From the NCBI GenBank assembly GCA_027459505.1, contig DAIDIE010000040.1, forward strand, positions 1 to 64,000: DNA of 64,000 nucleotides, read 5' to 3'. The notes beneath the pieces are model-generated. The model had not been told where the DNA came from. It saw only the letters and a list, made by a program, of their open reading frames with translations, and made no database searches. This stretch comes from Acidobacteriota bacterium. Its GTDB lineage: Bacteria > Acidobacteriota > Terriglobia > Terriglobales > SCQP01. Shown one piece after another: positions 1-64,000 of the stretch (the stretch's first letter is position 1; each line of letters opens with the position of its first letter). The translations under genes were made by a program, and so were the position numbers.

Positions 1-102
1 GTCCGCCAGTACCTGGCCGACACCCTGCCTGGCATGCAGCGGCGCAGCCACCGCCAGCTCGCCGAGCTCACCCCCAAAGCCTGGGCCGCCACTCACGCCT
101 GA
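1..102 (+). CDS. 3' end of an unidentified protein (partial)
   Basis: The first frame of the window is open from base 1 and stops with TGA at 100-102, giving a basic 33-residue tail that ends AWAATHA. It could be the C-terminus of a transposase or integrase given the IS fragments nearby, but I see no diagnostic motif. Other frames are also open here, so the coding status itself is uncertain. Confidence 0.3.
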   Translation, partial: VRQYLADTLPGMQRRSHRQLAELTPKAWAATHA

Positions 103-304
103 CCAAAACGCGCAATACTGGGGTTGCCCGGACGCTTACGAACAAAAAGGGTACCAGCGATCAAATAACGCAAATGGAACCACGCGCTACACCAAAGGCA
201 ACACCAAGGTAACGTTCTACAAGGGATCCACAACAAATGCGACCTTCAGCCTCAGTAAACACCGGTTCTGTAGTATTCAAAGTTCGATTTGGAGGGTGAG
301 TATC

Positions 305-877
305 GTGAGATGGATTACTGACCCGGACGAGGTATTCAATGTCAGAGACCTGGGCCGGGCGTGCACGCTGCTGGAATCGGGGCGCATGTCAGCTGGCTTC
401 GCGAAGCTCTACTTTGATGACATTACAAGTCTGCGCGAACCGTTTGGAACATTGGTTCAGGACCTCATGCTGAGGAGCGGCGACCGCTTCGCATATTTCT
501 GTGTCACGGACCCCGACCCTTGGCTCTGGGACAAGTGGTACGAAGGCGCGCCCGCTTTCGAGATCGGAGTGGGCGATTCGCCGAAACAGTATCAAGAGTA
601 CCTTTCGCGTGAATTTCAGAGTAGAGATACCTTGCATCCCGGCGCGAATATGACCGACGTTCCGATGGACTGGGTCATTGCGCCCCCCCGGTTTGGATGG
701 TTTTCCAAAGTCATGCGGTCGGCTCGTATAGATTCCGGTCAGCTCTGGACTCCGCTTTCGTGGCAGCAGGAGCTTGTCTGCCGTTACCCATGGCTAGCGG
801 CAGAACGGTGGCTGGACGATCCACTGGGCGACCGCCCGCCTGAGTTTGACCACCTTTTGGGACGCTGCCGAGGTTGA
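305..877 (+). CDS. Hypothetical protein, possible RHS-type immunity protein
   Basis: A 190-residue cytosolic-looking protein rich in Trp and acidic residues (PDPWLWDKWYEG, WLDDPLGDRPPEFDH). I do not recognise the family. No signal peptide or membrane segment is visible. I prefer the GTG at 305 to the GTG at 296: a GGAGG at 291-295 abuts the first but sits 9 nt before the second. The same frame stays open back to the window edge, and bases 103-295 would encode a Gly/Asn/Thr-rich stretch that could be the remnant of a toxin tip. Size, composition and position between an open fragment and an orphan RHS core fit an immunity gene, but this is inference from context only. Confidence 0.5.
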   Translation: MRWITDPDEVFNVRDLGRACTLLESGRMSAGFAKLYFDDITSLREPFGTLVQDLMLRSGDRFAYFCVTDPDPWLWDKWYEGAPAFEIGVGDSPKQYQEYLSREFQSRDTLHPGANMTDVPMDWVIAPPRFGWFSKVMRSARIDSGQLWTPLSWQQELVCRYPWLAAERWLDDPLGDRPPEFDHLLGRCRG

Positions 878-890
878 AACGCTGGTTGAC

Positions 891-960
891 GAAAGAATTG
901 ACCTCCAGGTGGCGGTTTTGGGCGGCGAACGCTAGTCAAACGGCACGCCCTACGGATCAC
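891..960 (+). repeat. IS21-end-like sequence, copy A
   Basis: GAAAGAATTGACCTCCAG followed by GGTGGCGGTT and a perfect 19-base match (GTCAAACGGCACGCCCTAC) is homologous to 3272-3341. The AGAATTG(A/C)CC core is shared with the IS21-type terminal repeats at 2958 and 2983, all in the same orientation. The rest of 878-1235 holds no gene I can support; a minus-strand reading frame of about 110 codons at 1002-1340 has no recognisable content. Confidence 0.5.
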
Positions 961-1235
961 CCTTTCAAGTTCGGGTAGTGGGCGCCCTATTCCTTTTGTT
1001 CTTAGGAGTGCTTACTGTGGCAATAGCTCGCCGGGTTCATTGAAAGTAGTAGTTGATTGGCTTTGATCGGCTGGTAACGAAGCTGGAACAGCGTCCTGAG
1101 AGGCCGATGTAAATCGGCCACCGCACGCAGTTTAGTTCGCTCGACAGCAACCGTGTTTTTGTAGGCGTCCGACCAAGCCCAGTCTTTCCGTTTCGTGACA
1201 AGCATGTTCCAGTTGAGGGATGAAAGCAACTGGAG

Positions 1236-2273
1236 TTGGAACGGGTGTGCGGGTCGGCCTGGAAGAGGCGCGGTGCGTGGTCGAGGATGTTGACAGACGC
1301 GGGGGCAGTTCGCGGCGGCGTGCGGGATTTCCATCCACACGCTGGACGGCTACCGGGTGCGGCTGAAGCGTGCCGCGGCGCGCAACGATGCGGTTCGGAC
1401 AAGGTGATTTACGGAATGACCAATTTCACCTCGCCGAACGACTACATCTACCTGGGTGACGAGCGCATTGCCGACATCCAGGGTGGCGCGGTGAGCTACT
1501 ACTTCCCCGACCACATTGGCTCGACGGCGCTGATGACCAACGGCAACGGCAACGAGCTGTCGGGCTGGGGCAACCACGCCTACACCGCCTTCGGCGAGGA
1601 CTGGGGCGGCAGCGTCAGCGAGCGCCGCCGCTTCACCGGCAAGGAGCGCGACCCCAACACCGGCCTGGATTACTTCGAAGCCCGCTACAATAGCAGCAGC
1701 CTGGGCCGCTTCATGACCCCGGACGCGCTGCAGGGCACGATCGCCAATCCGCAGACCCTTAACAGGTTCGTGTACGTGACGGACAACCCGTTACGCTTCA
1801 CCGACCCGACGGGGATGGTACGACTGGCGCCCATGGGCCAAGGGAAGGTACCCCCACCAATCATTCTGCATGGAGGGCTGCGGCTGCATTGCGGCTTTCC
1901 GGGTTGTCGCCGCCCTGGGATCGCAGTGAAGTGGTACATAAACCTTTTTCAGCGCGTTCATAACTACTTCTCCGGCCACGGCTGGAAAACCAACGATGAG
2001 CTGTTTAAAGTCACTGTCACACAAACTATATTAGGTGTTGTCAGGGGAGGGACCCTGACACGCTACATGGGGCCGGGAGAGGCAGAGGCGGCGAAGAGCA
2101 CGGGACAGATCCCGAACACGGATGCGGCGGGAAATCCAAGACCGACGCACTTCACACGCGACGAGCCTACGAACGACCCTCAAGCTGCGCAAACAAAATA
2201 CGAATTGCCAGCGACACTCACGCATCGAGCGACCGTTCCTGAGGATAGCGTGCCGAACACAAGGTTCCAGTAA
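1236..2273 (+). CDS. Orphan RHS-repeat core with C-terminal toxin domain, frameshifted near the end
   Basis: From about residue 65 this is a canonical RHS-repeat-associated core: DYIYLGDERIADI, YYFPDHIGSTALMTNG, RRFTGKERDPNTGLDYFEAR, GRFMTPDALQG and the closing NPLRFTDPTGM. A variable tip of about 145 residues follows (RYMGPGEAEAAKSTGQIPN, ATLTHRATVP), as in polymorphic toxins. The long N-terminal RHS repeats are absent, so this is an orphan tip; the start is unclear and residues 1-60 look spurious. The frame ends at TAA 2271-2273, but another frame continues the expected tail (VPVNGPTTSGGGSQ ... TPLDSVVDNPF) to TAG 2381-2383, so about 36 residues are lost through a one-base shift near 2262. 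The tip's activity is not assignable from motifs; an ADP-ribosyltransferase fold is only a guess. Confidence 0.72.
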   Translation: MERVCGSAWKRRGAWSRMLTDAGAVRGGVRDFHPHAGRLPGAAEACRGAQRCGSDKVIYGMTNFTSPNDYIYLGDERIADIQGGAVSYYFPDHIGSTALMTNGNGNELSGWGNHAYTAFGEDWGGSVSERRRFTGKERDPNTGLDYFEARYNSSSLGRFMTPDALQGTIANPQTLNRFVYVTDNPLRFTDPTGMVRLAPMGQGKVPPPIILHGGLRLHCGFPGCRRPGIAVKWYINLFQRVHNYFSGHGWKTNDELFKVTVTQTILGVVRGGTLTRYMGPGEAEAAKSTGQIPNTDAAGNPRPTHFTRDEPTNDPQAAQTKYELPATLTHRATVPEDSVPNTRFQ

Positions 2274-2394
2274 ATGGGCCAACCACCAGCGGTGGAGGCT
2301 CCCAAGTGGTGACCGATGAGCCGGTCACGGTTGCCCCGAACGAGATCACTCCGTTGGATTCGGTGGTCGATAATCCGTTTTAGGAGATATGCCA

Positions 2395-2850
2395 ATGCGG
2401 GGTGGCCAAAAAATCGAGATCCAGCTCGTGGATGACGTTGGTCGTGCAGTCCAGATGGGGAATGTCTTGGCGACGATTACGTTCTTCTCTGGCGGGCATC
2501 TTCGATACGTGTTCGACCTGAACCCAACGGGTTCGGATGGCCGGACGACTGCTGAGTTTGACGAGTTGGATGTCCAAAGGGCAGCGGCGGGATTGAATAA
2601 CCTCATGGATTACAACACAGCCCTGAACGAGTGTGACCGCGAAGTGGAGATTTCCGTACCGAGTGAGGCCCAACTCAGGAAGCGTCAGGAGGCAGTGAAG
2701 CAGTGGAATCCGAAGACCATCCCGGCGTGGCTTCTCCAGTGGCCAGTCAACGGATACCTCGCCCCAGTTCGTCCAGTGAGGGTGGCACCAAGTGGTCCCG
2801 TTACGGTCGTCGATATCGTTGTGGCCTTGCCAACAGCAGTTGACGGGTGA
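2395..2850 (+). CDS. Hypothetical protein, candidate immunity protein for the RHS toxin
   Basis: A protein of 151 residues with no recognised domain; it is polar, with a beta-like N-terminal half (KIEIQLVDDVGRAVQMG) and a Pro/Val-rich C-terminus. It begins 12 bases after the out-of-frame continuation of the RHS toxin ends (TAG 2381-2383). GGAG at 2383-2386 lies 8 nt before the ATG at 2395 and only 2 nt before an in-frame ATG at 2389, so I take 2395. Directly downstream placement with tight spacing is the usual arrangement of an RHS or CDI immunity gene; function is inferred from position alone. Confidence 0.6.
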   Translation: MRGGQKIEIQLVDDVGRAVQMGNVLATITFFSGGHLRYVFDLNPTGSDGRTTAEFDELDVQRAAAGLNNLMDYNTALNECDREVEISVPSEAQLRKRQEAVKQWNPKTIPAWLLQWPVNGYLAPVRPVRVAPSGPVTVVDIVVALPTAVDG

Positions 2851-2957
2851 CACGTCACCCCTGGAAAAGTGCCGCACGGCAACTTTGGTTGCTGAATAGG
2901 AACCTGTTGAAAACGTGGCGGTTGGGGGCGGGCGGTTGCTCGTGTTGACGCGTATTT

Positions 2958-3341
2958 AGAATTGACCCCCTTTCGCTCACTAAGAATTGACCCCCTCGGG
3001 GCAGAAAGGGGATGAGGGATCAGGTTTGGGGGAGCACCTCCTCGGCCTGGCGGCGGCCTTGGCGCGGAGCTTTTCCCTGAGAAGGAAGCTGTCGCCGCGG
3101 AGGTTGACGACGGTGAGGCGGTACAACAGGCGGTCCAGCGCGGCCGAGGCCATGATGGGGTCATTGGCGAAGACCTGACTCCTGTCGGCGAAGGCCTTGT
3201 TGCTGGTGAGCACGATGGCCTGTTGCTTCTCGTATGTCAGCAATCACGTAAAACTGCCCCCCTGGCGATCATGAAGAATTGCCCCCCCAGTTGGCGGTTG
3301 CTGCGGGATACGCTCGTCAAACGGCACGCCCTACCCATCAC
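2958..3341. mobile_element. Degenerate IS21-family remnant with multiple terminal repeats
   Basis: Two identical 13-base repeats AGAATTGACCCCC lie at 2958-2970 and 2983-2995 (25 bp period), and a variant GAAGAATTGCCCCCCC follows at 3273-3288. Between them is only the 3' part of istB on the minus strand; istA and most of istB are missing. Multiple terminal repeats are typical of IS21 ends. The right-hand copy is in the same rather than inverted orientation, so this is not an intact element but a deletion derivative or stacked left ends. Confidence 0.65.
2980..3243 (-). pseudogene. istB: IstB-like ATP-binding protein, C-terminal fragment
   Basis: About 88 residues match the end of IS21 IstB helper ATPases: IVLTSNKAFADRSQVFAND, ASAALDRLLYRLTVVNLRGD and SFLLREKLRAKAA. 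The Walker A and B regions that should precede this are absent because homology stops abruptly near 3243, where IS-end repeats begin. The reading frame ends (TAG at 2980-2982) inside the terminal repeats, as is usual for istB. It is non-functional by truncation. Confidence 0.7.
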
Positions 3342-3369
3342 CGCGAACGGTGCGGCCGGCCAGGTCTCC

Positions 3370-6300
3370 TCAGTGCGCCAGCGTGGGGCTCCACTCCTCG
3401 GACTTCATCTCCCCGGGCTGCAGTTCCGCATGTTTCCTGCCGTGGCCCATCCAGCCCTGGAACTTGTCGAGGTAGACGTAAATCACCGGGGTGATGTAGA
3501 GCGTCAGCAACTGCGAAACCAGTAATCCGCCGACTACGGCGATGCCCAGTGGCTGGCGCGACTTGGCGCCCGCGCCAACGCCCAGCGCGATGGGCAGGGT
3601 GCCGAAGAAGGCCGCCGCGGTGGTCATCATGATCGGCCGGAAGCGCACCAGACAGCCCTCCACGATGGCTTCCTCGGGCGGCTTGTTGTGTTTGCGCTCC
3701 GCTTCCAATGCGAAGTCGATCATCATGATGGCGTTTTTCTTCACCAGCCCGACCAGCATGATGATGCCGACGAAAGAGTAGATATTGAGATCCTCGCCGA
3801 AGATGGTCAGCGCCAGCAGCGCGCCCAACCCGGCGGCCGGCAGGCCCGACAAGATCGTCAAGGGGTGAATGAAGCTCTCATAGAGAACGCCCAGCACGAT
3901 GTAGATCACCAGCACGGCCATGAGCAGCAGCAGGCCCAGGCCCACCATCGAGCTCTGGAAAACCTGCGCCGTGCCCTGGAACGACCAGGTGATATCGGCC
4001 GGCATCACCTTGGTGATGACGCCTTTTACCGCGCTCAAGGCGTTGCCCAACGAGACGCCCGGCGCGGTGTTGAAGGAGACCGTCACCGACGGGGTCTGCC
4101 CGGTGTGGTTCACGGTGAGCGGCCCAACCGTCTGAACGATCTTCGAGACCGCGCTCAGCGGCACCAGACTGCCGCTGCTGGAGTGCACGTACAGCGAGTC
4201 GAGCGCCTGGGGCGTGCCCTGGTATTGCGGCTCCAGCTCCATGATCACGTAATACTCGTTATTGGGCTCGTAAATGGTTGAGACCTGGCGCGAGCCATAG
4301 GCGGTGTAAAGCGCGTCCTCGACCTGCTCGGCGCTCACGCCCAGAGCGGAGGCGCGGTCACGGTCGATCTTCACTTCTATCTGCGGGTTGCTCATCTGCA
4401 GATCGCTGGTCACATCCTGCAGTCCGGGCACCTGGCGCAACTGCTGCTCCAGCGGCGCAATGGAGTGATAGAGCTGTTCGGTATCCGGACCCTGGAAGGT
4501 GATCTGGTATTCACTCTTGGTCATCTGCGTTCCGATCTGTATCGGAGGCGGATTCATCATGAACACCGTAATTCCTGGCACCTGCATGAACTTGCGCTGC
4601 AGCTCCTGCATGACCTGATCGACGGGCATCTTGCCGGGCCGCTCATTGGGGGGCTTCAAATGGAAGAACATGAAGCCCTGATTGGTATCCCGCACGAAGG
4701 ACATGAACTCCTTGATGTTGGGATCTTTGGAGGCGATGGCGGCAACCTCCTGCTGGTGGCGAACCATTGAGTTGAACGAGACGCCCTGCGGGCCCATGGT
4801 GATGGCCCGAATGGCGCTGAGATCCTCGCTGGGCAAAAAGCCCTGCGGCATGGTGCTGAACAGGTACCCAGTGGCGACCACCAGGGCGATAAAGGCCAAA
4901 AGCGTCAGACGGCGATGGCGCACCGCGCCGCGCAGGGTGATTTCATAACCTCTTTGCAGGCCAAGAAAGCCGTGCTCAAAGGCCTTGTACATCGCCCCGT
5001 GGTTGGCTTCGGCGACCGGCCGCAAAAAGCGGCTGCAGAGCATTGGGGTAAGGCTCAGCGAGACAAAGCCGGAAACCAGAATGGCCGCCGCGATGGTCAC
5101 CGCGAACTCGTGCAGCAGGCGGCCGAGAATGCCGCCCATGAACAGAAACGGAATAAAGACCGCCACCAGCGACACGGTCATGGAGACAATGGTGAAGCCA
5201 ATCTCTCGCGCGCCGCGGTAGGCGGCCTGCATGGCGCTTTCGCCGTGCTCCATGTGGCGCACGATGTTTTCCAGCATGACGATGGCGTCGTCCACCACGA
5301 AACCCACCGAGAGCGTCAACGCCAGCATCGAAAGGGTGTCAATGGTGTAGTTCAGCAAATACATCACCGCGAACGTGCCCAGGATGGACATGGGCAGCGC
5401 CAGGCTGGGGATGATGGTCGCGGAAATGTTACGCAAGAACAGGAAGATGACCAGAATGACCAGACAGATGGTGAGGATCAGCGTGAACTTGACGTCGTTG
5501 ATGGATTGCTGAATGGCTTGGGAGACGTCATAGAGGATCTGCATCTTCACCGAGGCCGGCAACTGCGCCACCAGCTTAGGAAGCGCCTGGCGCACGCCCG
5601 CGGCCACCTCGATGGTGTTGGTGCCGGGCTGGCGCTGGATAGCGAGCACGACCGAGCGGGTCTTGTTATACCAGCCGGCGACGTGCGGATTCTCCACGCT
5701 GTTGAGAACGCGTCCCAGATCGCCGAGCCGCACCGGGCTGCCGCTCTTATAGCTGACGATCAAATTGCGGTAGGCCTGGGCGTCTTTGAGCTGCCCGGTC
5801 GCCTGCACGGTAAAGGCTTTGTGCTGGCCCCACAATGTGCCGGTGGGCAGGTTCACGTTGCCGCTGCTCACTGCCTGGGTCACGTCGTCAATGCCAATGC
5901 CGCGGGCGGCGAGCTTGAGCGGATCGAGTTGGACGCGCACGGCGTACTTCTGCGAGCCGTACACCATCACCTGAGCCACGCCGCTCACCATGGAAAGGCG
6001 CTGCGCCATCATGGTTTCCGCGTACTCGTCCAACTGCGACATGGGCAGGCTTGGAGAGTACAGAGCCACGTACATGATGGGTGAATCGGCCGGATTCACT
6101 TTCTGAAAGCTGGGGGGCGCGGGCATGTTATGCGGCAGCGCGCCACCCGCCTGCGAGATCGCCGCCTGCACATCCTGGGCGGCGGAATCAATGCCGCGGC
6201 TGAGGGCGAACTGCAGCGTGATGCTGGTGGTTCCCTGACCGCTGCTGGACGACATCGACTCCAGCCCGGCGATGGTGGAAAACTGTTTCTCCAGGGGAGT

Positions 6301-6492
6301 CGCCACCGATGAAGCCATCGTCTCCGGACTGGCCCCCGGCAACCCCGCACTCACGTTGATGGTGGGGTAGTCGACATTGGGGAGGTCGTTGACCGCGAGA
6401 TGGCGGTAAGCGACGATGCCAAACAGCAGGATCGCCAGCATGATCAGCGTGGTGGCGATGGGCCGCTTGATAAAGACTTCAGAAATACTCAT
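3370..6492 (-). CDS. RND multidrug efflux permease, MdtB/MdtC-like
   Basis: A 1040-residue inner-membrane proton-driven efflux pump subunit of the hydrophobe/amphiphile type. The N-terminus (MSISEVFIKRPIATTLIM) and the porter segment with NPADSPIMYVAL resemble MdtB/MdtC rather than AcrB. The TM4 proton-relay aspartate pair is intact (SVGFVVDDAIVMLEN, about residue 405), as are the long periplasmic loops and the C-terminal half with VGLVKKNAIMMIDFALEAE. It starts 12 bp after the membrane fusion protein ends, with AAGGA before the ATG, so the two form one operon; no outer-membrane channel gene is adjacent. Only one permease is present, so it probably works as a homotrimer. Confidence 0.93.
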   Translation of the reverse strand: MSISEVFIKRPIATTLIMLAILLFGIVAYRHLAVNDLPNVDYPTINVSAGLPGASPETMASSVATPLEKQFSTIAGLESMSSSSGQGTTSITLQFALSRGIDSAAQDVQAAISQAGGALPHNMPAPPSFQKVNPADSPIMYVALYSPSLPMSQLDEYAETMMAQRLSMVSGVAQVMVYGSQKYAVRVQLDPLKLAARGIGIDDVTQAVSSGNVNLPTGTLWGQHKAFTVQATGQLKDAQAYRNLIVSYKSGSPVRLGDLGRVLNSVENPHVAGWYNKTRSVVLAIQRQPGTNTIEVAAGVRQALPKLVAQLPASVKMQILYDVSQAIQQSINDVKFTLILTICLVILVIFLFLRNISATIIPSLALPMSILGTFAVMYLLNYTIDTLSMLALTLSVGFVVDDAIVMLENIVRHMEHGESAMQAAYRGAREIGFTIVSMTVSLVAVFIPFLFMGGILGRLLHEFAVTIAAAILVSGFVSLSLTPMLCSRFLRPVAEANHGAMYKAFEHGFLGLQRGYEITLRGAVRHRRLTLLAFIALVVATGYLFSTMPQGFLPSEDLSAIRAITMGPQGVSFNSMVRHQQEVAAIASKDPNIKEFMSFVRDTNQGFMFFHLKPPNERPGKMPVDQVMQELQRKFMQVPGITVFMMNPPPIQIGTQMTKSEYQITFQGPDTEQLYHSIAPLEQQLRQVPGLQDVTSDLQMSNPQIEVKIDRDRASALGVSAEQVEDALYTAYGSRQVSTIYEPNNEYYVIMELEPQYQGTPQALDSLYVHSSSGSLVPLSAVSKIVQTVGPLTVNHTGQTPSVTVSFNTAPGVSLGNALSAVKGVITKVMPADITWSFQGTAQVFQSSMVGLGLLLLMAVLVIYIVLGVLYESFIHPLTILSGLPAAGLGALLALTIFGEDLNIYSFVGIIMLVGLVKKNAIMMIDFALEAERKHNKPPEEAIVEGCLVRFRPIMMTTAAAFFGTLPIALGVGAGAKSRQPLGIAVVGGLLVSQLLTLYITPVIYVYLDKFQGWMGHGRKHAELQPGEMKSEEWSPTLAH

Positions 6493-6504
6493 GGCCCAAT
6501 CCTT

Positions 6505-7692
6505 TTAAGACGCTTGCCGGTCCGCGGCATGTGGGGAACGCAGGGCGCCAGCGGAAGCCCCGGCGCCACTGGCGGGCTGGCTTGGCCGGATCGAGACGGA
6601 AGCTCCCGGAATGACGCGAAGCTGTCCATCGGTAATGACCGTCTCGCCCGCCTGCAAACCACTGACAATTTCCGTAAGACCGTTGAGCGAGCTTCCGGTC
6701 GTTACCGGGCGCATTTCAGCTTTGTTGGCTGCGCTTACTACATAGACGTACTTGCCGTTTTGGCCGTTCTGCACCGCCTGGTTGGGGACCACCACGGCGC
6801 TGGGGTTCACCGAAAGGATCGTGCTGGTGTTCACAAACTGCCCCGGCCAGAGCAGGCCATCCTGGTTGGGAAAAACCGCCTTGAGCTGGATGGTGCCGGT
6901 GTTCGGGTCAACCGTATTGTTGAGAAAGTTCAGCACGCCTTTCTCAGACTTGTTTGCTCCAGTGGGATGCGCCTGCACAATGAGGCGTCCACGGGCGCGG
7001 GCGTGGTTAATCTCATCGAGACGATCCTCGGGCACGGAAAAGCTCACAAAAATGGGGCGGATCTGATCAATGGTCACCATGGCAACATCGTTGGCCTTGA
7101 CCAGATTGCCGGCGTGCACCTGCAGGTTGCCGGTGCGGCCGGTAATGGGCGCCACGATGGTGCAATAGCCGAGCTGCACTTTGGCGTTGGCGATGGCGGC
7201 CTTGTCGGCCGCGAGTTGGGCGTTGGCGGAACCGGCCGTGCTCTCCACCTGATCGTACTGTTGCCGGGAGACCACCCCGGCGGCCGAAAGCTTGGTGTAG
7301 CGCGCCAACTGAACGTTGGCGTCTTTGGCGGTGGCCTGATCCTTTTGGAGGTTGGCCTCGGCCTGCTGGAGCGCCACTTGGAATGGACGAGGATCGATGC
7401 GGAACAGAACCTGCCCTTTGCGAACGGTCTGCCCCTCCTGAAAGCCCACCCCAATGAGCTGGCCCGCCACCATGGACTTGATGTCCACCGTGGAATAGGG
7501 CTGCACGGTGCCGATGGCCTGCAGTTCCTGGGGAACCGCCTGCACGGCCGCTTTGGCCACGGTTACGGGCGCGGGCGGCATCTGCATGCGCTGCCCCGCA
7601 CCAGCCTGCGGTCCGGCGCCCTTCTTCTGACAGCCGAGCGGGGCCAACGCCAAAAGCGCCACCGCAAAGTAAAACGGAATTCGTCTGAACAT
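6505..7692 (-). CDS. RND efflux membrane fusion lipoprotein, MdtA-like
   Basis: A 395-residue periplasmic adaptor. The N-terminus is a lipoprotein signal with lipobox LAPLGC, followed by a Lys/Gly linker. Then come a beta-barrel/lipoyl half (VDIKSMVAGQLIGVGFQEG), an alpha-hairpin rich in Gln and Ala (about 100-170), the second lipoyl half (IVAPITGRTGNL) and a C-terminal beta-barrel and membrane-proximal domain (NTVDPNTGTIQLKAVFPN). It is first in the operon with the permease at 3370-6492. The Ala/Gly/Ser-rich C-terminus is typical of MdtA relatives. Substrates cannot be predicted. Confidence 0.92.
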   Translation of the reverse strand: MFRRIPFYFAVALLALAPLGCQKKGAGPQAGAGQRMQMPPAPVTVAKAAVQAVPQELQAIGTVQPYSTVDIKSMVAGQLIGVGFQEGQTVRKGQVLFRIDPRPFQVALQQAEANLQKDQATAKDANVQLARYTKLSAAGVVSRQQYDQVESTAGSANAQLAADKAAIANAKVQLGYCTIVAPITGRTGNLQVHAGNLVKANDVAMVTIDQIRPIFVSFSVPEDRLDEINHARARGRLIVQAHPTGANKSEKGVLNFLNNTVDPNTGTIQLKAVFPNQDGLLWPGQFVNTSTILSVNPSAVVVPNQAVQNGQNGKYVYVVSAANKAEMRPVTTGSSLNGLTEIVSGLQAGETVITDGQLRVIPGASVSIRPSQPASGAGASAGALRSPHAADRQAS

Positions 7693-8009
7693 GAGTGTTC
7701 TTTGGAGCCAGAACGGACGCCCATGGAATCAAAGCCGCAGGCGGACCCTCTCGCTTCGGTCAGGATGACTTTAAGTATGTACGACTGCGACGCCAACGAG
7801 GAGGAGACGCTTCGTTCCGGCTCCCAACGCCCAAAAGGCCCAGCTTGGTAGTGTGCGCAATAACACCACGTTATCACGACGATTGGGGCAACGAGGTTTC
7901 CTCTCGGGCATAAAAAAGATTTCTTAGAACCGGCCCGGCCCATCGCCAGTACTTCGTGGCACGCAGCCACTTTTCACGTTTTTCCCTCTAAGCAGGAGAG
8001 GAAAGAACC
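7693..8009. promoter_or_regulatory. Divergent intergenic region between efflux operon and BON lipoprotein gene
   Basis: A 317-bp non-coding stretch separating two divergent genes, so it should hold both promoters. A small imperfect dyad, CACGTTATCACGACGATTG, lies around 7868-7886. A strong Shine-Dalgarno (GCAGGAGAGGAA, about 7993-8004) precedes the BON gene. No regulator gene is adjacent and no clear operator was found. Confidence 0.4.
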
Positions 8010-8543
8010 ATGCGCCTTCACCGCCAACTCGTTTCCATTGCCGGACTGGCGTTCGTTATCGTGCTCGCCCTGGCGGCCTGCCATCGCCGCCCGGCACAAC
8101 CCACGTTTAAGGCCGCCGTTCAGCAAGCCCTGCAGCAGAATGGCCTGGGCAGCGTCACCGTGGACGAAGACGTTTCCCATAACACCATCACTTTGGGCGG
8201 GAAAACGCAAAATGAACAGGACAAGGACCGGGCCTACACCATCGCCGGGACAGCCGCGCCGGCCCGTGTGATCGTCAACCAGATCAGCGTCGAGCCCGCG
8301 GGAGAGGCGCACCGGGCGCGCCAGATCGAGTCGGATGTGGACGCGGCGATCCGCAAGAACTTCAAAGCGGTCCTGCTCGCCAACCGCCTGGAGCGGCAGC
8401 ACATTCAGTACAGCGTAAAAAACGGCGTGCTGACGCTGAGCGGAACGGTGGATTCGCCTCAACTCAAGGACGATGCGCAGCAGGCGGCCAGCAGCACACC
8501 CAACGTGCAGCAGGTGGTGAATGAATTGAAGGTGCGGCCTTAA
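8010..8543 (+). CDS. BON-domain lipoprotein
   Basis: A 177-residue predicted lipoprotein: an N-terminal hydrophobic signal ending in lipobox LALAAC, then two BON-like modules (about residues 32-90 and 105-177). The second is the clearer one: NGVLTLSGTVDSPQLKDDA followed by VQQVVNELKV, the typical G-x-V-x-L-x-G turn and closing strand. BON proteins such as OsmY act in the periplasm and bind membranes or other surfaces during stress. It is preceded by a strong ribosome binding site. The gene converges on the unknown gene at 8550 with only 6 bp between the stops. Confidence 0.85.
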   Translation: MRLHRQLVSIAGLAFVIVLALAACHRRPAQPTFKAAVQQALQQNGLGSVTVDEDVSHNTITLGGKTQNEQDKDRAYTIAGTAAPARVIVNQISVEPAGEAHRARQIESDVDAAIRKNFKAVLLANRLERQHIQYSVKNGVLTLSGTVDSPQLKDDAQQAASSTPNVQQVVNELKVRP

Positions 8544-8549
8544 GCGAGC

Positions 8550-8987
8550 CTACGATTGCAGGCTGGGCTGCTCCCAAGCTTTGGGTTGCCGGCCCTCGTC
8601 GCGGAACCAGACGCGGTCATAGATGTAGCGATCGCTGACCGTCCCGAGGCTCTCGTTGAAGAGCTGGGGCGCGTGCACCGCGAAGCGCAGCTCGCGCTGG
8701 AACTGGTTCAGGTGGCGCAGGTCGTCGAGCAGGGCGGGAACTTCGGCGCTGGAGGTTTTGAGGAACTTCTGGTAGCCGCGATCGATGAGGCGGGCGAGTT
8801 CACCGCCCACCACGCGTCCGGGCCGCGCAAAGAAGGCCAGCACACCGTCGCGCTCCTCCAGTCCGGCGGCGCAGCCGTGCTTGCGGGCCAGGATGCGTCC
8901 ATCGCCGGCAGGAAAGATCTCGAATTGCATCTCCTGGAGCTTCTGCCGCGCAGCCTCCAGAGTCATGGCGGGGGCTTTTTTCTTCAC
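8550..8987 (-). CDS. Conserved hypothetical protein
   Basis: A 145-residue soluble protein, mostly alpha-helical by eye, with no signal peptide or membrane segment. Recognisable blocks are EAARQKLQEMQFEIFPAGDG near the start and a Trp/Tyr-rich C-terminus (VSDRYIYDRVWFRDEGRQP). I do not recognise a named domain. The start is a GTG; an in-frame ATG lies at 8966 but has no Shine-Dalgarno either. It lies downstream of the DUF1501 gene on the same strand (68 bp gap), so it could be co-transcribed. Confidence 0.7.
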   Translation of the reverse strand: MKKKAPAMTLEAARQKLQEMQFEIFPAGDGRILARKHGCAAGLEERDGVLAFFARPGRVVGGELARLIDRGYQKFLKTSSAEVPALLDDLRHLNQFQRELRFAVHAPQLFNESLGTVSDRYIYDRVWFRDEGRQPKAWEQPSLQS

Positions 8988-9055
8988 CTTTCAAGGTTAC
9001 GGCAGGTGGAAGCCGCCCGGCAAGTTCAGCACGCACACCAGAGAACCGCGGCCAT

Positions 9056-10315
9056 TCAGGTTCGCATGAAGCCGCGGTAGGCCGCCGGACGGGCTGGGAA
9101 GCCGGGAAAGACTGACTGGAGGCGGTTCACCCCGAGATGACGGTCGACGACTTCGCCGAGGACATCACGGAAATCGGTGGTGACGGCCAGGTCACGTCCC
9201 TGATAGAGCTGTTCCGGGGCTAACCCCGGCCATTGCCCATAGACCTTGCCGCCGCGCACCGGGCCACCCAGCACGAACATAACGTTGGCGTGGCCGTGAT
9301 CGGTGCCGCCGGTGCCGTTCTGGTGAACGGTGCGGCCGAACTCCGACATGGTCACCACCACCACATCCTCGCCGATGCTGCCCAGATCGGTCCAGAAGGC
9401 GCCGATAGAGGTGGAGAAGTCGCGTAAGCGGCTAGCGAGTTGTCCATTGGTATTGCCCTCGTTGAAGTGGTGATCCCAGCCGCCGACGTCGGCAAAGGCA
9501 ACCTCCAGGCCCACGCGCGCTTTGATTAACTGGGCCAACTGCTTGAGGCTGTTGCCGAGAGGGCTCTGCGGGTAGAGCGCGCCATTGGCGGGCTGGTAGT
9601 GGTGGAAGTCGAGCTTGCGCAGGACGTTGATGGCGTTGAAGGTCTCCTGGCCGGCGGGATGCAGGACCGCGTCCGCCGCCTGGTCGTACATGGCTTCAAA
9701 GCTATCGCCGGTGAGGTTGACGGGACCGGCGACTTTGAAGGCATCGAGGTTGCTGATGGCGAGGGCGGGCGCGTGCCCCTGCAGGGTCAGTGGCAGTTGC
9801 GCACTCATGGCCACCGCGCGCACGGGCGAGGGGGAGCGCGTGGGGTCGACCAGGAGCGCGCGGTTGAGCCAGCCATCATCGGTATCGCGCACGCCCGGCG
9901 TGCCCGATTCCATGAAGTCCTGGGCGTCGAAATGCGAACGGGTGGGATCGGGCGAACCGGCGGCGTGAATGATGGCCAGGTGTTGCTGATCCCAGAGCGG
10001 CTTGAGGGGCGCCAGTGCGGGATGCAAACCGAAGAATCCGTCGAGATCAATGGCCGCGGCATCGGGAGCCGCGCCACGGCTCGGCGCAGGGATGTGAATG
10101 CTGGGCCGGGCGGCGTAGTAGGCCTGCTCGGCGTGGGGGACAACTATATTGAGACCGTCGGCGGCGCCGCGCTGAAAGATGGCGACCAGTATTTTTTGCT
10201 TCTGGCCGGGCGGCACCGCGGCGTATGCGGCGCGCGCCAACCAGGCGGGCAGCGCCCCGGTTCCCACCATTGCCATCGCTGAACTCTTCAGGAATATGCG
10301 GCGTGTAACGGCCAT
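9056..10315 (-). CDS. DUF1501 family secreted protein (Tat)
   Basis: A 419-residue protein with a twin-arginine signal (TRRIFLKSSAMAMVGTGALP), then the DUF1501 core related to alkaline-phosphatase-like hydrolases: ILVAIFQRGAADGLNIVVPH near the N-terminus, SHFDAQDFMESGTPG, VDVGGWDHH-like FADVGGWDHHFN, and VVVTMSEFGRTVHQNGTGGTDHGH with the metal-site-like DHG. It follows the DUF1800 gene by 43 bp on the same strand; the two families are almost always paired, particularly in Planctomycetes and Acidobacteria. The pair's biochemical role is not established. Confidence 0.9.
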   Translation of the reverse strand: MAVTRRIFLKSSAMAMVGTGALPAWLARAAYAAVPPGQKQKILVAIFQRGAADGLNIVVPHAEQAYYAARPSIHIPAPSRGAAPDAAAIDLDGFFGLHPALAPLKPLWDQQHLAIIHAAGSPDPTRSHFDAQDFMESGTPGVRDTDDGWLNRALLVDPTRSPSPVRAVAMSAQLPLTLQGHAPALAISNLDAFKVAGPVNLTGDSFEAMYDQAADAVLHPAGQETFNAINVLRKLDFHHYQPANGALYPQSPLGNSLKQLAQLIKARVGLEVAFADVGGWDHHFNEGNTNGQLASRLRDFSTSIGAFWTDLGSIGEDVVVVTMSEFGRTVHQNGTGGTDHGHANVMFVLGGPVRGGKVYGQWPGLAPEQLYQGRDLAVTTDFRDVLGEVVDRHLGVNRLQSVFPGFPARPAAYRGFMRT

Positions 10316-10358
10316 TGTTTTTTCCTCCAGTGGAAACGTGCCTTCGTGGTTTTACGCA

Positions 10359-12470
10359 TCAGCGCCGCTGAAACTCCGGTGAACCGAGGATCAGCCCTGC
10401 TGTGAGTTGTACCTGTGCGGGACTCAGCGGGTGCGGGTTTTCCGGTGTTGCAAACGCTGCCTTGCGGACGGCGTTGGGCCGCACGGGTTCTTGCAGTGCC
10501 TTGAAAATGGTGTTGCGTGTAGCCGGCGAGACCTGCCCGTCGAGCAAATCGTCAAACAACGCACCGCTGACCGCCAGGGCGTCGCCTTCCCGCGGCGCAA
10601 ACTGCGCCAAGTCCACGCGCACACCGGGCAGCCGATTGGAAGCCAACATCAGCGAAAAGTTGAGACGGCTGAGCAGGCCCGCGCTGGAAACCCAGTCCTG
10701 ACCCACATTGCTGTAGCCGGTGGGAGGCTCCTTGCCATAGAGGGGCTGACCCATCTGCGCCAATAACTGCGTCAGCCGAAGGGGGTTCTCCACGTTTGCG
10801 CCTGTGGCGCGCAGACTGCTCACCATCATTTCCATTGGCGACTTGATTTTGGATTTCTGCGCGGCGGCGCTCCAGAACTCGGGGGAGTTGATCATGGTTT
10901 CCATGACCCGCCGCAGGTCGCCATCGCTGGAGAGAAACGTCTTTGCCATCCGGTTGACGAGCGCGGCAGGTGGTTCATCGTTGACAAAGCGCTGCGCCAA
11001 TTCGTATGAGATGTGGTGGGCCGTGGCGGGCGAGTGCGCCAGAATCCAAAGGACGCGCAAGCCGTCCTGCATGCCACCACCGCCGGGAATGTTCTGCCCA
11101 AGCACTGTCTTGGGATCGTTGTCGTGCAGGCGCGCGTTGAAGTAAAACGCGGGATGGTTTTGTGGGCCGCCGGGAGTTCCCGGGACGCCGATGGTCCAGC
11201 CGGTGAAGCAACGCGCCACTTCAATCACATCTTTTTGTGTGTAGCCGCCGGTGACCCCAAGGGTGTGCAGCTCCATCACCTCGCGTCCGTAGTTTTCGTT
11301 AATGCCGGGCGAGGGGGCGTTCCTCAGGCGCTTCAGCCGCGCCTGGATTTGACCGAGCCGCTGGCGCAGAAAGTTCTGTCGATCAGGGTTCCACTGGAGC
11401 TGTGCCAGTTGCAAGCTCAAACGCTGCTGGGCTTTTTGCAGGCGCTCGATCTGCTTTTGGCGCTGCGCCAAAGCCGCTGCCGGAGAGACGGAACGCCAAT
11501 TGTCCAAGTAGAACAACATGGCCGGACTTTCGGCGGTGGCGACCAGCAGGTTATAAAACTTGCCGAGCACATGTGGACGAATCGCGTCGCGCTCGTAGCT
11601 GGCCAGCAGATAGCGTTCCGGCTCTCCCTTGTTGATGAAGATGTTGAAGTGGTTGAACCAGAAATCGGTCAGCACATCTTCGAGCTGGCGGTTGGTATAG
11701 ACGGCCTGCAAAAGCCGGCCCTCGGTCAGGTCATTGGCGATGACCTGCTGAGGAGCGACTGCCAGCATGACTCGGCGCTGCAGCTCCACGGGCGCCCAGG
11801 CGATGAGCTGGTACGCCATGGGACGCGGGATGGTCCCTAGCACCTGCTGTTGCAGCTCGGGTGAAAGGGCCAGGAAGGCTTGCACACGGCTCTCCGGAGT
11901 TCCCTGCCGCAAGCTGCGCAACTGTTCCGGGGTGAGGCGTTGCGCCAGCCGTTGGAGAGCTTGCGCGCGAGCACCGCCGTGGGCGGTCATTGCATTTCCC
12001 GGAGCGGCGGCGTCCTGCTTGCGAGCGGTGCGCTTGCGGAAGTTGGCGAGTTCCACCTCGGCGATGGCGCGAGCCTTGGGGTCGCTGGGCAGGGGAAGTT
12101 TGCCCATCGCCATCTGGCGAATTTTGAACCCTGGAGGAATCGCGGCCTCCAGTTGCTCTGGCGTCATGCGGAGGGTGGCGAGGGGCGCGAGCTTATGGAC
12201 AAGGATCGGGTTCTCCGGGATCTGATCCGGGTGGAGCTGTAATTGGATCCAGTGCTGTAGCCCGAGCTGTTTGATTTGTGCGGCCTCGCCGGGCGCCGCT
12301 CCCCAGGTCAGCCGGTTCAACGCCTCCTCGATATGAGCGGTCTGGCCGGAGGATAACTTCGGCGCGGTTGCTGTGGTGCTTGGCGCGCCACTGGCCAACG
12401 CAGCCGTTAACAGCCCAAGAACGACTGCTCCACTACGAAAGGTGATTCGTTGCCAGCTGGGTTGCCGCAT
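10359..12470 (-). CDS. DUF1800 family secreted protein
   Basis: A 703-residue protein with an N-terminal signal peptide (SGAVVLGLLTAALASGAPS). The DUF1800 core is visible in EEALNRLTWGAAPGEAAQI, LEDVLTDFWFNHFNIFINKG, NENYGREVMELHTLGVTGG and DVIEVARCFTGWTI. There is a lineage-specific insertion after about residue 70: a helical, Gln/Arg/Leu-rich segment to about 230, and another Gln-rich coiled-coil-like stretch (AALAQRQKQIERLQKAQQRL, about 345-390). It is first in a two-gene operon with DUF1501. It is longer than the usual 450-600 residues because of these helical inserts. Confidence 0.9.
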   Translation of the reverse strand: MRQPSWQRITFRSGAVVLGLLTAALASGAPSTTATAPKLSSGQTAHIEEALNRLTWGAAPGEAAQIKQLGLQHWIQLQLHPDQIPENPILVHKLAPLATLRMTPEQLEAAIPPGFKIRQMAMGKLPLPSDPKARAIAEVELANFRKRTARKQDAAAPGNAMTAHGGARAQALQRLAQRLTPEQLRSLRQGTPESRVQAFLALSPELQQQVLGTIPRPMAYQLIAWAPVELQRRVMLAVAPQQVIANDLTEGRLLQAVYTNRQLEDVLTDFWFNHFNIFINKGEPERYLLASYERDAIRPHVLGKFYNLLVATAESPAMLFYLDNWRSVSPAAALAQRQKQIERLQKAQQRLSLQLAQLQWNPDRQNFLRQRLGQIQARLKRLRNAPSPGINENYGREVMELHTLGVTGGYTQKDVIEVARCFTGWTIGVPGTPGGPQNHPAFYFNARLHDNDPKTVLGQNIPGGGGMQDGLRVLWILAHSPATAHHISYELAQRFVNDEPPAALVNRMAKTFLSSDGDLRRVMETMINSPEFWSAAAQKSKIKSPMEMMVSSLRATGANVENPLRLTQLLAQMGQPLYGKEPPTGYSNVGQDWVSSAGLLSRLNFSLMLASNRLPGVRVDLAQFAPREGDALAVSGALFDDLLDGQVSPATRNTIFKALQEPVRPNAVRKAAFATPENPHPLSPAQVQLTAGLILGSPEFQRR

Positions 12471-12541
12471 CAGTTGAGCGCCTCCGTCTGCCGGCTCCGC
12501 TGTCCGGCTCTGAAGCTTAAACGCGCTCAGGGGAGTGAAAG

Positions 12542-13036
12542 TTGCGGTGGAGTTTTACGCTTGGCTTCGCCGCTCCCACGGGCGGCATCGCAACAGGGAT
12601 GCGGGGCTCCAATGCACGCCGTCTGACCATCGCTGGACTATCCGCCGCCGGATTGCTGGATTCCATGTACATGTTGTCCTATGAGCAGGGGCTCATCGAC
12701 TCTCTGGTCTGCCCTTTCTTCGGAGAGGGTTGTAACAAGGTGGGACGCTCCCGCCACGCCAGGCATTTCGGGATTCCCAACGCCCTGGCCGGAATCGGCG
12801 GCTACGCCCTGATGGGGGCGCTGGCGCTTTGGCCCAGCGGGCGTAAAGCGCAGAGGACACGCGCTGCGGTGCTGGCGGCTACCGCGCTGGGCGCTGCTAC
12901 GGCTGGAGGTTTTCTTACTTGGGAGCAGAAGACGAAAGTGCGCGCGTGGTGCTTCTGGTGCCTGAGCTCGACGGCGCTCAGCTTTGCGATCACGTCGCTG
13001 GCGGTGTGGGATGGCGCGCGGCACTGGCGCCGGTAG
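12542..13036 (+). CDS. Vitamin K epoxide reductase (VKOR)-like membrane protein
   Basis: A 164-residue membrane protein of the VKOR family, which passes electrons from quinone pools to thiol oxidation in the envelope. The loop cysteines are in LVCPFFGEGCNKVGRSR, followed by the family signature FGIPNALAGIGGYALMG, and the redox CXXC is in WCFWCLSSTALSFA near the C-terminus. About four TM helices are visible. The start is a TTG with GGGGAG (12530-12535) six bases upstream; an in-frame ATG at 12599 lacks such a site. Divergent from DUF1800. No fused thioredoxin domain, so a separate DsbA-like partner is expected. Confidence 0.82.
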   Translation: MRWSFTLGFAAPTGGIATGMRGSNARRLTIAGLSAAGLLDSMYMLSYEQGLIDSLVCPFFGEGCNKVGRSRHARHFGIPNALAGIGGYALMGALALWPSGRKAQRTRAAVLAATALGAATAGGFLTWEQKTKVRAWCFWCLSSTALSFAITSLAVWDGARHWRR

Positions 13037-13201
13037 GCTCGGGCCACCGGGAATTCGGGGGCGTTTCCCCGGGTTGCGGCAGTAGCCTCGCGCCAAGCCG
13101 CAGGCCCTGACTTGCCGGGCTTTTGCGGGCTCCTTCCATTTCCCGCCGGGCTGCCGCCGATCCGGGCTAAACGATTAAAAAGAAAGCTATTTCCAGCCCT
13201 G

Positions 13202-13210
13202 CTTGCTACA
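13202..13210 (+). promoter_or_regulatory. Extended -10 promoter element for gyrA
   Basis: TGCTACAAT (extended -10 form TGnTANNNT) lies about 50 bp before the gyrA start; no convincing -35 hexamer is seen 17 bp upstream, which fits an extended -10 promoter. Confidence 0.45.
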
Positions 13211-13259
13211 ATAAAAGTTCCCCCGGAATGGCCCTTGAGCAGTGGGGGACCCAACCTTT

Positions 13260-15776
13260 ATGGCAGACGATATCAAGTCCCCACAGCTCCCTTTGGGAGG
13301 CGACGGACAAGACGGTTCGCGCAGCCTTGTCCCCATCAACATTGAAGAGGAGATGCGGCGTTCGTATCTCGATTATTCAATGTCGGTCATCATTGGCCGC
13401 GCACTTCCCGATGTGCGCGACGGACTCAAGCCAGTGCACCGCCGCATCCTCTACGCGATGTACCGTGAAGGGCTGCTGTCGAACAAAAAGTACTCCAAAT
13501 GCGCCGGCGTGGTGGGTGAAGTGCTGAAGAAGTACCACCCACATGGCGACAGCGCGGTGTATGACGCTTTGGTGCGCATGGCGCAGCCGTTCAACATGGG
13601 GTATCCGCTGATCGACGGGCAGGGCAACTTCGGGTCGGTGGATGGCGATCCTCCGGCCGCATACCGTTACACCGAAGCGCGTCTTGCCAAGATTGCCGAG
13701 GAGATGCTGGCCGATATCGACAAGGACACAGTCGACTTCGTCCCCAACTTCGACGAGGCGACGGAAGAGCCCGTGGTGCTGCCCACGCGCGTGCCGAACC
13801 TGCTGATCAACGGCGCCGATGGCATCGCGGTCGGAATGGCGACGAAGATTCCACCGCACAACCTGACCGAGGTCATTGATGCTGCCATCACACTGGTGCA
13901 GAACCCCAAGGCAACCTTGACCGACCTGCTGCAGTACGTGAAGGGGCCGGACTTCCCCACCGGCGGCATTCTTTACGGCAAGAGCGGCATCGTGCAGGCC
14001 TATACGCGCGGCCGCGGGTCGTTCACCATTCGCGCCAAGGCTGGCACCGAGACGATCGGCAAGGACCGCCGCGCCATCGTGATTACCGAGATTCCCTACC
14101 AGGTGAACAAGGCGCGGCTAATCGAGCGCATTGCGGAGCTGGTGCAGGAGAAGAAGGTCGAAGGCATCAGCGACATTCGCGACGAGAGCGATCGCGATGG
14201 TATGCGCATCGTGCTGGAGCTCAAGCGCGGCGAGCAGGCCGAGATCATTCTCAACCAGCTTTATAAGCACACCAGCCTGCAGACCAGCTTCGGCATGATC
14301 CTGCTGGCGGTAGTCAACGGGCAGCCGCGGGAACTGGGCTTGCGCGACGCCATCCAGCTCTTCGTCGATCACCGGGTAGAAGTGGTCCGGCGGCGCACGG
14401 TATTTGAGCTGGCCAAGGCCCGCGAACGCGAACACATTTTGCAGGGCTATCGCATCGCCCTCGATCACCTCGACGCGGTCATTAAACTGATCCGCGCGTC
14501 AGCGAGTCCGAAAGAGGCGCGCGACGGCTTGATGAGCCAATTCAAGCTCACCCTCAAACAGGCGCAGGCGATCCTCGACCTGCAACTCCATCGCCTGACC
14601 GGCATGGAGCGGCAGAAGATCATCGACGAGTTGGAGGAGATCAAGGGGCTGATCGCGGAGCTGGAGAGCATCCTGGCCAGCGAGAAGAAGTTGCGCGGAG
14701 TGATCGTCGACGAATTGAAAGAGATCCGCAAGGATTACGGTGGCGACAAAGACCCACGCCGCACCGAGATTCAGGATGAAGTGGCCGAGATTCAACTGGA
14801 AGACCTGATCCAGGAGGAGACCGTCGCTATCACGGTGACGCACTCGGGTTATCTGAAGCGCACCGCTATTTCCACCTACCGCAACCAGAAGCGTGGCGGC
14901 ACGGGACGGATTGGAGCGGGAACGAAGGGCGAAGATTTCGTCGAGCACTTGTTCATCTCCTCCACGCACAGCTACATCCTGGTGTTTACCAACACCGGAC
15001 GGGTGTACTGGCTGAAGGTGTATGAGATTCCCGACGCGGCGGCCAATGCCAAAGGCAAAGGCGTGCACAATCTGGTGGCGCTGCAGGAAGGCGAAGTGGT
15101 CAAGTCGCTGCTCCCGGTCGGCAACCTGGAGAGCGAGAACGAATTTATCGTCATGGTCACGCGCAAGGGCGTGATCAAAAAGACGCCGGTGAAGGACTTC
15201 TCCAATCCGCTGTCGCGCGGCATTATCGCCATGGGCACCGATGACGGTGATGAACTGGTGAGCGCCAAGCTGTCGGATGGGAAGAACGAGATTCTGCTGG
15301 CCTCGCACGAGGGGCAGAGCATCCGGTTCGGGGAAGATGACGTGCGCGCCATGGGCCGTCCGGCCCGGGGGGTGCGCGGCATGTCGCTGGACGAGGGCGA
15401 CTTCATCGTGGGCATGGAAATCGCCCGCGATCCCAAGCAGCTTGTCCTCACCATCACCGAAGGCGGGTACGGCAAACGCACCGCGCTGGGGGAATACCGC
15501 CTGCAGTCGCGCGGCGGCAGCGGCGTGATCAACGTGAAGACCACTGAGCGCAACGGCAAAGTGGTGGCGGTGATGACGGTGGGCGAAACCGCGGAGATCA
15601 TGGTGATCAGCCAGCAGGGCAAGATCATCCGGGTCGGCACCAGCGAGATTCGTGAAGTCGGCCGCGCCTCGCAGGGGGTGCGCCTGCTGCGGCTCGATGA
15701 GGGCGACCGGGTGGCCGCCGCCTCTCTGATTCCCAGTGAAGAGACGGCGCCGGAACAGACCACGCTAGTGCAGTAG
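13260..15776 (+). CDS. gyrA: DNA gyrase subunit A
   Basis: An 838-residue type IIA topoisomerase subunit that cuts and rejoins DNA with GyrB to introduce negative supercoils. Motifs: [39 protein letters not shown] (the quinolone region, with wild-type Ser and Asp at the positions of E. coli S83 and D87), and [10 protein letters not shown] with the catalytic Tyr. The C-terminal beta-pinwheel carries a GyrA box (QKRGGTG) at about residue 540, which distinguishes it from ParC. I take the ATG at 13260 (MADDIK) rather than the upstream GTG at 13242. A TGCTACAAT extended -10 lies near 13202-13210. Followed by a strong terminator. Confidence 0.96.
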
Positions 15777-15800
15777 GCCTGGATTCAGTCGAAGCGTAAA

Positions 15801-15832
15801 GGGCTCGCCATGAAAGGCGAGCCCTTTTGTTT
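15801..15832 (+). terminator. Rho-independent terminator of gyrA
   Basis: A perfect 9-bp stem GGGCTCGCC / GGCGAGCCC with a 6-base loop (ATGAAA) followed directly by TTTTGTTT, 24 bp after the gyrA stop. Confidence 0.9.
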
Positions 15833-15845
15833 TGCCTTGTGGAGC

Positions 15846-15876
15846 CACACGTCCACCGGCAAGTGTGAAATATACT
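15846..15876 (+). promoter_or_regulatory. Putative leaderless promoter of the serine hydrolase gene
   Basis: TATACT at 15871-15876 ends 6 nt before the ATG at 15883, so transcription would start at or next to the start codon. An inverted repeat CACAC (15846-15850) / GTGTG (15863-15867) lies over the expected -35/-10 spacer and might be an operator. No Shine-Dalgarno is visible. Confidence 0.4.
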
Positions 15877-15882
15877 TGCCGC

Positions 15883-17826
15883 ATGCTTAAGGCACTTGGT
15901 GTTGTGACTTTATTCACGGCGGTATCGATGGCGCAGGCGGCTGGTCCCACACCTGCGACCTTTGATCAATATATGCGGGCCAGTCAGAAGGCCAGCCACT
16001 TTATGGGTGCGGTGCTGGTGGCGCGCAATGGCCGGGTCCTTTTCGCGCGGGGTTATGGTTACGCGAATGTTGCAGCCAAGCAGCCCAACACCACGGAAAC
16101 AGAATTCCGGATCGGGTCCAACACCAAGCAGTTCACCGCTGTCGCAATTTTATTGCTGCGCGACCGGGGTAAGCTGCACTTGAACGATTCCGTCTGCAGT
16201 TACGTGGAGCAGTGCCCGGCCGACTGGCGGCCAATTACGATTTACGAACTGCTGACACACACCTCCGGCATTCCGAACTTTACGGATTTTCCGAACTTTC
16301 TGCAGGTCTCGACGCGCAGCAGCACACCCGAAGACATCGTCAACTTATTCAAACGCAAGCCCCTCGACTTCAAACCCGGTAGCAAGTGGAGCTACAGCAA
16401 CTCGGGCTACGTTTTGCTGGGCACGATTATCGAAAAGATCAGCGGGCAAAGCTACGCGGACTTTCTGCAGCAAAACATTTTTCGTCCGCTGGGCTTACGG
16501 CATACCGGCTACGACACCAACCATCCGGCAGAACCGCGGCACGCGGCTGGCTACGTCTGGAACGGTCAAGGCTTTGTTGCGGCAGCCTACACTGACATGA
16601 GCTGGCCCTACAGTGCGGGGGCGCTGTACTCGACGGTGTACGACCTGTATCGTTGGGATCGCGCGTTGGACGCTGGCAAGCTGCTCACCACGGCATCATT
16701 ACGCCAGATGACAACCGGACATGTGGACGCGAGTGAAGGCCCAATTCATGCCCGCTATGGGTTTGGGTGGCTGGTCTCCAGCATCGCTGGACATCACGCG
16801 GTTTGGCACGAGGGTGGAATTCAGGGATTTACTTCCATCAATGCCCGTTTCCCCGGAGCTCACGCCGAGGTGATCGTATTGGACAATACGCAATCGGCGC
16901 AGATATTCAACATTGTCGATGGGCTGAGCGCCATTCTTTTCGGCCAGTCTTATGCGCTGCCGCAGCCGCACAAGCCGATCAGGTTGCGCGCAAGTGCACT
17001 GGAGGCGTTTACCGGCGTGTACCGCCTAACACCCGCCATGACGTTAACGATCACGCGCATGGGGGATCAGTTGCTCGCGCAGGGAAGCGGGCAGCCGCCC
17101 ATTCCCATCGAACCGCAAGCGGCCGACAGCTTCTTCAATGATCAGGTGGGGGCGGTAATCGACTTCAAGCGGGACAGGGCGGGCAAGGTAAGCGGGCTGG
17201 TCTTGCACCAAGGCGGGAAAGACTTGCCGGCCCCGCGCATCGCCGCTGAAGCGGTGCACCCAAAGACGGTGGCGCTGAGCCCCGTAAAGTTGGACGCTTA
17301 TCAGGGTGTTTACCAGCTTGCGCCGGGATTCGCACTGACCATTCGCCGTACTGGCTACCAGCTCACGGCGCAAGCGACCGGGCAAGGCGCGGCGCCCATT
17401 TTCCCAAGCGCGCCCGACCACTTCTTCTATAAGGTAGTGGACGCGCAGATTACATTTCAACGCGATGCTTCAGGAAAGGTCACTGGATTGATCTTGCGGC
17501 AATTTGAGCACGACATGCCGGCCAAGCGGACGGGCGACGCGCCATCCCCGCCGACCGCGGTAGAAGTGGCACCCGCCGATCTCGAAGCGTACGTGGGCGC
17601 GTATCAGCTTGCGCCAGGGTTTGTGCTGACAATTACCCGGAGTGGCAATCAGCTCATGGCGCAGGCCACCGGCCAAAGCGCGCTCCTTATTTACCCCCAA
17701 AGCAAAGACCAGTTCTTCTACAAAGCGGTTGAGGCACAGATCAGCTTCACGCGCAACGCTAGCGGGAAGGTGACTGGCCTGGTCTTGCACCAGGGCGGAC
17801 GCGATATGCCGGCGGCACGACAGTGA
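15883..17826 (+). CDS. Secreted class C beta-lactamase-like serine hydrolase with three C-terminal repeats
   Basis: A 647-residue exported serine hydrolase. The ATG at 15883 gives a clean signal peptide (MLKALGVVTLFTAVSMAQA); an upstream ATG at 15832 would add a polar stretch, so it is rejected. The catalytic SxxK is in RIGSNTKQFTAV, the YxN-type motif in WSYSNSGYVLLG, and WHEGGIQGF may supply the third motif. The enzyme domain spans about 25-355. It is followed by three homologous modules of about 90 residues (366-458, 464-552, 560-647), each with (A/G)YQL(A/T)P..LTI, FF, and GKVTGL(V/I)LxQ, like the DUF3471 domain that usually occurs once. A TATACT lies 6 nt before the start. The natural substrate, peptide or ester, is unknown. 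Confidence 0.88.
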   Translation: MLKALGVVTLFTAVSMAQAAGPTPATFDQYMRASQKASHFMGAVLVARNGRVLFARGYGYANVAAKQPNTTETEFRIGSNTKQFTAVAILLLRDRGKLHLNDSVCSYVEQCPADWRPITIYELLTHTSGIPNFTDFPNFLQVSTRSSTPEDIVNLFKRKPLDFKPGSKWSYSNSGYVLLGTIIEKISGQSYADFLQQNIFRPLGLRHTGYDTNHPAEPRHAAGYVWNGQGFVAAAYTDMSWPYSAGALYSTVYDLYRWDRALDAGKLLTTASLRQMTTGHVDASEGPIHARYGFGWLVSSIAGHHAVWHEGGIQGFTSINARFPGAHAEVIVLDNTQSAQIFNIVDGLSAILFGQSYALPQPHKPIRLRASALEAFTGVYRLTPAMTLTITRMGDQLLAQGSGQPPIPIEPQAADSFFNDQVGAVIDFKRDRAGKVSGLVLHQGGKDLPAPRIAAEAVHPKTVALSPVKLDAYQGVYQLAPGFALTIRRTGYQLTAQATGQGAAPIFPSAPDHFFYKVVDAQITFQRDASGKVTGLILRQFEHDMPAKRTGDAPSPPTAVEVAPADLEAYVGAYQLAPGFVLTITRSGNQLMAQATGQSALLIYPQSKDQFFYKAVEAQISFTRNASGKVTGLVLHQGGRDMPAARQ

Positions 17827-17836
17827 GAGGCACCTT

Positions 17837-20413
17837 CTAGGTGAATGGACGCCGCCGGTGCGAGGTCACTTCCAGACGGATGGAGGTCGGCTCAAGTCCC
17901 GGGGAGGTCGCGCGCAATTCGATTGCACCCGGCTTTTCCTGGGGCCTTACAATCGCCAGACATTGCCCGTGAAAGGTTCGCCGATGAGGTTGGCGGAAAC
18001 TGGCCACGTCTTTGGGATCGGCGCTACCGACCGCGGCGAGTTCTCCCACCCCGCGCAGTTCAAAGCTGACCGGAACAGTCGTATCCGGCAACGGTTGCCC
18101 CTCCGCGTCCACGACTGTGACCATGACATAGCTGAGGTCGTCGCGGCTGGCCGCCAGGCGGCGCCGGTCCGCGGTAAGATGCAAGCGGCGCGCGGGTCCG
18201 GCGGTACGGAATGAGATGGCGCCAACTTCGCGGCCTTGTTCGTAGGCCACCGCCTTCAACACGCCCGCACGATAGGGCACGGTGAATTCGGCTTGAAGAG
18301 CATCGGCGGGGGTAAGCCGCTTTTCACCGGCCGGCGCGCCATTCAACCAGAGTTTCACCTCGTCTGCGCGCGTGTACACCCGGACGGTGAGCGGCGTTCC
18401 CTCCAGCCCCGGCCAGGTCCAACTGCGCAGCTCATCGCTCCAGCCCCAGGGGCTGGTGGTTTCGGTCCAGCCCTGTGGAACCGGGCGCTGCACGGCCATC
18501 TCCACCGGACTCCGGCGCCACACCACATCGCGGTAGTACGACTGGGGCTTCTTGTTTCCGATTAAGTCGATATCACCACAATAGGAATTGAACCAGGGAT
18601 AGGGCCGGACCAAATCATCCGGTCCAGGGTGGTTGGCGATGGTGGCATGGCCTATGCCCGACTCGCCAAGGTAGTCCATTGCGGTCCAGACAAAGTCGCC
18701 CAGAACCCAACTATCTTTTTCAATCGCCTGCCAGTTCTGATAGGCCTGATTGGGAAACGATTCCGTGCCCACCATAACGCGTTGCGGGTAGGTGACATGG
18801 TCGGGTTGGTATTGCTGCAACTCGTAGTTGTAGCCGCCAACATCCAGGTAGGAGAAAGCCGGCTGCATGTCCCGCCAGGTCTGCTTGGGATGATCCCAGG
18901 GTCCGCAGATGGCGGCAGTGACCTTACGGGTGGGGTCCAGCGAGTGCACATAAGTCGCCAGCTCGTGTCCGATGGCGAGTCCCTGGGGCTCGGCGCGTTC
19001 GTGGATCTCGTTGCCGATACTCCATAAAATGACGCTGGGGTGGTTGCGATCGCGCTGGATCATGCTCTCGAGATCGCGGCGCCACCACTGCCGGAAGTAC
19101 AGGTGGTAATCCTGCGGATTCTTGCCATCTTCCCAGCAATCGAAGGCTTCATCGATCACCAGCATACCCAGACGGTCGCAGGCATTGAGGAAATCCGGTG
19201 ATGGAGGGTTGTGGCTGGTACGGATGGCGTTAAAGCCCTGGGCTTTCAACAACTCGACGCGGCGCTCTTCGGCTCGCGGAATCGCCGCCGAACCCAATGG
19301 GCCATTGTCGTGATGTACACAGCCGCCGCGCAGCTTCACGCTTTCGCCATTGATACGCAGACCATGGCTGGCGTCGATTTCGACTTTGCGGATGCCGATC
19401 ACCTGCGTTGTCGCATCCGCGAGCCTTCCCTCTGTTTCCAGCAGAACCTCGGCGCGGTAGAGGTGCGGATCACGAGGCGACCACAGGTGCGGACGGGTGA
19501 CATGGAAGGCGCAGCGCGCGGCCTGCTTGCCATTGCCGGCGACGGTTACGGCTGTTTGCGCGGTGGCGGCGACGCGCCCGGCGGCGTCAACGAGGCGCGC
19601 ACGCAATGTGGCTGGTGCAGCTTGGGCTCCGCCGTTGTGCAGCATGACATCCAGATTCACGAGGGCGGCTTCCGCACTGACCTCCAGAGTCGTGACATAT
19701 ACTCCGTGGACCGGAATCCGCAGAGGACCGCTGAGAGAGAGCCAGACTTTGCGAAAAATACCCGAGCCGGAATACCAGCGGCTGTTGCGGCCGGCATTGT
19801 TTACCCGCACTGCGATAGTGTTCTCTCCGTCGCGCAAATGGGGAGTCAGGTCGAAGGCAAACTCCGTGTACCCGTAAGGATGATTGCCGAGGTGGACACC
19901 ATTCAGCCAAACATCGGCGTTCATGTAGACGCCATCGAAGATAATCTGTGCCGTTCCTCCCTGCGAGAGGCGCGGTTTTGCAAATGTCTTGCGATACCAA
20001 CCGGTGCCACCAACGGTCCAACCGGTCGCGCCTTGCCCCTGGCTGGCGAGCAGATCGAAGGGGCCGGTCCGGGTGGGAGGTGTGCCTTCTGTCCAGATCG
20101 TGCCTGCGCCGTTGGCGCCCGCGGGAACGTCGCGATCTTCAATGCTCCAATCGTGGGGAACATCGAGCAGGCGCCAATGCGCATCCTGAAAACCGGCCGC
20201 TTCCGCGCCGGGAGCGTCGCCGCGATAGAAGCGCCACTTGGCCGTGAAGAAGGTCAGGCGTTGTGCAGCGCGCGCCTGCGCTTCGCGCCAGGGAACGCGC
20301 CCAGCGCCGCCGGCGGGTTTTGCGAAAACACCGGTGGGAACGATGGCGGCGGCAGCGGTGGTTGCGATGCCTTGTAGGGCGGCGCGGCGGGTCCAGGGCT
20401 TATCGACACTCAT
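17837..20413 (-). CDS. Glycoside hydrolase family 2 (beta-galactosidase-like), Tat-exported
   Basis: An 858-residue secreted GH2 enzyme. I start at MSVDKPWTRRAALQG (20413) because it opens a twin-arginine signal ending VPTGVFA; the frame is open further upstream without homology. Order: N-terminal sugar-binding jelly roll (about 60-220), Ig-like GH2 domain (220-330), then the TIM barrel with acid/base Glu in ILWSIGNEIHER and nucleophile Glu in VMVGTESFPNQ. A DUF4982-like module and a C-terminal Ig/invasin-like domain (YVMVTVVDAEGQPLPDTTVP) follow. It converges on the serine hydrolase gene with a 10-bp gap. Linkage specificity cannot be called; beta-galactosidase is the usual annotation. Confidence 0.9.
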   Translation of the reverse strand: MSVDKPWTRRAALQGIATTAAAAIVPTGVFAKPAGGAGRVPWREAQARAAQRLTFFTAKWRFYRGDAPGAEAAGFQDAHWRLLDVPHDWSIEDRDVPAGANGAGTIWTEGTPPTRTGPFDLLASQGQGATGWTVGGTGWYRKTFAKPRLSQGGTAQIIFDGVYMNADVWLNGVHLGNHPYGYTEFAFDLTPHLRDGENTIAVRVNNAGRNSRWYSGSGIFRKVWLSLSGPLRIPVHGVYVTTLEVSAEAALVNLDVMLHNGGAQAAPATLRARLVDAAGRVAATAQTAVTVAGNGKQAARCAFHVTRPHLWSPRDPHLYRAEVLLETEGRLADATTQVIGIRKVEIDASHGLRINGESVKLRGGCVHHDNGPLGSAAIPRAEERRVELLKAQGFNAIRTSHNPPSPDFLNACDRLGMLVIDEAFDCWEDGKNPQDYHLYFRQWWRRDLESMIQRDRNHPSVILWSIGNEIHERAEPQGLAIGHELATYVHSLDPTRKVTAAICGPWDHPKQTWRDMQPAFSYLDVGGYNYELQQYQPDHVTYPQRVMVGTESFPNQAYQNWQAIEKDSWVLGDFVWTAMDYLGESGIGHATIANHPGPDDLVRPYPWFNSYCGDIDLIGNKKPQSYYRDVVWRRSPVEMAVQRPVPQGWTETTSPWGWSDELRSWTWPGLEGTPLTVRVYTRADEVKLWLNGAPAGEKRLTPADALQAEFTVPYRAGVLKAVAYEQGREVGAISFRTAGPARRLHLTADRRRLAASRDDLSYVMVTVVDAEGQPLPDTTVPVSFELRGVGELAAVGSADPKDVASFRQPHRRTFHGQCLAIVRPQEKPGAIELRATSPGLEPTSIRLEVTSHRRRPFT

Positions 20414-20627
20414 GGCGACATTATGCCAAGGAACAACGTTTTGGCCCCTTGCGCCCTGGTGGGTATTGGTGTTGATGGCGAAGCTCCCCTGTTGACCACT
20501 GGGAGTGGCCGGGGAGCGAGACACGCTGTTTTGTTTGCGGGACGGGCTCTGTTTCTCCAAGTTGCTGAAATGGCGCGATTTACTGGGCGCTGTTCACGCT
20601 CTCAGCGCGTGCTGTGTGTGTCTCATT

Positions 20628-21953
20628 TCAGAGGCCCGAGGCACGGGCGCGGGCAGCTTGCTGTTGCCCAGCGGGGGCTGGCGAGGGTGCTTCTGCAACC
20701 GCTTCGGCGGCCGAGCTGGCAACGATCAGCTCTGACAGCGAAGCCGCGCAGCGTTTCATGGCGCTGCTCATAGGAGACGGCGGCTGCGACTGTTGCTGGG
20801 CCGCCTCCCGCTCCTGCTCGGCCTGCATACGTTCACGCAGGGCATCTTCTTCCGCGCGCTCGGCGGCTTCCATTCGGAGCTCCTCTACCAGGCTGAACGG
20901 TTGGTTTTCAGACATTGAGGCCGCCAGGCCGGCGGCGTTGATCATGGCGGCAGCCGGATGCAGCGGGGAACTTGACGAAATCACGAAGCGCAGCAGATTG
21001 CGGTCATTATGCTCGAAGGCGAGTCCGTTCAGGAGGCACGGCCTCGTCTCCTGAGCCGCCCGCTGGCATTGCTTTCCGTTGGGTCGCTGGCACGTTCTCC
21101 AGTGAGAACGTGAAGCCGCCGAGGCCGGGCTCCTCCCCCGCGCGAGGGGACCGCCCTTCGGAATTTCGCGGCCCTCCACCTGCGATTTCCTCCCACAGGG
21201 AGGACTCGGTGGCTCGCTCCTCAGGAGCAAGGCGTAGGGCTGCATCGAGATCACGAATTCGCGCGCCTCACGCGAGAGCCACTGCCGGAAGGCCGGGTTT
21301 TTCAACCAGCGATAAAAGGTCGCGCGCGGCACGTCAGCCTGCAGGCATAACTGGCGCAGGTTAGGAAACCGGCCTTTGACGATGTCCGGCGAGCAGAAGG
21401 CATGCAGGAGACGCAGTTGCGCGCGGGTTGGGGTGAAGAGGGTCAGGGAAACCGCTTCGGGGGTTTCGACAGTTTGACGGGAGCAACCGGCTGTGGGCCG
21501 CGGGGATGTAGAAGGCACGGCCTCGTCTCCTGAGCCGCCCGCCGGCATTGCTTTCCGTTGGGTCGCTGGCACGTTCTCCAGTGAGGACGTGAAGCCGCCG
21601 ATGCCGGGCTCCTCTCCCGCGCGAGGGGCCCACCCTTCGGAATTTCGCGGCCCTCCACCTGCGATTTCCTCCCGCAGGGAGGACTCGGTGGCTCGCTTCT
21701 CAGGCTCGGGCTGGGGCGGTCGAGGCGGAAGCGGCATGGTCGAGACTGGTTCCAGGCGCGGAGTGTCAGGTGCTGGCGACGGGGTCGCCGCCATGGGTAA
21801 GCCGCCAGACGGGCTCTCCGGCGCAGCTGGGTGCGCAGTGTTGCTCGCGACCGGTGTAGCTTGTTCAGGCGTCGCCGGTGCGGCCCAGCCTTGGCGATTG
21901 CGTGACGGATGGGGTTTGCCGTGGCGATGGTGTTTCTTGTTTTTGCGGGACAT
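20628..21953 (-). CDS. HTH protein containing two in-frame copies of the dispersed 191-bp repeat
   Basis: A 441-residue protein. Residues 1-84 are a basic (SRKNKKHHRHGK) then Pro/Ala-rich tail. Residues about 85-148 are encoded by repeat copy 2. Residues 160-240 hold a helix-turn-helix like those of insertion-element/terminase-type proteins (NLRQLCLQADVPRATFYRWL, NPAFRQWLSREA). Residues about 245-308 are encoded by repeat copy 1, read in a different frame from copy 2. The rest is helical, with an acidic/Gln segment (RMEAAERAEEDALRERMQ) and Ala-rich end. Without the repeats it would be about 313 residues. The ATG has a perfect AGGAGG 8 nt upstream inside a 9-bp inverted repeat. No partner gene is evident; role unknown, possibly DNA binding. 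Confidence 0.65.
   Translation of the reverse strand: MSRKNKKHHRHGKPHPSRNRQGWAAPATPEQATPVASNTAHPAAPESPSGGLPMAATPSPAPDTPRLEPVSTMPLPPRPPQPEPEKRATESSLREEIAGGGPRNSEGWAPRAGEEPGIGGFTSSLENVPATQRKAMPAGGSGDEAVPSTSPRPTAGCSRQTVETPEAVSLTLFTPTRAQLRLLHAFCSPDIVKGRFPNLRQLCLQADVPRATFYRWLKNPAFRQWLSREAREFVISMQPYALLLRSEPPSPPCGRKSQVEGREIPKGGPLARGRSPASAASRSHWRTCQRPNGKQCQRAAQETRPCLLNGLAFEHNDRNLLRFVISSSSPLHPAAAMINAAGLAASMSENQPFSLVEELRMEAAERAEEDALRERMQAEQEREAAQQQSQPPSPMSSAMKRCAASLSELIVASSAAEAVAEAPSPAPAGQQQAARARASGL
21031..21221 (+). repeat. Dispersed structured repeat, copy 1 (191 bp)
   Basis: Starts AGGAGGCACGGCCTC and ends GGTGGCTCGCTCCT. It contains hairpins GAGGC-ACG-GCCTC, ACGTTCTC-CAGT-GAGAACGT (21092-21111) and CCTCCC-ACA-GGGAGG. 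TCAGGAG occurs at 21029-21035 and 21221-21227, exactly 192 bp (64 codons) apart, a possible target duplication. It is inside the HTH gene and keeps its frame open. Confidence 0.85.
21510..21700 (+). repeat. Dispersed structured repeat, copy 2 (191 bp)
   Basis: Same length and orientation as copy 1. Termini are AGAAG...CTTCT instead of AGGAG...CTCCT, a compensatory pair of changes that keeps the ends complementary. In the central hairpin one arm reads GAGGACGT, preserving a G-T pair. Lies inside the HTH gene, read in a different frame from copy 1. Confidence 0.85.
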
Positions 21954-21954
21954 G

Positions 21955-21977
21955 TAACTAACCTCCTCGGTTAGTTA
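21955..21977 (-). promoter_or_regulatory. Perfect 9-bp inverted repeat enclosing the Shine-Dalgarno of the HTH gene
   Basis: On the coding strand TAACTAACC-GAGGA-GGTTAGTTA stands two bases before the start codon ATG (21953). AGGAGG spans the loop and the base of the second arm, so folding of the mRNA would mask part of the ribosome binding site; as DNA it is a textbook operator. Since the product has an HTH, autoregulation is plausible but unproven. Confidence 0.6.
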
Positions 21978-22069
21978 GATGCCCGCAATTGTTGCAAAAT
22001 TATGACTTTTCACCCCGCCCTGATGGGTGGGGGCGTTGCAAAGAGCCGGAACGCGCCGTCGGAAGCGTG

Positions 22070-23932
22070 CTACTCGACGGTGACCGACTTGGCCAGATTA
22101 CGAGGCTGATCCACGTCGCAGCCGCGGCGCACGGCGATGTGATAGGCCAGCAGCTGCAATGGGATCATCTCCAGGATGGGCAGCAGCAGCTCGGGAGCGT
22201 GCGGGATTTCCACGACCAGGTCGGAAGCTTCGCGGGCATCCAGATCGCCCTCGTTGACGATGGAGAGCACAACGCCTTCACGAGCTTTGACCTCTTTGAT
22301 GTTGCTGATGGTTTTTTCGTAGCGCAGCACTGACATGGGGTCATTGACGTCGCGCGTGGCAATGACGACGACTGGGAGGTTTTCGTCGATCAGGGCGTTG
22401 GGGCCATGCTTCATCTCGCCGGCGGGGTAGCCTTCGGCGTGGATATAGGAAATTTCCTTGAGCTTGAGCGCGCCTTCGAGAGCGATAGGGTAATGAATAC
22501 CACGGCCGAGGTAGAGGAAATCGCGGCTGTGGTAGAAGCGTTTGGCGAGCGCGTCGTAGTCTTCGTTGTGAGCCAGCAGGGACTCGAGCTGACCGGGGAG
22601 GCGGTCGAAGTGCTCCATGAAGCGCAGGAGTTCATCTTCGCCAAGGGTGCCGCGGACACGGCCCAGGTAGAGGGCCAGCACCGCGAGGGCGGTGAGCTGC
22701 GCGGTAAAGGCCTTGGTGGAGGCCACGCCGATCTCGGGTCCGGCATGGGTATAGAGGGTGCCGTTGGCCTCGCGTGTGAGCATGCTGCCCACGACATTGC
22801 AGATGGAAAGGGACTTGCCTCCCTGGCCCCGGACTTCACGTAAGGCGGCAAGGGTATCGGCGGTTTCGCCGGATTGGGAAATGAAAACGGAAAGCTGGTC
22901 CTTGGGGACGACGGGCTCGCGGTAGCGGAACTCGCTGCCATAGTCCACCTCGACAGGGAGGCGGGCGAGGCGCTCAATCATGAACTTGCCAGCCAAGGCG
23001 GCGTGCCAGGAAGTACCGCAGGCGATGATGCGCAGCGACTTGAAGGCGCGGAAGTCGGCCTCGGTCAGCTCCATTTCATCCAGAAAAACCTGCTTCTGTT
23101 CCAGCGAGATGCGGCCGCGCATGGTGTCGCGCACGGCGCGCGGCTGCTCGTGGATTTCCTTCAGCATGAAGTGCTTGTAGCCGCCCTTTTCCGCCATGAT
23201 CGGATCCCAGGTGACGTGGATGGCCTGGCGGGTGACGGGTTGGCCTTTGAAGTCCATGTAGCTGACGCCATCGGCGGTAATGACGGCGACGTCGCCATCA
23301 TTGAGGAAGACCACGTCGCGGGTGTGGTGCAGGATGGCTGGAATATCGCTGGCAATGAAGTTTTCGTTGTTTCCGAGGCCGACCACAGCGGGCGGTCCAT
23401 TGCGCACCGCCACAATCTTTCCGGGATCGCGGGTGGATAAGATAGCGAGGGCATAGACGCCGCTGAGCTCACCCAGCATGCGCAGCACCGCCTTTTCCAG
23501 CGAAGGTTCGTTGTAGTCTTCCAGCAGGTGGGCCAGCACTTCGGTATCCGTCTCGGTACGGAACTGGTGGCCGGCGGCCTGCAGGCGGCGCTTCAACTGC
23601 ATGTAGTTTTCGATGATGCCGTTATGCACGACAACGATCTGGCCCTTGCAGTCGCGGTGCGGATGCGCGTTCTCTTCGGTGGGGCGGCCGTGGGTAGCCC
23701 AGCGGGTATGGCCAATGCCGTAGGTTCCGGTCAGGGGCTGGGTGCTGAGGACCTGCTCGAGATTGCGCAGCTTGCCGCTGGCGCGGCGCACATCAAGGCG
23801 GCAGTCGCCGTTCGTACCGGCAATGACGGCAATACCGGCGGAGTCATAGCCGCGGTACTCCAGGCGGCGCAGCCCTTCCAGGACTACCGGAACAACATCT
23901 TTGGCGCCAACGTAACCGACGATTCCACACAT
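22070..23932 (-). CDS. glmS: Glutamine-fructose-6-phosphate aminotransferase
   Basis: A 620-residue cytosolic enzyme making glucosamine-6-phosphate from fructose-6-phosphate and glutamine, the entry to peptidoglycan and LPS amino sugars. The start at 23932 is fixed by Met-Cys ([10 protein letters not shown]), as Cys must be N-terminal for the glutaminase. The Ntn domain shows [21 protein letters not shown] and [10 protein letters not shown]; two SIS domains follow with [28 protein letters not shown] and a typical end AKSVTVE. Upstream are stem-loops in the leader. It lies 180 bp after purS on the same strand. Confidence 0.96.
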
Positions 23933-24020
23933 GATGAAAACTCCTCTGCACGCCGGGCGGCGCGGCTCCGGAAAAAGCGGAGCAAACATCCATTGGATGC
24001 GGCTCTGGCATGAAGAGCAG
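23933..24020 (-). promoter_or_regulatory. Stem-loop-rich leader of glmS
   Basis: On the minus strand, between purS and glmS, three small hairpins precede an AGAGGAGT ribosome site: CATCC-AAT-GGATG, GCTCCG-CTTTTTC-CGGAGC and GCCG-CC-CGGC. They do not resemble the glmS ribozyme, which has a pseudoknotted core I cannot find. They may be attenuator or regulatory-RNA structures, or simply palindromic spacer. Confidence 0.3.
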
Positions 24021-24112
24021 CTCTGGATCTCGACCGCTTTTCCACTCGCCCGGAGCGAATGGCGCCAGCGGCCTTGGCGTTGCGCGGCACGTGGCGCTTC
24101 GCCAGCCGCCGG

Positions 24113-24355
24113 CTATTCCCAGCGGATTGAATACTCTTCCATGACAGGATTAGTCAGCACCTCGCGCGCCGCCTTCTCCACCTGGGCGCGAGCCTGCTCC
24201 TGGGTCAGCTCCGGAGCCAGAACCAGCTCAAAATACTTGCCCTGACGCACCTCACTCAGACCGCTGTGTCCCATCTTCTGCAGGGCGGCCTGGATGGCCT
24301 TTCCCTGGGGATCGAGAACGGTTTTCTTGAGGGAGACGGTGACGTAGGCCTTCAT
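24113..24355 (-). CDS. purS: Phosphoribosylformylglycinamidine synthase subunit PurS
   Basis: An 80-residue protein that with PurL and PurQ makes FGAM in purine synthesis, shuttling ammonia between PurQ and small-type PurL. The full family pattern is seen: KAYVTVSLKKTVLDPQGKAI, GHSGLSEVRQGKYFELVL and the C-terminal LTNPVMEEYSI. The start at 24355 matches family length; the frame extends upstream without homology. TGCTAAACT, an extended -10, ends 8 nt before the ATG, so a leaderless transcript is possible. purL and purQ are not in the window. Confidence 0.92.
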   Translation of the reverse strand: MKAYVTVSLKKTVLDPQGKAIQAALQKMGHSGLSEVRQGKYFELVLAPELTQEQARAQVEKAAREVLTNPVMEEYSIRWE

Positions 24356-24428
24356 GAGCAACCAGTTTAGCAGAGCTGGCCACTGCTTCTTTTCCTCGCC
24401 GCCGCCCGCGGTGGATCGCCAGCGGCAC

Positions 24429-24543
24429 GGCCGCTTTTGTTCCACTGCTTCGTCGTCCGGCCCCCACCCCACCCCACCCCACGCCGCGCGGCGCGGGGAC
24501 CCCGGGCGAAGCTAACGGATGGTGGCCGCGCTTCACTAGCCCG
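24429..24543 (+). repeat. Second dispersed palindromic repeat, copy R1
   Basis: Starts GGCCGCTTTTGTTCCAC, contains a palindromic core CGCCGCGCGGCG and a CCCCA tandem run, and ends CTTCACTAGCCCG. It aligns along its whole length with 38271-38380 (R2). It ends 85 bp before the Phd-type antitoxin gene. Confidence 0.7.
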
Positions 24544-24628
24544 AGTTCGTCGTGGCTCGCCTGGCGAGAACGCTTCTCCACGAATAGCGCAATGAACTGA
24601 GCCTAGTAAACTAAGTCCGGGTGATCCG

Positions 24629-24874
24629 ATGAAGACGATTAATATTCATCAAGCGAAGGCGCACCTTTCGCGTCTCGTCGAGGAAGCGGCCCAAGGCTCC
24701 TCTTTCATTATTGCCAAAGCCGGCCGGCCCATGGTCAAGGTGGTCCCGCTGCGTGCTTCGGAAAAGCCCGCGCCCAAGCGCCTGGACTTTTTGAAAGGCG
24801 CGTTTTCCATTCCCGAGGATTTTGACACCCTCGGTGGGGAGGCCATTGAACGCCTTTTCCGGGGCGGTCAATGA
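24629..24874 (+). CDS. Phd/YefM-family antitoxin
   Basis: An 81-residue type II antitoxin. The N-terminal Phd fold is clear (MKTINIHQAKAHLSRLVEEA, FIIAKAGRPMVKVVPL); the C-terminal part (FSIPEDFDTLGGEAIERLF) is the toxin-binding tail. It would repress its own promoter and neutralise the PIN toxin. Its TGA overlaps the toxin ATG as ATGA at 24871-24874, so the two are translationally coupled. TAGT-AA-ACTA at 24605-24614 is a short palindrome upstream that might be the operator. Confidence 0.88.
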   Translation: MKTINIHQAKAHLSRLVEEAAQGSSFIIAKAGRPMVKVVPLRASEKPAPKRLDFLKGAFSIPEDFDTLGGEAIERLFRGGQ

Positions 24875-25258
24875 AGCTCCTGCTCGACACTCATCTGCAT
24901 TGTGTGGGCAGCTTCCAATTCCGCTCGTCTTCCCCGAGCGGCACGGACGCTCATTGAAAAGCCGGACAACGAACTCTTCTTCAGCTCTGCCAGTATTTGG
25001 GAGCTCGCGATCAAGCAGTTTCAGTCCAGAAGCGGCCTGAACGTGAATGCGAACATCCTGTATCACGGGCTGGCGGAAAACGGCTATAGAGAACTCGCCA
25101 TTACGAGCACCCACACGCTCGGGGTGGCGGAACTCCCTGCGCTGCACAACGATCCGTTTGACCGGCTGCTCATCAGCCAGGCGGCGCAAGAGGGTCTGCT
25201 GTTGCTCACCCGCGACAGCAGGATCGCCGATTACCCAGGACCCATCCGTTTGGTCTAG
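24871..25258 (+). pseudogene. PIN-domain toxin (VapC-like), frameshifted
   Basis: The gene starts MKLLLDTH (first PIN aspartate) but at about codon 9 the frame shifts and ends at a TGA near 24958. From 24902 the +1 frame continues with perfect family sequence: WAASNSARLPRAARTLIEK, FFSSASIWELAIKQF, LPALHNDPFDRLLISQA and LLLTRDSRIADY, so all four acidic residues survive across the two frames. One inserted base around 24894-24900 explains it. Without toxin activity the antitoxin is an orphan. A sequencing error is the alternative. It converges on the mutase gene. Confidence 0.8.
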
Positions 25259-25288
25259 GAACCACGATGGCCCAGGGGCCACGGCTGA

Positions 25289-26920
25289 CTACAGCACCAC
25301 CGCCTCCTGGTAGCGGCCAAAGATCTTCTCCATGGCCTCCGCCATTTCGCCGGTGGTGCAGCCCGCCTGGACCGCCGCCACCAATTTTGGCATCAGGTTG
25401 TCGCCGCCCCGGGCGGCCGCGGTGACAGCGGCCAGCGCCTCCGCCGCGCGCTCCCTGTCTCGCTGCCGCCGCCATTGCTGCAACTCGCGGCACTGCGCGG
25501 CTTCTAACTCGGCGTCAATGCGCAGCACGTTCATGGGTCCTTCCGGTTCGCTTACGAATTGGTTGACGCCCACCACTACCTGCTCACCCGACTCCATGCG
25601 GCGCTGCGCCGCGTAGGCGGCGGACTGGATCTCGCGCTGCACAAATCCGGTTTCAATGCCGCGCAGCATGCCTTTTCCCACCGAACCGTCACCCAGGGTG
25701 GCGACGCGCTGCAGAAGCTGCTCGGCTTTTTCCTCCAACTCATTCGTCAGGGACTCCAGGTAGTAGGAGCCCGCCAGCGGGTCTACCACGTCGGCAACGC
25801 CGGTTTCGTTGGCGAGCACCTGCTGCGTTCGCAGGGCCACGCGGGCGGCCTCTTCAGTGGGGAGACCGAGGGCCTCGTCGTAAGAGTTGGTATGCAGCGA
25901 TTGCGTACCACCCAGTACCGCCGCGAGCGCCTGGTATGCGGTTCGCACCACGTTCACCTGCGGCTGTTGCGCGGTGAGGGTGGAGCCGGCCGTCTGGGTA
26001 TGAAAGCGCAGCATCCAGGAGCGGGGATTTTTGGCGCCGTAAAGTTCGCGCATGCGGCGCGCCCACATGCGGCGGGCAGCGCGGAACTTGGCGATTTCTT
26101 CAAAAAGGTTGTTATGGGCATTGAAGAAAAACGAAAGGCGGGGAGCGAATTGGTCCAACTCGAGCCCGCGTTCCAGGGCCGCCTCGACGTAGGCCATGCC
26201 GTTGCCCAGGGTGAAGGCCAGCTCCTGAGCGGCGGTGCAGCCGGCCTCGCGCATGTGATAGCCGGAAATCGAGATGCTATTCCATTCCGGGATCTCCCGC
26301 GCGCAGTACTCAAAAATATCAGTGACCAAGCGCAGCCCCGCCGCCACGGGATAGATGTAGGTGCCGCGCGCAATGTACTCCTTGAGGATGTCGTTTTGCA
26401 CGGTGCCGCGCAGTTGCGCGGACGCCACCCCCTGTTCGGCCGCCACACTGACGTAGTAGGCAAGCAGGATTCCCGCCGTGGCGTTGATGGTCATGGAGGA
26501 GGAGACACGGTCGAGCGGAATTTCTTCCAGCAGGCGGCGCATGTCGCCTAAATGGGCAACCGCCACCCCCACCCGGCCGACTTCCCCATACGCCAGTGGG
26601 TGATCGCTATCCATGCCCATCTGGGTGGGCAGATCGAAGGCGATGGAGAGGCCCGTGGTGCCCTGGCTCAGCAGGTAGCGGTAACGCTGGTTGGATTCGC
26701 GGGCGCTGCCAAAGCCGGCATATTGCCGCATGGTCCAGAGGCGGCCGCGGTACATGTCGGGCTGGACGCCACGCGTAAAGGGATACTCTCCGGGGGCGCC
26801 GAGCGCGGAGGCGGGATCAAAGCCGGCAAGATCGGTGGAATTGTAGGAAGCTTTTAGGCGAATCCCGGAACTGGTGGCGCGTTGACGGATGGAAGGGGCG
26901 GGTTGATCAGGCTTGCTCAC
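25289..26920 (-). CDS. Methylmalonyl-CoA mutase-type acyl-CoA mutase, large (catalytic) subunit
   Basis: A 543-residue B12-dependent mutase TIM-barrel subunit lacking the C-terminal cobalamin-binding domain, which must come from a separate small subunit not in this window. Substrate-site residues match methylmalonyl-CoA mutase: Tyr in [11 protein letters not shown] (Tyr89 in P. shermanii) and Arg in [13 protein letters not shown] (Arg207), rather than the Phe/Gln of isobutyryl-CoA mutase. Also [16 protein letters not shown] and [16 protein letters not shown] take a GTG at 26920 ([10 protein letters not shown]); the frame continues upstream through a dispersed repeat with no homology. Role: interconversion of succinyl- and methylmalonyl-CoA in propionate metabolism. 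Confidence 0.9.
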
Positions 26921-26967
26921 GCGTTCAGGATAGCGCCTGGGAGGGGTTGTGAGCAGGGCGGGCGGCG

Positions 26968-27159
26968 AGGAGGCACGGCCTCGTCTCCTGAGCCGCCCGC
27001 TGGCATTGCTTTCCGTTGGGTCGCTGGCACGTTCTCCAGTGAGAACGTGAAGCCGCCGATGCCGGGCTCCTCTCCCGCGCGAGGGGGCCCGCCCTTCGGA
27101 ATTTCGCGGCCCTCCACGTGCGATCTCCTCCCGCGGGGAGGACTCGGTGGCTCGCTCCT
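26968..27159 (+). repeat. Dispersed structured repeat, copy 3 (192 bp)
   Basis: Same orientation and termini as copy 1 (AGGAGGCACGG ... GCTCGCTCCT), with both conserved hairpins (ACGTTCTC-CAGT-GAGAACGT and CCTCCC-GCG-GGGAGG). It lies 48 bp upstream of the mutase start and keeps the frame open, so automated callers could extend that gene through it. Confidence 0.85.
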
Positions 27160-27203
27160 GAAGTGACTTCGAGGCGGCTATTGGGCGGTTGGGGCGTGGA
27201 TCA

Positions 27204-27372
27204 GTTGTCAGTTGTCCGTTGTCCGTAGGGACCGGTCCTGCAAGGGCGTTGCAGCGGGCCCGGGTCCGCCGCGAGGTCGCGGCAGACTTGGGCAACGCAA
27301 GTCCTTGGCGCGAGGAGCGCGACCATCTAGAGCTGCATCACTGCTCGAGCTGCGCCACTGCTCGAGTTGTGC
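27204..27372. repeat. Short tandem repeats downstream of topA
   Basis: The 456-bp gap between the mutase and topA also holds a 7-base tandem array (GTTGTCA, GTTGTCC, GTTGTCC, about 27207-27227) and an 18-base near-repeat GAGCTG(C)...CACTGCTC present about 2.5 times at 27331-27372. No gene is seen in the gap beyond repeat copy 3. Confidence 0.5.
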
Positions 27373-27377
27373 CGGCG

Positions 27378-29858
27378 CTAGTGCTGCGCCGGGACGTGGG
27401 AGGCTTCGCCAGCATTGCCCGGCGGTGGCGCGGACTCGTCGGGGCGCTCATAGTCGCAGCCGTCTTTGGGACAGGCAATGATGGGACCCGCCTTCAGATT
27501 CTTCTGGACCAAGTATGGATTGCCGCATTGCGGACACTTCTCCGCAATTGGGCGCTGCCAAACGCTGAAGGTGCATTTCGGGTAACGGTTACAGCCAAAG
27601 AAGGTCTTTCCGCGCTTGGAACGCTTTTCGGCGATATCGCCTTCGCCACATTCCGGGCATTTCACGCCCACCAGGTTCTGCTTGATGTATTTGCAGTCCG
27701 GGTAGCCACTGCAGGCGGTGAACTCGCCATAACGGCCGAACTTGACCACCAGATTCTTGCCGCACTCGGGGCATTTCTCGTCCAGCGGCACATCCGCCTG
27801 TTTTTGCGGTCCGTCCAGGCGGCGGGTGGTTTTGCACTCGGGGTAGCCGGTGCAGGCCATGAACTGTCCAAAGCGGCCGCGCTTGAGCGCCATGGGGCGA
27901 CCGCAGTTTTCGCAGTACTCGTCGTTGGTCTGGTCCGTGAGCTCGGCGTTATCCAGATCGGGCAGGTCAATGGCCAACTCGCGCGTGCTGGTGCATTCGG
28001 GATAGCCGCTGCAGGCCAGGAATGAGCCGTGTTTGCCCCAACGGATCACCATGGGCTTCCCGCATTTGTCGCAGCTCAATTCGGTTGGTTTTTCCATGCG
28101 TTTCACGTTGGTCATATGCTTTTCGGCATATTCCAGGTTCTTAGAGAACTTCTTATAGAAGTCCCGCATGGCGTCGGTCCACTTTTCCTGCCCTTCTTCG
28201 ATGGCGTCCAACTGTTCTTCCAGCCGCGCCGTGTACTGCAGGTCAAAGATGTCCTGAAAGTTTTCCACCAGCAGGTCGTTGACGACGAAGCCCAACTCGG
28301 TGGGAATAAACTTGCCGCCGGTCTTGCTCACGTAGCCGCGGTCCTGGATGGTGCTGAGGATGTTGGCATAGGTGGACGGGCGGCCGATGCCCTTCTCTTC
28401 CAGTTCCTTAACCAGAGCCGCTTCGGTATAGCGGGGAGGCGGTTCGGTAAAGTGCTGTTCCGGCTTGAGGGAAAGCAACTTGAGAGCCTGATCTTTCTTC
28501 AGCGCGGGCAGCTTCTTTTTGAGCGCCTCATCATCCTCGTCGCCCTTGTCCTTGCTTTCCTCGTAGATTTTGAGGAAACCATCAAATTTCAGTACCGATC
28601 CGGTGGTGCGCAGCAGGTAATGCTTGCCGTCCTTGGCGGCGGCATCAACTTCCACCGTGGTCTGGTCAAAGATGGCGGCTGGCATCTGCGAGGCCACAAA
28701 GCGCTGCCAAATGAGCTTGTAAACCTTGTGCTCATCCTCGCTGAGGTATTGCTTGATTGACTCGGGATCGCGGTGAACGGAAGTTGGGCGGATGGCCTCG
28801 TGCGCATCCTGCGCGCCCTTCTTGCTGGCAAATGTGTTGGGCTTACCAGGAAGATAAGCAGCGCCGTACTGCTGGTCAATGTACTCGCGTACCTCTTTGA
28901 TGGCGTCATCGGAGACGCGGGTCGAATCGGTACGCATATAGGTGATCAGACCGACGAGGCCTTCCGAACCCAGTTCCACGCCTTCATAAAGACGCTGCGC
29001 CAGCCCCATGGTGCGCTTCACGCTGAAGCGGAGCTTGCGGCCGGAATCCTGCTGCAGCTTGCTGGTGATGAAGGGCGGTAGCGGGTTGCGGCGGCGCTCC
29101 TTGGTTTCCACCGAACGCACGATGTAGCCGGCATTTTCCAGCGCAACACGCAGAACCTCGGCCTGCTCGGCGTTTTCAATCTTGATCTCTTCCTTGGAGA
29201 CCGTACCGTCGGGCTGAATGTGCCGCACTAAACGGGCATCGAAATAAGGGGCCTTGCCTGCGGAGAGGTGGGCATCGACCGTCCAGTACTCTTCTTTGAC
29301 AAAAGCGCGGACCAGCCGTTCGCGCTCGACTACCAGACGCAGCGCCACGGTCTGCACGCGTCCGGCGGAGATGCCGCGGCGGACGCGATCCCACAACAAG
29401 GGGGAGATCTGGTATCCGACTAGGCGATCCAGCACGCGGCGGGCCTGCTGGGCGTCGACCAGGTTTTGGTCAATCTGGGTGGGGTGCGCAAAGCCCTCCT
29501 GCACACCTCGCTTGGTAATCTCGTTGAAGGTCACGCGTTGCAGGGGCTTCTTGTCACCATCGCGCAACTCCTCGGCGAGGTGAAAACAGATTGCTTCGCC
29601 TTCACGGTCCGGGTCAGCCGCCAGGTAGATGGCTTCCGCCTTCTTGGCGCTCTTCTTTAGCTGGGCCAGGACCTTCTCTTTGCCGGGGATGACCGTATAG
29701 GTAGGCTCAAAGGAGTGGTCGATGTCGACCCCGAGGTCCTTTTTGGGCAGATCCTTGACGTGCCCCAGGGAGGCCAGAACCTCAAACTTGGGACCCAAAT
29801 ACTTGCCGATGGTCTTGGCCTTTGCCGGCGACTCCACAATAACGATGGACTTTGCCAT
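27378..29858 (-). CDS. topA: DNA topoisomerase I
   Basis: An 826-residue type IA enzyme relaxing negative supercoils. It starts with the Toprim domain (MAKSIVIVESPAKAKTIGKY, YLAADPDREGEAI) and has the catalytic Tyr in GLVGLITYMRTDSTRVS. The C-terminal third (from about 590) has five zinc-ribbon units with CxxC...C..C spacing, e.g. CDKCGKPMVIRW / CSGYPEC and CENCGRPMALKRG / CTGYPEC, more than the three of E. coli TopA. It follows dprA on the same strand (179 bp), a common pairing in bacterial genomes. Confidence 0.96.
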   Translation of the reverse strand: MAKSIVIVESPAKAKTIGKYLGPKFEVLASLGHVKDLPKKDLGVDIDHSFEPTYTVIPGKEKVLAQLKKSAKKAEAIYLAADPDREGEAICFHLAEELRDGDKKPLQRVTFNEITKRGVQEGFAHPTQIDQNLVDAQQARRVLDRLVGYQISPLLWDRVRRGISAGRVQTVALRLVVERERLVRAFVKEEYWTVDAHLSAGKAPYFDARLVRHIQPDGTVSKEEIKIENAEQAEVLRVALENAGYIVRSVETKERRRNPLPPFITSKLQQDSGRKLRFSVKRTMGLAQRLYEGVELGSEGLVGLITYMRTDSTRVSDDAIKEVREYIDQQYGAAYLPGKPNTFASKKGAQDAHEAIRPTSVHRDPESIKQYLSEDEHKVYKLIWQRFVASQMPAAIFDQTTVEVDAAAKDGKHYLLRTTGSVLKFDGFLKIYEESKDKGDEDDEALKKKLPALKKDQALKLLSLKPEQHFTEPPPRYTEAALVKELEEKGIGRPSTYANILSTIQDRGYVSKTGGKFIPTELGFVVNDLLVENFQDIFDLQYTARLEEQLDAIEEGQEKWTDAMRDFYKKFSKNLEYAEKHMTNVKRMEKPTELSCDKCGKPMVIRWGKHGSFLACSGYPECTSTRELAIDLPDLDNAELTDQTNDEYCENCGRPMALKRGRFGQFMACTGYPECKTTRRLDGPQKQADVPLDEKCPECGKNLVVKFGRYGEFTACSGYPDCKYIKQNLVGVKCPECGEGDIAEKRSKRGKTFFGCNRYPKCTFSVWQRPIAEKCPQCGNPYLVQKNLKAGPIIACPKDGCDYERPDESAPPPGNAGEASHVPAQH

Positions 29859-30037
29859 AAACTTCCAATGCTTAACGCGGGTGAGAGCCCGGTTTGCGGA
29901 CTACTTTCAAGAGGGCGGGAGGCGCAAATGGACCCGGGAGCGCCCACCGGAACCTGTTTGCAGGCTACCACAAGCTTTTGGAGGCCCCGTCAACGCCCCC
30001 AAAAGGGAGAAATGATCCACTACATACCGGAACGCTT

Positions 30038-31189
30038 CTAGCGCATCTTTCGGACGTAATTTTTACCCGGGAGCTGGGTGACTTGTCCGGCCAGTTCCAA
30101 CTCGAAGAGCGCGGCCAAAATCTGCTGTGTCTGTAAGGAAGGCAGTTGCTCCTGAATTTGGTCGATGTGCAAGGCCTCATCCACGCGCAGACGGCTAAGG
30201 ATGGCGCCAGCCGGCCCTTCGGGAAGCTCCGGAGAGGCGCCAGTTGTCGCGGGCGCGGGGGTTTGGAGGCGTACACGGACGTGGCTGGGAAGCTCCTCAA
30301 CGACGTCGGCGGCCTCGCACACCAATTTGGCGCCCTGCTTTATGAGTGCGTTGGGCAGCCAGGCGTTACGGGAAGTGACCATGCCGGGGACGCCGAAGAC
30401 CTCGCGGTTTTGTTCCAGCGCCAAGCGCGCGGTGATGCGGGAGCCGCTATGTTCGCCTCCCTCCACCACGACCACGCCGAGGGCGAGTCCACTGATGATG
30501 CGGTTGCGGGTAGGGAAGTTGTGGGGAGCGGGAAAGGTTCCCATCGGGAATTCGGAGACGAGCGCGCCACCCTGCTGCAGAATCTGCTCCGCCAGCTTTT
30601 TGTTTTCGGTGGGGTAGATATTGTCTACCCCAGTACCCAAAACCGCCACGGCACAGCCGTTTCCCTCCAAGGCGCCTTTGTGCCCAGCGGTATCGATGCC
30701 GCGGGCGAGGCCGCTGAAGACGGTTAGGCCCCAGGCGGCAAGATCGTGTCCGAGATGCTCGGCGATGGTCTTGCCGTAGACAGAAGGACGACGGGTTCCC
30801 ACGACGGCGACGCCAAAGGTATCCAAGGCGGCGAGGTTTCCGCGGACGTAGAGGAGAGCGGGTGGATCATAAATTTCGCGGAGCAATTCGGGGTAGCAAC
30901 GATCCGTCCAGGCGACTAATTCTGCGCCCAGGGCGCGCAGTTTGTCGAATTCCATAGCGCCCAGCTCGAGGGCCTTGCCGGTATGGATGAACTGGGCGGC
31001 TTCAGGGGCCAAACCGCAGGCCTCCAGCCCAGTAAGTGAGGCATGGTAGATGGCGAGCGGCGTCTGGTAGACCTCCAGCAGGTTGTGAATACCGCGCGAG
31101 CCGAGAAAAGGGGTCTGAACCAAGCCCAACCAAGCGATGCAGTCGCCATCGTCGTGGTGTGGGAGGTTGGATTGGGCGGAAGCCGACAT
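30038..31189 (-). CDS. dprA: DNA-processing protein DprA
   Basis: A 383-residue protein that loads RecA onto incoming single-stranded DNA during natural transformation. The Rossmann-like DprA core is intact: VAVVGTRRPSVYGKTIAEHL, VFSGLARGIDTAGHKGAL, FPMGTFPAPHNFPTRNRIIS and GVVVVEGGEHSGS. An N-terminal SAM-like helical part and a C-terminal winged-helix DML1-like domain (EALHIDQIQEQLPSLQTQQI) flank it. The upstream gene is divergent, 111 bp away. Confidence 0.94.
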   Translation of the reverse strand: MSASAQSNLPHHDDGDCIAWLGLVQTPFLGSRGIHNLLEVYQTPLAIYHASLTGLEACGLAPEAAQFIHTGKALELGAMEFDKLRALGAELVAWTDRCYPELLREIYDPPALLYVRGNLAALDTFGVAVVGTRRPSVYGKTIAEHLGHDLAAWGLTVFSGLARGIDTAGHKGALEGNGCAVAVLGTGVDNIYPTENKKLAEQILQQGGALVSEFPMGTFPAPHNFPTRNRIISGLALGVVVVEGGEHSGSRITARLALEQNREVFGVPGMVTSRNAWLPNALIKQGAKLVCEAADVVEELPSHVRVRLQTPAPATTGASPELPEGPAGAILSRLRVDEALHIDQIQEQLPSLQTQQILAALFELELAGQVTQLPGKNYVRKMR

Positions 31190-31286
31190 CCGCTTCAGGC
31201 TAGAAGGGGTGGCGGGTGGCGGTCAATTCACCCATGTGGGGGGAGTGGGAAGCGCTGGCGGGGGAACTGGGCACTGCGATCGCGCC

Positions 31287-31292
31287 TATACT
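31287..31292 (+). promoter_or_regulatory. -10 element of a putative leaderless promoter for the dCTP deaminase gene
   Basis: TATACT ends 8 nt before the ATG at 31301 and no Shine-Dalgarno precedes the gene, so transcription probably starts at or next to the start codon. No -35 is evident. The 111-bp gap to dprA is too short for an AvcI-type antitoxin RNA plus promoter. Confidence 0.45.
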
Positions 31293-31300
31293 ATGCGGCG

Positions 31301-32791
31301 ATGGCTGTGGAACAAGCTCGAAAAAAGTTTAAGCACGAACTGGTGCTGGGCATTGTGTGCCCGCTCGGTACCGATTACAACCAGTTCCTGAAGGCACTTG
31401 AGAATTACCTTCAGCGCTTCGGCTATAGCTCAAACCGAATCCATTTAAGCAGAGATTTTCGCGAAATCCTGGGCAAGTTGGGGACACCCGACGCGGGCGG
31501 TAGCGTACCTTCTTTTAGAACAAAGATTCTTGATGGCGACCGCATTCGCGAAAGGACCGCAAACAACGGGGCGCTGGCGTACTACGCTGTCCACCAGATC
31601 GCGGTGAAGCGCAGAGAGGCATCTGGTGGTGAAAGTGGGCCGTTGCAGGGCACGTGCCATGTTGTGGTCCAACTCAAAAGACCCGAGGAGGTCGAAGTCC
31701 TACGGGCCACCTATGGTTTGGGCTTTTTCCTGATTGGGTTGTTTTCGACAGAAGTGGAGCGATTGCAGTTTTTCAAGAAGAATGGGATTTCTGCGGAGGA
31801 AGCCGCTGAGCTGATTGCCACCGACAGTGAAGAAAAAGGGAACTTCGGGCAGAGAACGACGAAAACCTTCCATCTTGCGGATGTATTCATATCTTCCGCC
31901 GATTTTGCCGTGCAGGCACTCCGGTTCGTCGACCTGGTTTTCGGACATCCGTTCCATACTCCTACGACAGATGAACGCGCAATGTTTATGGCCTACGCCT
32001 CCAGCCTTAGCTCTGCTGATCTGTCCCGACAAGTGGGGGCTGCGATTATCGACCGGAACGGAAACCTGATCGCGGTTGGGTACAATGAAGTTCCGAAAGC
32101 GGGCGGAGGGCCCTACCAAGGAGGGAAATGGAGTCATCGCGATATCGAGGAAGGCCGGGACTACAATCACACGGAGCGGGAGCGGATTGCGCAGAAGATT
32201 TACGCCGAGCTGGAGCTGTCCGGCACGGTTGAGTGGAGCAAGGCGAGGGCGGCCTTTTCAGCGGCCGGCCTTTATGACATCACCGAGTATGGGAGGGCGG
32301 TCCACGCCGAAATGGACGCGATTCTCGCGTGTGGCCGAACCGGGGTGAGCCCCCTCGGATCCGTGCTTTACACGACGACCTTTCCGTGCCACAACTGTAC
32401 ACGGCACATCGTTGCATCCGGGATATCAAAGGTCGTATACGTGGAACCGTATCCGAGGAGCAAAGCAAACGAGCTCCATGGCGACGCCATCAAACTGGCG
32501 GATCGTGCAGAGGTGCTTTGTGGCCCCGCAGTGCCGTTTGTGCCGTTCATTGGCATCGGACCGAGAAGGTACATTGATCTGTTTTCAATGAGGCTCGGCT
32601 CCGGCACTCCGATCGAGAGAGAGCGAGAAGGGGCGCTGGTGGATTGGGAAGAAAGCAAGAGTGCCCCGCGCCTGAGCATGTTGCCGTCCTCTTACATTCA
32701 GCGGGAATTCGAGACGGCCAGGACATTCGAAGAGATGCTTACCAAGAGTGGGAAAGAGGAGAGCAAGGATGAGCGAATCCAAAAAACATGA
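31301..32791 (+). CDS. Probable anti-phage dCTP deaminase (AvcD-like)
   Basis: A 496-residue two-domain protein. The N-terminal half (about 1-200) resembles the P-loop-kinase-like regulatory domain of AvcD proteins, opening ELVLGIVCPLGTDYNQF; the loop has GTD rather than a Walker GKS/T. The C-terminal half is a zinc-dependent cytidine/deoxycytidylate deaminase: HAE in GRAVHAEMDAILACG and the Cys pair in TTFPCHNCTRHI, with YASSLSSADLSRQVGAAI before it. In this family deamination of dCTP/dCMP depletes nucleotides during phage infection. Third-position GC is visibly lower than in dprA and topA, suggesting transfer. It overlaps the next small gene by 23 bp. The alternative is a housekeeping dCMP deaminase, but those lack the N-terminal domain. 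Confidence 0.82.
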   Translation: MAVEQARKKFKHELVLGIVCPLGTDYNQFLKALENYLQRFGYSSNRIHLSRDFREILGKLGTPDAGGSVPSFRTKILDGDRIRERTANNGALAYYAVHQIAVKRREASGGESGPLQGTCHVVVQLKRPEEVEVLRATYGLGFFLIGLFSTEVERLQFFKKNGISAEEAAELIATDSEEKGNFGQRTTKTFHLADVFISSADFAVQALRFVDLVFGHPFHTPTTDERAMFMAYASSLSSADLSRQVGAAIIDRNGNLIAVGYNEVPKAGGGPYQGGKWSHRDIEEGRDYNHTERERIAQKIYAELELSGTVEWSKARAAFSAAGLYDITEYGRAVHAEMDAILACGRTGVSPLGSVLYTTTFPCHNCTRHIVASGISKVVYVEPYPRSKANELHGDAIKLADRAEVLCGPAVPFVPFIGIGPRRYIDLFSMRLGSGTPIEREREGALVDWEESKSAPRLSMLPSSYIQREFETARTFEEMLTKSGKEESKDERIQKT

Positions 32792-32963
32792 CAGGTTCAG
32801 GGTATTCTTAGACGCTCCCGAACGGAATCCGGAATGGGTGGCACGTTCGCTGGAAAACCGGATTGAGGCGGCGATTCGCGTCTATTCAAGTCCCGAATCG
32901 GAGCCCGAAGTTCAGAACGAAGGGTGCGAGTCGCGGCCACGTGCCAAGAAGGCGGCGCGCTGA
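32769..32963 (+). CDS. Small unknown protein coupled to the dCTP deaminase
   Basis: A 64-residue, highly charged protein. The ATG at 32769 lies inside the last codons of the deaminase gene in another frame, with GAGGAGAGC at 32756-32764 upstream. The first half is amphipathic (KKHDRFRVFLDAPERNPEWV, RSLENRIEAAIRVY); the second half is acidic then ends basic (RPRAKKAAR). No domain is recognised. The 23-bp overlap implies translational coupling and a shared function, for example a regulator, antitoxin or cofactor of the deaminase. It could also be a chance frame, though the good ribosome site argues against that. Confidence 0.55.
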   Translation: MSESKKHDRFRVFLDAPERNPEWVARSLENRIEAAIRVYSSPESEPEVQNEGCESRPRAKKAAR

Positions 32964-33114
32964 GGGAGACCGTCGCCGCATTGTGGGGACCAGTGGTCAA
33001 GCATTTCAAATTAAACCTCTTGTCCTACCCTCCCCGGCTGCGCTAAAGTGGCGCTATCTGCTTCTGCCGTAGGGACTTAGCGCTGCGGCTGGCTAAACCG
33101 AGGATGGGAACGCA

Positions 33115-33444
33115 ATGACCAAAGCCGACCTGATCGACGAAATCTCCCGCAGCGTCGAAATGAGCCGCAAAGACAGCGAGGTGATTGTCGATACCATCTT
33201 CGACAGCATTGTCGAATCGTTGCGCGCCGGCGACAAAATTGAGATCCGGGGCTTTGGCAGCTTCCGGACGCGGCAACGCAAGGCCCGCACCGGACGCAAT
33301 CCCAAGACCGGCGAGAAGGTGGACGTGCCAGCGCGCCGCATTCCGTTTTTCAAGCCCAGCAAGGAGCTGAAAGAGGGCGTGAACGGCGCCCCCGAAGCTG
33401 TTGAAGTAGGCGAGGTGGCGCGGGCGGCAAGTGGGGAGAACTAG
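33115..33444 (+). CDS. HU/IHF-family DNA-binding protein (IHF beta-like)
   Basis: A 109-residue DNA-bending protein. The HU/IHF core is complete: MTKADLIDEISRSVEMSRKD, IEIRGFGSFRTRQRKARTGR (the DNA-contacting arm region) and NPKTGEKVDVPARRIPFFKP with the intercalating Pro. An acidic C-terminal tail of about 18 residues is extra. It resembles IHF beta more than HU; in these bacteria such proteins often act as homodimers. The 151 bp upstream holds its promoter. Confidence 0.9.
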   Translation: MTKADLIDEISRSVEMSRKDSEVIVDTIFDSIVESLRAGDKIEIRGFGSFRTRQRKARTGRNPKTGEKVDVPARRIPFFKPSKELKEGVNGAPEAVEVGEVARAASGEN

Positions 33445-33470
33445 CGGGATCGATTGCAGCCGCGCCCGCG

Positions 33471-34841
33471 TCAGGCCAGTTGCAGCGATCGTTCCACCAG
33501 GTCCCAGACCTGGTTCAACTCGTCTTCACTAATGCAGTAGGGTGGCAGGCAGTAAATGATTGACCCCAGTGGCCGGAGCAGCACCCCGTTTTCCAAAAAG
33601 TAATTCTGCAATTTCGGCCCCACTGCGGCCAAATACCCGCCACTCTCGTCGCGCAATTCCAGTATTCCCACGGTTCCGGCTTGCCGGGTTTCCAGAACGC
33701 GATCGGCAAAACGCTTGCGAATGGCTTCCAGCCGCTCGCTGTGGATCTGCGTGATCCGCGCAATGCGTTCGAAAACCGGCTCACGCTCAAACACTTCCAA
33801 ACTGGCCAACGCGGCCGCACAGCCCAGCGGGTTGGCGGTGTAGGAGTGGCCATGAAAGAAGGTGTCGCGCCGGTTTTCGCTGTAAAAGGCCTGGAAGACA
33901 CGCGCGGTGCAGGCGGTAGCCGCCATGGGAAGAAAGCCGCCGGTCAGTCCTTTGGACAGGCAGATGATGTCGGGGACAATACCGCTGGCTTCGCAGGCAA
34001 AGAGCGGAGGGTTGGGGGCGTCACCGCGGGTGGGGACACCCTGCCGCTCAATGCCAGTGCGTCCAAAACCGGTGAGCACTTCATCGGCGATCATGAGGGC
34101 GCCGTAGCGATCACAGAGCCGGCGCACATCGCGCAGGAAGGTGGCGGGGTGCACCTTCATGCCGCCCGCACCCTGCAGGAGCGGTTCGACAATGACGGCG
34201 GCCACCTCTTCGCCCGAGCGTTGCAGGATCGCCTCCAGGCTGTCACAGTCGTTTGCGTGTGCGCCGCAGCAGGCGCAGGGCGCCGTGCGGGCTCGCTGGA
34301 CGGGAAACATCAGCGGCTGAAACTTCTCCGTGAAATAAGAAGGCTCGCTCACTGACATGGTGGCGACCGTATCCCCGTGGTAGGCGTCACGCAGGGCAAC
34401 GATGCGGTGGCGTTGTGGACGGTCCTGGTTGGCCCAGTACTGCACCGCCATTTTCAGCGAGACTTCCACGGCGGTCGAGCCGTTATCGGAGTAGAAGACG
34501 CGGTTCAATCCGGCGGGCAGAAGGGCGGCCAGTTTGCCGGCGAGTTGCGCCGCGGGGCGATGGGTGAAGCCGGCAAAGATCACCTGTTCCAGCGTGCCGG
34601 CTTGTTGGGCAATGGCGGCGGCGATATGAGGATGGGCGTGACCATGCAGGGTCACCCACCAGGAGGAGATGGCGTCCAGGTAGCGCTTTCCGCTTTCAGC
34701 GACGAGCCAAGCTCCTTCGCCATAGGCGATCGGAACCGGAGCAGGCGCCAGCCGCATTTGTGTGTAGGGATGCCAGAGGTGGCGCGCATCCAGATCGCCA
34801 GTTGAAGTTTCCGGCGGAGCGGCGGATGGCTTGAGGGACAT
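33471..34841 (-). CDS. bioA: Adenosylmethionine-8-amino-7-oxononanoate aminotransferase
   Basis: A 456-residue class III PLP aminotransferase making DAPA in biotin synthesis. Typical motifs: HLWHPYTQM and WVTLHGHAHPHI near the start, FYSDNGSTAVEVSLKMAVQY, LMIADEVLTGFGRTG, and ICLSKGLTGGFLPMAAT with the PLP lysine. It lies 61 bp downstream of dxs on the same strand and may be co-transcribed. No other bio genes are in the window. Confidence 0.95.
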   Translation of the reverse strand: MSLKPSAAPPETSTGDLDARHLWHPYTQMRLAPAPVPIAYGEGAWLVAESGKRYLDAISSWWVTLHGHAHPHIAAAIAQQAGTLEQVIFAGFTHRPAAQLAGKLAALLPAGLNRVFYSDNGSTAVEVSLKMAVQYWANQDRPQRHRIVALRDAYHGDTVATMSVSEPSYFTEKFQPLMFPVQRARTAPCACCGAHANDCDSLEAILQRSGEEVAAVIVEPLLQGAGGMKVHPATFLRDVRRLCDRYGALMIADEVLTGFGRTGIERQGVPTRGDAPNPPLFACEASGIVPDIICLSKGLTGGFLPMAATACTARVFQAFYSENRRDTFFHGHSYTANPLGCAAALASLEVFEREPVFERIARITQIHSERLEAIRKRFADRVLETRQAGTVGILELRDESGGYLAAVGPKLQNYFLENGVLLRPLGSIIYCLPPYCISEDELNQVWDLVERSLQLA

Positions 34842-34902
34842 GCAAACAGGATAAGGGAGGCGCCCCGTTGGGAGAGGCGCCTCGCGGGTGCAGACGGTCC
34901 GC

Positions 34903-36804
34903 TTAGAAGGCGTGGACGGCGCTACGCCGGGTATTTACAAAATTGCGAATTTTTTGGCAGATGCCGTCGGTATCCAGCCCGTACTTGGCGTGCAGCAGTT
35001 GCGGACTGCCGTGGGGAATGATGCGGTCGGGAACACCGATACGCAACAGCGAGACGGGAATACGGCGGTCCTGTACGAGAGCGGCGACCAAGGCGCCAAA
35101 TCCACCCGCGAGCGTGCCCTCCTCCGCGGTCACGAGGAAGGGTTTTTCCGCTGCCAGGCAGGAAATCAACTCTTCATCGAGGGGTTTGAGAAAGCGGGCA
35201 TTGATGACGGTGAGTTGCAGGCCCTCCTGGGCCAAGCGCTGCGCCGCCTCCAGGCAAGGATAGACCATGCTGCCCAGGGCGAGGACGGCGCCGTCGCCAC
35301 CTTCCCGCAGAATTTCGGCGCGGCCAATCTCCAACTTCTGGAACTCCCGGGAGAGCTCGACGCCGATACCATTGCCGCGCGGATAACGCACGGCGGCGGG
35401 AGTCCCCAGGTTGACCGAGGTGTAGAGCATGTTGCGCAGCTCGGCTTCGTCCTTGGGGGCCATGACCGTCATGTTGGGAGCGGCGCTGAGGTAGGCCAGA
35501 TCGTAGAGGCCATGATGCGTCGGCCCGTCGGCGCCGACAATGCCGCCGCGGTCCAGCGCGAAAGTGACCGGCAGATTCATCAGACAAACGTCGTGCAGAA
35601 TCTGGTCATAGGCGCGCTGCAGAAAGGTCGAGTAAATGGCCGCAACGGGTCGAACCCCCTCGCAGGCCAAGCCGGCCGCGAAGGTGATGGCGTGTTGTTC
35701 GGCAATGCCCACGTCGAAAAAGCGGGTGGGGAACTTCTGCGCGAACTTATCCAGTCCCGTGCCTTCGGGCATAGCGGCGGTAATGCCCACGACGCGGCTA
35801 TCCTGCTCGGCCAATTCGCACATGGCAGTGCCGAAGACCGAGGTGTAGCTGGGCGCGGCGGCGGGCGCCTTGTGGAACGCTCCGGTGGATATATCGAAGG
35901 CGGTGACGCCGTGATACTTCACCGGCAACTGCTCGGCCATGGGATAGCCCTTGCCCTTCTGGGTGACGACGTGCAGCAGGACTGGACCATCGATTTTCTT
36001 GACCTTTTCCAGGGTCTCCAGCAGGGCCGGGAGGCTATGTCCGTTGATGGGACCAATGTACTCGTAGCCGAGCTCTTCGAAGACCAGGCCGGGAATGATG
36101 AGCGTTTTGGCGGCGTCGACCAGGTTGTGGGTGAGCTTCAGCAAACGCTTGCCGACGCGCGGCACGGAAGACACCAGTTGCTCGATCTCATCCTTTACCC
36201 GCATATAGGCTTGACCGTGGACGATGCGGTTGAGATAACCGGCGATCGCGCCCACGTTGGGCGAGATGGACATCTCGTTGTCGTTGAGGATGACCAGCAG
36301 TTTGCGCTTGAGATGGCCGCTGTGGTTGAGGCCCTCGAGGGCGATGCCACCGGTGAGACCGGCGTCGCCAATGACGGCGATGACGTGGTTGTCTTCGCCG
36401 GCCAAATCACGGGCCACGCACATGCCCAGAGCGGCGGAAATCGAGGTGCAGGCATGGGCGACATTAAAGGCGTCGTAGACGCTTTCCTCGCGTACCGGAA
36501 AGCCGCTGATGCCCTCGTACTGGCGCAGGGTGGGAAAGCGGTCGCGGCGTCCGGTGAGGATCTTGTGGCCGTAGGCCTGATGTCCCACGTCCCAAACGAT
36601 CTTGTCTTTGGGCGCATTAAAGAGGTAATGCAGGGCGAGCGTGAGCTCGACCGTACCCAGGCTCGACCCCAGATGACCACCCACTTTGCTGACCGTGGTG
36701 ATCATGTAATCTCGCAATTCGGCGGCAACCGCCGGCAACTCCTCCCGGGAGATGCGTTTGAGGTCATCGGGGGAGTCGATTTTGGGCAAATAACGGTATT
36801 CCAT
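34903..36804 (-). CDS. dxs: 1-deoxy-D-xylulose-5-phosphate synthase
   Basis: A 633-residue thiamine-diphosphate enzyme for the first step of the MEP isoprenoid pathway (pyruvate plus glyceraldehyde-3-phosphate). Signatures: GGHLGSSLGTVELTLALHY, DVGHQAYGHKILTGR, the TPP site GDAGLTGGIALEGLNHSG ... ILNDNEMSIS, and the transketolase half with GIAEQHAITFAAGLA and DRGGIVGADGPTHHG. The start MEYRYLPKIDSPDDLK is typical. The complementary strand also carries a very long open frame, a composition artefact. Confidence 0.96.
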   Translation of the reverse strand: MEYRYLPKIDSPDDLKRISREELPAVAAELRDYMITTVSKVGGHLGSSLGTVELTLALHYLFNAPKDKIVWDVGHQAYGHKILTGRRDRFPTLRQYEGISGFPVREESVYDAFNVAHACTSISAALGMCVARDLAGEDNHVIAVIGDAGLTGGIALEGLNHSGHLKRKLLVILNDNEMSISPNVGAIAGYLNRIVHGQAYMRVKDEIEQLVSSVPRVGKRLLKLTHNLVDAAKTLIIPGLVFEELGYEYIGPINGHSLPALLETLEKVKKIDGPVLLHVVTQKGKGYPMAEQLPVKYHGVTAFDISTGAFHKAPAAAPSYTSVFGTAMCELAEQDSRVVGITAAMPEGTGLDKFAQKFPTRFFDVGIAEQHAITFAAGLACEGVRPVAAIYSTFLQRAYDQILHDVCLMNLPVTFALDRGGIVGADGPTHHGLYDLAYLSAAPNMTVMAPKDEAELRNMLYTSVNLGTPAAVRYPRGNGIGVELSREFQKLEIGRAEILREGGDGAVLALGSMVYPCLEAAQRLAQEGLQLTVINARFLKPLDEELISCLAAEKPFLVTAEEGTLAGGFGALVAALVQDRRIPVSLLRIGVPDRIIPHGSPQLLHAKYGLDTDGICQKIRNFVNTRRSAVHAF

Positions 36805-36930
36805 GGGGTCCAGGCGCAGAGAAGGATGTTGCCATTATCGCACGCGAGGGGGGCTGGGCGCGCTTCCCCAGGTTCCTCATCCGGAGTACCATTCCTCCAT
36901 CATTGGAAATCCGTTCCGGGAGCCACGCCC

Positions 36931-38262
36931 ATGAACCGCCGCGACTTCATCAAATCCGGATCGGCCGCCACTGGCGGCCTGCTGCTCACCTCTCATCTTG
37001 AATCCGAACCCACCCGCCCTGTCGCCGCCAACGATCACATCCAGATCGCACTGATTGGCGCTGGGGGCCGGGGGATGGACGTTACGGGCGACGCCGTGCA
37101 GGTACCGGGCGTGAAGCTGGTAGCGGTGTCGGACTGCTACTCCGGCCGCCGGGAACACAGCCAGGAACTCTGGGGGCGGCAACTTTTTACCACCCCGCAT
37201 TACGAGGAGATTCTGGCCCGCCAGGACATTGACGCGGTGATCATCGCCACCCCGGATCACTGGCACAAGCAGGCGGCGGTGGACGCCATGCGCGCCGGCA
37301 AGGACGTCTACCTGGAAAAGCCGATGATTCACGAATACTCCGATGGGCCAGCAATCATCCGCACCGCGGCGGAGACCAAACGCATTCTGCAGGTTGGAAG
37401 CCAACGCGTCAGCTCGGTGATTTACAAAAAGGCGAAAGAGCTGCTGCAGTCGGGCGCGATTGGCAAGCTCAACATGGTGACCGCATGGTGGGACCGCAAT
37501 TCCGCAATTGGAGCCTGGGAATACAGCATCGCGCCGGACGCTTCACCGCGGACCATTGATTGGCCGCGCTTTCTGGGCACGGCCCCGAAGATCCCGTTCA
37601 ATGCCGATCATTTCTTCCGCTGGCGCTGCTGGCAGGCTTACGGCAGCGGGGTGGCCGGCGATCTGTTCGTGCATCTGTTCAGCGGCACCCACTTCGTCAC
37701 GAATTCTCTGGGCCCCACCAAGGTGATGGCCACGGGCGGCTTGCGGTTCTGGAAAGATGGCCGGGACGTGCCGGACGTGCTCCTGGGGCTGGCGTCCTAT
37801 CCAGAAGGTTTTGATCTCAGCCTGCGGGTGAACTTCGTCGATGGCGGCGAGGAAAGCGAAGGGCTGATCTTCACCGGATCAGAGGGGACGCTGACGATTG
37901 GCTGGGACGGGGTGACGGTGCGGCGGGTTCCGCGGCCGAAGGCGCCGGGTTATACCATCAACACGTTCCCCAAAGCGATCCAGGCGGAGTTTTTGAAGGA
38001 GTACCACGCCAAGTATCCGCGGCAACATCCCACTGGCATGCCGGCCGCGGTGGAGGAGACCTACGCCGCGCCTCCGGGATACGACGACACCTACGACCAC
38101 CTGCTGACGTTTTTCCATGGCGTACGCAGCCGTACGCCGGTAACCGAGGATCCCGAATTCGGCTACCGCGCCGCTGGTGCGGCGCTGCTCAACAACCTGA
38201 GCTATTCCCGCGGGGAAATTATGCACTGGGATCCCAAGGCGATGCGGATTCTGAACGCGTGA
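36931..38262 (+). CDS. Gfo/Idh/MocA family oxidoreductase, Tat-exported
   Basis: A 443-residue NAD(P)-dependent sugar oxidoreductase or glycosidase-like protein of the exported type common in Acidobacteria and Planctomycetes. A Tat signal opens it (MNRRDFIKSGSAATGGLLL), then the Rossmann motif IQIALIGAGGRGMDV and the catalytic segment DVYLEKPMIHE with the EKP lysine. The C-terminal alpha/beta substrate domain includes WHKQAAVDAMRAGKD and AYGSGVAGDLFVHLFSG. The frame is open far upstream on this strand across dxs, but only the ATG at 36931 starts real homology. Substrate unknown. Confidence 0.92.
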   Translation: MNRRDFIKSGSAATGGLLLTSHLESEPTRPVAANDHIQIALIGAGGRGMDVTGDAVQVPGVKLVAVSDCYSGRREHSQELWGRQLFTTPHYEEILARQDIDAVIIATPDHWHKQAAVDAMRAGKDVYLEKPMIHEYSDGPAIIRTAAETKRILQVGSQRVSSVIYKKAKELLQSGAIGKLNMVTAWWDRNSAIGAWEYSIAPDASPRTIDWPRFLGTAPKIPFNADHFFRWRCWQAYGSGVAGDLFVHLFSGTHFVTNSLGPTKVMATGGLRFWKDGRDVPDVLLGLASYPEGFDLSLRVNFVDGGEESEGLIFTGSEGTLTIGWDGVTVRRVPRPKAPGYTINTFPKAIQAEFLKEYHAKYPRQHPTGMPAAVEETYAAPPGYDDTYDHLLTFFHGVRSRTPVTEDPEFGYRAAGAALLNNLSYSRGEIMHWDPKAMRILNA

Positions 38263-38270
38263 GGCAGCGC

Positions 38271-38380
38271 GGCCGCTTTTATTCCACCCGCTTCGGTGTC
38301 CGGCCCCACCCCAAGCCGCGCGGCGCGGCTTGGGGGCCCCGGCCGAAGCTCACGGAGTGTCGCCGGGCTTTACTAGCCCG
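38271..38380 (+). repeat. Second dispersed palindromic repeat, copy R2
   Basis: Starts GGCCGCTTTTATTCCAC and ends CTTTACTAGCCCG, aligning with R1 at 24429. Its core is a perfect 12-bp stem CCCCAAGCCGCG / CGCGGCTTGGGG (38309-38320, 38324-38335) with a CGG loop. It begins 8 bp after the Gfo/Idh stop and ends 33 bp before the 3' end of vapC, so it could end transcription from either side. Confidence 0.75.
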
Positions 38381-38412
38381 GGTGGCTGGCGCGCGCCGGG
38401 GGTGCGCGCCGC

Positions 38413-38841
38413 TCAACTGACAACACGGAAGCCGTGTTGCTTACCGTAACGGCCGGCAAAACGGGCGATCCGCTGATCGTAGGTGACCAGCGGACAGCGG
38501 AGTTCAATGGCGGTCGAGACCAGCAGGCGATCAGCCGGGTCCCGCCCTTCAAATCCAGCAAGCTGATAGGATCGTGCCGCCGCCTGTAAACTCAGGGGGA
38601 TCATCTCCATCCCCGGCCGGTCGAGAAACCGCTGCAACCACTGATCTGGAGCGAGGTCGAGTTCGATATGCGCCTGGTCCAGCAGGAGCGCGATTTCCCA
38701 GGCAGTGATGGTTCCCACCAGGAGGGTTCCACCATCCCGCCAGAAGTCTTCCAGGAGTTTACGCGTGGAGCTCCGCAGGCGGCGGTCACCGCTATCGAGC
38801 CAGAGCACGATGTGCGTGTCCAGCAGCAAGGCCGAGTTCAC
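38413..38841 (-). CDS. vapC: PIN-domain ribonuclease toxin, VapC family
   Basis: A 142-residue PIN-domain RNase toxin. Acidic metal-site residues are in LLLDTHIVLWLD, AWEIALLLD, GFEGRDPADRLLVSTA and VTYDQRIARF. It starts with GTG overlapping the antitoxin stop (GTGA, 38838-38841), so it is made together with the antitoxin. Unlike the PIN gene at 24871, this one is intact. Confidence 0.9.
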   Translation of the reverse strand: MNSALLLDTHIVLWLDSGDRRLRSSTRKLLEDFWRDGGTLLVGTITAWEIALLLDQAHIELDLAPDQWLQRFLDRPGMEMIPLSLQAAARSYQLAGFEGRDPADRLLVSTAIELRCPLVTYDQRIARFAGRYGKQHGFRVVS

Positions 38842-39092
38842 CGCAGGAGCTCGCGGCCGGTTTGCGCGTCCGGCATATCGCTGAAGGAGGGCGCGGTCAG
38901 ATCGACTCCCCGTGCGGTTTGAACCGATCCGGCATGAGCGCCGAAGAGCGGGCCGCCGCGGGCTTGGCTGTCGAGCAGGCTGCGCACCGCTTTGGCGATC
39001 AACTCGGTCTTGTTGCCGTTGGTCAGCTTCTGGGCCGCGGTCTCAATCAGCTGCACTACGTCGGGGCGATTGATGGTCACCACAGTGGGCAT
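38838..39092 (-). CDS. vapB: VapB-type antitoxin
   Basis: An 84-residue antitoxin of the Rv0623-like group: TINRPDVVQLIETAAQKLT, NKTELIAKAVRSLLD, then a toxin-binding C-terminal tail. The ATG at 39092 overlaps one arm of a perfect inverted repeat that is its likely operator. The TA pair sits between repeat R2 and the MoxR-cluster promoter region. Confidence 0.88.
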   Translation of the reverse strand: MPTVVTINRPDVVQLIETAAQKLTNGNKTELIAKAVRSLLDSQARGGPLFGAHAGSVQTARGVDLTAPSFSDMPDAQTGRELLR

Positions 39093-39113
39093 ATCATTAC
39101 TGATCTAATGATA
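39092..39113 (-). promoter_or_regulatory. VapBC operator (perfect inverted repeat)
   Basis: TATCATTA - CTGATC - TAATGATA, an 8-bp perfect inverted repeat with a 6-bp spacer. On the coding strand TATCAT (39113-39108) could be the -10 with transcription starting only a few bases before the ATG, so VapB binding would block RNA polymerase directly. Confidence 0.65.
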
Positions 39114-39403
39114 GCACGCGCGCGAGCAGGGGCTGCGAAGGAAGCGGGCGGGCCGCCCGCGTGGGCGCCCACGGACGCCTAAGGGGAGGGGGGCGCGATC
39201 CGAGGCCGCCCGGCGCGACTGTGGCGTTTCCCGCAAAAGCTTAAAAATAAATAGCTTAGGCAGTCACTTTTGTGTTATAAACCGGAACGCACGCGCAAGA
39301 CGCCAGATATCGGCGCGGCCTGAAGCGGATCCGGACGGTTATGCCCAGCCTGGTCCGACCTAGGTGCGGCGCTTCGACTCAGACTGAACGGGGGGAGATT
39401 GCT
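39114..39403 (+). promoter_or_regulatory. Upstream region of the MoxR cluster
   Basis: A 290-bp gene-free stretch. The first part is GC-rich with no reading frame I trust. An AT-rich island at 39238-39282 (AAAAGCTTAAAAATAAATAG ... TTGTGTTATAAACC) is the only promoter-like sequence, with TTATAA near 39273-39278, about 125 bp before the first gene. GGGGGAG at 39390-39396 is the ribosome site of the first gene. Confidence 0.4.
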
Positions 39404-40261
39404 ATGCCTGAACCACTTCGTCCCTTGTCGGCCGGCCAATTGCTGGATCGAACATTCCAGCTCTACCGCCGGCATTTCCTTGTTTTTATGGCAATCGCGG
39501 CATTGCCGAACTTGCTGCTGTTACTAGTTCGAGTGCCGTTTTGGGCGCTCAATTTGAGTGCAGGATCAGTATCCACAGTTGCTTCGATCCCAGGGCCGTT
39601 TGTGCTCGTCGTCGGCTTGGCAGGGGGGTTGGTGGTGTTGGTTCTCACGATGATCTTGAATGCTGTGGCCACTGGGGCTTCGACATTTGCCGTCTCAGAT
39701 GCTTACCTCGGGGAGAAGCCGACAGTGAGCTCCTGTTTCTCCCGGATGCGCGGCAGGGTCGGCCAGACTATCTCTGCTTCCTTCCAATATGGCCTGTGGA
39801 TCGTGCTGGGCGGGATTCTGTTCATTATTCCGATGTTTTACTTCATTGCGAAGTATGCTCTCGCAGTCCCCGCGGCGGTGCTGGAAGACATTCACGGCGG
39901 CGATGGGATACGGCGAAGCGGGAAGCTTACTGAAGGGGCCAAGGGAAGGGTGCTGCTGGTCTACCTCCTACTAATGATTTTGGTCGTCGCCGTCTCGTTG
40001 TTGCTGTCCTGGGGGTTGACTTTTGCAGGGTTCATTGCGCACGGCGGGGGCACGGTGCCGACCCTTGGCAAGCAAATCGTAGCCCAGTTGCTGCAAACGA
40101 TTGCCAACGCTTTGTGTTTTCCCTTTGCGTCGATTGCTCTGACGCTGCTCTACTATGATCAACGTGTTCGAAAAGAGGCCTTTGATATTGACCAGATGTT
40201 GCGCATTCTGGGCCAGGCACCGGCTGGCCAGGCGAGCGCGGCTGGGATGGCCGGAAACTAA
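39404..40261 (+). CDS. Multi-pass membrane protein, GPDPase-membrane-domain-like
   Basis: A 285-residue integral membrane protein with about six TM helices. It starts PLSAGQLLDRTFQLYRRHF, a segment typical of this group, and has LEDIHGGDGIRRSGKLTEGA before the last helices. I place it with the glycerophosphoryl diester phosphodiesterase membrane-domain-like proteins by pattern; no catalytic domain is attached. The ATG at 39404 has a strong ribosome site 7 nt upstream. First gene of the MoxR cluster; the next gene starts 10 bp after it ends. Confidence 0.78.
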   Translation: MPEPLRPLSAGQLLDRTFQLYRRHFLVFMAIAALPNLLLLLVRVPFWALNLSAGSVSTVASIPGPFVLVVGLAGGLVVLVLTMILNAVATGASTFAVSDAYLGEKPTVSSCFSRMRGRVGQTISASFQYGLWIVLGGILFIIPMFYFIAKYALAVPAAVLEDIHGGDGIRRSGKLTEGAKGRVLLVYLLLMILVVAVSLLLSWGLTFAGFIAHGGGTVPTLGKQIVAQLLQTIANALCFPFASIALTLLYYDQRVRKEAFDIDQMLRILGQAPAGQASAAGMAGN

Positions 40262-40271
40262 ACCTGCGACT

Positions 40272-41183
40272 ATGCGTGTTTGTCTGCTGTGGGCGGCGCT
40301 GCTAGCGGGCGCCGCCGCTTCTCCCGCCCCCATCTCAATCCCGGCCTATGTACGGCAACTGCGGCAGGTGCAGACGGCCCTCCTTGCCGCCCAGGACACG
40401 GGCACGCCACCCCCCGCCGCTGTCTTGCCAAAAGGTTGGGACGTTGCCACAGGAACATCGGATATCTACGTTTCTGCGGAACCGCTTCGCAAAGGTCTTG
40501 AGGCGGCAGCCGGGGCACGGACCCCGGAGTTAAGGCGGCAGCATTGGGGAGAAGTCTCCAGCCGCCTGGATCGCTGGATTGCGGCGGCCAAAGCATGTGA
40601 GGCTCCGCCGCGGCAAGGCGTCAAGCCGGCGATTCACAGCATCTTGTCGCAAAGGGAATTCCGCCACGTGCGGGGTGAAGATTTCTCGCTGATTTTTCAG
40701 CAGGCCATCTTTGATATGCTCCGGCGGCTAGGAATGGGAGAAATTCATTTTGGAACGGCTTTGGTTATTGGGCTGGTGATCCTATTGTTGCTGGCGGCGT
40801 TTTTCTGGTTTCTGAACCACTTTCGCCATAGCTTCGAACCGGAGATCGCCATCACTGCGGGTTCTGCCGCCCCCTCGGCCCAGCCCTGGGAGGTTTGGCT
40901 CCAAGAGGCGCGGGCGGCAGCCGATGAGGGCCGTTTGCGCGAGGCGGTCCGGCTCGCCTACTGGGCAGCCATTTCAAGCTTGGAAGCGCGGGGGACCTGG
41001 CGTGCTGATCGCGCGCGTACCCCGCGCGAATACCTGAAGCTTTTGCCTCAAGGCAACGCGGCCCGTCCGGCGCTGGTGACGTTGACGCGCACCTTTGAGC
41101 GAAGCTGGTATGGGTTCCGGAGCCCCCAACCCGGGGAGTTTCAGGCAATGCTTCGCGATCTGGAGCAACTGGGATGTCGCTGA
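40272..41183 (+). CDS. DUF4129 domain membrane protein
   Basis: A 303-residue protein: signal peptide (MRVCLLWAALLAGAAASP), an extracytoplasmic region of about 150 residues, one TM helix (TALVIGLVILLLLAAFFWFL) and a cytoplasmic C-terminal DUF4129 domain (ARAAADEGRLREAVRLAYWA, RTPREYLKLLP). This domain is typical of MoxR/DUF58 clusters and of transglutaminase-like proteins. It overlaps the next gene by 10 bp. Function unknown; probably part of an envelope complex with its neighbours. Confidence 0.82.
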   Translation: MRVCLLWAALLAGAAASPAPISIPAYVRQLRQVQTALLAAQDTGTPPPAAVLPKGWDVATGTSDIYVSAEPLRKGLEAAAGARTPELRRQHWGEVSSRLDRWIAAAKACEAPPRQGVKPAIHSILSQREFRHVRGEDFSLIFQQAIFDMLRRLGMGEIHFGTALVIGLVILLLLAAFFWFLNHFRHSFEPEIAITAGSAAPSAQPWEVWLQEARAAADEGRLREAVRLAYWAAISSLEARGTWRADRARTPREYLKLLPQGNAARPALVTLTRTFERSWYGFRSPQPGEFQAMLRDLEQLGCR

Positions 41184-42346
41184 GCGTTGACCCATCCGAC
41201 CGTAAGTTGTTTATCGTCCTGGGCGGGCTGCTATGCGCGGTTCTTGCTGCGTTGATCCTGATTTCGTTTTTAGGCAATGGATACGGCGGCATCCCGTCTT
41301 CCCATAGCAACAGTTCATCCGGCGCCAGAGCGGCCTATCTCCTACTGAGAAGGCTGGGGTACCCAGTGCGACGCTGGACAGAGCCCCCCAGTCAACTTCC
41401 AAGCGCTGCGACTGGAGTGGTTCTGGTGGTAGCCGATCCCGAGGTGATCCATCCGCAGGACTTGAGCAGGTTGCGCGAATTTGTGGCTCGCGGCGGAAGG
41501 GTCGTCGCGACAGGGCCGATGTTTTCGCTGGCATTTGAACGGCAGCAGCCCATCCTTCCGGCAATTCAGTTTGCCTGGAAGCGCTACCATCCGGTTCGGG
41601 TTTCGCCTCTGACGCGAGGTGTGCGTTCAATTCTGCTGTCCGCCACAATGTCTTTCACGGCTGACGACGGCACGCCGTTCAGAGGGGGGGGGCTGTACCC
41701 CATCAAGGAATTCCGTTACGGACGGGGCACGGTGGTCTGGTGGGCCTCTGCCGTCCCGCTGACGAACAGTGCTATCAGCAGGGCTGATAATGCGGAGCTT
41801 CTGTTGAACTCCGTCGGAAATAAGTCCAGGCAAGTGCTTTGGGATGAATACTTTCATACTCCTCCGCAGGGAGTGTGGTCGGCCACCGCCAATTCATCTT
41901 TCAAGTGGGTGCTGCTGCAGTTGGGGTTGCTTGCAGTTCTGGTCTGCTTCACCTGGTCGCGTCACTTCGGCGCTGTGCGGCCGCTGCAAGCACAGGATCG
42001 GCATAACTCTCTGGAGTTTATCGACTCAATGGCGGCTTTGTTTGCCAAGGCGCGCGCCTCCAACACGGCCCTGGCGATCGTTTATGAAGATTTTCGCGCC
42101 AGCCTGCAGCGGCGCCTTGGCATGCGGCCCGGCAGTAGCGTGCAGGAGCTCGCCGCGGCTATAAGGCCACTGTTGCCCAACCGCTCCGCCCGGGAACTGC
42201 AAGGGTTACTGGAAAGGGTCGAGGCAGCCGCGGCCAATCCCCGCCTGGACAATCGGCAGGCGAACACCATCCTGAACGAGCTGCATCGTTTGCAGATTCA
42301 GCTCGGATTCAAGCGAAAGGAAGACTCGGATGCAGCTCATCACTGA
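41174..42346 (+). CDS. DUF4350 domain membrane protein
   Basis: A 390-residue protein with an N-terminal TM helix (LFIVLGGLLCAVLAALILIS) and a DUF4350 domain (SSSGARAAYLLLRRLGYPVR, GVVLVVADPEVIHPQDLSRL, FVARGGRVVATGP). A second TM lies near 255 (VLLQLGLLAVLVCFTWSRHF), followed by a helical cytoplasmic part. The fold resembles GldG-like or glutamine-amidotransferase-like domains. It overlaps both neighbours (10 bp and 17 bp), indicating tight translational coupling. Confidence 0.82.
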   Translation: MSLSVDPSDRKLFIVLGGLLCAVLAALILISFLGNGYGGIPSSHSNSSSGARAAYLLLRRLGYPVRRWTEPPSQLPSAATGVVLVVADPEVIHPQDLSRLREFVARGGRVVATGPMFSLAFERQQPILPAIQFAWKRYHPVRVSPLTRGVRSILLSATMSFTADDGTPFRGGGLYPIKEFRYGRGTVVWWASAVPLTNSAISRADNAELLLNSVGNKSRQVLWDEYFHTPPQGVWSATANSSFKWVLLQLGLLAVLVCFTWSRHFGAVRPLQAQDRHNSLEFIDSMAALFAKARASNTALAIVYEDFRASLQRRLGMRPGSSVQELAAAIRPLLPNRSARELQGLLERVEAAAANPRLDNRQANTILNELHRLQIQLGFKRKEDSDAAHH

Positions 42347-43271
42347 TATCGTCCGCCACATCCGGCAAGAGCTCAACAAAGTAGTCATTGGGCAGGAGAG
42401 GCTAATCTCCGAGACATTGGCGACGTTGCTATGTAATGGGCACGCCCTGATTGAAGGTGTACCGGGATTGGCAAAAACGCTCACGGTTAAAGCGGTCGCC
42501 GAGGTACTGTCGACCGACTTCAGGCGGATCCAAGGCAGTTCCGATCTGCTTCCGTCCGATATTCTCGGTACCAACATCTTTGACGCGGCCACCGGTTCGT
42601 TTCACGTACACAAGGGCGCGATCTTTACCGATCTGCTGCTGGCCGATGAGATCAACCGCATGCCTCCTCGCACGCAGGCGGCGCTTTTGGAGGCGATGGA
42701 AGAGCGACAGGTGTCCATGGACGGAATCAGCCACCCGCTCTCTCCCGCCTTCACGGTGTTTGCCACGCAAAACCCAGTTGAATTTGAAGGAACGTATCCT
42801 TTACCGGAGGCCCAGCTTGACCGGTTCCTTTTGCGGATCAAAGTTGATTATCCCGATCTTCCCAGCGAAGTTGAGATTCTCCGTTTGCACCAGGAAGGTT
42901 CGGAAGCCAGCCCCCTGAAGCAGCTGGAGCGGTTGCCGGCGGACAGCCTGGCACAGGCGCGCGGCGATGTCGCCAAAGTGCAGGTGGAACCCCGTCTGCT
43001 GGAATACGTTGCGAAACTGACGCGAAAGACCCGCGAATGGCCGACGATTGAGCTGGGCGCGAGCCCTCGAGCTGGTATCGCATTGCTCAAGGTAGCCAAA
43101 GCGTTTGCCACATTTGAAGAGCGGGATTTCGTAGTTCCCGATGATATCAAGGCCGCCGCGCTTCCCGTGCTGGGTCACCGCATTGTGCTCAAGCCCGAAG
43201 CTGAGCTGGAAGGAACAACTCCGGAATCGGTGTTGGAGCAAGTCACCCGCTCCGTTGAGGTTCCTCGCTAA
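42330..43271 (+). CDS. MoxR-family AAA+ ATPase
   Basis: A 313-residue chaperone-like ATPase. Walker A is in LIEGVPGLAKTLTVKAVA, Walker B in LLLADEINRMPPRTQAALLE, then ATQNPVEFEGTYPLPEAQLD (sensor 1 and Arg finger region) and a C-terminal lid with GASPRAGIALLKVAKA. MoxR proteins activate VWA-domain or DUF58 partners; here DUF58 follows directly, sharing one base (TAATG at 43269-43273). Confidence 0.93.
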   Translation: MQLITDIVRHIRQELNKVVIGQERLISETLATLLCNGHALIEGVPGLAKTLTVKAVAEVLSTDFRRIQGSSDLLPSDILGTNIFDAATGSFHVHKGAIFTDLLLADEINRMPPRTQAALLEAMEERQVSMDGISHPLSPAFTVFATQNPVEFEGTYPLPEAQLDRFLLRIKVDYPDLPSEVEILRLHQEGSEASPLKQLERLPADSLAQARGDVAKVQVEPRLLEYVAKLTRKTREWPTIELGASPRAGIALLKVAKAFATFEERDFVVPDDIKAAALPVLGHRIVLKPEAELEGTTPESVLEQVTRSVEVPR

Positions 43272-44686
43272 TGGCGACTGGTGCCCAAGACTTGTGGTTG
43301 GGTGAACACAGGGCGAATCCCAGCGGACAGACGCCTCCCCCTGCCTCCGCCGCGGGCGAGCCCGCCTCCAGGTTGAGTTTTGGGATTGGTGAGCGGCTGG
43401 TGCTGTTACTTGCGGCAGGAATCGCTCCGGCGCTGCTGGCGTTTGTGAGTTTACGATTCCTCTACGCCCTAGCAGGATGGGACATTTTTCTGCTGCTCAT
43501 TTTTGTCGTCGACCTGCGCAGCATTCCACATCCCAAAGCTCTCGAGATGGAACGCAGCTTTGCCGCTCCATTGCGGCAAACACAACCGGCAACGGTAAGA
43601 TTGCGTCTGCTGACTCCTCCGCCCTTTACGCTGGGGGGTTTGCTCCAGGACGATTTGCCGCTCGCATTGAGTCCGGAACTTCCGGAGCTACGCTGCCAGC
43701 TGACCCGGCTGGCGCCGGAAATTGAGTACACTTTTCGACCTGCCAACCGTGGCGATTATCGTCTGGGTGCGATTTATCTGCGCTATCAGAGTCCGCTCCG
43801 GCTGGCGAGCCGGGTGGCCCGATTTCCTATAACCCATGGGGTTCGGGTGTACCCTGCGCTTCCGCAGGCGCTGCAACACCGGCTGGCGCTTCTGCGCAGC
43901 CGGATTTTTCAACGGCAGCTTCGGATTACCCGGCAACGTGGGCAAGGCCGCGAGTTCGAGTCTTTGAGAGATTTTCAAACCGGCGACGAACTCCGCACGA
44001 TTTGTTGGACGGCAACCGCACGGCGAGGCAAGGCGGTGGCGACTATTCGACAAGTGGAGCGAAGCCAAACTGTCTGGTGCCTCATTGATTGTGGGAGGCT
44101 GATGCAGGCGCGCACGGGAGAAAGGACCAAGCTGGATTACGCTGTGGAATCCGCACTGGTTCTGGGGCAGGCCACTGAGGCGGCGGGCGATCAACTTGGG
44201 CTTCTCGCCTTTGGAGCTGGGGTGCAACGCCGGCTGCTGCCGCGCGCCGGGGCCAATCACCAAATCGCGCTTCAGGAGCAATTGGCCTGCATCCGCCAGG
44301 AGCCCGGGGAAGCCGACGCAATGCAGGCCGCAGCGCAGCTGCTGTCTCTGCAAAAGAGCCGTGCCGTGATCGTTTGGCTGACGGACCTAGTGGATGTGGC
44401 GATTATGCCCGACACTTGCCGGGCCGCGATACGGGCAGCGCGCCGCCATGTAGTGCTGTTGGCGGTGATGGGACAGCCCGACCTCGGCTCAGTAGTGGCG
44501 GCTCCGCCATGCGACAGTGAATCGTTCTTCCGCTATGCCGCCGCCACCGACGCACTGCATCGCCGCCAGCTACTAATGGCCCAAATGCGTGATCGCGGCG
44601 TGAACGTTTTTGAGGTGGATGCGCCGGGGATGGCCGCAACCGTGCTCAATCAGTACCTTGCAACGAAGCGGCGCGAGCTGCTTTAG
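43271..44686 (+). CDS. DUF58 (VWA-like) membrane protein
   Basis: A 471-residue protein: two N-terminal TM segments (ERLVLLLAAGIAPALLAF and LYALAGWDIFLLLIFVVD), a beta-rich middle, and the DUF58 core with GREFESLRDFQTGDELRTIC and WCLIDCGRLMQA, a MIDAS-like region in which the usual DxS is changed to DCG. The end is an VWA-like fold (VIVWLTDLVDVAI). It is the usual MoxR partner. Its 3' end overlaps the convergent SpoIIM gene by 41 bp. Confidence 0.85.
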   Translation: MATGAQDLWLGEHRANPSGQTPPPASAAGEPASRLSFGIGERLVLLLAAGIAPALLAFVSLRFLYALAGWDIFLLLIFVVDLRSIPHPKALEMERSFAAPLRQTQPATVRLRLLTPPPFTLGGLLQDDLPLALSPELPELRCQLTRLAPEIEYTFRPANRGDYRLGAIYLRYQSPLRLASRVARFPITHGVRVYPALPQALQHRLALLRSRIFQRQLRITRQRGQGREFESLRDFQTGDELRTICWTATARRGKAVATIRQVERSQTVWCLIDCGRLMQARTGERTKLDYAVESALVLGQATEAAGDQLGLLAFGAGVQRRLLPRAGANHQIALQEQLACIRQEPGEADAMQAAAQLLSLQKSRAVIVWLTDLVDVAIMPDTCRAAIRAARRHVVLLAVMGQPDLGSVVAAPPCDSESFFRYAAATDALHRRQLLMAQMRDRGVNVFEVDAPGMAATVLNQYLATKRRELL

Positions 44687-45623
44687 AGCCAAGAGTGATC
44701 CAGGTCAGCAAGAAACTGAAGAGCAGCATACCCAGGGCGAACTTCTCCCAGGGCGGCGCCGGGCTGGGGGAAAAAAATCCTTCTACTGTTCCCGCCACGA
44801 GCAGTAGGGGAATGCACCCCAGTTCCAATTGGATCGCCTCGCGAGCTGCGAGTTTCAGGGCATCGGAGCGCCGCAGCCTGCCCGGAAACAGGATTCCTGT
44901 GGCGAGCCGTAAGCCGGCCCCACCGGAGAACAGAATCGCAGGGATCTCCAGGCTGCCGTGCCCGGCCACGAAACTCCACAGCGAAAGCGATAGGCCGTGG
45001 AGCGCACACGCTGTTCCCACTACACCCATGAGCAGGCCATTAAAGGCCAGCAGATAGAGAGTCCCCAGGCCGGCCGTGACTCCCATTGCAAAGGTACTGA
45101 AGGTCACAGTCAGGTTATTTGTTGCGATGCTGCTCGCCGCCAAAGGTTTGACGCTGACGATGGAGGTGGTCCACATTTTGTGCTCTTGAATGGTTCGCAC
45201 CATACGTGGCCCCAGCACCTGCAATGCGAAATCTGGATTCTGCAGCGTCACAAGCGCGCCGGCGATACCGAACAGCAGAAAGACGCCAGCCGCGACCAGG
45301 ACGTAGCCGCGCAGTCGCCACACCATAACTGGCCAGCTCCTGGCCAAAAAGTCCGGAATCTGCCGCAGGCTGGTTTTTTTGCCCGAGTAAATGGTATTGT
45401 GGGCGCGGCCAAGAAGTTGGTTCAGATAGCGGGAGTATTGGGTCGCGCTGGGGTCGCGCCGTGTCACGGACAGGTCGGCGGCAACCTGGCGGTATAGCAG
45501 GCCCAAATCGCGGAGCTCCTGCCGGGTTAGGGCTTGTGTGCCTACCTGGCCGCAGCGCGTCAGCAGGCCCTGCAGCCGCTCCCATTCCGGCTTACGCCGT
45601 TCGATCCATGTATTGGAGATCAT
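44646..45623 (-). CDS. SpoIIM-family (stage II sporulation protein M-like) membrane protein
   Basis: A 325-residue protein: a cytoplasmic N-terminal part (ERLQGLLTRCGQVGTQALTR, DLGLLYRQVAADLSVTRRD), then about five TM helices with the DUF95/SpoIIM pattern (TNNLTVTFSTFAMGVTAGLG, VAGHGSLEIPAILFSGGAGL). In sporulating bacteria SpoIIM works in peptidoglycan degradation; in non-sporulators it travels with MoxR and RDD genes and its role is unknown. Its ATG lies only 4 bp from the start of the divergent RDD gene. Confidence 0.88.
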   Translation of the reverse strand: MISNTWIERRKPEWERLQGLLTRCGQVGTQALTRQELRDLGLLYRQVAADLSVTRRDPSATQYSRYLNQLLGRAHNTIYSGKKTSLRQIPDFLARSWPVMVWRLRGYVLVAAGVFLLFGIAGALVTLQNPDFALQVLGPRMVRTIQEHKMWTTSIVSVKPLAASSIATNNLTVTFSTFAMGVTAGLGTLYLLAFNGLLMGVVGTACALHGLSLSLWSFVAGHGSLEIPAILFSGGAGLRLATGILFPGRLRRSDALKLAAREAIQLELGCIPLLLVAGTVEGFFSPSPAPPWEKFALGMLLFSFLLTWITLGSKAARAASLQGTD

Positions 45624-45627
45624 ACCC

Positions 45628-46389
45628 GTGACTCAAATGACCACCGGCGACCAGCTTAGCATCGAAACTCCGGAACTCATTGCACTGGATTACGAGCTGG
45701 CCGGCATTGGCAGCCGCTTTATGGCTTATGCAATTGATGTCATCTTCATTGCGCTTCTACTGATCGCAGTGGGCATAGGGGTGGCGATTGGGGGTGTGTT
45801 TCCGTCGTCTTCTCATCTGTGGGTGATCGCAGCGGCCTTTTTCGCGATTTTTTTGCTGGAGTTTGGGTACTTCAGCATGTTTGAAATCATTTGGAACGGC
45901 CAAACCCCGGGGAAGCGCCAAGCCGGTATCCGGGTGCTTCATGAGACCGGACGTCGAGTCACAGCATTTGAGGTGTTCATTCGAAACATGCTGCGCATTG
46001 TCGATTACCTGCCCGCATTTTACGGGCTGGGCATAACGGTGATGTTCTGCAATTCCCGGAGCAGGCGGCTCGGGGATTTCGCGGCAGGAACCGTGGTCGT
46101 CCACGACACATGCGGGATCGAATCAACGCTCCATTTCAATTCCCGCATGCAACCGCCCGAGATGCAGGATGCCAGCAAGTTTTCCTCTCTGACGCGGCAG
46201 GACGTGCAGTTGCTGGAGACATTTCTGCAACGGCGCATGCAGTTAGAGGCCACGGTACGGGACCGGACTGCTCACAGCCTGGTTAATCACTTCGCCACCA
46301 AGTGCGGCTTGACCAGGGAGGAGCTGCCCGCAAGCGACGAGGACTTTCTCGAAGGCCTAGTGCGCCATTGCCGCGAGCACCTCCGTTAG
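45628..46389 (+). CDS. RDD family membrane protein
   Basis: A 253-residue membrane protein. The RDD domain (about residues 20-155) has the conserved Arg in AGIGSRFMAYAIDVIFIALL, NGQTPGKRQAGIRVL and the closing SRRLGDFAAGTVVVH, with three to four TM helices. A soluble C-terminal tail of about 90 residues (DVQLLETFLQRRMQLEATVR) follows. GGAG at 45615-45618 lies 9 nt before the GTG at 45628 and 18 nt before an ATG at 45637, so I choose GTG. It is divergent from SpoIIM with 4 bp between start codons. Confidence 0.87.
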   Translation: MTQMTTGDQLSIETPELIALDYELAGIGSRFMAYAIDVIFIALLLIAVGIGVAIGGVFPSSSHLWVIAAAFFAIFLLEFGYFSMFEIIWNGQTPGKRQAGIRVLHETGRRVTAFEVFIRNMLRIVDYLPAFYGLGITVMFCNSRSRRLGDFAAGTVVVHDTCGIESTLHFNSRMQPPEMQDASKFSSLTRQDVQLLETFLQRRMQLEATVRDRTAHSLVNHFATKCGLTREELPASDEDFLEGLVRHCREHLR

Positions 46390-46456
46390 CCGCGCGGGGA
46401 TTGATCGGAATGCTTTTCTTCGGCGCGAGGTTTCACTTTTTTCATTTCGGCAGGCG

Positions 46457-47164
46457 TTACGCCGGGGCGGCTTTGCCGCTGGGTTCGAAGCGGTAGCCGA
46501 CGCGGCGGACGGCGGCGAGGAAGCGGGGGTTTTCGGAATCGTCGTTGAGTTTACCGCGCAGGCGCAGCATGTAGACGTCCACGGTGCGCTCGGTGATGAA
46601 GTGCTGCGGGGACCAGACGGCGTCGAGGATTTCGCGGCGGGTAAAGGCCTTGCCGGGGTTCTTCATCAAAAAGGCCAGCATGCGGAATTCCGTGTCGCTC
46701 AATTCCAGCGGATTACCGTAAAGCTGGGCGGTGCGGGCGCGCAGGTCGAGCGCGAGGCCGTTGATCTCCAGGATTTCCGGGGCGGCGGAGGCGCTGGTTC
46801 TGAGGCGGGCGCGCACGCGCGCCACCAGCTCGCGGGCGCCAAACGGCTTGGTTACGTAATCGTCGGCGCCCAGATCGAGGCCGCGCACGCGCGCGGCTTC
46901 ATCGCCCATGGCGGTCAGAACGATGACGGGAAGCTGGGCAAAACGCGGCTCGCGGCGCAACTGCTGCAGCAGTTCCAGGCCGCTGGTGCCGGGCAGCATA
47001 AGATCGAGGATCACCAGGGCTGGCCCAAACTCACCCGCCTGCTGCAGAAAGCCGGCGCCGGTGGTGTTGAGGGCGACCTCGTAGCCGTCGCGCTGCAACT
47101 GAAGTTGCAACAGGCGGGCAACATCTTCATCATCTTCCACAACCAGAATTCGCGGCTTGTCCAT
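46457..47164 (-). CDS. phoB: Phosphate regulon response regulator PhoB
   Basis: A 235-residue OmpR/PhoB-type regulator. Receiver: RILVVEDDEDVARLLQLQLQ, phospho-acceptor Asp in PALVILDLMLPGTSGLEL, Lys in GADDYVTKPFGARELVARV. Winged-helix effector: LSDTEFRMLAFLMKNPGKAF and RTVDVYMLRLRGKL. Last gene of the minus-strand phosphate operon, 17 bp after phoU. It should be phosphorylated by the PhoR at 48796 and bind Pho boxes upstream of pstS and the porin. Confidence 0.93.
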   Translation of the reverse strand: MDKPRILVVEDDEDVARLLQLQLQRDGYEVALNTTGAGFLQQAGEFGPALVILDLMLPGTSGLELLQQLRREPRFAQLPVIVLTAMGDEAARVRGLDLGADDYVTKPFGARELVARVRARLRTSASAAPEILEINGLALDLRARTAQLYGNPLELSDTEFRMLAFLMKNPGKAFTRREILDAVWSPQHFITERTVDVYMLRLRGKLNDDSENPRFLAAVRRVGYRFEPSGKAAPA

Positions 47165-47181
47165 ACTTTTTACTTTGTCGC

Positions 47182-47859
47182 TCAGCTCTGCCCGGCATGG
47201 TCGTGGGTATGGTGGCGCACGTCGACGCCTTCGACCCAGAAGATGACGTCTTCGGCAACGTTGGTAGCATGATCGGCAATGCGCTCCAGGTTGCGCGCCA
47301 CGAAGATCTGGCTCAAGCCGCGCTCGACGGTGTCGGGGGCCTGGATCATGTGCTGGATGATGTCGCGGAAGATCTGGTCGCGCAGAGCATCGACCTCGTC
47401 ATCGGTAATCAGCACCTGGCGGGCGAGGGCCACGTCGCGGCGGAACAACGCGTCCAGGGCGGCGCGCACCATCCACTTAGTGCGCTCGGCCATGAGGGGA
47501 AAGTCCACCAGCGGGCGCGGCGTGGGGTTGGCCAGCAGGCGGCCGACCGCCTGCGCGATGTTGACCGCCAGATCGCCAATGCGCTCCAGGTCATTGGTAA
47601 TGCGGAGCACGGCGGCGAGGAAGCGCAGGTCCACGGCCATGGGCTGCTGCAAGGCCAGCAGGCGCAGGCAGTCCTGGTCGAGTTGCAGTTCCAGGGCGTT
47701 GATCTCCGGCTCGATTTCGCGGATGACACTGTCGGCCAGGCTCTGGTCGCGGTCAATGAGCGCGTGCACGGAGCGATGGACGGCGGTTTCGACCATGCCG
47801 CCCATGTACATGACGCGCTGTTTGAGATCCTCTAACTCTTCGACGAAATGTTTGCGCAT
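47182..47859 (-). CDS. phoU: Phosphate signalling regulator PhoU
   Basis: A 225-residue all-helical PhoU made of two three-helix repeats; metal-binding segments in the pattern E/DxxxD are visible (DLERIGDLAVNIAQA and NLERIADHATNVAEDVIFW). PhoU links the Pst transporter to PhoR and keeps it quiet when phosphate is plentiful. Between pstB (27 bp upstream) and phoB (17 bp downstream) on the minus strand. Confidence 0.95.
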   Translation of the reverse strand: MRKHFVEELEDLKQRVMYMGGMVETAVHRSVHALIDRDQSLADSVIREIEPEINALELQLDQDCLRLLALQQPMAVDLRFLAAVLRITNDLERIGDLAVNIAQAVGRLLANPTPRPLVDFPLMAERTKWMVRAALDALFRRDVALARQVLITDDEVDALRDQIFRDIIQHMIQAPDTVERGLSQIFVARNLERIADHATNVAEDVIFWVEGVDVRHHTHDHAGQS

Positions 47860-47886
47860 TGTTCCGCTCTTTCGCCATGCCGCGCC

Positions 47887-48768
47887 TTAACCGAAGCGGC
47901 CGGTGATGTAATCCTCTGTTTCCTTGCGCTGCGGGTTGGTGAACATCGCCTGAGTGCGGCCGCTCTCGACCAGTCGCCCCATAAGAAAGAAGCTGGTGCG
48001 ATCGCTGATGCGGGCGGCCTGCTGCAGGTTATGGGTGACGATGACGATGGTGTACTTTTCTTTCAGTTCCAGGGCTAATTCTTCAATGCGCCCGGTGGCG
48101 ATGGGATCCAGGGCCGAGGCGGGCTCGTCCATAAGCAGGATTTCCGGCTCGATGGCCAGCGCGCGCGCAATACACAGGCGCTGCTGCTGACCTCCGGAAA
48201 GGGCCAGGGCCGGCTTGTTGAGGCGATCTTTGACCTCGTCCCACAGGCCCGTGGCGCGCAGGCAGCGCTCGACCACGTCAGCCTGTTCCCCTTTCTTTTT
48301 CGCCAAGCCATTCACCTTCAAGCCGTAAGCAACATTTTCGGCAATGGAGAAGGGGAAGGGATTGGAGCGTTGAAAGATCATGCCGACGCGGCGGCGCAGC
48401 CCGATCACATCAGTGCCGGGCGCGTAAATGTTTTGTCCGGTGATGAGCACCTCGCCCTCCAGACGGGCGCCGGGGATGGTGTCGTTCATGCGGTTCAAGG
48501 TCCGCAGAAAGGTGCTCTTGCCACAGCCGGAGGGACCAATCAGCGCGAGAATTTCGCGTTCATAGGCGGTGACCTCGACGTTGAAGAGCACCTGATGCTG
48601 ACCGTAGAAGAAGTTGATGCCGTGTGCCCGCACCACCTCGCGCGCGGGTGGGGCATCCTCCGCCGGCGCGGCCAGGGATGGATCGAGCTCAGCGGCCGTA
48701 CCAGGCGGGTCGGCCTGCTCGGCTCCGGGCGGCGTCTTCTTCGGCAATCGCAATTCCAACATAGTCAT
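47887..48768 (-). CDS. pstB: Phosphate ABC transporter ATP-binding protein PstB
   Basis: A 293-residue ABC ATPase. Walker A is [20 protein letters not shown], the Q-loop [20 protein letters not shown], the signature [20 protein letters not shown], Walker [21 protein letters not shown] and the H-loop [11 protein letters not shown]. It has about 35 extra N-terminal residues (Pro/Ala/Glu-rich) compared with E. coli PstB. It lies between phoR and phoU. Confidence 0.95.
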
Positions 48769-48795
48769 CCAACTCTCTTAACTGGGCGGCGGCTT

Positions 48796-50238
48796 CTAGG
48801 TATTCGCTGGACCTGAATCTCCCGCAAGCGCAGGCGGGAGTTCCGCCAGTGGCAGCCAGACTTGAAAGGTGCTGCCGGTTCCCAGTTTACTTTGGACCTC
48901 GATACGGCCGCCATGCTCGCGCACGATGTGTTTGACCAGCGCCAAACCGAGGCCACTCCCTCCGCCGGCGCGCGAATGGCTCTTATCGACGCGATAAAAA
49001 CGTTCGAAGATGCGGCTCTGGTCGGCGACAGTGATGCCCACCCCGGTGTCCTGCACGCGCAGGCAGTACTCCCCGCCATGGCGGGTTCCGCTGACGGTGA
49101 CGGCAACATGCTCGCCGCCATGCACCAGCGCGTTTTCCATAAGGTTGAGCAGGACGCGGTGCAAGGCGTCGGGATCAGCACGCAACTCCGCCGGTTCGAT
49201 GACGCCGCGAATGAGGCTGGCGCCACGCTCTTCCGCTAATGGCTGCAGGACCCGCTGGGCGCCTTCCACGAGTGACCCAACGGCCAACGGCTGGAAATGA
49301 AAGGGGTAGGTGCCGGTCTCAATGGACGAAAGCGTGACCAGGTCCTGCGCCAGCTTGCCCAGCCGGCGGGCGTTTTCCATGATGGTTCCCAGGAACTGGG
49401 CGCGCTGGGGATCGCTTTCATCCTGCAGCAGGATTTCGGCGTAGCCGCGAATCGAGGTTAAGGGCGTGCGCAGTTCGTGGCTGACGGCGGCGATGAAATC
49501 GCGGCGCGTGGTTTCCAGATTCACGGTTCCGGTCACATCGCGGGCCAGCAGCACCAGACCCTGTCCGTCGCTGAGCGGGCTGAGTTCGGCCTGCAGCACG
49601 CGCTCGTCCACCAGGCCGATACGCTCGCTAACGCTGTGCTGGGTGCGGAGCACTTCCTCGAACCAGCCACTCAGTTGCGGAAGGCGGGCGAGCGGTTCCA
49701 GCCGTTCGCCGGGTTGTGGGGGGGTGGCCAGGCGGAAGACGCGGGCGGCGGCGAGGTTGGCGTACAGGGCGCGGCGGTCCCGGCCTATGGCGATGACGGC
49801 GACGTCGAGGCTGTCGAGAATCTGTTCCAGGCGGCGTGCCTGGCGCGCGGTGCGCTCCGTTTCAATGCGCAGGTCGGTAAACGCTGGGCTTAACAGGCTG
49901 AGCAGGGGGCGCAGGTACTCCGGACTTTGTCCGGGGGAAAGCGGCTCGCCAGCAATGAGGTCGTGGGCGACGCGTTGCTGTTCCAACCCGAGCTGGTGAG
50001 CGGCGGAGGCACTGCGATGGCGCTCCCAGAGGACGGCGGCAAGCACGGCGGTCAGCAGGACGACCCCCAACTGCCAGGCGGCATAACGGGAAGGGCCGGT
50101 GCGATCCAGATGCAGCAAGGCGAGCTGCAGGCCCCACACCAGGAGTGCGGTGCCCGCCAGCAGCGGCCAACTGCGGCGGTAAAGCAGCGCATGCAGGCCA
50201 GCGCTTTCCGGAGCTGACGGCTGGAAAGTGGAACTCAT
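48796..50238 (-). CDS. phoR: Phosphate regulon sensor histidine kinase PhoR
   Basis: A 480-residue sensor kinase: two N-terminal TM helices (LLAGTALLVWGLQLALLHL, WQLGVVLLTAVLAAVLW) with almost no periplasmic domain, a PAS domain (about 130-240), a HisKA box RRDFIAAVSHELRTPLTSIR and a HATPase with LLNLMENALVHGG, VQDTGVGITVAD and GGGSGLGLALVKH. The lack of a periplasmic sensor matches PhoR, which reads PstSCAB/PhoU status. It lies between pstA and pstB, overlapping pstA by 4 bp (ATGA); this is an unusual place for phoR. Confidence 0.9.
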   Translation of the reverse strand: MSSTFQPSAPESAGLHALLYRRSWPLLAGTALLVWGLQLALLHLDRTGPSRYAAWQLGVVLLTAVLAAVLWERHRSASAAHQLGLEQQRVAHDLIAGEPLSPGQSPEYLRPLLSLLSPAFTDLRIETERTARQARRLEQILDSLDVAVIAIGRDRRALYANLAAARVFRLATPPQPGERLEPLARLPQLSGWFEEVLRTQHSVSERIGLVDERVLQAELSPLSDGQGLVLLARDVTGTVNLETTRRDFIAAVSHELRTPLTSIRGYAEILLQDESDPQRAQFLGTIMENARRLGKLAQDLVTLSSIETGTYPFHFQPLAVGSLVEGAQRVLQPLAEERGASLIRGVIEPAELRADPDALHRVLLNLMENALVHGGEHVAVTVSGTRHGGEYCLRVQDTGVGITVADQSRIFERFYRVDKSHSRAGGGSGLGLALVKHIVREHGGRIEVQSKLGTGSTFQVWLPLAELPPALAGDSGPANT

Positions 50239-51089
50239 GCCAGCCTGCCAGTGCGCCAGCGCAGCCAGGCGCGCGCGCCGAGATTAATCACGATGATCAT
50301 GGTGATCAGCGTCAGCGCTCCCGCCCAGGCCTGCGCGTGCCAACGGTCGTAGGGCGCAATGGCGTAGTTGAAGATTTGCACCGTGAGAGAAGCGACGGGG
50401 CGATCCAGCCACATCGACCAGTAGCTGTTATTGAAGGAGGTGAACAGCAGTGGCGCGGTCTCGCCGGCGACACGGGAGATGGCCAGCAGCACGCCGCCCA
50501 TGATGCCGGCGCGCGCCGCGCGCAGCACCACATCCCAGAGGACGCGGAAGCGCGTCGCTCCCAGAGCCAGTGCGGCTTCGCGGTAACTGCGCGGGATCGT
50601 TTGCAGGACCTCATCGGTCGTGCGCAGCACCACGGGAAGCAGGATGATGGCCAGCGCCAGGCCGCCCGCGAGCGTCGAGAACTTGCGCATGGGCAGCACC
50701 ACGAGCCCATAGATAAACAAGCCGGTCACGATGGTTGGGGTGCCGTTGAGCACGTCAGCGGAAAAGCGAACCAACTTGGTGAGGAATTCCGCGCCATGCT
50801 CGGCGACATAAATACCCGCGGCTATACCCAGGGGAACGCCAACGATGACGGCGACGAGCAGCAACTCCAGGGTGCCCACAATGGCGTTGGCCATGCCGCC
50901 GCCGGGCACATCGGGGGGTTCCGGCAGGTGCACAAAAAATCCGGGACTGATGGCGCTGACCCCTTCCTTCACCACGTAGAAGAGGATGAGGGCGAGGGGC
51001 AGCAAAACGAGCAGCGTGGCCACACCGGTCAGGCTGAGCATGACGTTGTTGCGCAGCTTGCGGATTTTGCGGTTGAGGTCGCCAGTCAT
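50235..51089 (-). CDS. pstA: Phosphate ABC transporter permease PstA
   Basis: A 284-residue permease with six TM helices; family motifs LGIAAGIYVAEHGAEFLTK, LNGTPTIVTGLFIYGLVVL and the coupling helix EVLQTIPRSYREAALALGAT. The start ATG overlaps the pstC stop (TGATG) and its stop overlaps phoR, so pstC-pstA-phoR are translationally linked. Confidence 0.94.
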   Translation of the reverse strand: MTGDLNRKIRKLRNNVMLSLTGVATLLVLLPLALILFYVVKEGVSAISPGFFVHLPEPPDVPGGGMANAIVGTLELLLVAVIVGVPLGIAAGIYVAEHGAEFLTKLVRFSADVLNGTPTIVTGLFIYGLVVLPMRKFSTLAGGLALAIILLPVVLRTTDEVLQTIPRSYREAALALGATRFRVLWDVVLRAARAGIMGGVLLAISRVAGETAPLLFTSFNNSYWSMWLDRPVASLTVQIFNYAIAPYDRWHAQAWAGALTLITMIIVINLGARAWLRWRTGRLA

Positions 51090-52042
51090 CAGATCACCTT
51101 ACCGATGCCGCGCGTGACGCGCCACACGAACAGCCGCGCCAGGATGTTCACCACGAGGGTGATACCAAACAGCACCAGGCCGATTTCGCGCAGGGCGGAG
51201 AGGTGCAACTGCGTCATCGCCTCGGTAAGCTCGTTAGCGATCACGCTGGAGAGGGTGTAGCCGGGGGCGAGCAACGACGCGCTCACCGTGGGGCGATTGC
51301 CGATGACCATGGTGACCGCCATGGTCTCACCGAGCGCGCGTCCCATACCCAGCATGATGCCGCCGAGAATGCCGGAGCGGGCGCTAGGCAGTACAACATC
51401 CCAAATGGCATCCCAATGAGTGGCGGAGAGGGCGTAGGCGGCTTCGCGCTGCGAGACCGGAACGGCGGCAATGACCTCGCGCGCGACGCCGACGATAAAG
51501 GGAACGGTCATGACTGCGAGGATCAAGCCCGCGGCCAGGAAGCCAACGCCGTAGGGGGCGCCCTGAAAAAAGGGCAGAAAGCCGAAATGCGCGGTGAGCC
51601 ATGGTTCCAGGCTGTTCTGCAGCCAGGGGGCGAGCACAAAAATGCCCCACAAGCCATAGACCACACTCGGCACGGCGGCCAGCAACTCGATCAGGTAGCC
51701 CAAGGGAGCGCGCAGCCACAGCGGCGCCATCTCGGCCAGGAAGAGGGCCGTGCCCACGCCCAGGGGGGCGGCAATCAAAAGCGCCAGCACCGTCGTCAAA
51801 AGCGTTCCGTAGATATAAGGCCAGGCGCCAAAGTGGCCAAAAACGGGGTCCCAGGCCGAACTGCTCAGGAAGTGCCAGCCAAAGGCGACGCGTGAGGGCT
51901 GTGAGCCGCGGTAGAGCTCAACGCCAATGGCAACGATGAGCAGCGGAACCAGCGCGGCAATCAGCCGCAGGGCCCAGCTATAGACGCGATCCCCCCAATG
52001 GGCCTGCTCCACGCGGACCAGGCTGGAGGCGGTGGCAGACAT
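51089..52042 (-). CDS. pstC: Phosphate ABC transporter permease PstC
   Basis: A 317-residue permease, partner of PstA, with six TM helices and motifs LLAAVPSVVYGLWGIFVLAP, REVIAAVPVSQREAAYALSA and GGIMLGMGRALGETMAVTMV. I prefer the ATG at 52042 (MSATASSLVRVEQ) to the TTG at 52051; neither has a clear Shine-Dalgarno. First gene of the pstC-pstA-phoR-pstB-phoU-phoB run. Confidence 0.94.
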   Translation of the reverse strand: MSATASSLVRVEQAHWGDRVYSWALRLIAALVPLLIVAIGVELYRGSQPSRVAFGWHFLSSSAWDPVFGHFGAWPYIYGTLLTTVLALLIAAPLGVGTALFLAEMAPLWLRAPLGYLIELLAAVPSVVYGLWGIFVLAPWLQNSLEPWLTAHFGFLPFFQGAPYGVGFLAAGLILAVMTVPFIVGVAREVIAAVPVSQREAAYALSATHWDAIWDVVLPSARSGILGGIMLGMGRALGETMAVTMVIGNRPTVSASLLAPGYTLSSVIANELTEAMTQLHLSALREIGLVLFGITLVVNILARLFVWRVTRGIGKVI

Positions 52043-52103
52043 AGGGTTCAATTATCGCCGTTCGGAGCAGGAAATGGGAGGGGCGGGACGCACTCCGGTG
52101 GCG

Positions 52104-52121
52104 CATTCATCAAACTGTCAC
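52104..52121 (+). promoter_or_regulatory. Candidate Pho box between porin and pstC
   Basis: CATTCAT-CAAA-CTGTCAC: two 7-base half-sites with a 4-base spacer, 5/7 and 6/7 matches to the CTGTCAT consensus. It lies 62 bp before the pstC start but in the opposite orientation, which lowers confidence. Confidence 0.35.
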
Positions 52122-52165
52122 AAAAGGGGCGGGGCAAGAATGCTGGGCGCGAATACGAGGGGCAC

Positions 52166-52204
52166 AAAAGCGCACAGGCGGGCCGGGAAGCCCGCCTTGT
52201 GCGC
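52166..52204 (-). terminator. Rho-independent terminator of the porin gene
   Basis: On the + strand GCGCACA-GGCGGGC, loop CGGGAA, GCCCGCC-T-TGTGCGC: a 14-bp stem with one bulged base. On the minus strand it is followed by TTTTGTG. It ends transcription from the porin before the pst operon. Confidence 0.75.
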
Positions 52205-52255
52205 CTTGGGAAACACCATGGGCAGACGGCGGCACGGGCCGCCTGGTCCACTGCA

Positions 52256-53668
52256 TTAGGGCAGCACGTAGCGAATATCAAGCCACGCCATGCTGCTCTT
52301 GGCTTTGCTGGGGTTACCGGCCCACAATGAGCGGGTCACGTAGGAGTACTGCGTGATCATCATGACGGCGCCGTAGTTATCCGATTTCCAGAAGGTGTGA
52401 TTAATGCCGAACGTACCTTCCTGGATAGCGCGGTTGGCGGCATTGGAAGCCGGTGCACCGAAGCCAATCTGGGTGGCGCCGCTGAAGCCGTAGTTGCGGG
52501 CGAAGTAGGCGCCGCCGTAATAGCCGTAAATCATGTTGGAGCCCTTGGCCCACTCGAAGCCGGCGATGCCCGAGCTGCTGTGCACGGCGGAGAGAGTGCC
52601 GTCGGCTTTGACGATCACATCCGGGCCTAATCCGAAGATGTAGCGGCCGCCGCCATCGCTGTAGTAGGTATTGAGGATGGCGTGAAAGTTCTTCACCAGC
52701 TCCAGGTTGGCATTGAGGGAAACACCGCCGCCCCAGATGGTGTTTTTAACGCCAGTGCCGGGGTTGTAGTCGCGGAAGCTGCGCCCTAAACCAACGCCTT
52801 CGACGTGGAAGGCATGGCCGCCCACTTTGGTGTCAAAGGCAAGCTTGCCAATAAAGTCAGGGGTGAGGTTGGGAGCACCGGAATTGCTGCCGTTATCGAA
52901 CTGGCTGGCGTAGGGGCTGGGGCCGCTGCCGGTGGTGGGCAACACGACCGAGCCGGTGATGTACTGTTGGGGATTTTCAACCGACACCGCCGCTGTCCAG
53001 TTGTGGTTGATTTTGTCGACCACACGGAACTGCGCCTGCCGCGCCCAGGTGAGGCCCACCTGGTAATTGGTGTCCATATCCTGGGAGAAAAAGATGTCGC
53101 CGGGCATCGGCGAAATCCCGGTGCGGTTCGGGGTCATGAGGCTCCAGCTCTGACCGGCCAGCACCTGCAGGTTGCCGCGGCTGACCTGTAGCCAGTACAG
53201 GCGCATGCGGAAGGTATTGGCGTTGCTAGTCACATCGAGGTTGGCTGGTCCGGCGCCGAGGAAGTCTGCCTCGGTGTAGGCGGTGAAGTTGAAGTCGTCC
53301 TTGTGTCCGTCCACCTTGAGCGCGAGGCGAGAGTTTTGCGCGCTAAAGCGCAGCTCGCTGAGGTTTCCCGCGGTGGAGTTGGTGAAGGGAATGCCGCCGA
53401 AGTTGGTTCCGATGCCGCTGCCCACGTTGGTGGTGCGAAACACGGAGGTGAAATCCATGAAACCGCCCGGCGTAAAGGTGGTGTCGCCGATACGAACCGC
53501 GAGCGGCGAAGCGGCGTTGTTCACGCTGGGGTTGCCGCTGAGTTGGCCCTGAATGGAAGAGGAAGCGGCGGTTTTGGTTTCTTTTTTGGCCGGTTTCGGC
53601 GCTTTCGCAAATCCAACGCTGGCGAGTCCCGCGCAGAGCAATAGGCCGCCAGTGACTTGTTTGAACAT
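52256..53668 (-). CDS. Outer-membrane porin in the phosphate locus
   Basis: A 470-residue predicted beta-barrel porin: signal peptide (MFKQVTGGLLLCAGLASVGFA), a Lys/Thr/Ser linker, then alternating aromatic/Gly strands (FMDFTSVFRTTNVGSG, DFNFTAYTEADFLGA, ending SSMAWLDIRYVLP). The pattern resembles DcaP-like or OprP/OprO-like porins. Location beside pstC and facing pstS, with a Pho box upstream, suggests phosphate or phosphonate uptake, by context only. Confidence 0.78.
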   Translation of the reverse strand: MFKQVTGGLLLCAGLASVGFAKAPKPAKKETKTAASSSIQGQLSGNPSVNNAASPLAVRIGDTTFTPGGFMDFTSVFRTTNVGSGIGTNFGGIPFTNSTAGNLSELRFSAQNSRLALKVDGHKDDFNFTAYTEADFLGAGPANLDVTSNANTFRMRLYWLQVSRGNLQVLAGQSWSLMTPNRTGISPMPGDIFFSQDMDTNYQVGLTWARQAQFRVVDKINHNWTAAVSVENPQQYITGSVVLPTTGSGPSPYASQFDNGSNSGAPNLTPDFIGKLAFDTKVGGHAFHVEGVGLGRSFRDYNPGTGVKNTIWGGGVSLNANLELVKNFHAILNTYYSDGGGRYIFGLGPDVIVKADGTLSAVHSSSGIAGFEWAKGSNMIYGYYGGAYFARNYGFSGATQIGFGAPASNAANRAIQEGTFGINHTFWKSDNYGAVMMITQYSYVTRSLWAGNPSKAKSSMAWLDIRYVLP

Positions 53669-53831
53669 TAGAAGTGAACTCCTCTGGAGTAAAGCAAACT
53701 GTAATCGCCCGGAGCCTGGCTTCGAGCGGGTTGCCTGAAACCCTGCTTCGTCAGCGCTGTTTTGCGCGTGAGCTCATCCACACCTGGAATCAAGGCAGGC
53801 TCAGTATGAGGCGCATCCACCGCCCTCAGTG

Positions 53832-53849
53832 ATGAATGTTTGGTAACAG
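53832..53849 (-). promoter_or_regulatory. Candidate Pho box for the porin gene
   Basis: On the minus strand CTGTTAC-CAAA-CATTCAT: two 7-base half-sites with a 4-base spacer, each 5/7 to the CTGTCAT consensus, oriented towards the porin start 164 bp away. Confidence 0.45.
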
Positions 53850-53887
53850 GATTAGAGAGCGCCCACGGGGATGGCTAAGGTTCGTAG

Positions 53888-53905
53888 CTGTTACCGAGTT
53901 GTCAT
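53888..53905 (+). promoter_or_regulatory. Candidate Pho box for pstS
   Basis: CTGTTAC-CGAG-TTGTCAT, half-sites with 5/7 and 6/7 matches to CTGTCAT at the 11-bp period typical of PhoB sites, oriented towards pstS, 168 bp upstream of its start. The remaining 405-bp region (53669-54073) contains no gene I can support. Confidence 0.5.
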
Positions 53906-54073
53906 GGATGGAGAGCGGGTTTTGTTGCATGCTCAAGCTGTGGTAAACGGAAGGCAGCGAGTCTGGCGAGGGCTGCACGCAGCTATGCATGCAAGCACAC
54001 AGGCTGGCCGTGCCGCCGCGCGGAATCGATCCCCATTGCAGACGGCGGGATGCATCCCGCCCCCAAGGAAACT

Positions 54074-55153
54074 ATGTCTCTCTTGAAGACCTCTTCGCAC
54101 TGGCTGCCCAAAGCCGCAGTGCTCACCATCGCGGCTCTCGCCCTGGCTGGCTGCCACAGCGGTTCCAGCAACTCCGAATCTTCCAGCGTGACGCTGACCG
54201 GCGCGGGCAGCACGTTTGTGACCCCGCTCATGTCGAGCTGGATCAAGACTTATACCGGCAGTCACCAGAACCTGCAGGTCAACTATCAGTCGATCGGCAG
54301 CGGTGGCGGCATTCAGCAGGTGAAGAATGGCACGGTGGACTTCGGCGCCAGCGACGCGGCGCTGAGCGACGATCAGCTCAAGACCATGCCTCCGATCATT
54401 CAGGTTCCCGAGGCGGCGGGCCCGGTGTGCATTACCTACAACCTGCCCGAGTTGAAACAGCCGCTGAAGCTGAGCGGTGCGGCGCTGGCCGGGATTTACC
54501 TGGGGACGGTGAAGAACTGGAGCGATCCCGTCATCACCAAAACCAATGCCGGCGTGAAGCTGCCCAACCTGCCCATCCTGGTGGCGCATCGCTCGGATGG
54601 CAGCGGGACAACGAACATCTTCACCACCTACCTGGCCACGGTGAGCCCGGAATGGTCGAGCAAGATCGGCAAGGGCATTTCCGTGGCGTGGCCCGTGGGA
54701 TTGGGCGGCAAGGGCAGCGAGGGCGTGACCAACATCGTCAAGCAGACGCACGGAACGATTGGCTACGTCGAGCTGAACTACGCGACGGAGAACCATCTCC
54801 CGGTTGTCGCCATGCAGAACCCCGCCGGTCAGTTCATTGAGCCCACGGCCGCGGCGGCGCAGGCCGCCCTGGCCGCTTATAATAGCCAGTTGGCGCAGGA
54901 CGTTCGCAATCCTGTGGTGAACTCCAACCAGCCGGGCACCTACCCCATCAGCGGTCTGACTTTCCTGTTGATTCCCAAGGACGGCAATAATGTTGCCAAG
55001 CGGCAGGCGCTGAAGGATTTCGTGGAGTGGATGATCACTGATGGCCAGAGCGCGTCCACACAGCTCTCTTATGCGCAGATTCCCTCCTCCTTGGCCAGTA
55101 TCGATCAGAAACTACTGCAGCAGATGACGGCCAACGGCCAGCCCCTAAAGTAA
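54074..55153 (+). CDS. pstS: Phosphate-binding protein PstS
   Basis: A 359-residue periplasmic phosphate-binding lipoprotein (lipobox LALAGC). Motifs: LTGAGSTFVTPLMSSWI, QSIGSGGGIQQVKNGTVDFG, SDAALSDDQLK and the phosphate loop AHRSDGSGTTNIFTTYL, with TIGYVELNYA later. The ATG at 54074 gives the proper signal; an upstream ATG at 54050 adds a non-signal octapeptide. It is divergent from the porin and separate from the pstC-to-phoB run, ending in a strong terminator. Confidence 0.95.
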   Translation: MSLLKTSSHWLPKAAVLTIAALALAGCHSGSSNSESSSVTLTGAGSTFVTPLMSSWIKTYTGSHQNLQVNYQSIGSGGGIQQVKNGTVDFGASDAALSDDQLKTMPPIIQVPEAAGPVCITYNLPELKQPLKLSGAALAGIYLGTVKNWSDPVITKTNAGVKLPNLPILVAHRSDGSGTTNIFTTYLATVSPEWSSKIGKGISVAWPVGLGGKGSEGVTNIVKQTHGTIGYVELNYATENHLPVVAMQNPAGQFIEPTAAAAQAALAAYNSQLAQDVRNPVVNSNQPGTYPISGLTFLLIPKDGNNVAKRQALKDFVEWMITDGQSASTQLSYAQIPSSLASIDQKLLQQMTANGQPLK

Positions 55154-55181
55154 CTTTCCCCAACCACACTCACTCCTTGCG

Positions 55182-55210
55182 CCCCACCGCTTTTGCGGTG
55201 GGGTTTTTTT
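55182..55210 (+). terminator. Rho-independent terminator of pstS
   Basis: Perfect 9-bp stem CCCCACCGC / GCGGTGGGG with a TTTT loop followed by seven T, 28 bp after the pstS stop. Confidence 0.93.
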
Positions 55211-55212
55211 GA

Positions 55213-55393
55213 TGAGGCACGGCCTCGTCTCCTTCAGGCCGCCCGCTCCCGCTGGTCGCTGGCACGTTCTTCAGTGAGAACGCGAAGCCGCCGATGCCGG
55301 GCTCCTCTCCCGCACGAGAGTGCTGCCCTTCGGAATTTCGCGGCCCTCCACCTGCGATGTCCTCCCGCAGGGAGGACTCGGTGGCTCGCTCCT
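55213..55393 (+). repeat. Dispersed structured repeat, copy 4 (about 181 bp)
   Basis: Starts TGAGGCACGGCCTC two bases after the pstS terminator T-run and ends GGCTCGCTCCT. It is shorter by about 10 bp near the left (the GGCATTGCTTTCC segment is reduced) and its central hairpin reads ACGTTCTT-CAGT-GAGAACGC. CCTCCC-GCA-GGGAGG is intact. It fills the pstS to DUF1080 gap, which has no gene. Confidence 0.8.
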
Positions 55394-55477
55394 TTGGAGG
55401 TGCATTGGGGGAGGCGCCGTTACGCGCGGCACGGCCCTGCCGGGCCGCGCCGGGGGACAAAGCCCGAGGCGGAGTGC

Positions 55478-55483
55478 TACATT
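55478..55483 (+). promoter_or_regulatory. Extended -10 of a putative leaderless promoter for the DUF1080 gene
   Basis: TGCTACATT (55475-55483), a TGnTANNNT extended -10, ends 6 nt before the ATG at 55490. No Shine-Dalgarno is present. Confidence 0.4.
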
Positions 55484-55489
55484 GCCAGC

Positions 55490-56269
55490 ATGAGAACTGC
55501 CACCCTGTCGATCACAGTACTTTGCGCTGCCGTTGTTTCACTTGCGGCGCAGGCCACGCCACAACACATGAAGCCGGAACAAACTGAGGTGTGGTCTCCG
55601 GTACCGCGCGTGGTGACGCCGGGCGCCAACGACAGTGCACCGCCCTCGGACGCAATTGTGCTTTTTAACGGCAAGGACGAGGACCAGTGGGTTTCGGCGC
55701 AGGACCACACACCCGCGCGATGGATCGTGCATGACGGTATCCTGACGGTGAACAAGAAGGCCGGCAACATCGAAACGCGACGCAGGTTCAAGGATTACCA
55801 GCTTCACCTGGAGTACCGCATTCCGGCGGATATCACCGGCTCCGGGCAGGCGCGCGGCAACAGCGGACTGTTCCTTGCCTCGACCGGTCCCGGTGATCGC
55901 GGCTACGAATTGCAGATTCTCGACTCATACCACAATTCCACCTACGTCAACGGCCAAGCGGGCGCGGTCTATAAGCAATCGCCGCCATTGGTGAATGCCT
56001 GCCGCAGGCCGGGACAGTGGCAGAGCTACGACGTCATCTGGACCGCGCCCACCTTTCACAAAAGCGGCGCCCTCAAGACTCCCGCCCGCATTACCGCGTT
56101 TCAGAACGGGGTCCTGATCCAGAACGACTTCACGCTGCGGGGAGAAACCCTTTATATTGGCAAGCCGTTTTATCAGGCCTATGATCGCGCGCCCATCAAA
56201 TTGCAGGCGCATGGAGACCCCAGCCAGCCGATTAGTTTCCGCAACATCTGGGTGCGGGAATTGCCTTAG
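55490..56269 (+). CDS. DUF1080 (3-keto-disaccharide hydrolase-like) secreted protein
   Basis: A 259-residue secreted protein: signal peptide (TATLSITVLCAAVVSLAAQA) and a concanavalin-like DUF1080 domain: IVLFNGKDEDQWVSAQDH, WIVHDGILTVNK, YQLHLEYRIPADITGSGQ, RGNSGLFLAS and GRGYELQILDSYHN-like GDRGYELQILDSYHN. Members include 3-keto-glucoside hydrolases, which act on products of sugar 3-dehydrogenases such as Gfo/Idh enzymes. The gene stands alone. Substrate unknown. Confidence 0.9.
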   Translation: MRTATLSITVLCAAVVSLAAQATPQHMKPEQTEVWSPVPRVVTPGANDSAPPSDAIVLFNGKDEDQWVSAQDHTPARWIVHDGILTVNKKAGNIETRRRFKDYQLHLEYRIPADITGSGQARGNSGLFLASTGPGDRGYELQILDSYHNSTYVNGQAGAVYKQSPPLVNACRRPGQWQSYDVIWTAPTFHKSGALKTPARITAFQNGVLIQNDFTLRGETLYIGKPFYQAYDRAPIKLQAHGDPSQPISFRNIWVRELP

Positions 56270-56585
56270 TTCAAGACGCGTATTCTTTTCTCTTCAGCGC
56301 CCCCGCGGCAAACAGGTTTCAAGAACTCAGTTCGCCTGAGCACCGGCCCACGCCGCGAGATGCCTCTCAGAGTCAGGCAATCGAGCTGGCTGAGTCCGAA
56401 TGTGCACGCAACGGGAGCCGGTGCGAAAACGTTCTGCAGGTTGAGCGCAAGTATTTTCCTCTCTCCTCCACACAGCTCTGTGTAAGCAACCGCTGCACGT
56501 CCCCCAGCATTTAGGGTTCAGAGGCGGGACTGTGGGGGTGCGCCCCACACAAATGGAATGTCCGCCCACTCAGGGGATTGAGACT
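56270..56585 (+). promoter_or_regulatory. Intergenic region upstream of the BON protein
   Basis: A 316-bp gene-free stretch. It contains no repeat shared with other gaps and no confident promoter; a run TATTTTCCTCTCTCCTCC (about 56451-56468) is the only AT-rich part. The start ATG at 56586 has GGGATTGAG upstream. Confidence 0.3.
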
Positions 56586-58205
56586 ATGAAGAACAAGAAT
56601 CGTGTACTGAACACCATGGCGGCGGCGACGATTGGCCTCGGCCTATCGCTGAGCATGGCGGCGGCGCAGGAGGCCGGCGCTACGCAGACGCCAGACCAGA
56701 CCACAAATGGCGCCGCCACAGCAGGTGCGACCCAGCAGCCGGGGCAGAGCGCGGCGGACAGCACGCAGCAGAGCGGCGCGCAAATGCAGGGCAGCACTGG
56801 CACCGACCAGAATTCGGCCCAGTCGGGCGCTGCTGACCAGAGCCAGAATGGGCAGGCCGCCCAGGATCAAAACGCGCAGGGCAGCTCTGATCAAAGTCAG
56901 ACGGCGCAGCCGGCTGACCAGAACGCAGCGCCCAGCGCCAGCGAGCAGAACGCCACGCAGCCCGCCGAGCAGCAGGAAACCGGGACACAGGGCGCCAACG
57001 GCGCGGCCTCAACGCCATCGGCGGCTTCCAACGCCAGCGCCAGCGCGGGACAGGGCAGTGGCAGCCTGCAGGACCAGGTGTACAACGCGTTGCTGAAGGA
57101 CCCCGAACTCGGCAAATACGGCATTGCCGTGGTGCAGGACGACAAGGGCAACATCATCCTGCAGGGTACGGTTCCCACCAAGGCTGACATGAAACAGGCC
57201 GCCGTGGTGGCGAAGCAGGTGCAGGGCGTGAAGAAGGTGAAGGATCGAATTGTGGTGAATCCCGCGGTTGTCCCCTTGGGCGGCACGCGCGCGGAATTGA
57301 CTACAGAAGGCATGGGTTCCCCGGCGACGGCCACTGCGAGCGCCGGAGAGGGTGAGAGCACGGGCGCCAGCAGCGCTTCGGTGGCGGGACAGGCTTCAGA
57401 GAACACCACGCAGGGAGCGGCCGTGAGTTCCCAGCCAGCCGCGCAGGGCAATTCCGAAGCCTCGGCGCAGACTGAGCAAAACGAAAGCACCAGCACTGAA
57501 ATGCAGGAGCAAAACGGTGCGGCGGCAGCTTCGCCGGCAGGCGCGAGCAGTTCAGACCAGACGCAACAGGCCGGGCAGCAGACGCAGGGCGCCGCTACCG
57601 GTTCCAGCAGCAGTCAGGGGCTGGACAAAAACTACGGGGTGCAGCGCGACCAGGCTGCCGGTGCGCAAGCCGGGCCGGGCGAACCGACAGTCGGCCCACA
57701 GTCGGGTTCCGCATCGCAGCAGGGTTCGGCAGCGGAGCAGAGCGAAGGCCAAACGCAACAACAAAGCGGAGCCGCGGCTAGCTCTCCGGCCTCCGATCAG
57801 ACGCAACAGCAGACAGATCAGGACCAGCAACAGCAGGGTGCGGCTAGCTCTCCCGCGTCTTCACCGTCCGCGTCCAGTAGCGTGCAGACCATTCAGAACG
57901 AGTTCAATGCCGATCCCGCACTGGCGTCGGTGGTGGTAGGCTCCAGCGGCAAGACCATCACGCTGACAGGTACGGTTGCGTCCCACAAAGATCGCAAACG
58001 CGCCTATAAGATGGCCAAGAAGGCGGCGCCCGGAATGAAAGTCCACAATCACATTGTGGTCTCCAAATCGGGCAATGCCAGCGGTATGGGCACGTCGGCG
58101 CCCAGCTCCTCCCCCTCGCAGAATCAGGGAACAGACCAGGGTGGCGCCCAAAGCGGGTCGCAGACTTCGCCGGCCGGCAACAACCCGGGTTCAACGCCAC
58201 AGTAA
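56586..58205 (+). CDS. Secreted low-complexity BON-domain protein
   Basis: A 539-residue exported protein: signal peptide (NTMAAATIGLGLSLSMAAAQ), a Gln/Ser/Ala/Thr-rich linker of about 135 residues, a first BON domain (about 158-230: LQDQVYNALLKDPELGKYGI, NIILQGTVPTKADMKQA, KKVKDRIVVNP), a second low-complexity linker of about 200 residues (AQSGAADQSQ-like repeats), a second BON (about 432-505: FNADPALASVVV, TITLTGTVASHKDRKRA) and another linker. The linkers lack Lys and Arg almost entirely, suggesting an extended acidic-to-neutral disordered chain. It may bind envelope surfaces or polymers. Followed by a terminator. Confidence 0.83.
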   Translation: MKNKNRVLNTMAAATIGLGLSLSMAAAQEAGATQTPDQTTNGAATAGATQQPGQSAADSTQQSGAQMQGSTGTDQNSAQSGAADQSQNGQAAQDQNAQGSSDQSQTAQPADQNAAPSASEQNATQPAEQQETGTQGANGAASTPSAASNASASAGQGSGSLQDQVYNALLKDPELGKYGIAVVQDDKGNIILQGTVPTKADMKQAAVVAKQVQGVKKVKDRIVVNPAVVPLGGTRAELTTEGMGSPATATASAGEGESTGASSASVAGQASENTTQGAAVSSQPAAQGNSEASAQTEQNESTSTEMQEQNGAAAASPAGASSSDQTQQAGQQTQGAATGSSSSQGLDKNYGVQRDQAAGAQAGPGEPTVGPQSGSASQQGSAAEQSEGQTQQQSGAAASSPASDQTQQQTDQDQQQQGAASSPASSPSASSSVQTIQNEFNADPALASVVVGSSGKTITLTGTVASHKDRKRAYKMAKKAAPGMKVHNHIVVSKSGNASGMGTSAPSSSPSQNQGTDQGGAQSGSQTSPAGNNPGSTPQ

Positions 58206-58225
58206 AGCACTTGCGTGACGAGAAA

Positions 58226-58256
58226 GGGGGCGGATTAGTTCCGCTCCCTTTTTTTT
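58226..58256 (+). terminator. Rho-independent terminator of the BON protein gene
   Basis: GGGGGCGGA-TTAG-TTCCGCTCCC forms an imperfect 8-9-bp stem followed by eight T; 20 bp after the stop. Confidence 0.8.
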
Positions 58257-58275
58257 GTGGCCGGAAAATCAGTAT

Positions 58276-59628
58276 CTAGGAACGCCGAATGAGAGCGGCA
58301 AAAAAGCCGTCGCAGCCGTCACGGCCCGGAATCGTGCGGAGATAGTCTGCCTGCGATAGATCCGCGGCATTGGAGGCGAGCACGGGTTGCAGCTTTCGCA
58401 AAAGGGGTGCGGCGGGGACGACTTCAAAGCCGGGCATATCGGCGAGAACGTTTTCAATCACCTGCTCACCTTCCTCCGGTTCCAGCGAGCAGACGCTGTA
58501 GAGGAGAATGCCGCCGGAGGCGAGAGAGGGCAGCAGGTTGCGCAGCATCTGCCGCTGCAGGGTCTGCATCCGCTGCGGGTCGGCGGGAGTGAGGCGCCAG
58601 CGAATTTCCGGATTGCGGGCCAGGGTTCCCGTGCCGGTGCAAGGGGCATCGAGCAGGATGCCGCCCCAGGCGCGGCGAAACGGGAGCGGCTGCGCCGCGT
58701 TGCCGACCAGCACGGGCGTATCGGGCAGCCGCAAAGCCATCTGTTTGGCGCGTGCACGAGAGCGCTCAAGAGCTACCACCGCCGGGGGGAAATCTGCGGG
58801 CGTTGCCGGGCAGGATGCGGTCAGCAAGAGCTTCAACAGAGAGCTCTTGCCGCCGGGGGCGGCGCAGGCGTCCAGTACGCTGGCGGGGCCTTGACCCAGT
58901 GCGGCCACGAACAGGTGCGCGATGAGTTGGGAGGCTTCATCCTGCAGCCAGGCTCTGCCATCTTGCAACAGTAGCGAGCTGGCGCCGTCACCTTGCAGCG
59001 TCAGTGCGGATTTCAGCAGGCGCCCGGGGCCGGTCTTGATGCCCTCGTCAGCGAATTTGTGTTGGAGCTGCGCGATATCCAGCCCGGCGCTGTTGGAACG
59101 CGCAACCAACGGCGGTGGTTCATTTCCGTAGGCGCAGGTGGCGGTCATGAGCTCATTGCCCATGAGTGCCTCCCAACGTTGGCACAGCCACTCGGGATGC
59201 GAACGTTGTACGTGAGCCGGCGCCTGGCGGAGCGCGACCGGTTTGCGCAGAAAGCCGCGCAGAACCGCATTCACGGTGGGGGCCGCGGCGGCGCGGCGGG
59301 TGGCCTTCACCAGCTCCACTGCGTCATTCACCAGCGCGTGAGCGGGGATGCGGTCCAGATACAAGAGCTGATACAGGCCCATGCGCAGGGCCAGCAGCGG
59401 CTCTGGATCCATCTTGGCCAAGGGACGGGAGAGGCGAGGCGCGAGAAACCAGTCGAGCACGCCGCGCCGGCGCAGCACTCCCAGGGTCAGCTCGGTAGCC
59501 AGGCGATGATCGGGATGGGAAAGGCGCTGTGCCGGATTCCCGAGCAACAGGTCGGCGGCAAAGGCGGAGCGCAGCTCCACGGCCAGCAGGATGTCAAAGG
59601 CGGTCTGGCGTGCCGGAGAGACTGGCAT
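58276..59628 (-). CDS. rsmB: 16S rRNA (cytosine-5) methyltransferase RsmB
   Basis: A 450-residue enzyme that methylates C967 of 16S rRNA (E. coli numbering). An N-terminal NusB-like RNA-binding domain (ARQTAFDILLAVELRSAFAA, LALRMGLYQLLYLDRIPAHA) is followed by the methyltransferase: SAM motif VLDACAAPGGKSSLLKLL, motif IV LLDAPCTGTGTLARNPEIRW and motif VI with the catalytic Cys in LLYSVCSLEPEEGE. Its ATG overlaps the stop of a small zinc-ribbon gene (TGATG). Confidence 0.95.
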   Translation of the reverse strand: MPVSPARQTAFDILLAVELRSAFAADLLLGNPAQRLSHPDHRLATELTLGVLRRRGVLDWFLAPRLSRPLAKMDPEPLLALRMGLYQLLYLDRIPAHALVNDAVELVKATRRAAAAPTVNAVLRGFLRKPVALRQAPAHVQRSHPEWLCQRWEALMGNELMTATCAYGNEPPPLVARSNSAGLDIAQLQHKFADEGIKTGPGRLLKSALTLQGDGASSLLLQDGRAWLQDEASQLIAHLFVAALGQGPASVLDACAAPGGKSSLLKLLLTASCPATPADFPPAVVALERSRARAKQMALRLPDTPVLVGNAAQPLPFRRAWGGILLDAPCTGTGTLARNPEIRWRLTPADPQRMQTLQRQMLRNLLPSLASGGILLYSVCSLEPEEGEQVIENVLADMPGFEVVPAAPLLRKLQPVLASNAADLSQADYLRTIPGRDGCDGFFAALIRRS

Positions 59629-59837
59629 CAGTAGTAGTCCGCACAGCTCATGTAATAACCACAGCGATCGCAGAGCAGCTTGCAGCGCTGCTCACGCAAC
59701 CGCGCCGAGCATTGGGGACAGTAGAGCAGCGCGGGGGTGGCGGGAGCTGTTTCCGCTGGGGCGGACGGAGCGCTGGCCTGCTGCGCCTGGCGCCGCTGCT
59801 GGATTTGATGCGTGCGCTGAACCTCATCACATGGCAT
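59628..59837 (-). CDS. Small zinc-ribbon protein coupled to rsmB
   Basis: A 69-residue protein. The N-terminal half is Gln/Ala/Pro-rich; the C-terminal half is a zinc ribbon with two CxxC knuckles, YCPQCSARLREQRCKLLCDRC, and ends GYYMSCADYY, with an extra Cys between the knuckles and one after. Its TGA overlaps the rsmB ATG by one base (59628-59630), so it is translationally coupled to rsmB. Function unknown; an RNA-linked or ribosome-biogenesis role fits the context. Confidence 0.7.
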   Translation of the reverse strand: MPCDEVQRTHQIQQRRQAQQASAPSAPAETAPATPALLYCPQCSARLREQRCKLLCDRCGYYMSCADYY

Positions 59838-59887
59838 GAGCGCATTGTCGCATGGAGTGAGGCTGAGCGCATGGCGCAGTTTCGACG

Positions 59888-62101
59888 TTAGCTCCCCAGC
59901 GGCTTACGCCCAAAGCGATACAGGGAAACACAGAGCACGACGAAGACCGCCACAGCAAACAGGTTGCTGTGCGCCAGCGAGCCAATGAAATGAGGACCGA
60001 TGCGGAAGCGCCCTTGGGCAATTTTTCCGGTAGCTTCCATGTAGGCAATGCCGGCAGCCACCAAGCCGAAGACCGCCGCACCCGCAATCAGTCCACTGGA
60101 GTAGAGATCGCCGCTGCTGGTTTCACCCTCGGCGGTTTGCGGGCGGCCGCGCTCGGCGAGCCAGCGCACCACGCCCCCGACGAAAATTGCGGCCGTGGTT
60201 CCAATTCCCAGGTAGGAACCCACCGCAAAGGCCAGCGAGCGCACGCCGAGGAGTTCCACGGTCGCGACAATGAAGGCGCCAATGAAGATCAGCGCCCAGG
60301 GCAACTGCCGGTTCAGGAGCCCATTGATGATGGTGGCCATGAGCCGTGCCTGAGGCGCGGCCACCTGCTGTGAACCAATGCCCTGCACCCATTGAATTTC
60401 AATGGCATGAGTTTGCGGGTTGTAAAGATATTTGCCGTCGGGAATGGTGTGGGAGCCAATGACGTTCAGTTCCCAATAATTCCGTTGAGCGACGCCATGC
60501 AGGACTCCGGCGGGAAGCTGATAATTCAGGCGTTCAATACTGACGCCTGGCACGGTCGTGGGCCCTGGGCGGCTGGTGTTGAGGGACGCGATCGTCAGGT
60601 GCTGTGGAACAAAGCGGGAGTAAGCGGTGTTGAGAAAAGGAACGGTAAAACCAACGACCGTTACCGAAGCCACGACGCCGATCATGAGGCAGAGCTGCTG
60701 CTTCCAGGGGGTAGCGCCTACGAGGAATCCGGTTTTCAGATCTTGCGAGGTGGCGCCGGCATTGGCGGCCGCGATTGCGACGATGCCTCCCACGCTGATG
60801 GCCAAGGCGCCGTAGACGCCGGTGGTCCATCCCGCCGCCAGGAAAAACAGGCAGGTGATCATCAAGGTGGCTATGGTCATACCCGAAATCGGGTTTGATG
60901 ACGTGCCGATGATGCCGACAATGCGGCTGGAGACGGTGACAAAAAAGAAGCCGAAGAGCACCACCAGAATCGAGCTGAGAATGTTGCTGAACCAGGCGGC
61001 ATGGCTGTTGTAGCGGAAGGCCAGAATCGCCCAGGTGAAGACCGCCAGAACGGCGGAGCCAATCAGCACCAGAGTCATCGGCAGGTCGCGTTGTGTGCGC
61101 GGAAGGGTCTCATCGGTGAAGGTGGTTTTGCCGGCGCCAGCGGCGCGGGCCTTGCGGAAGTCACGCAGGCCGCTGGTGAAGGCGCTGACGATGGTAGGAA
61201 TGGTGCGCAGCAGCGTCAGCAGCCCCGCCGCGGCGACGGCGCCCGCCCCAATGGGGCGGATGTAGCTGGCCCAGATATCATCGGGGCTCATTTGGGCGAT
61301 CGGGACGGTCGAGGGATAAATTGGTGAGGCGAAGTGGCCCCCAAAGAACTTGATGGCTGGCGCAATGACAAGCCAGGAGAGGACGCCCCCGGCGAAGAGT
61401 GTCCCTGCCGTGCGGGGCCCAATGATGTAGCCAACACCGAGGTATTCCGGGGTGATATCCGCGCGAAAGCTGGCGCCGGGCAGCCAGCGGGGCTGATAGT
61501 CCGGGGTGCCCTTCCAAAACCCCAGCGCGTCCATCAGGAACTTATAGGCGCTGCCGATGCCCAACCCCCAGAAGACGCGGCCGGCGAAGTTGCCGCCACG
61601 CTCGCCCGCTTTCAGCACATCGGCGCAGGCGGTGCCCTCCGGGTAGACCAAATTCCCGTGCTCCTGCACGATCAAATAGCGGCGCAGCGGAATCATGAAG
61701 AGAATGCCCAGCCAGCCGCCAATCATGGCCAGGAGAAAAATGCGCGAGTACTCCAGCGGAAAGCCCAGGAAGATCAGCGCCGGCAACGTGAAGATGACGC
61801 CCGCGGCAATCGATTCTCCGGCTGAACCCGTCGTCTGGACAATGTTGTTTTCCAGAATGCTGGACTTGCCCAGGCTTTTGAAGATGCTGATGGCCAGAAC
61901 GGCGATGGGAATGGAGGCGGAGACAGTGAGACCAGCGCGCAGCCCCAGGTAGGTAGATACCGCGCCAAAAAACACACCGAACAACACGCCGAGCACGACG
62001 GCGCGCAAAGTCAGTTCCGGAACCTGGGCTTCAGGAGGGATAAAGGGGCGGAACTCGCGTGCTTCGGGGTTGGGGTTAGGAGCGATGTCGTTAGAGGCCA
62101 T
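59888..62101 (-). CDS. OPT-family oligopeptide transporter
   Basis: A 737-residue membrane protein with about 14-16 TM helices. OPT signatures: LTLRAVVLGVLFGVFFGAVS, TYLGLRAGLTVSASIPIAVL, NNIVQTTGSAGESIAAGVIF and NLVYPEGTACADVLKAGERG. Prokaryotic members are proton-driven peptide or siderophore-like transporters. I start at MASNDIAPNPNPE (62101), which has AGGA 9 nt upstream. A periplasmic-looking insert of about 100 residues lies near 530-630. Substrate unknown. Confidence 0.9.
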   Translation of the reverse strand: MASNDIAPNPNPEAREFRPFIPPEAQVPELTLRAVVLGVLFGVFFGAVSTYLGLRAGLTVSASIPIAVLAISIFKSLGKSSILENNIVQTTGSAGESIAAGVIFTLPALIFLGFPLEYSRIFLLAMIGGWLGILFMIPLRRYLIVQEHGNLVYPEGTACADVLKAGERGGNFAGRVFWGLGIGSAYKFLMDALGFWKGTPDYQPRWLPGASFRADITPEYLGVGYIIGPRTAGTLFAGGVLSWLVIAPAIKFFGGHFASPIYPSTVPIAQMSPDDIWASYIRPIGAGAVAAAGLLTLLRTIPTIVSAFTSGLRDFRKARAAGAGKTTFTDETLPRTQRDLPMTLVLIGSAVLAVFTWAILAFRYNSHAAWFSNILSSILVVLFGFFFVTVSSRIVGIIGTSSNPISGMTIATLMITCLFFLAAGWTTGVYGALAISVGGIVAIAAANAGATSQDLKTGFLVGATPWKQQLCLMIGVVASVTVVGFTVPFLNTAYSRFVPQHLTIASLNTSRPGPTTVPGVSIERLNYQLPAGVLHGVAQRNYWELNVIGSHTIPDGKYLYNPQTHAIEIQWVQGIGSQQVAAPQARLMATIINGLLNRQLPWALIFIGAFIVATVELLGVRSLAFAVGSYLGIGTTAAIFVGGVVRWLAERGRPQTAEGETSSGDLYSSGLIAGAAVFGLVAAGIAYMEATGKIAQGRFRIGPHFIGSLAHSNLFAVAVFVVLCVSLYRFGRKPLGS

Positions 62102-62749
62102 AGCAGTCTGTCCTGTCCACCAGCTTCGAGGGCGTTCGGGGCTCCGGCGCGCCATGACGCACCCTTGGCGATACGGGTAAACGTCGAGGTTAACAATCCG
62201 GTCTGACAGGAAGTGTCAGCGCCGGGAGCGAGAAGGCACGCCAATGATTCTAAGCTTCCGTGTTGTGCTTTCCAGCGGCTTTGACGCCCGCAAGGGTAGT
62301 TGCTTCCGATCCGAATGTCGGGTTGAGCACAGCGTCGTGTGCCCGAAAATTTTTTCGCGAAGTGGCAACATTTCTTCCACAAGCTCGCATCGACTGGCCG
62401 CGTCGATCATTACAGAACGATGAAAAACCCGGTGTTTTCGCGTCTACGGCCGCTTGCACCACGGTAGCGCCATTGTGGAAAACGCGGGAAACCCGCGAAA
62501 TTCGCGGCAACGCCGCCCAAAGGCCCGCACCGGACGCGCAGGACAGCTTGCAACCAATTGAAAACAAAGGCATTGGCGGGGATTGACCCGCGGCCAACAT
62601 GAGGCCAGGTGACGTTGTCAATGGCAAACCGCGCAATCGGAGCTGAAAACTTTTCCACTGGATTTCCACAGGCAAGAGAAAAAAAGCCGGCCTCTCTGGC
62701 TGTAAAAAGGGACCGTTTGGCACCATGCGTGCGAGGCTGGCCAGGCGCT
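62102..62749. other. Gene-free 648-bp region between OPT and hflX genes
   Basis: No reading frame with recognisable content and no RNA gene seen. It holds several DnaA-box-like 9-mers (e.g. CCATTGTGGAAAAC around 62471-62484, whose complement contains TTTTCCACA; TTCCACA at 62384 and 62664) and a short palindromic stretch CGCGGGAAACCCGCG (62484-62498). No neighbouring replication genes support an origin. Confidence 0.4.
62679..62701 (-). terminator. Possible terminator of hflX
   Basis: On the minus strand AGCC-AGAGAGGCC-GGCT with a T7 run follows the hflX stop by about 50 bp. The stem is only 4-5 bp, so it is weak. Confidence 0.35.
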
Positions 62750-64000
62750 TCAGGCGACGAGAAATTTTTCCATGCGGCGCACCAGTGATTCGGGGATTTG
62801 AGCCTCAACTTCAACGGTTTCAGCAGCATGGCGCTCGTCCAACAGACGGCCGTACTCATGGATGAGGTGCAGCAACTTTCCAGCAGGCTGGGGAAAACGC
62901 AACCTGACCAAGCGTACAGGATCGAGCGCCAGGACGGAATCCAGTCGCTGGAGCAGGCCATCAATGCCCTCGCCAGTATGAGCGCTGACGCTCAAGCCGT
63001 TGGTGAGCTCCTGAGGAAGAGGCTGCGTCCGCGAGACTTCATCGAGCAGGTCCAGCTTGTTAAGAACCAGGAGCTGGGGGGTGGCGTTCATTTCCAGCTC
63101 CGCCAGTACCTTTTGCACTTGCCGGTGCTGTTCGAGGCGGTGCGGTGAGGTGGCATCGACCACAACCAGCAGCAGCGAGGCCTGGCGGACCTCCTCCAAG
63201 GTGGCGCGAAAGGCGTTAATCAGCCCGTGAGGGAGATTGCGGAGAAAGCCGACCGTATCTGCCAGCAACAATTTGCGGCGCGAAGGTAGTTCGATGCCGC
63301 GCACGGTGGGATCAAGGGTGGCAAACATGCGCCCGGAGGTGAGGACTTCAGCGCCGGTGAGCCGATTGAACAGGGAGCTCTTGCCAGCATTGGTGTAGCC
63401 CACCAGGGCGGCGGTGGCGAGCGGAACACTGGCCCGTTTCTGCCGTTGCTGGCCACGATGACGGCGAACGTCTTCCAGGGCCTGTTTGATGGTGCGAATG
63501 CGCCGGTAAATGCGGCGCCGGTCGGTTTCCAACTGGGTTTCGCCGGGCCCGCGTGTGCCGATCCCGCCGCCCAGCCGCGACATCGCTGAACCGCGTCCGG
63601 CGAGACGTGGCAACAGGTACTCCAATTGCGCCAACTCGACCTGAAGCTGGCCTTCGCGGGTGCGCGCGTGGCGGGCGAAGATGTCAAGGATCAGCTGGGT
63701 GCGGTCAATAACGCGGACATTGAGCTCCTGCTCCAGGTTGCGAAGCTGTGTCGGTGTGAGCTCGTGGTCGAAGATGGCGACATCGGAACGGGTAGCGGCC
63801 AGTGCCCCCGCCAACTCGGCGACCTTGCCGCGCCCAAGCAGCAGAGCCGCGCTTGGACTATCGCGCCGTTGTTGCAGAGTTCCGGCGATTTCCGCGCCGG
63901 CACTGACCGCCAGCTCCCGCAATTCAGCGAGCGACTCCTCGTGGCTGAAGCCCGTCAATGATTCCGCCCCGCCCGCGTGGGACTCCCCCGCGTGGGGATA
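62750..64000 (-). CDS. hflX: Ribosome-associated GTPase HflX (5' end outside window)
   Basis: More than 400 residues of a ribosome-splitting/rescue GTPase. The N-terminal HflX domain has [19 protein letters not shown] and [20 protein letters not shown], then a helical linker ([20 protein letters not shown]), then the G domain: Walker [21 protein letters not shown]3 [14 protein letters not shown] (switch II), G4 [11 protein letters not shown] and a short C-terminal domain. A TTG at 63958 could start it, but the frame is open to the window end and family members have more N-terminal sequence, so the true start is probably beyond 64000. Confidence 0.93.

Follow-up and report, generated by a model that had tools for sequence, protein, structure and literature searches.

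A cleanly inserting repeat element, oriented with replication, lies twice and in two frames within an HTH protein gene of an acidobacterium

How can one gene carry two copies of a dispersed repeat and keep its reading frame open across both? The question is raised by an HTH protein gene in the analysed stretch of 64,000 nucleotides (the window), which belongs to one contig (C39) of a draft assembly of 45 contigs. The window contains four copies of one repeat, two of them inside the HTH gene (Table 1). These two are 95% identical to each other, and no stop interrupts the 441-aa minus-strand ORF across either copy. The minus-strand reading of copy 1 ends with ...RPCL, and that of copy 2 is ATESSLREEIAGGG...GDEAVP. 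The insertion phase is 0 for copy 1 and 1 for copy 2, so that they would be translated in different frames. The original prediction had described two stop-free copies in two frames, as is indeed the case, but its element length of 191 bp has to be corrected to 189 bp.

Table 1. Positions of the element copies, their host gene and related features. Positions refer to the window unless a locus (L), genome (G) or contig (C) is named; f1 is the family of the source genome.
Feature	Position	Strand	Remarks
HTH protein gene	20628..21953	-	ORF of 441 codons with two in-frame element copies inside
Element copy 1, 189 bp	21033..21221	+	Phase 0, between codons; helical region after HTH
Element copy 2, 189 bp	21512..21700	+	Phase 1; Pro-rich linker between basic N-terminus and HTH
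HTH segment, aa 198-236	21246..21362	-	Between the two insertions; PF13022, E=4e-4, under the curated cut-off
Target-side tetranucleotide CAGG after copy 1	21222..21225	+	Rule ^NNNG
Conserved core hairpin with conserved loop	copy 1: 21150..21172; copy 2: 21629-21651	+	Recurs in element-bearing f1 genomes
Subterminal hairpin CCTCCC-ACA-GGGAGG	21189..21203	+	18 nt from the right end of copy 1
Element copy 3, 190 bp	26970..27159	+	N-terminal extension of methylmalonyl-CoA mutase ORF; Pfam domain aa 141-660
Element copy 4, 180-bp subfamily	55214..55393	+	Start of 3-keto-disaccharide hydrolase ORF
Further dispersed repeat family, ~80-130 bp	24422-24551; 38290-38383
Two-copy 69-nt direct repeat	893-961 / 3274-3342		75% identical
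Clean sister empty sites (loci compared)	L299/L304,L313; L303/L306,L312; L298/L320,L328; L287/L321		Genus g3
Sister element in istB-like gene	L049 1390-1590		G009; intact paralogue L307
HTH-ankyrin gene; Y1 gene	L142 38-1099; L142 1411-1752	-; -
Y1 gene; HTH-ankyrin ORF	L143 1486-2040; L143 2303-3193	+; -
Reverse transcriptase, 701 aa	G000 C39:90888-91292 (L370 253-2358)	-	Best match DRT UG19 defence model
Selenocysteine tRNA	L044 2799-2893	-	G007

The expectation that the repeat recurs elsewhere in the genome was borne out. A 29-mer core pattern with up to three mismatches has 56 matches in the genome, compared with 0 for the reversed control, and the copies gathered from searches and sequence stretches number at least 111, fragments included, in the genome parts examined, 78 of them near full length. 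The borders, refined on 61 full copies, are GAGGCACGGCCTCGTCTCC...GGTGGCTCGCTCCT, and the main lengths are 189 or 180 bp, both multiples of three. Copies are found at many contig ends, as expected, because assemblers break at repeats. Some copies carry inserted hairpin modules, which makes the element modular: L134, L100, L106, L135 and other copies of 230 bp contain a 41-bp hairpin module (GCCCCAGCAACGGCG...TGCCGTTGCTGGGCG) as well as further hairpins. Apart from these internal modules, the genome parts examined gave no convincing autonomous form of greater length with shared termini. At least one further dispersed repeat family is present in the window and, judging by flank matches, in many places of contigs C31, C10 and C34; the window also contains a two-copy direct repeat (Table 1).

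The source genome encodes about 12 paralogues of the HTH protein, which are variable, and the N-terminus SRKxKKHH is common to them and to the window protein. They are located on contigs C31, C42, C14, C19, C43, C40, C29 and C9, several of them no more than a few kb from a copy of the element. At the position of copy 2, the paralogues have a variable, element-free linker. The closest paralogue, on contig C31, which is 52% identical to the window protein over the HTH and the following helix, has the empty copy-1 site, ...TTGCTCCTG^CTGAACGGA..., and encodes the peptide QPYAMLILNGLAF in place of the QPYALLL, insert and LNGLAF of the window protein. With the 189 bp omitted, the window flanks ATGCAGCCCTACGCCTTGCTCCTG^CTGAACGGACTC align at the DNA level to ATGCAGCCCTACGCCATGCTCATCCTGAATGGACTG of the paralogue with no gap over the junction. 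Copy 1 is a clean 63-codon insertion with zero target duplication.

A heptanucleotide, TCAGGAG, had been pointed out at both junctions of copy 1; the pair is real and 192 bp apart, but both the empty site and the flanks of 60 copies show that it is not a target duplication. Over all offsets up to 30 bp from both ends, these 60 copies, many of which are about 95% alike, show no consistent duplication. The element is therefore not a classical MITE; neither terminal inverted repeats of 15-30 bp nor a target duplication, the marks of this class, were found. One could still suppose a MITE moved by a DDE transposase, whose terminal inverted repeats and target duplications have since decayed, since the element is small, non-coding and of high copy number, and its ends weakly resemble inverted repeats. 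Against such decay stands the absence of a duplication both in these 60 copies and at the empty sites resolved at the DNA level, and we regard this explanation as improbable.

Four of these sites belong to sister elements in congeners of genus g3, where filled and empty loci were compared on DNA and 0 bp were duplicated or lost. At a fifth sister site, in an istB gene of genome G009, the insertion is almost but not perfectly clean, and the gene is frameshifted. This istB-like gene, split by the sister element, is part of an IS21-type element, and an intact paralogue is present in the same genome. The target itself is short and one-sided. A guanine at position +4 past one end is found in 59 of the 61 own copies and also at the sister sites resolved against empty sites; position +3 is a guanine in 57% of own copies, leaving +4 as the only fixed target base (^NNNG). 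This rule was not recognised in genome G013.

In-frame copies are not confined to the window gene, as seen from two independent examples. One is a TIGR01777-family oxidoreductase of contig C10, which has a 60-codon in-frame copy within its NAD-binding region; its orthologues in G014, G020 and G021, all of the sister family, have no insert, and about 18 more residues beside the copy are likewise missing from these three orthologues. In G013, a 180-bp sister element lies in frame in a gene for a small membrane protein, which is uninterrupted in relatives from other genera (G004, G005 and G009). The C31 paralogue, in turn, has its own in-frame copy at a different site nearer the C-terminus. Counting the window gene, four genes in two genera keep their frame open across an insert. 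The view of the original prediction that an inserting element is read through in frame, with relatives of the host protein lacking the segment, is upheld by the empty copy-1 site of the C31 paralogue and by the three TIGR01777 orthologues.

The same data bear on two other explanations. The segments might represent a genuine domain shared by unrelated proteins, with no insertion involved, and the peptide ATESSLREEIAGGG is indeed found again in several ORFs. The frame of the segment, however, differs between genes, most copies are intergenic, and the segment is missing from orthologues; the empty sites, including that of the paralogue, rule a shared domain out, and we give it next to no credence. 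A second possibility is that the element is mobile but its read-through is of no biological use, the window gene being a decaying pseudogene whose open frame is a coincidence in GC-rich, stop-poor DNA. Open frames are common at such composition, the HTH paralogues are many and variable, and copy 1 falls within the helical region. On the other hand, the gene retains 441 open codons and a start region common to the paralogues, the codon-usage score gives a strong coding signal before and after copy 1 in one and the same frame, and the unrelated TIGR01777 gene repeats the pattern. Decay of the window gene appears rather unlikely to us.

Read-through is not the rule, as most copies are intergenic; by the codon-usage score, 50 of the 76 full copies are flanked on both sides by DNA that shows no coding signal. 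Copy 4, at the edge of its ORF, is probably intergenic as well. Copy 3 had been taken for another case of read-through, upstream of the mutase, a claim that we do not retain: it sits outside the Pfam domain and probably before the true start of the mutase, between genes. The stop-free minus-strand frames had also been emphasised. All three minus frames of the consensus are open, and so is one plus frame, but these four open frames of six compare with 3.3 expected from composition. The open frames reflect a stop-poor sequence; selection for them was considered and is unneeded, as base composition accounts for the openness. With three stop-free minus frames, an insert in this orientation is readable in all phases.

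The orientation of the element in the source genome follows the replication strand. In contigs with at least three copies, 86 of 93 copies have the orientation of the contig majority, while the maximum reached at random in 100,000 simulations was 76. In the contig of the window, the sign of the GC skew flips near 104 kb, with four plus-strand copies to the left of this point and three minus-strand copies to its right; plus copies lie in positive and minus copies in negative skew. Over all copies, the GC skew differs by orientation with P about 1e-5, a value for neighbouring copies that are not independent, and the skew is noisy outside this contig. An orientation that follows the contig is unexpected of double-strand cut-and-paste, which adds to the evidence against a DDE-type MITE.

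Only local hairpins stand out in the structure of the element; the DNA fold of the whole element is not more stable than that of shuffled sequences (z = -0.63). The core hairpin of 23 nt is found 4-80 times per element-bearing genome of family f1, with counts of 4 to 33 in seven further f1 genomes from several genera, and is at background level in about 86 genomes of the neighbouring sister family f2. In genus g6 the outer core pair is changed from G-C to C-G, with seven sequences changed on both sides, perhaps by a single event. Outside the core, both ends included, the sequence of sister elements varies by genus; the counterpart of the subterminal hairpin in G013 is CCTCC-CAT-GGAGG. Elsewhere in the genome collection, an exact core search matched nothing but records of G013, an Acidobacteriales MAG, and the same search of viral contigs gave 0. 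A selenocysteine tRNA was noted in one further genome (Table 1).

A conserved hairpin core, modular hairpins, the strand bias and clean insertion would also suit a retro-mobile element, that is, insertion mediated by RNA, for instance by a self-splicing or reverse-transcribed structured RNA. No Rfam match was found for the element, though, and splicing needs no preservation of the frame, yet those in-gene copies of the source genome that are confirmed by relatives are in frame. The sole reverse transcriptase found in the genome best matches the DRT UG19 defence model, and the reverse-transcriptase route was rejected on this candidate. An RNA-mediated origin is, in our opinion, a poor prospect.

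Taken together, the hairpins, the strand bias and the clean insertion next to a short target on one side fit single-strand transposition of the IS200/IS605 or REP type. The source genome has two Y1 transposase genes, neither of them flanked by the element or its ends. No tnpA was found in or near element copies, nor was a cognate transposase linked to the element. The Y1 protein encoded on contig C40, whose gene is cut by the contig end, has the subclass 1.2 motif Y---Q--HH. Y1 genes occur in 7 of 8 element-bearing f1 genomes versus 1 of 6 others, counts that come from incomplete genomes and cover differing subfamilies; the Y1 genes of the relatives do not form one clade. Both Y1 genes of the source genome adjoin near-identical HTH-ankyrin genes (Table 1), the HTH of which is of the same weak PF13022 type as that of the window protein.

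The insertion account is well supported, and the original prediction was largely right. The explanation that we favour, with a probability of roughly 0.7, is a replication-oriented mobile element that is inserted as a single strand with no target duplication and persists in genes when its length is divisible by three and its frame is free of stops. A non-autonomous, hairpin-rich element of 180 and 189 bp multiplied in the source genome, inserting beside a short target with a G four bases past one end, with no target bases gained or lost. Single-strand transposition of the HUH/Y1 type acting in trans would be the simplest mechanism. Most copies persist between genes, and those seen to survive within genes have a length divisible by three and a stop-free frame; the window gene was hit twice, in phases 0 and 1. 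The enlarged proteins would then presumably be translated and functional. One gene lengthened twice by the same element in two frames would constitute a direct route from mobile DNA to new protein sequence. More tentatively, we speculate that the elements form a distinct, family-wide class of structured, single-strand-inserted DNA for which one G is all that the target must offer. An enzyme yet to be recognised would mobilise them in trans, and they may repeatedly add 60-63 residues, in any of the three frames, to proteins of free-living bacteria.

Several known systems resemble the element in part. Elements of the IS200/IS605 family insert cleanly, without target duplication. With this family and its derived miniature elements, the element shares the one-sided short target, the subterminal hairpins and the orientation by replication strand (PMC6006769); IS608 follows the replication strand, using the lagging-strand template, and single-strand transposition is known for IS200/IS605 and has been suggested for REP elements (PMC6006769). 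It differs from IS200/IS605 by its target, which is essentially one G and no fixed tetranucleotide, and by the lack of tnpA noted above. High copy number, hairpins and a mostly intergenic location, with some copies in genes, are also features of the REP/RAYT (TnpA-REP) systems (PMC3733652, PMC6006769), but REPs are 20-40 bp long as against 189 bp, and neither a GTAG or CGTC tag nor a flanked RAYT gene was recognised here. The nearest acidobacterial precedent that we found is the class 3 TnpA-Y1 associated structures, of which about 600 are present in Solibacter usitatus, tied to a Y1 enzyme (PMC6006769). These, too, are high-copy secondary structures in an acidobacterium; their CnGA foot was not recognised in the element, and the Y1 motif on contig C40 is of subclass 1.2 instead.

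The original prediction had likened the element to Rickettsia palindromic elements (RPEs), small repeats fused in frame into many genes (PMC2229807, PMC10969869), for which target duplication is given as unknown (PMC2229807). The likeness appears to hold for function: in both cases small repeats in unrelated genes are fused in frame and leave the frame open throughout. The comparison was one of behaviour; we suggest that the element works like RPEs and claim neither homology nor membership. The long palindromic fold with terminal inverted repeats of RPEs was not found in the element, whose host belongs to Acidobacteriales rather than Rickettsiales, whose copies are mostly intergenic and whose insertion is clean and replication-oriented. 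In-frame mobile repeats have been known chiefly from Rickettsia, where their manner of insertion is unresolved. Here, in an apparently unrelated lineage, the mechanism becomes testable through the abundance of copies, the empty sites in congeners, the target rule and the strand bias.

Follow-up and report, generated by a model that had tools for sequence, protein, structure and literature searches.

Organization of the deaminase locus

The window, by which we mean the whole stretch of 64,000 nucleotides that was analyzed, carries on its plus strand a gene (31301..32791) for a 496-residue protein, which profile matches, motifs and a structural model identified as a putative anti-phage dCTP deaminase. 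The protein was matched by the PADLOC dCTPase model (E = 5e-151) and by Pfam dCMP_cyt_deam_1 (2.9e-18), and its score with NCBIfam NF041025 was 409.9 bits, above the curated cut-off of 400. An N-terminal NMP-kinase-like domain with the degenerate P-loop GIVCPLGTD is followed by a C-terminal zinc deaminase domain containing the HAE and PCxxC motifs (VHAE within VHAEMDAILA, and PCHNC), and a long helix is formed by residues 462-494. H335-E337, C363 and C366 were invariant across 47 aligned rows. The AlphaFold2 model (47 sequences) had a mean pLDDT of 89.1. Its C-terminal part matched dCMP deaminases in a structure comparison, and the model also matched, more weakly, adenylate-kinase-related proteins (3h0k/3lw7; TMt 0.74-0.78), which supports the fold of the P-loop-like domain with its degenerate Walker A; by sequence, the only matches in the PDB were chains of the dCMP deaminase type. 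The preliminary description, made from the DNA sequence, was borne out on both the enzyme and its two-part architecture (GxxCPLGTD plus HAE/PCxxC). By its profile matches, the window deaminase is an ordinary member of the anti-phage dCTP deaminases. It has the same two-domain layout and motifs as the enzymes described by NF041025 and PADLOC dCTPase, the difference being that these library models cover the enzyme only; none matched the small partner considered below.

Fourteen genomes of the family, that of the window among them, were searched for dprA; in each of the 10 others where it was detected it lies next to topA, as in the window, and the deaminase was absent from all of the topA/dprA stretches that were fetched. 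The genome of the window contains a further deaminase-like frame of 350 aa, though a weak one (G000, contig C36:81479-82177).

As had been described before, a second start codon with a ribosome site lies within the last codons of the deaminase gene. It opens a frame of 64 residues (32769..32963, plus strand), which overlaps the deaminase frame by 23 nt (32769..32791) and is preceded by the Shine-Dalgarno-like sequence GAGGAG (32756..32761), 7 nt before the ATG. The statement that the encoded protein has no known domain also held, as nothing matched in Pfam, PADLOC or NCBIfam; single-sequence structure prediction gave two helices (pLDDT 70.5). No tRNA was found in the window. An ATG-started ORF of at least 64 residues beginning no more than 60 nt from the stop arose in 202 of 2000 dinucleotide shuffles, and a comparable ORF plus a Shine-Dalgarno-like site in 47 of 2000. 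The anatomy of the frame by itself is only mildly unusual, barely above chance, so that homology must carry the case for it. Codon bias does not decide the matter, because the deaminase's own codon usage already departs from that of the host.

Small partner genes beside related deaminases

Homologous deaminases were collected from 200 relatives, genome contigs (77 loci), 396 phylum genomes, 399 class genomes, 237 genomes of the family with the closest enzymes, viral contigs (6 loci) and 65 plasmid records, four of which were read at the collection stage. The 147 loci scoring at least 80 bits were reduced to 126 by removal of 15 duplicates, three loci without a stop codon, L162 and L164, which were cut off at the 3' side, and L157, which lacked the C-terminus. 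Partner classes were defined by seeds chosen by eye and profiles then iterated at E<=0.01. A downstream partner was recognized at 89 of the 126 loci, and it belonged to class W in 35, Q in 30 and QD in 24 cases. A Q partner lay upstream at 11 further loci; the window, L169 and 24 loci without a recognized partner made up the rest. Among these 24, L063, L067 and L095 have an upstream ORF that is Q-like by eye, not by score. The small gene had been proposed as a companion of the deaminase, and a dedicated small gene indeed proved to be the rule among the relatives of the enzyme. In our survey of literature records on these systems no report of W, Q or QD partners of deaminases was found, and these small families beside dCTP deaminases have not yet been named in databases.

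W partners are about 53-97 residues long and share the motif YWxxV...VxxWPxWK. Q partners (about 56-100 residues) begin with a QLSLPL-like sequence and have a helix at the C-terminus, in many cases with Trp as the last residue. QD partners have 170 residues or more, and that of L061 matched Pfam DUF488 (1.4e-10). A common origin of the three classes was unsupported, the probabilities given by hhalign being 0.2-0.3 out of 100. The length of the deaminase C-terminal tail was dropped as a marker of partner presence, since the ranges overlapped. At L112, more W-profile matches lay beyond the first partner, 283 and 517 nt downstream of the deaminase stop codon, and may represent several copies. The QD partner downstream of the deaminase at L088 (4206-6107) is fused to a TIR domain (9.5e-20), a fusion that again points to immunity.

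In the samples searched, strong matches to W and QD partners lay beside the enzyme. A W profile of 12 rows, searched over 392 phylum genomes, gave matches at E<=0.01 in nine genomes; all five matches at E<1e-4 adjoin a deaminase, and five weaker ones (0.002-0.009) resemble chance. The sensitivity of this search was limited, as it missed some known W genes (e.g. G029). Searched against the plasmids, a QD protein matched one record, adjoining a deaminase, and one W and one Q protein gave no match. Ten W pairs were compared at the codon level. The dN/dS ratio was 0.17 for L173-L174, 0.22 for L003-L004, 0.34 for L147-L161 and 0.25 for L035-L036 (four differences only); five pairs had saturated dS with pS > pN, and L003-L007 were identical. 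Of seven Q and QD pairs, four allowed dN/dS to be computed, with values of 0.19-0.31. The partner homologues are under purifying selection.

Distribution of partner types on the deaminase tree

Partner type follows the deaminase tree, which comprised 121 of the 126 rows. The partner labels required 16 changes versus a mean of 66.5 after shuffling, and none of 200 shuffles gave a value as low. The QD rows form one branch (97*), and a clade of 55 rows (99*) contains the window, all 35 W rows and a further 19 in which no partner was recognized. Within it, the window deaminase groups with L160, L147, L161, L152, L148, L168 and seven rows of class 'none' (99*). The 64-residue frame is located directly downstream of a W-clade deaminase and on the same strand.

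Six of the seven 'none' rows (L149, L151, L159, L163, L165 and L166) form a subclade with no downstream partner and none recognized upstream. These six relatives share 47-50% identity with the window deaminase (tblastn), and their catalytic motifs HAE and PCxxC are intact. As this sister clade keeps the enzyme without the small gene, the partner is dispensable there. In the seventh row, L169, the W reading is broken by a frameshift, and the deaminase is split too. According to the preliminary description, a chance ORF would be indicated by homologous loci without the small frame or by a lack of codon conservation in it. The outcome was mixed. The former were encountered in the six close relatives with their catalytic motifs kept; as for the latter, conservation was present in the partner-family homologues (dN<dS).

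The sister clade also bears on a type II toxin-antitoxin arrangement, in which the small protein would be an obligatory, labile inhibitor of a constitutively active deaminase and would be removed by infection. The small gene overlaps the deaminase gene in the same operon, toxin-antitoxin systems employing an RNA have been reported for AvcD-type relatives (PMC10511110), and at L007 the deaminase frame is broken (pieces 12-401 and 410-471) while the partner is intact and identical to that of L003, all of which would fit such an arrangement. It is nevertheless rather unlikely in our estimation. The six enzymes retain HAE and PCxxC with no recognizable partner on either side, and other loci do likewise; because a whole subclade lacks the partner, an obligatory antitoxin becomes less likely unless those enzymes are otherwise restrained. 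Furthermore, the order of enzyme then partner is the reverse of that in most type II pairs, which counts against this arrangement.

Relation of the 64-residue frame to the W family

The affiliation of the window ORF was assessed with a 35-member W profile built without it. The ORF scored 9.5 bits, a value reached by 15 of 9999 shuffles, and ranked first of 432 ORFs of 40-120 residues in the 64-kb window, a list in which the longer form of the same frame is also counted; the best independent ORF after it had 7.0 bits. At the cut-off of E<=0.01 the ORF falls in class 'none'. With a narrower W profile it had rank 3, and 214 of 9976 shuffles scored as high. Other, earlier W profiles were equaled by 18/5000, 53/4942 and 108/5000 shuffles, and the first profile, which was made without the closest relatives, by 624/5000 and 750/5000, so that its score was not significant. 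In the alignment with W (RFRVFLDA----PERNPEWVARS-LENR), a gap of four residues is evident; PEW of the WPxW core is kept, and the first Trp is replaced. The pattern PEWVxxS..NxR is common to the window ORF, L148, L152 and L161. In tblastn, the 64-residue sequence had no homologue in the 200 relatives or in the viral contigs; the best E value, 9.6e-4, came from one of the 200 genomes, with a stop inside the match. Because the profile scores coincide with the expected place, strand and position on the tree, the window ORF is likely, with good though not full confidence, to be a divergent member of the W family. As most relatives of the enzyme adjoin a small partner gene, the ORF probably encodes a genuine partner of the deaminase, one that changes fast.

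The alternative that the frame is decayed or due to chance, with loss or erosion of the small gene as in the sister clade and the deaminase working alone, was weighed on the same data. The 47 of 2000 shuffles with a comparable ORF and Shine-Dalgarno-like site, the undecided codon bias, the sub-threshold profile score and the neighboring clade without the gene are compatible with it. A chance frame would hardly be expected to be the best of 432 ORFs at exactly the expected place and strand, or to have PEWVxxS..NxR in common with L148, L152 and L161, and we consider this explanation improbable.

Upstream region and comparison with AvcID

The gap between the deaminase and the divergent dprA-like gene extends over 111 bp (31190..31300), as the preliminary description had given it. 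That the transcript is leaderless, a further proposal made there, is made possible by a -10-like TATACT (31287..31292, plus strand) ending 8 nt before the deaminase ATG; the promoter scan missed this box and returned no plus-strand promoter. In L151 and L159, as in the window, a -10-like box lies 6-8 nt before the deaminase start, suggesting leaderless messages.

For the type III toxin-antitoxin system AvcID, the literature presents AvcI as a noncoding RNA inhibiting AvcD (PMC10511110, PMC12409362); this RNA is placed upstream and given a size below 300 nt, with a minimum of about 171 (PMC10511110). The window resembles AvcID in its homologous deaminase and an adjoining small gene or element. 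It differs in that its partner is located downstream and would be a protein of family W, AvcI being an upstream noncoding RNA, and in that its gap of 111 bp is shorter than the minimal AvcI of about 171 bases (PMC10511110). No RNA antitoxin was recognized upstream of the window deaminase, and Rfam, which may hold no AvcI family, gave no match in the window. Control of the window deaminase by an AvcI-like RNA instead of the small protein would agree with the RNA control published for AvcD (PMC10511110), but the short gap, the possible leaderless start and the lack of an Rfam match make it highly improbable; a variant in which the RNA overlaps dprA or the 3' region is conceivable.

AvcD-type loci themselves were searched upstream with a Q profile built from the 30 downstream partners alone (41 loci, 346 ORFs). 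The loci searched were those of the collected homologues. Matches were obtained, for example, upstream of the deaminases of L062 (6.4e-9), Klebsiella L191 (1.2e-4) and E. coli L124 (0.003); after iteration of the profile 13 loci passed, 11 of them within the 126. A terminal Trp was present in 10 of 13 upstream Q sequences and 19 of 30 downstream Q sequences. Among 331 control ORFs 13 had it, and a few of these are Q-like ORFs below the cut-off. The small ORFs L124:705-887, L191:628-810 and L125:1721-1906, all matching the Q family, and L194:672-842, which is below the Q cut-off, each have a Shine-Dalgarno-like site, are annotated as 'hypothetical protein' and sit at the position described for AvcI. 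For pairs of upstream Q genes, pS/pN was 0.63/0.31, 0.70/0.37, 0.64/0.32 and 0.71/0.51; the members of a fifth pair are one base apart. The upstream Q-family ORF of AvcD-type loci is under protein-level constraint. Hence the earlier proposal that a protein partner separates the window from AvcD systems was not supported in that form, as AvcD-type loci also have a small Q-family ORF with coding signal, located upstream. From these patterns we infer a possible coding role of the AvcI locus in addition to the published RNA inhibition. An ORF in DifV, the precursor of AvcI, was reportedly tested and proved unnecessary for inhibition.

Clamp-binding motif and proposed role of the partners

The clamp-binding motif is given as Q-phi-x-[LM]-[FL] or Q-phi-x-[LM]-x-[FL] in PMC11139829. 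It was present in 17 of 28 Q representatives (mean 0.66 and maximum 5 in 1000 shuffle runs), in 15 of 20 QD representatives (shuffle mean 1.61, maximum 7) and in 4 of 12 upstream Q sequences (shuffle mean 0.13, maximum 2). None of the 35 W members had it (0 of 32 representatives versus a shuffle mean of 0.25, maximum 2), nor was it read in the 64-residue window ORF. Q and QD partners with motifs such as QLSLPL or QLSLF are thereby similar to sliding-clamp binding proteins such as Hda (PMC11139829), from which W partners and the window ORF differ in lacking the motif. The frequency of the motif in Q and QD, far above chance, suggests that the partner may link these deaminases with the replication clamp, or may serve to read it.

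For the window, we somewhat favor a two-gene anti-phage unit consisting of a dCTP/dCMP deaminase and a small regulatory or adaptor protein of the W family. The deaminase would deplete dCTP during infection. The small protein, predicted to consist of a short helix, then a P-x-W motif and then a charged tail, would be translated from the deaminase message through the overlapping frames. In its regulatory or adaptor role it would bind the enzyme and would keep the enzyme quiet, or place it, until infection. Binding and regulation are proposed from the constant company of enzyme and partner, a step from company to function.

More tentatively, and with considerable doubt, the defense dCTP deaminases may generally be two-protein systems, each clade with its own partner (W, Q or QD), a Q-family microprotein being encoded at the AvcI locus as well. 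Q and QD would dock on the sliding clamp, so that the deaminase is held at the replication fork or senses it, and W partners, that of the window included, would achieve this by way of another contact. Should the partners prove to be real subunits, the standard single-gene or RNA-controlled view of these deaminases is incomplete, and how they stay quiet and switch on can be tested directly. The clamp motif hints at a coupling between nucleotide depletion and the replisome, and the AvcID experiments would have to be read anew if the ORF at the AvcI position is coding. The clamp motif of Q and QD and the upstream Q ORF at the AvcI position are of greater importance than the window locus itself.

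In the tails of the deaminases themselves the clamp-binding motif was borderline, with 6 of 126 (shuffle mean 1.08, maximum 6). Clamp-motif-like C-termini (QLDMF, QxxLF, QLPLDL/QLPLGL) were seen in the deaminases of L005, L049, L058, L066, L101, L119, L003 and L004.
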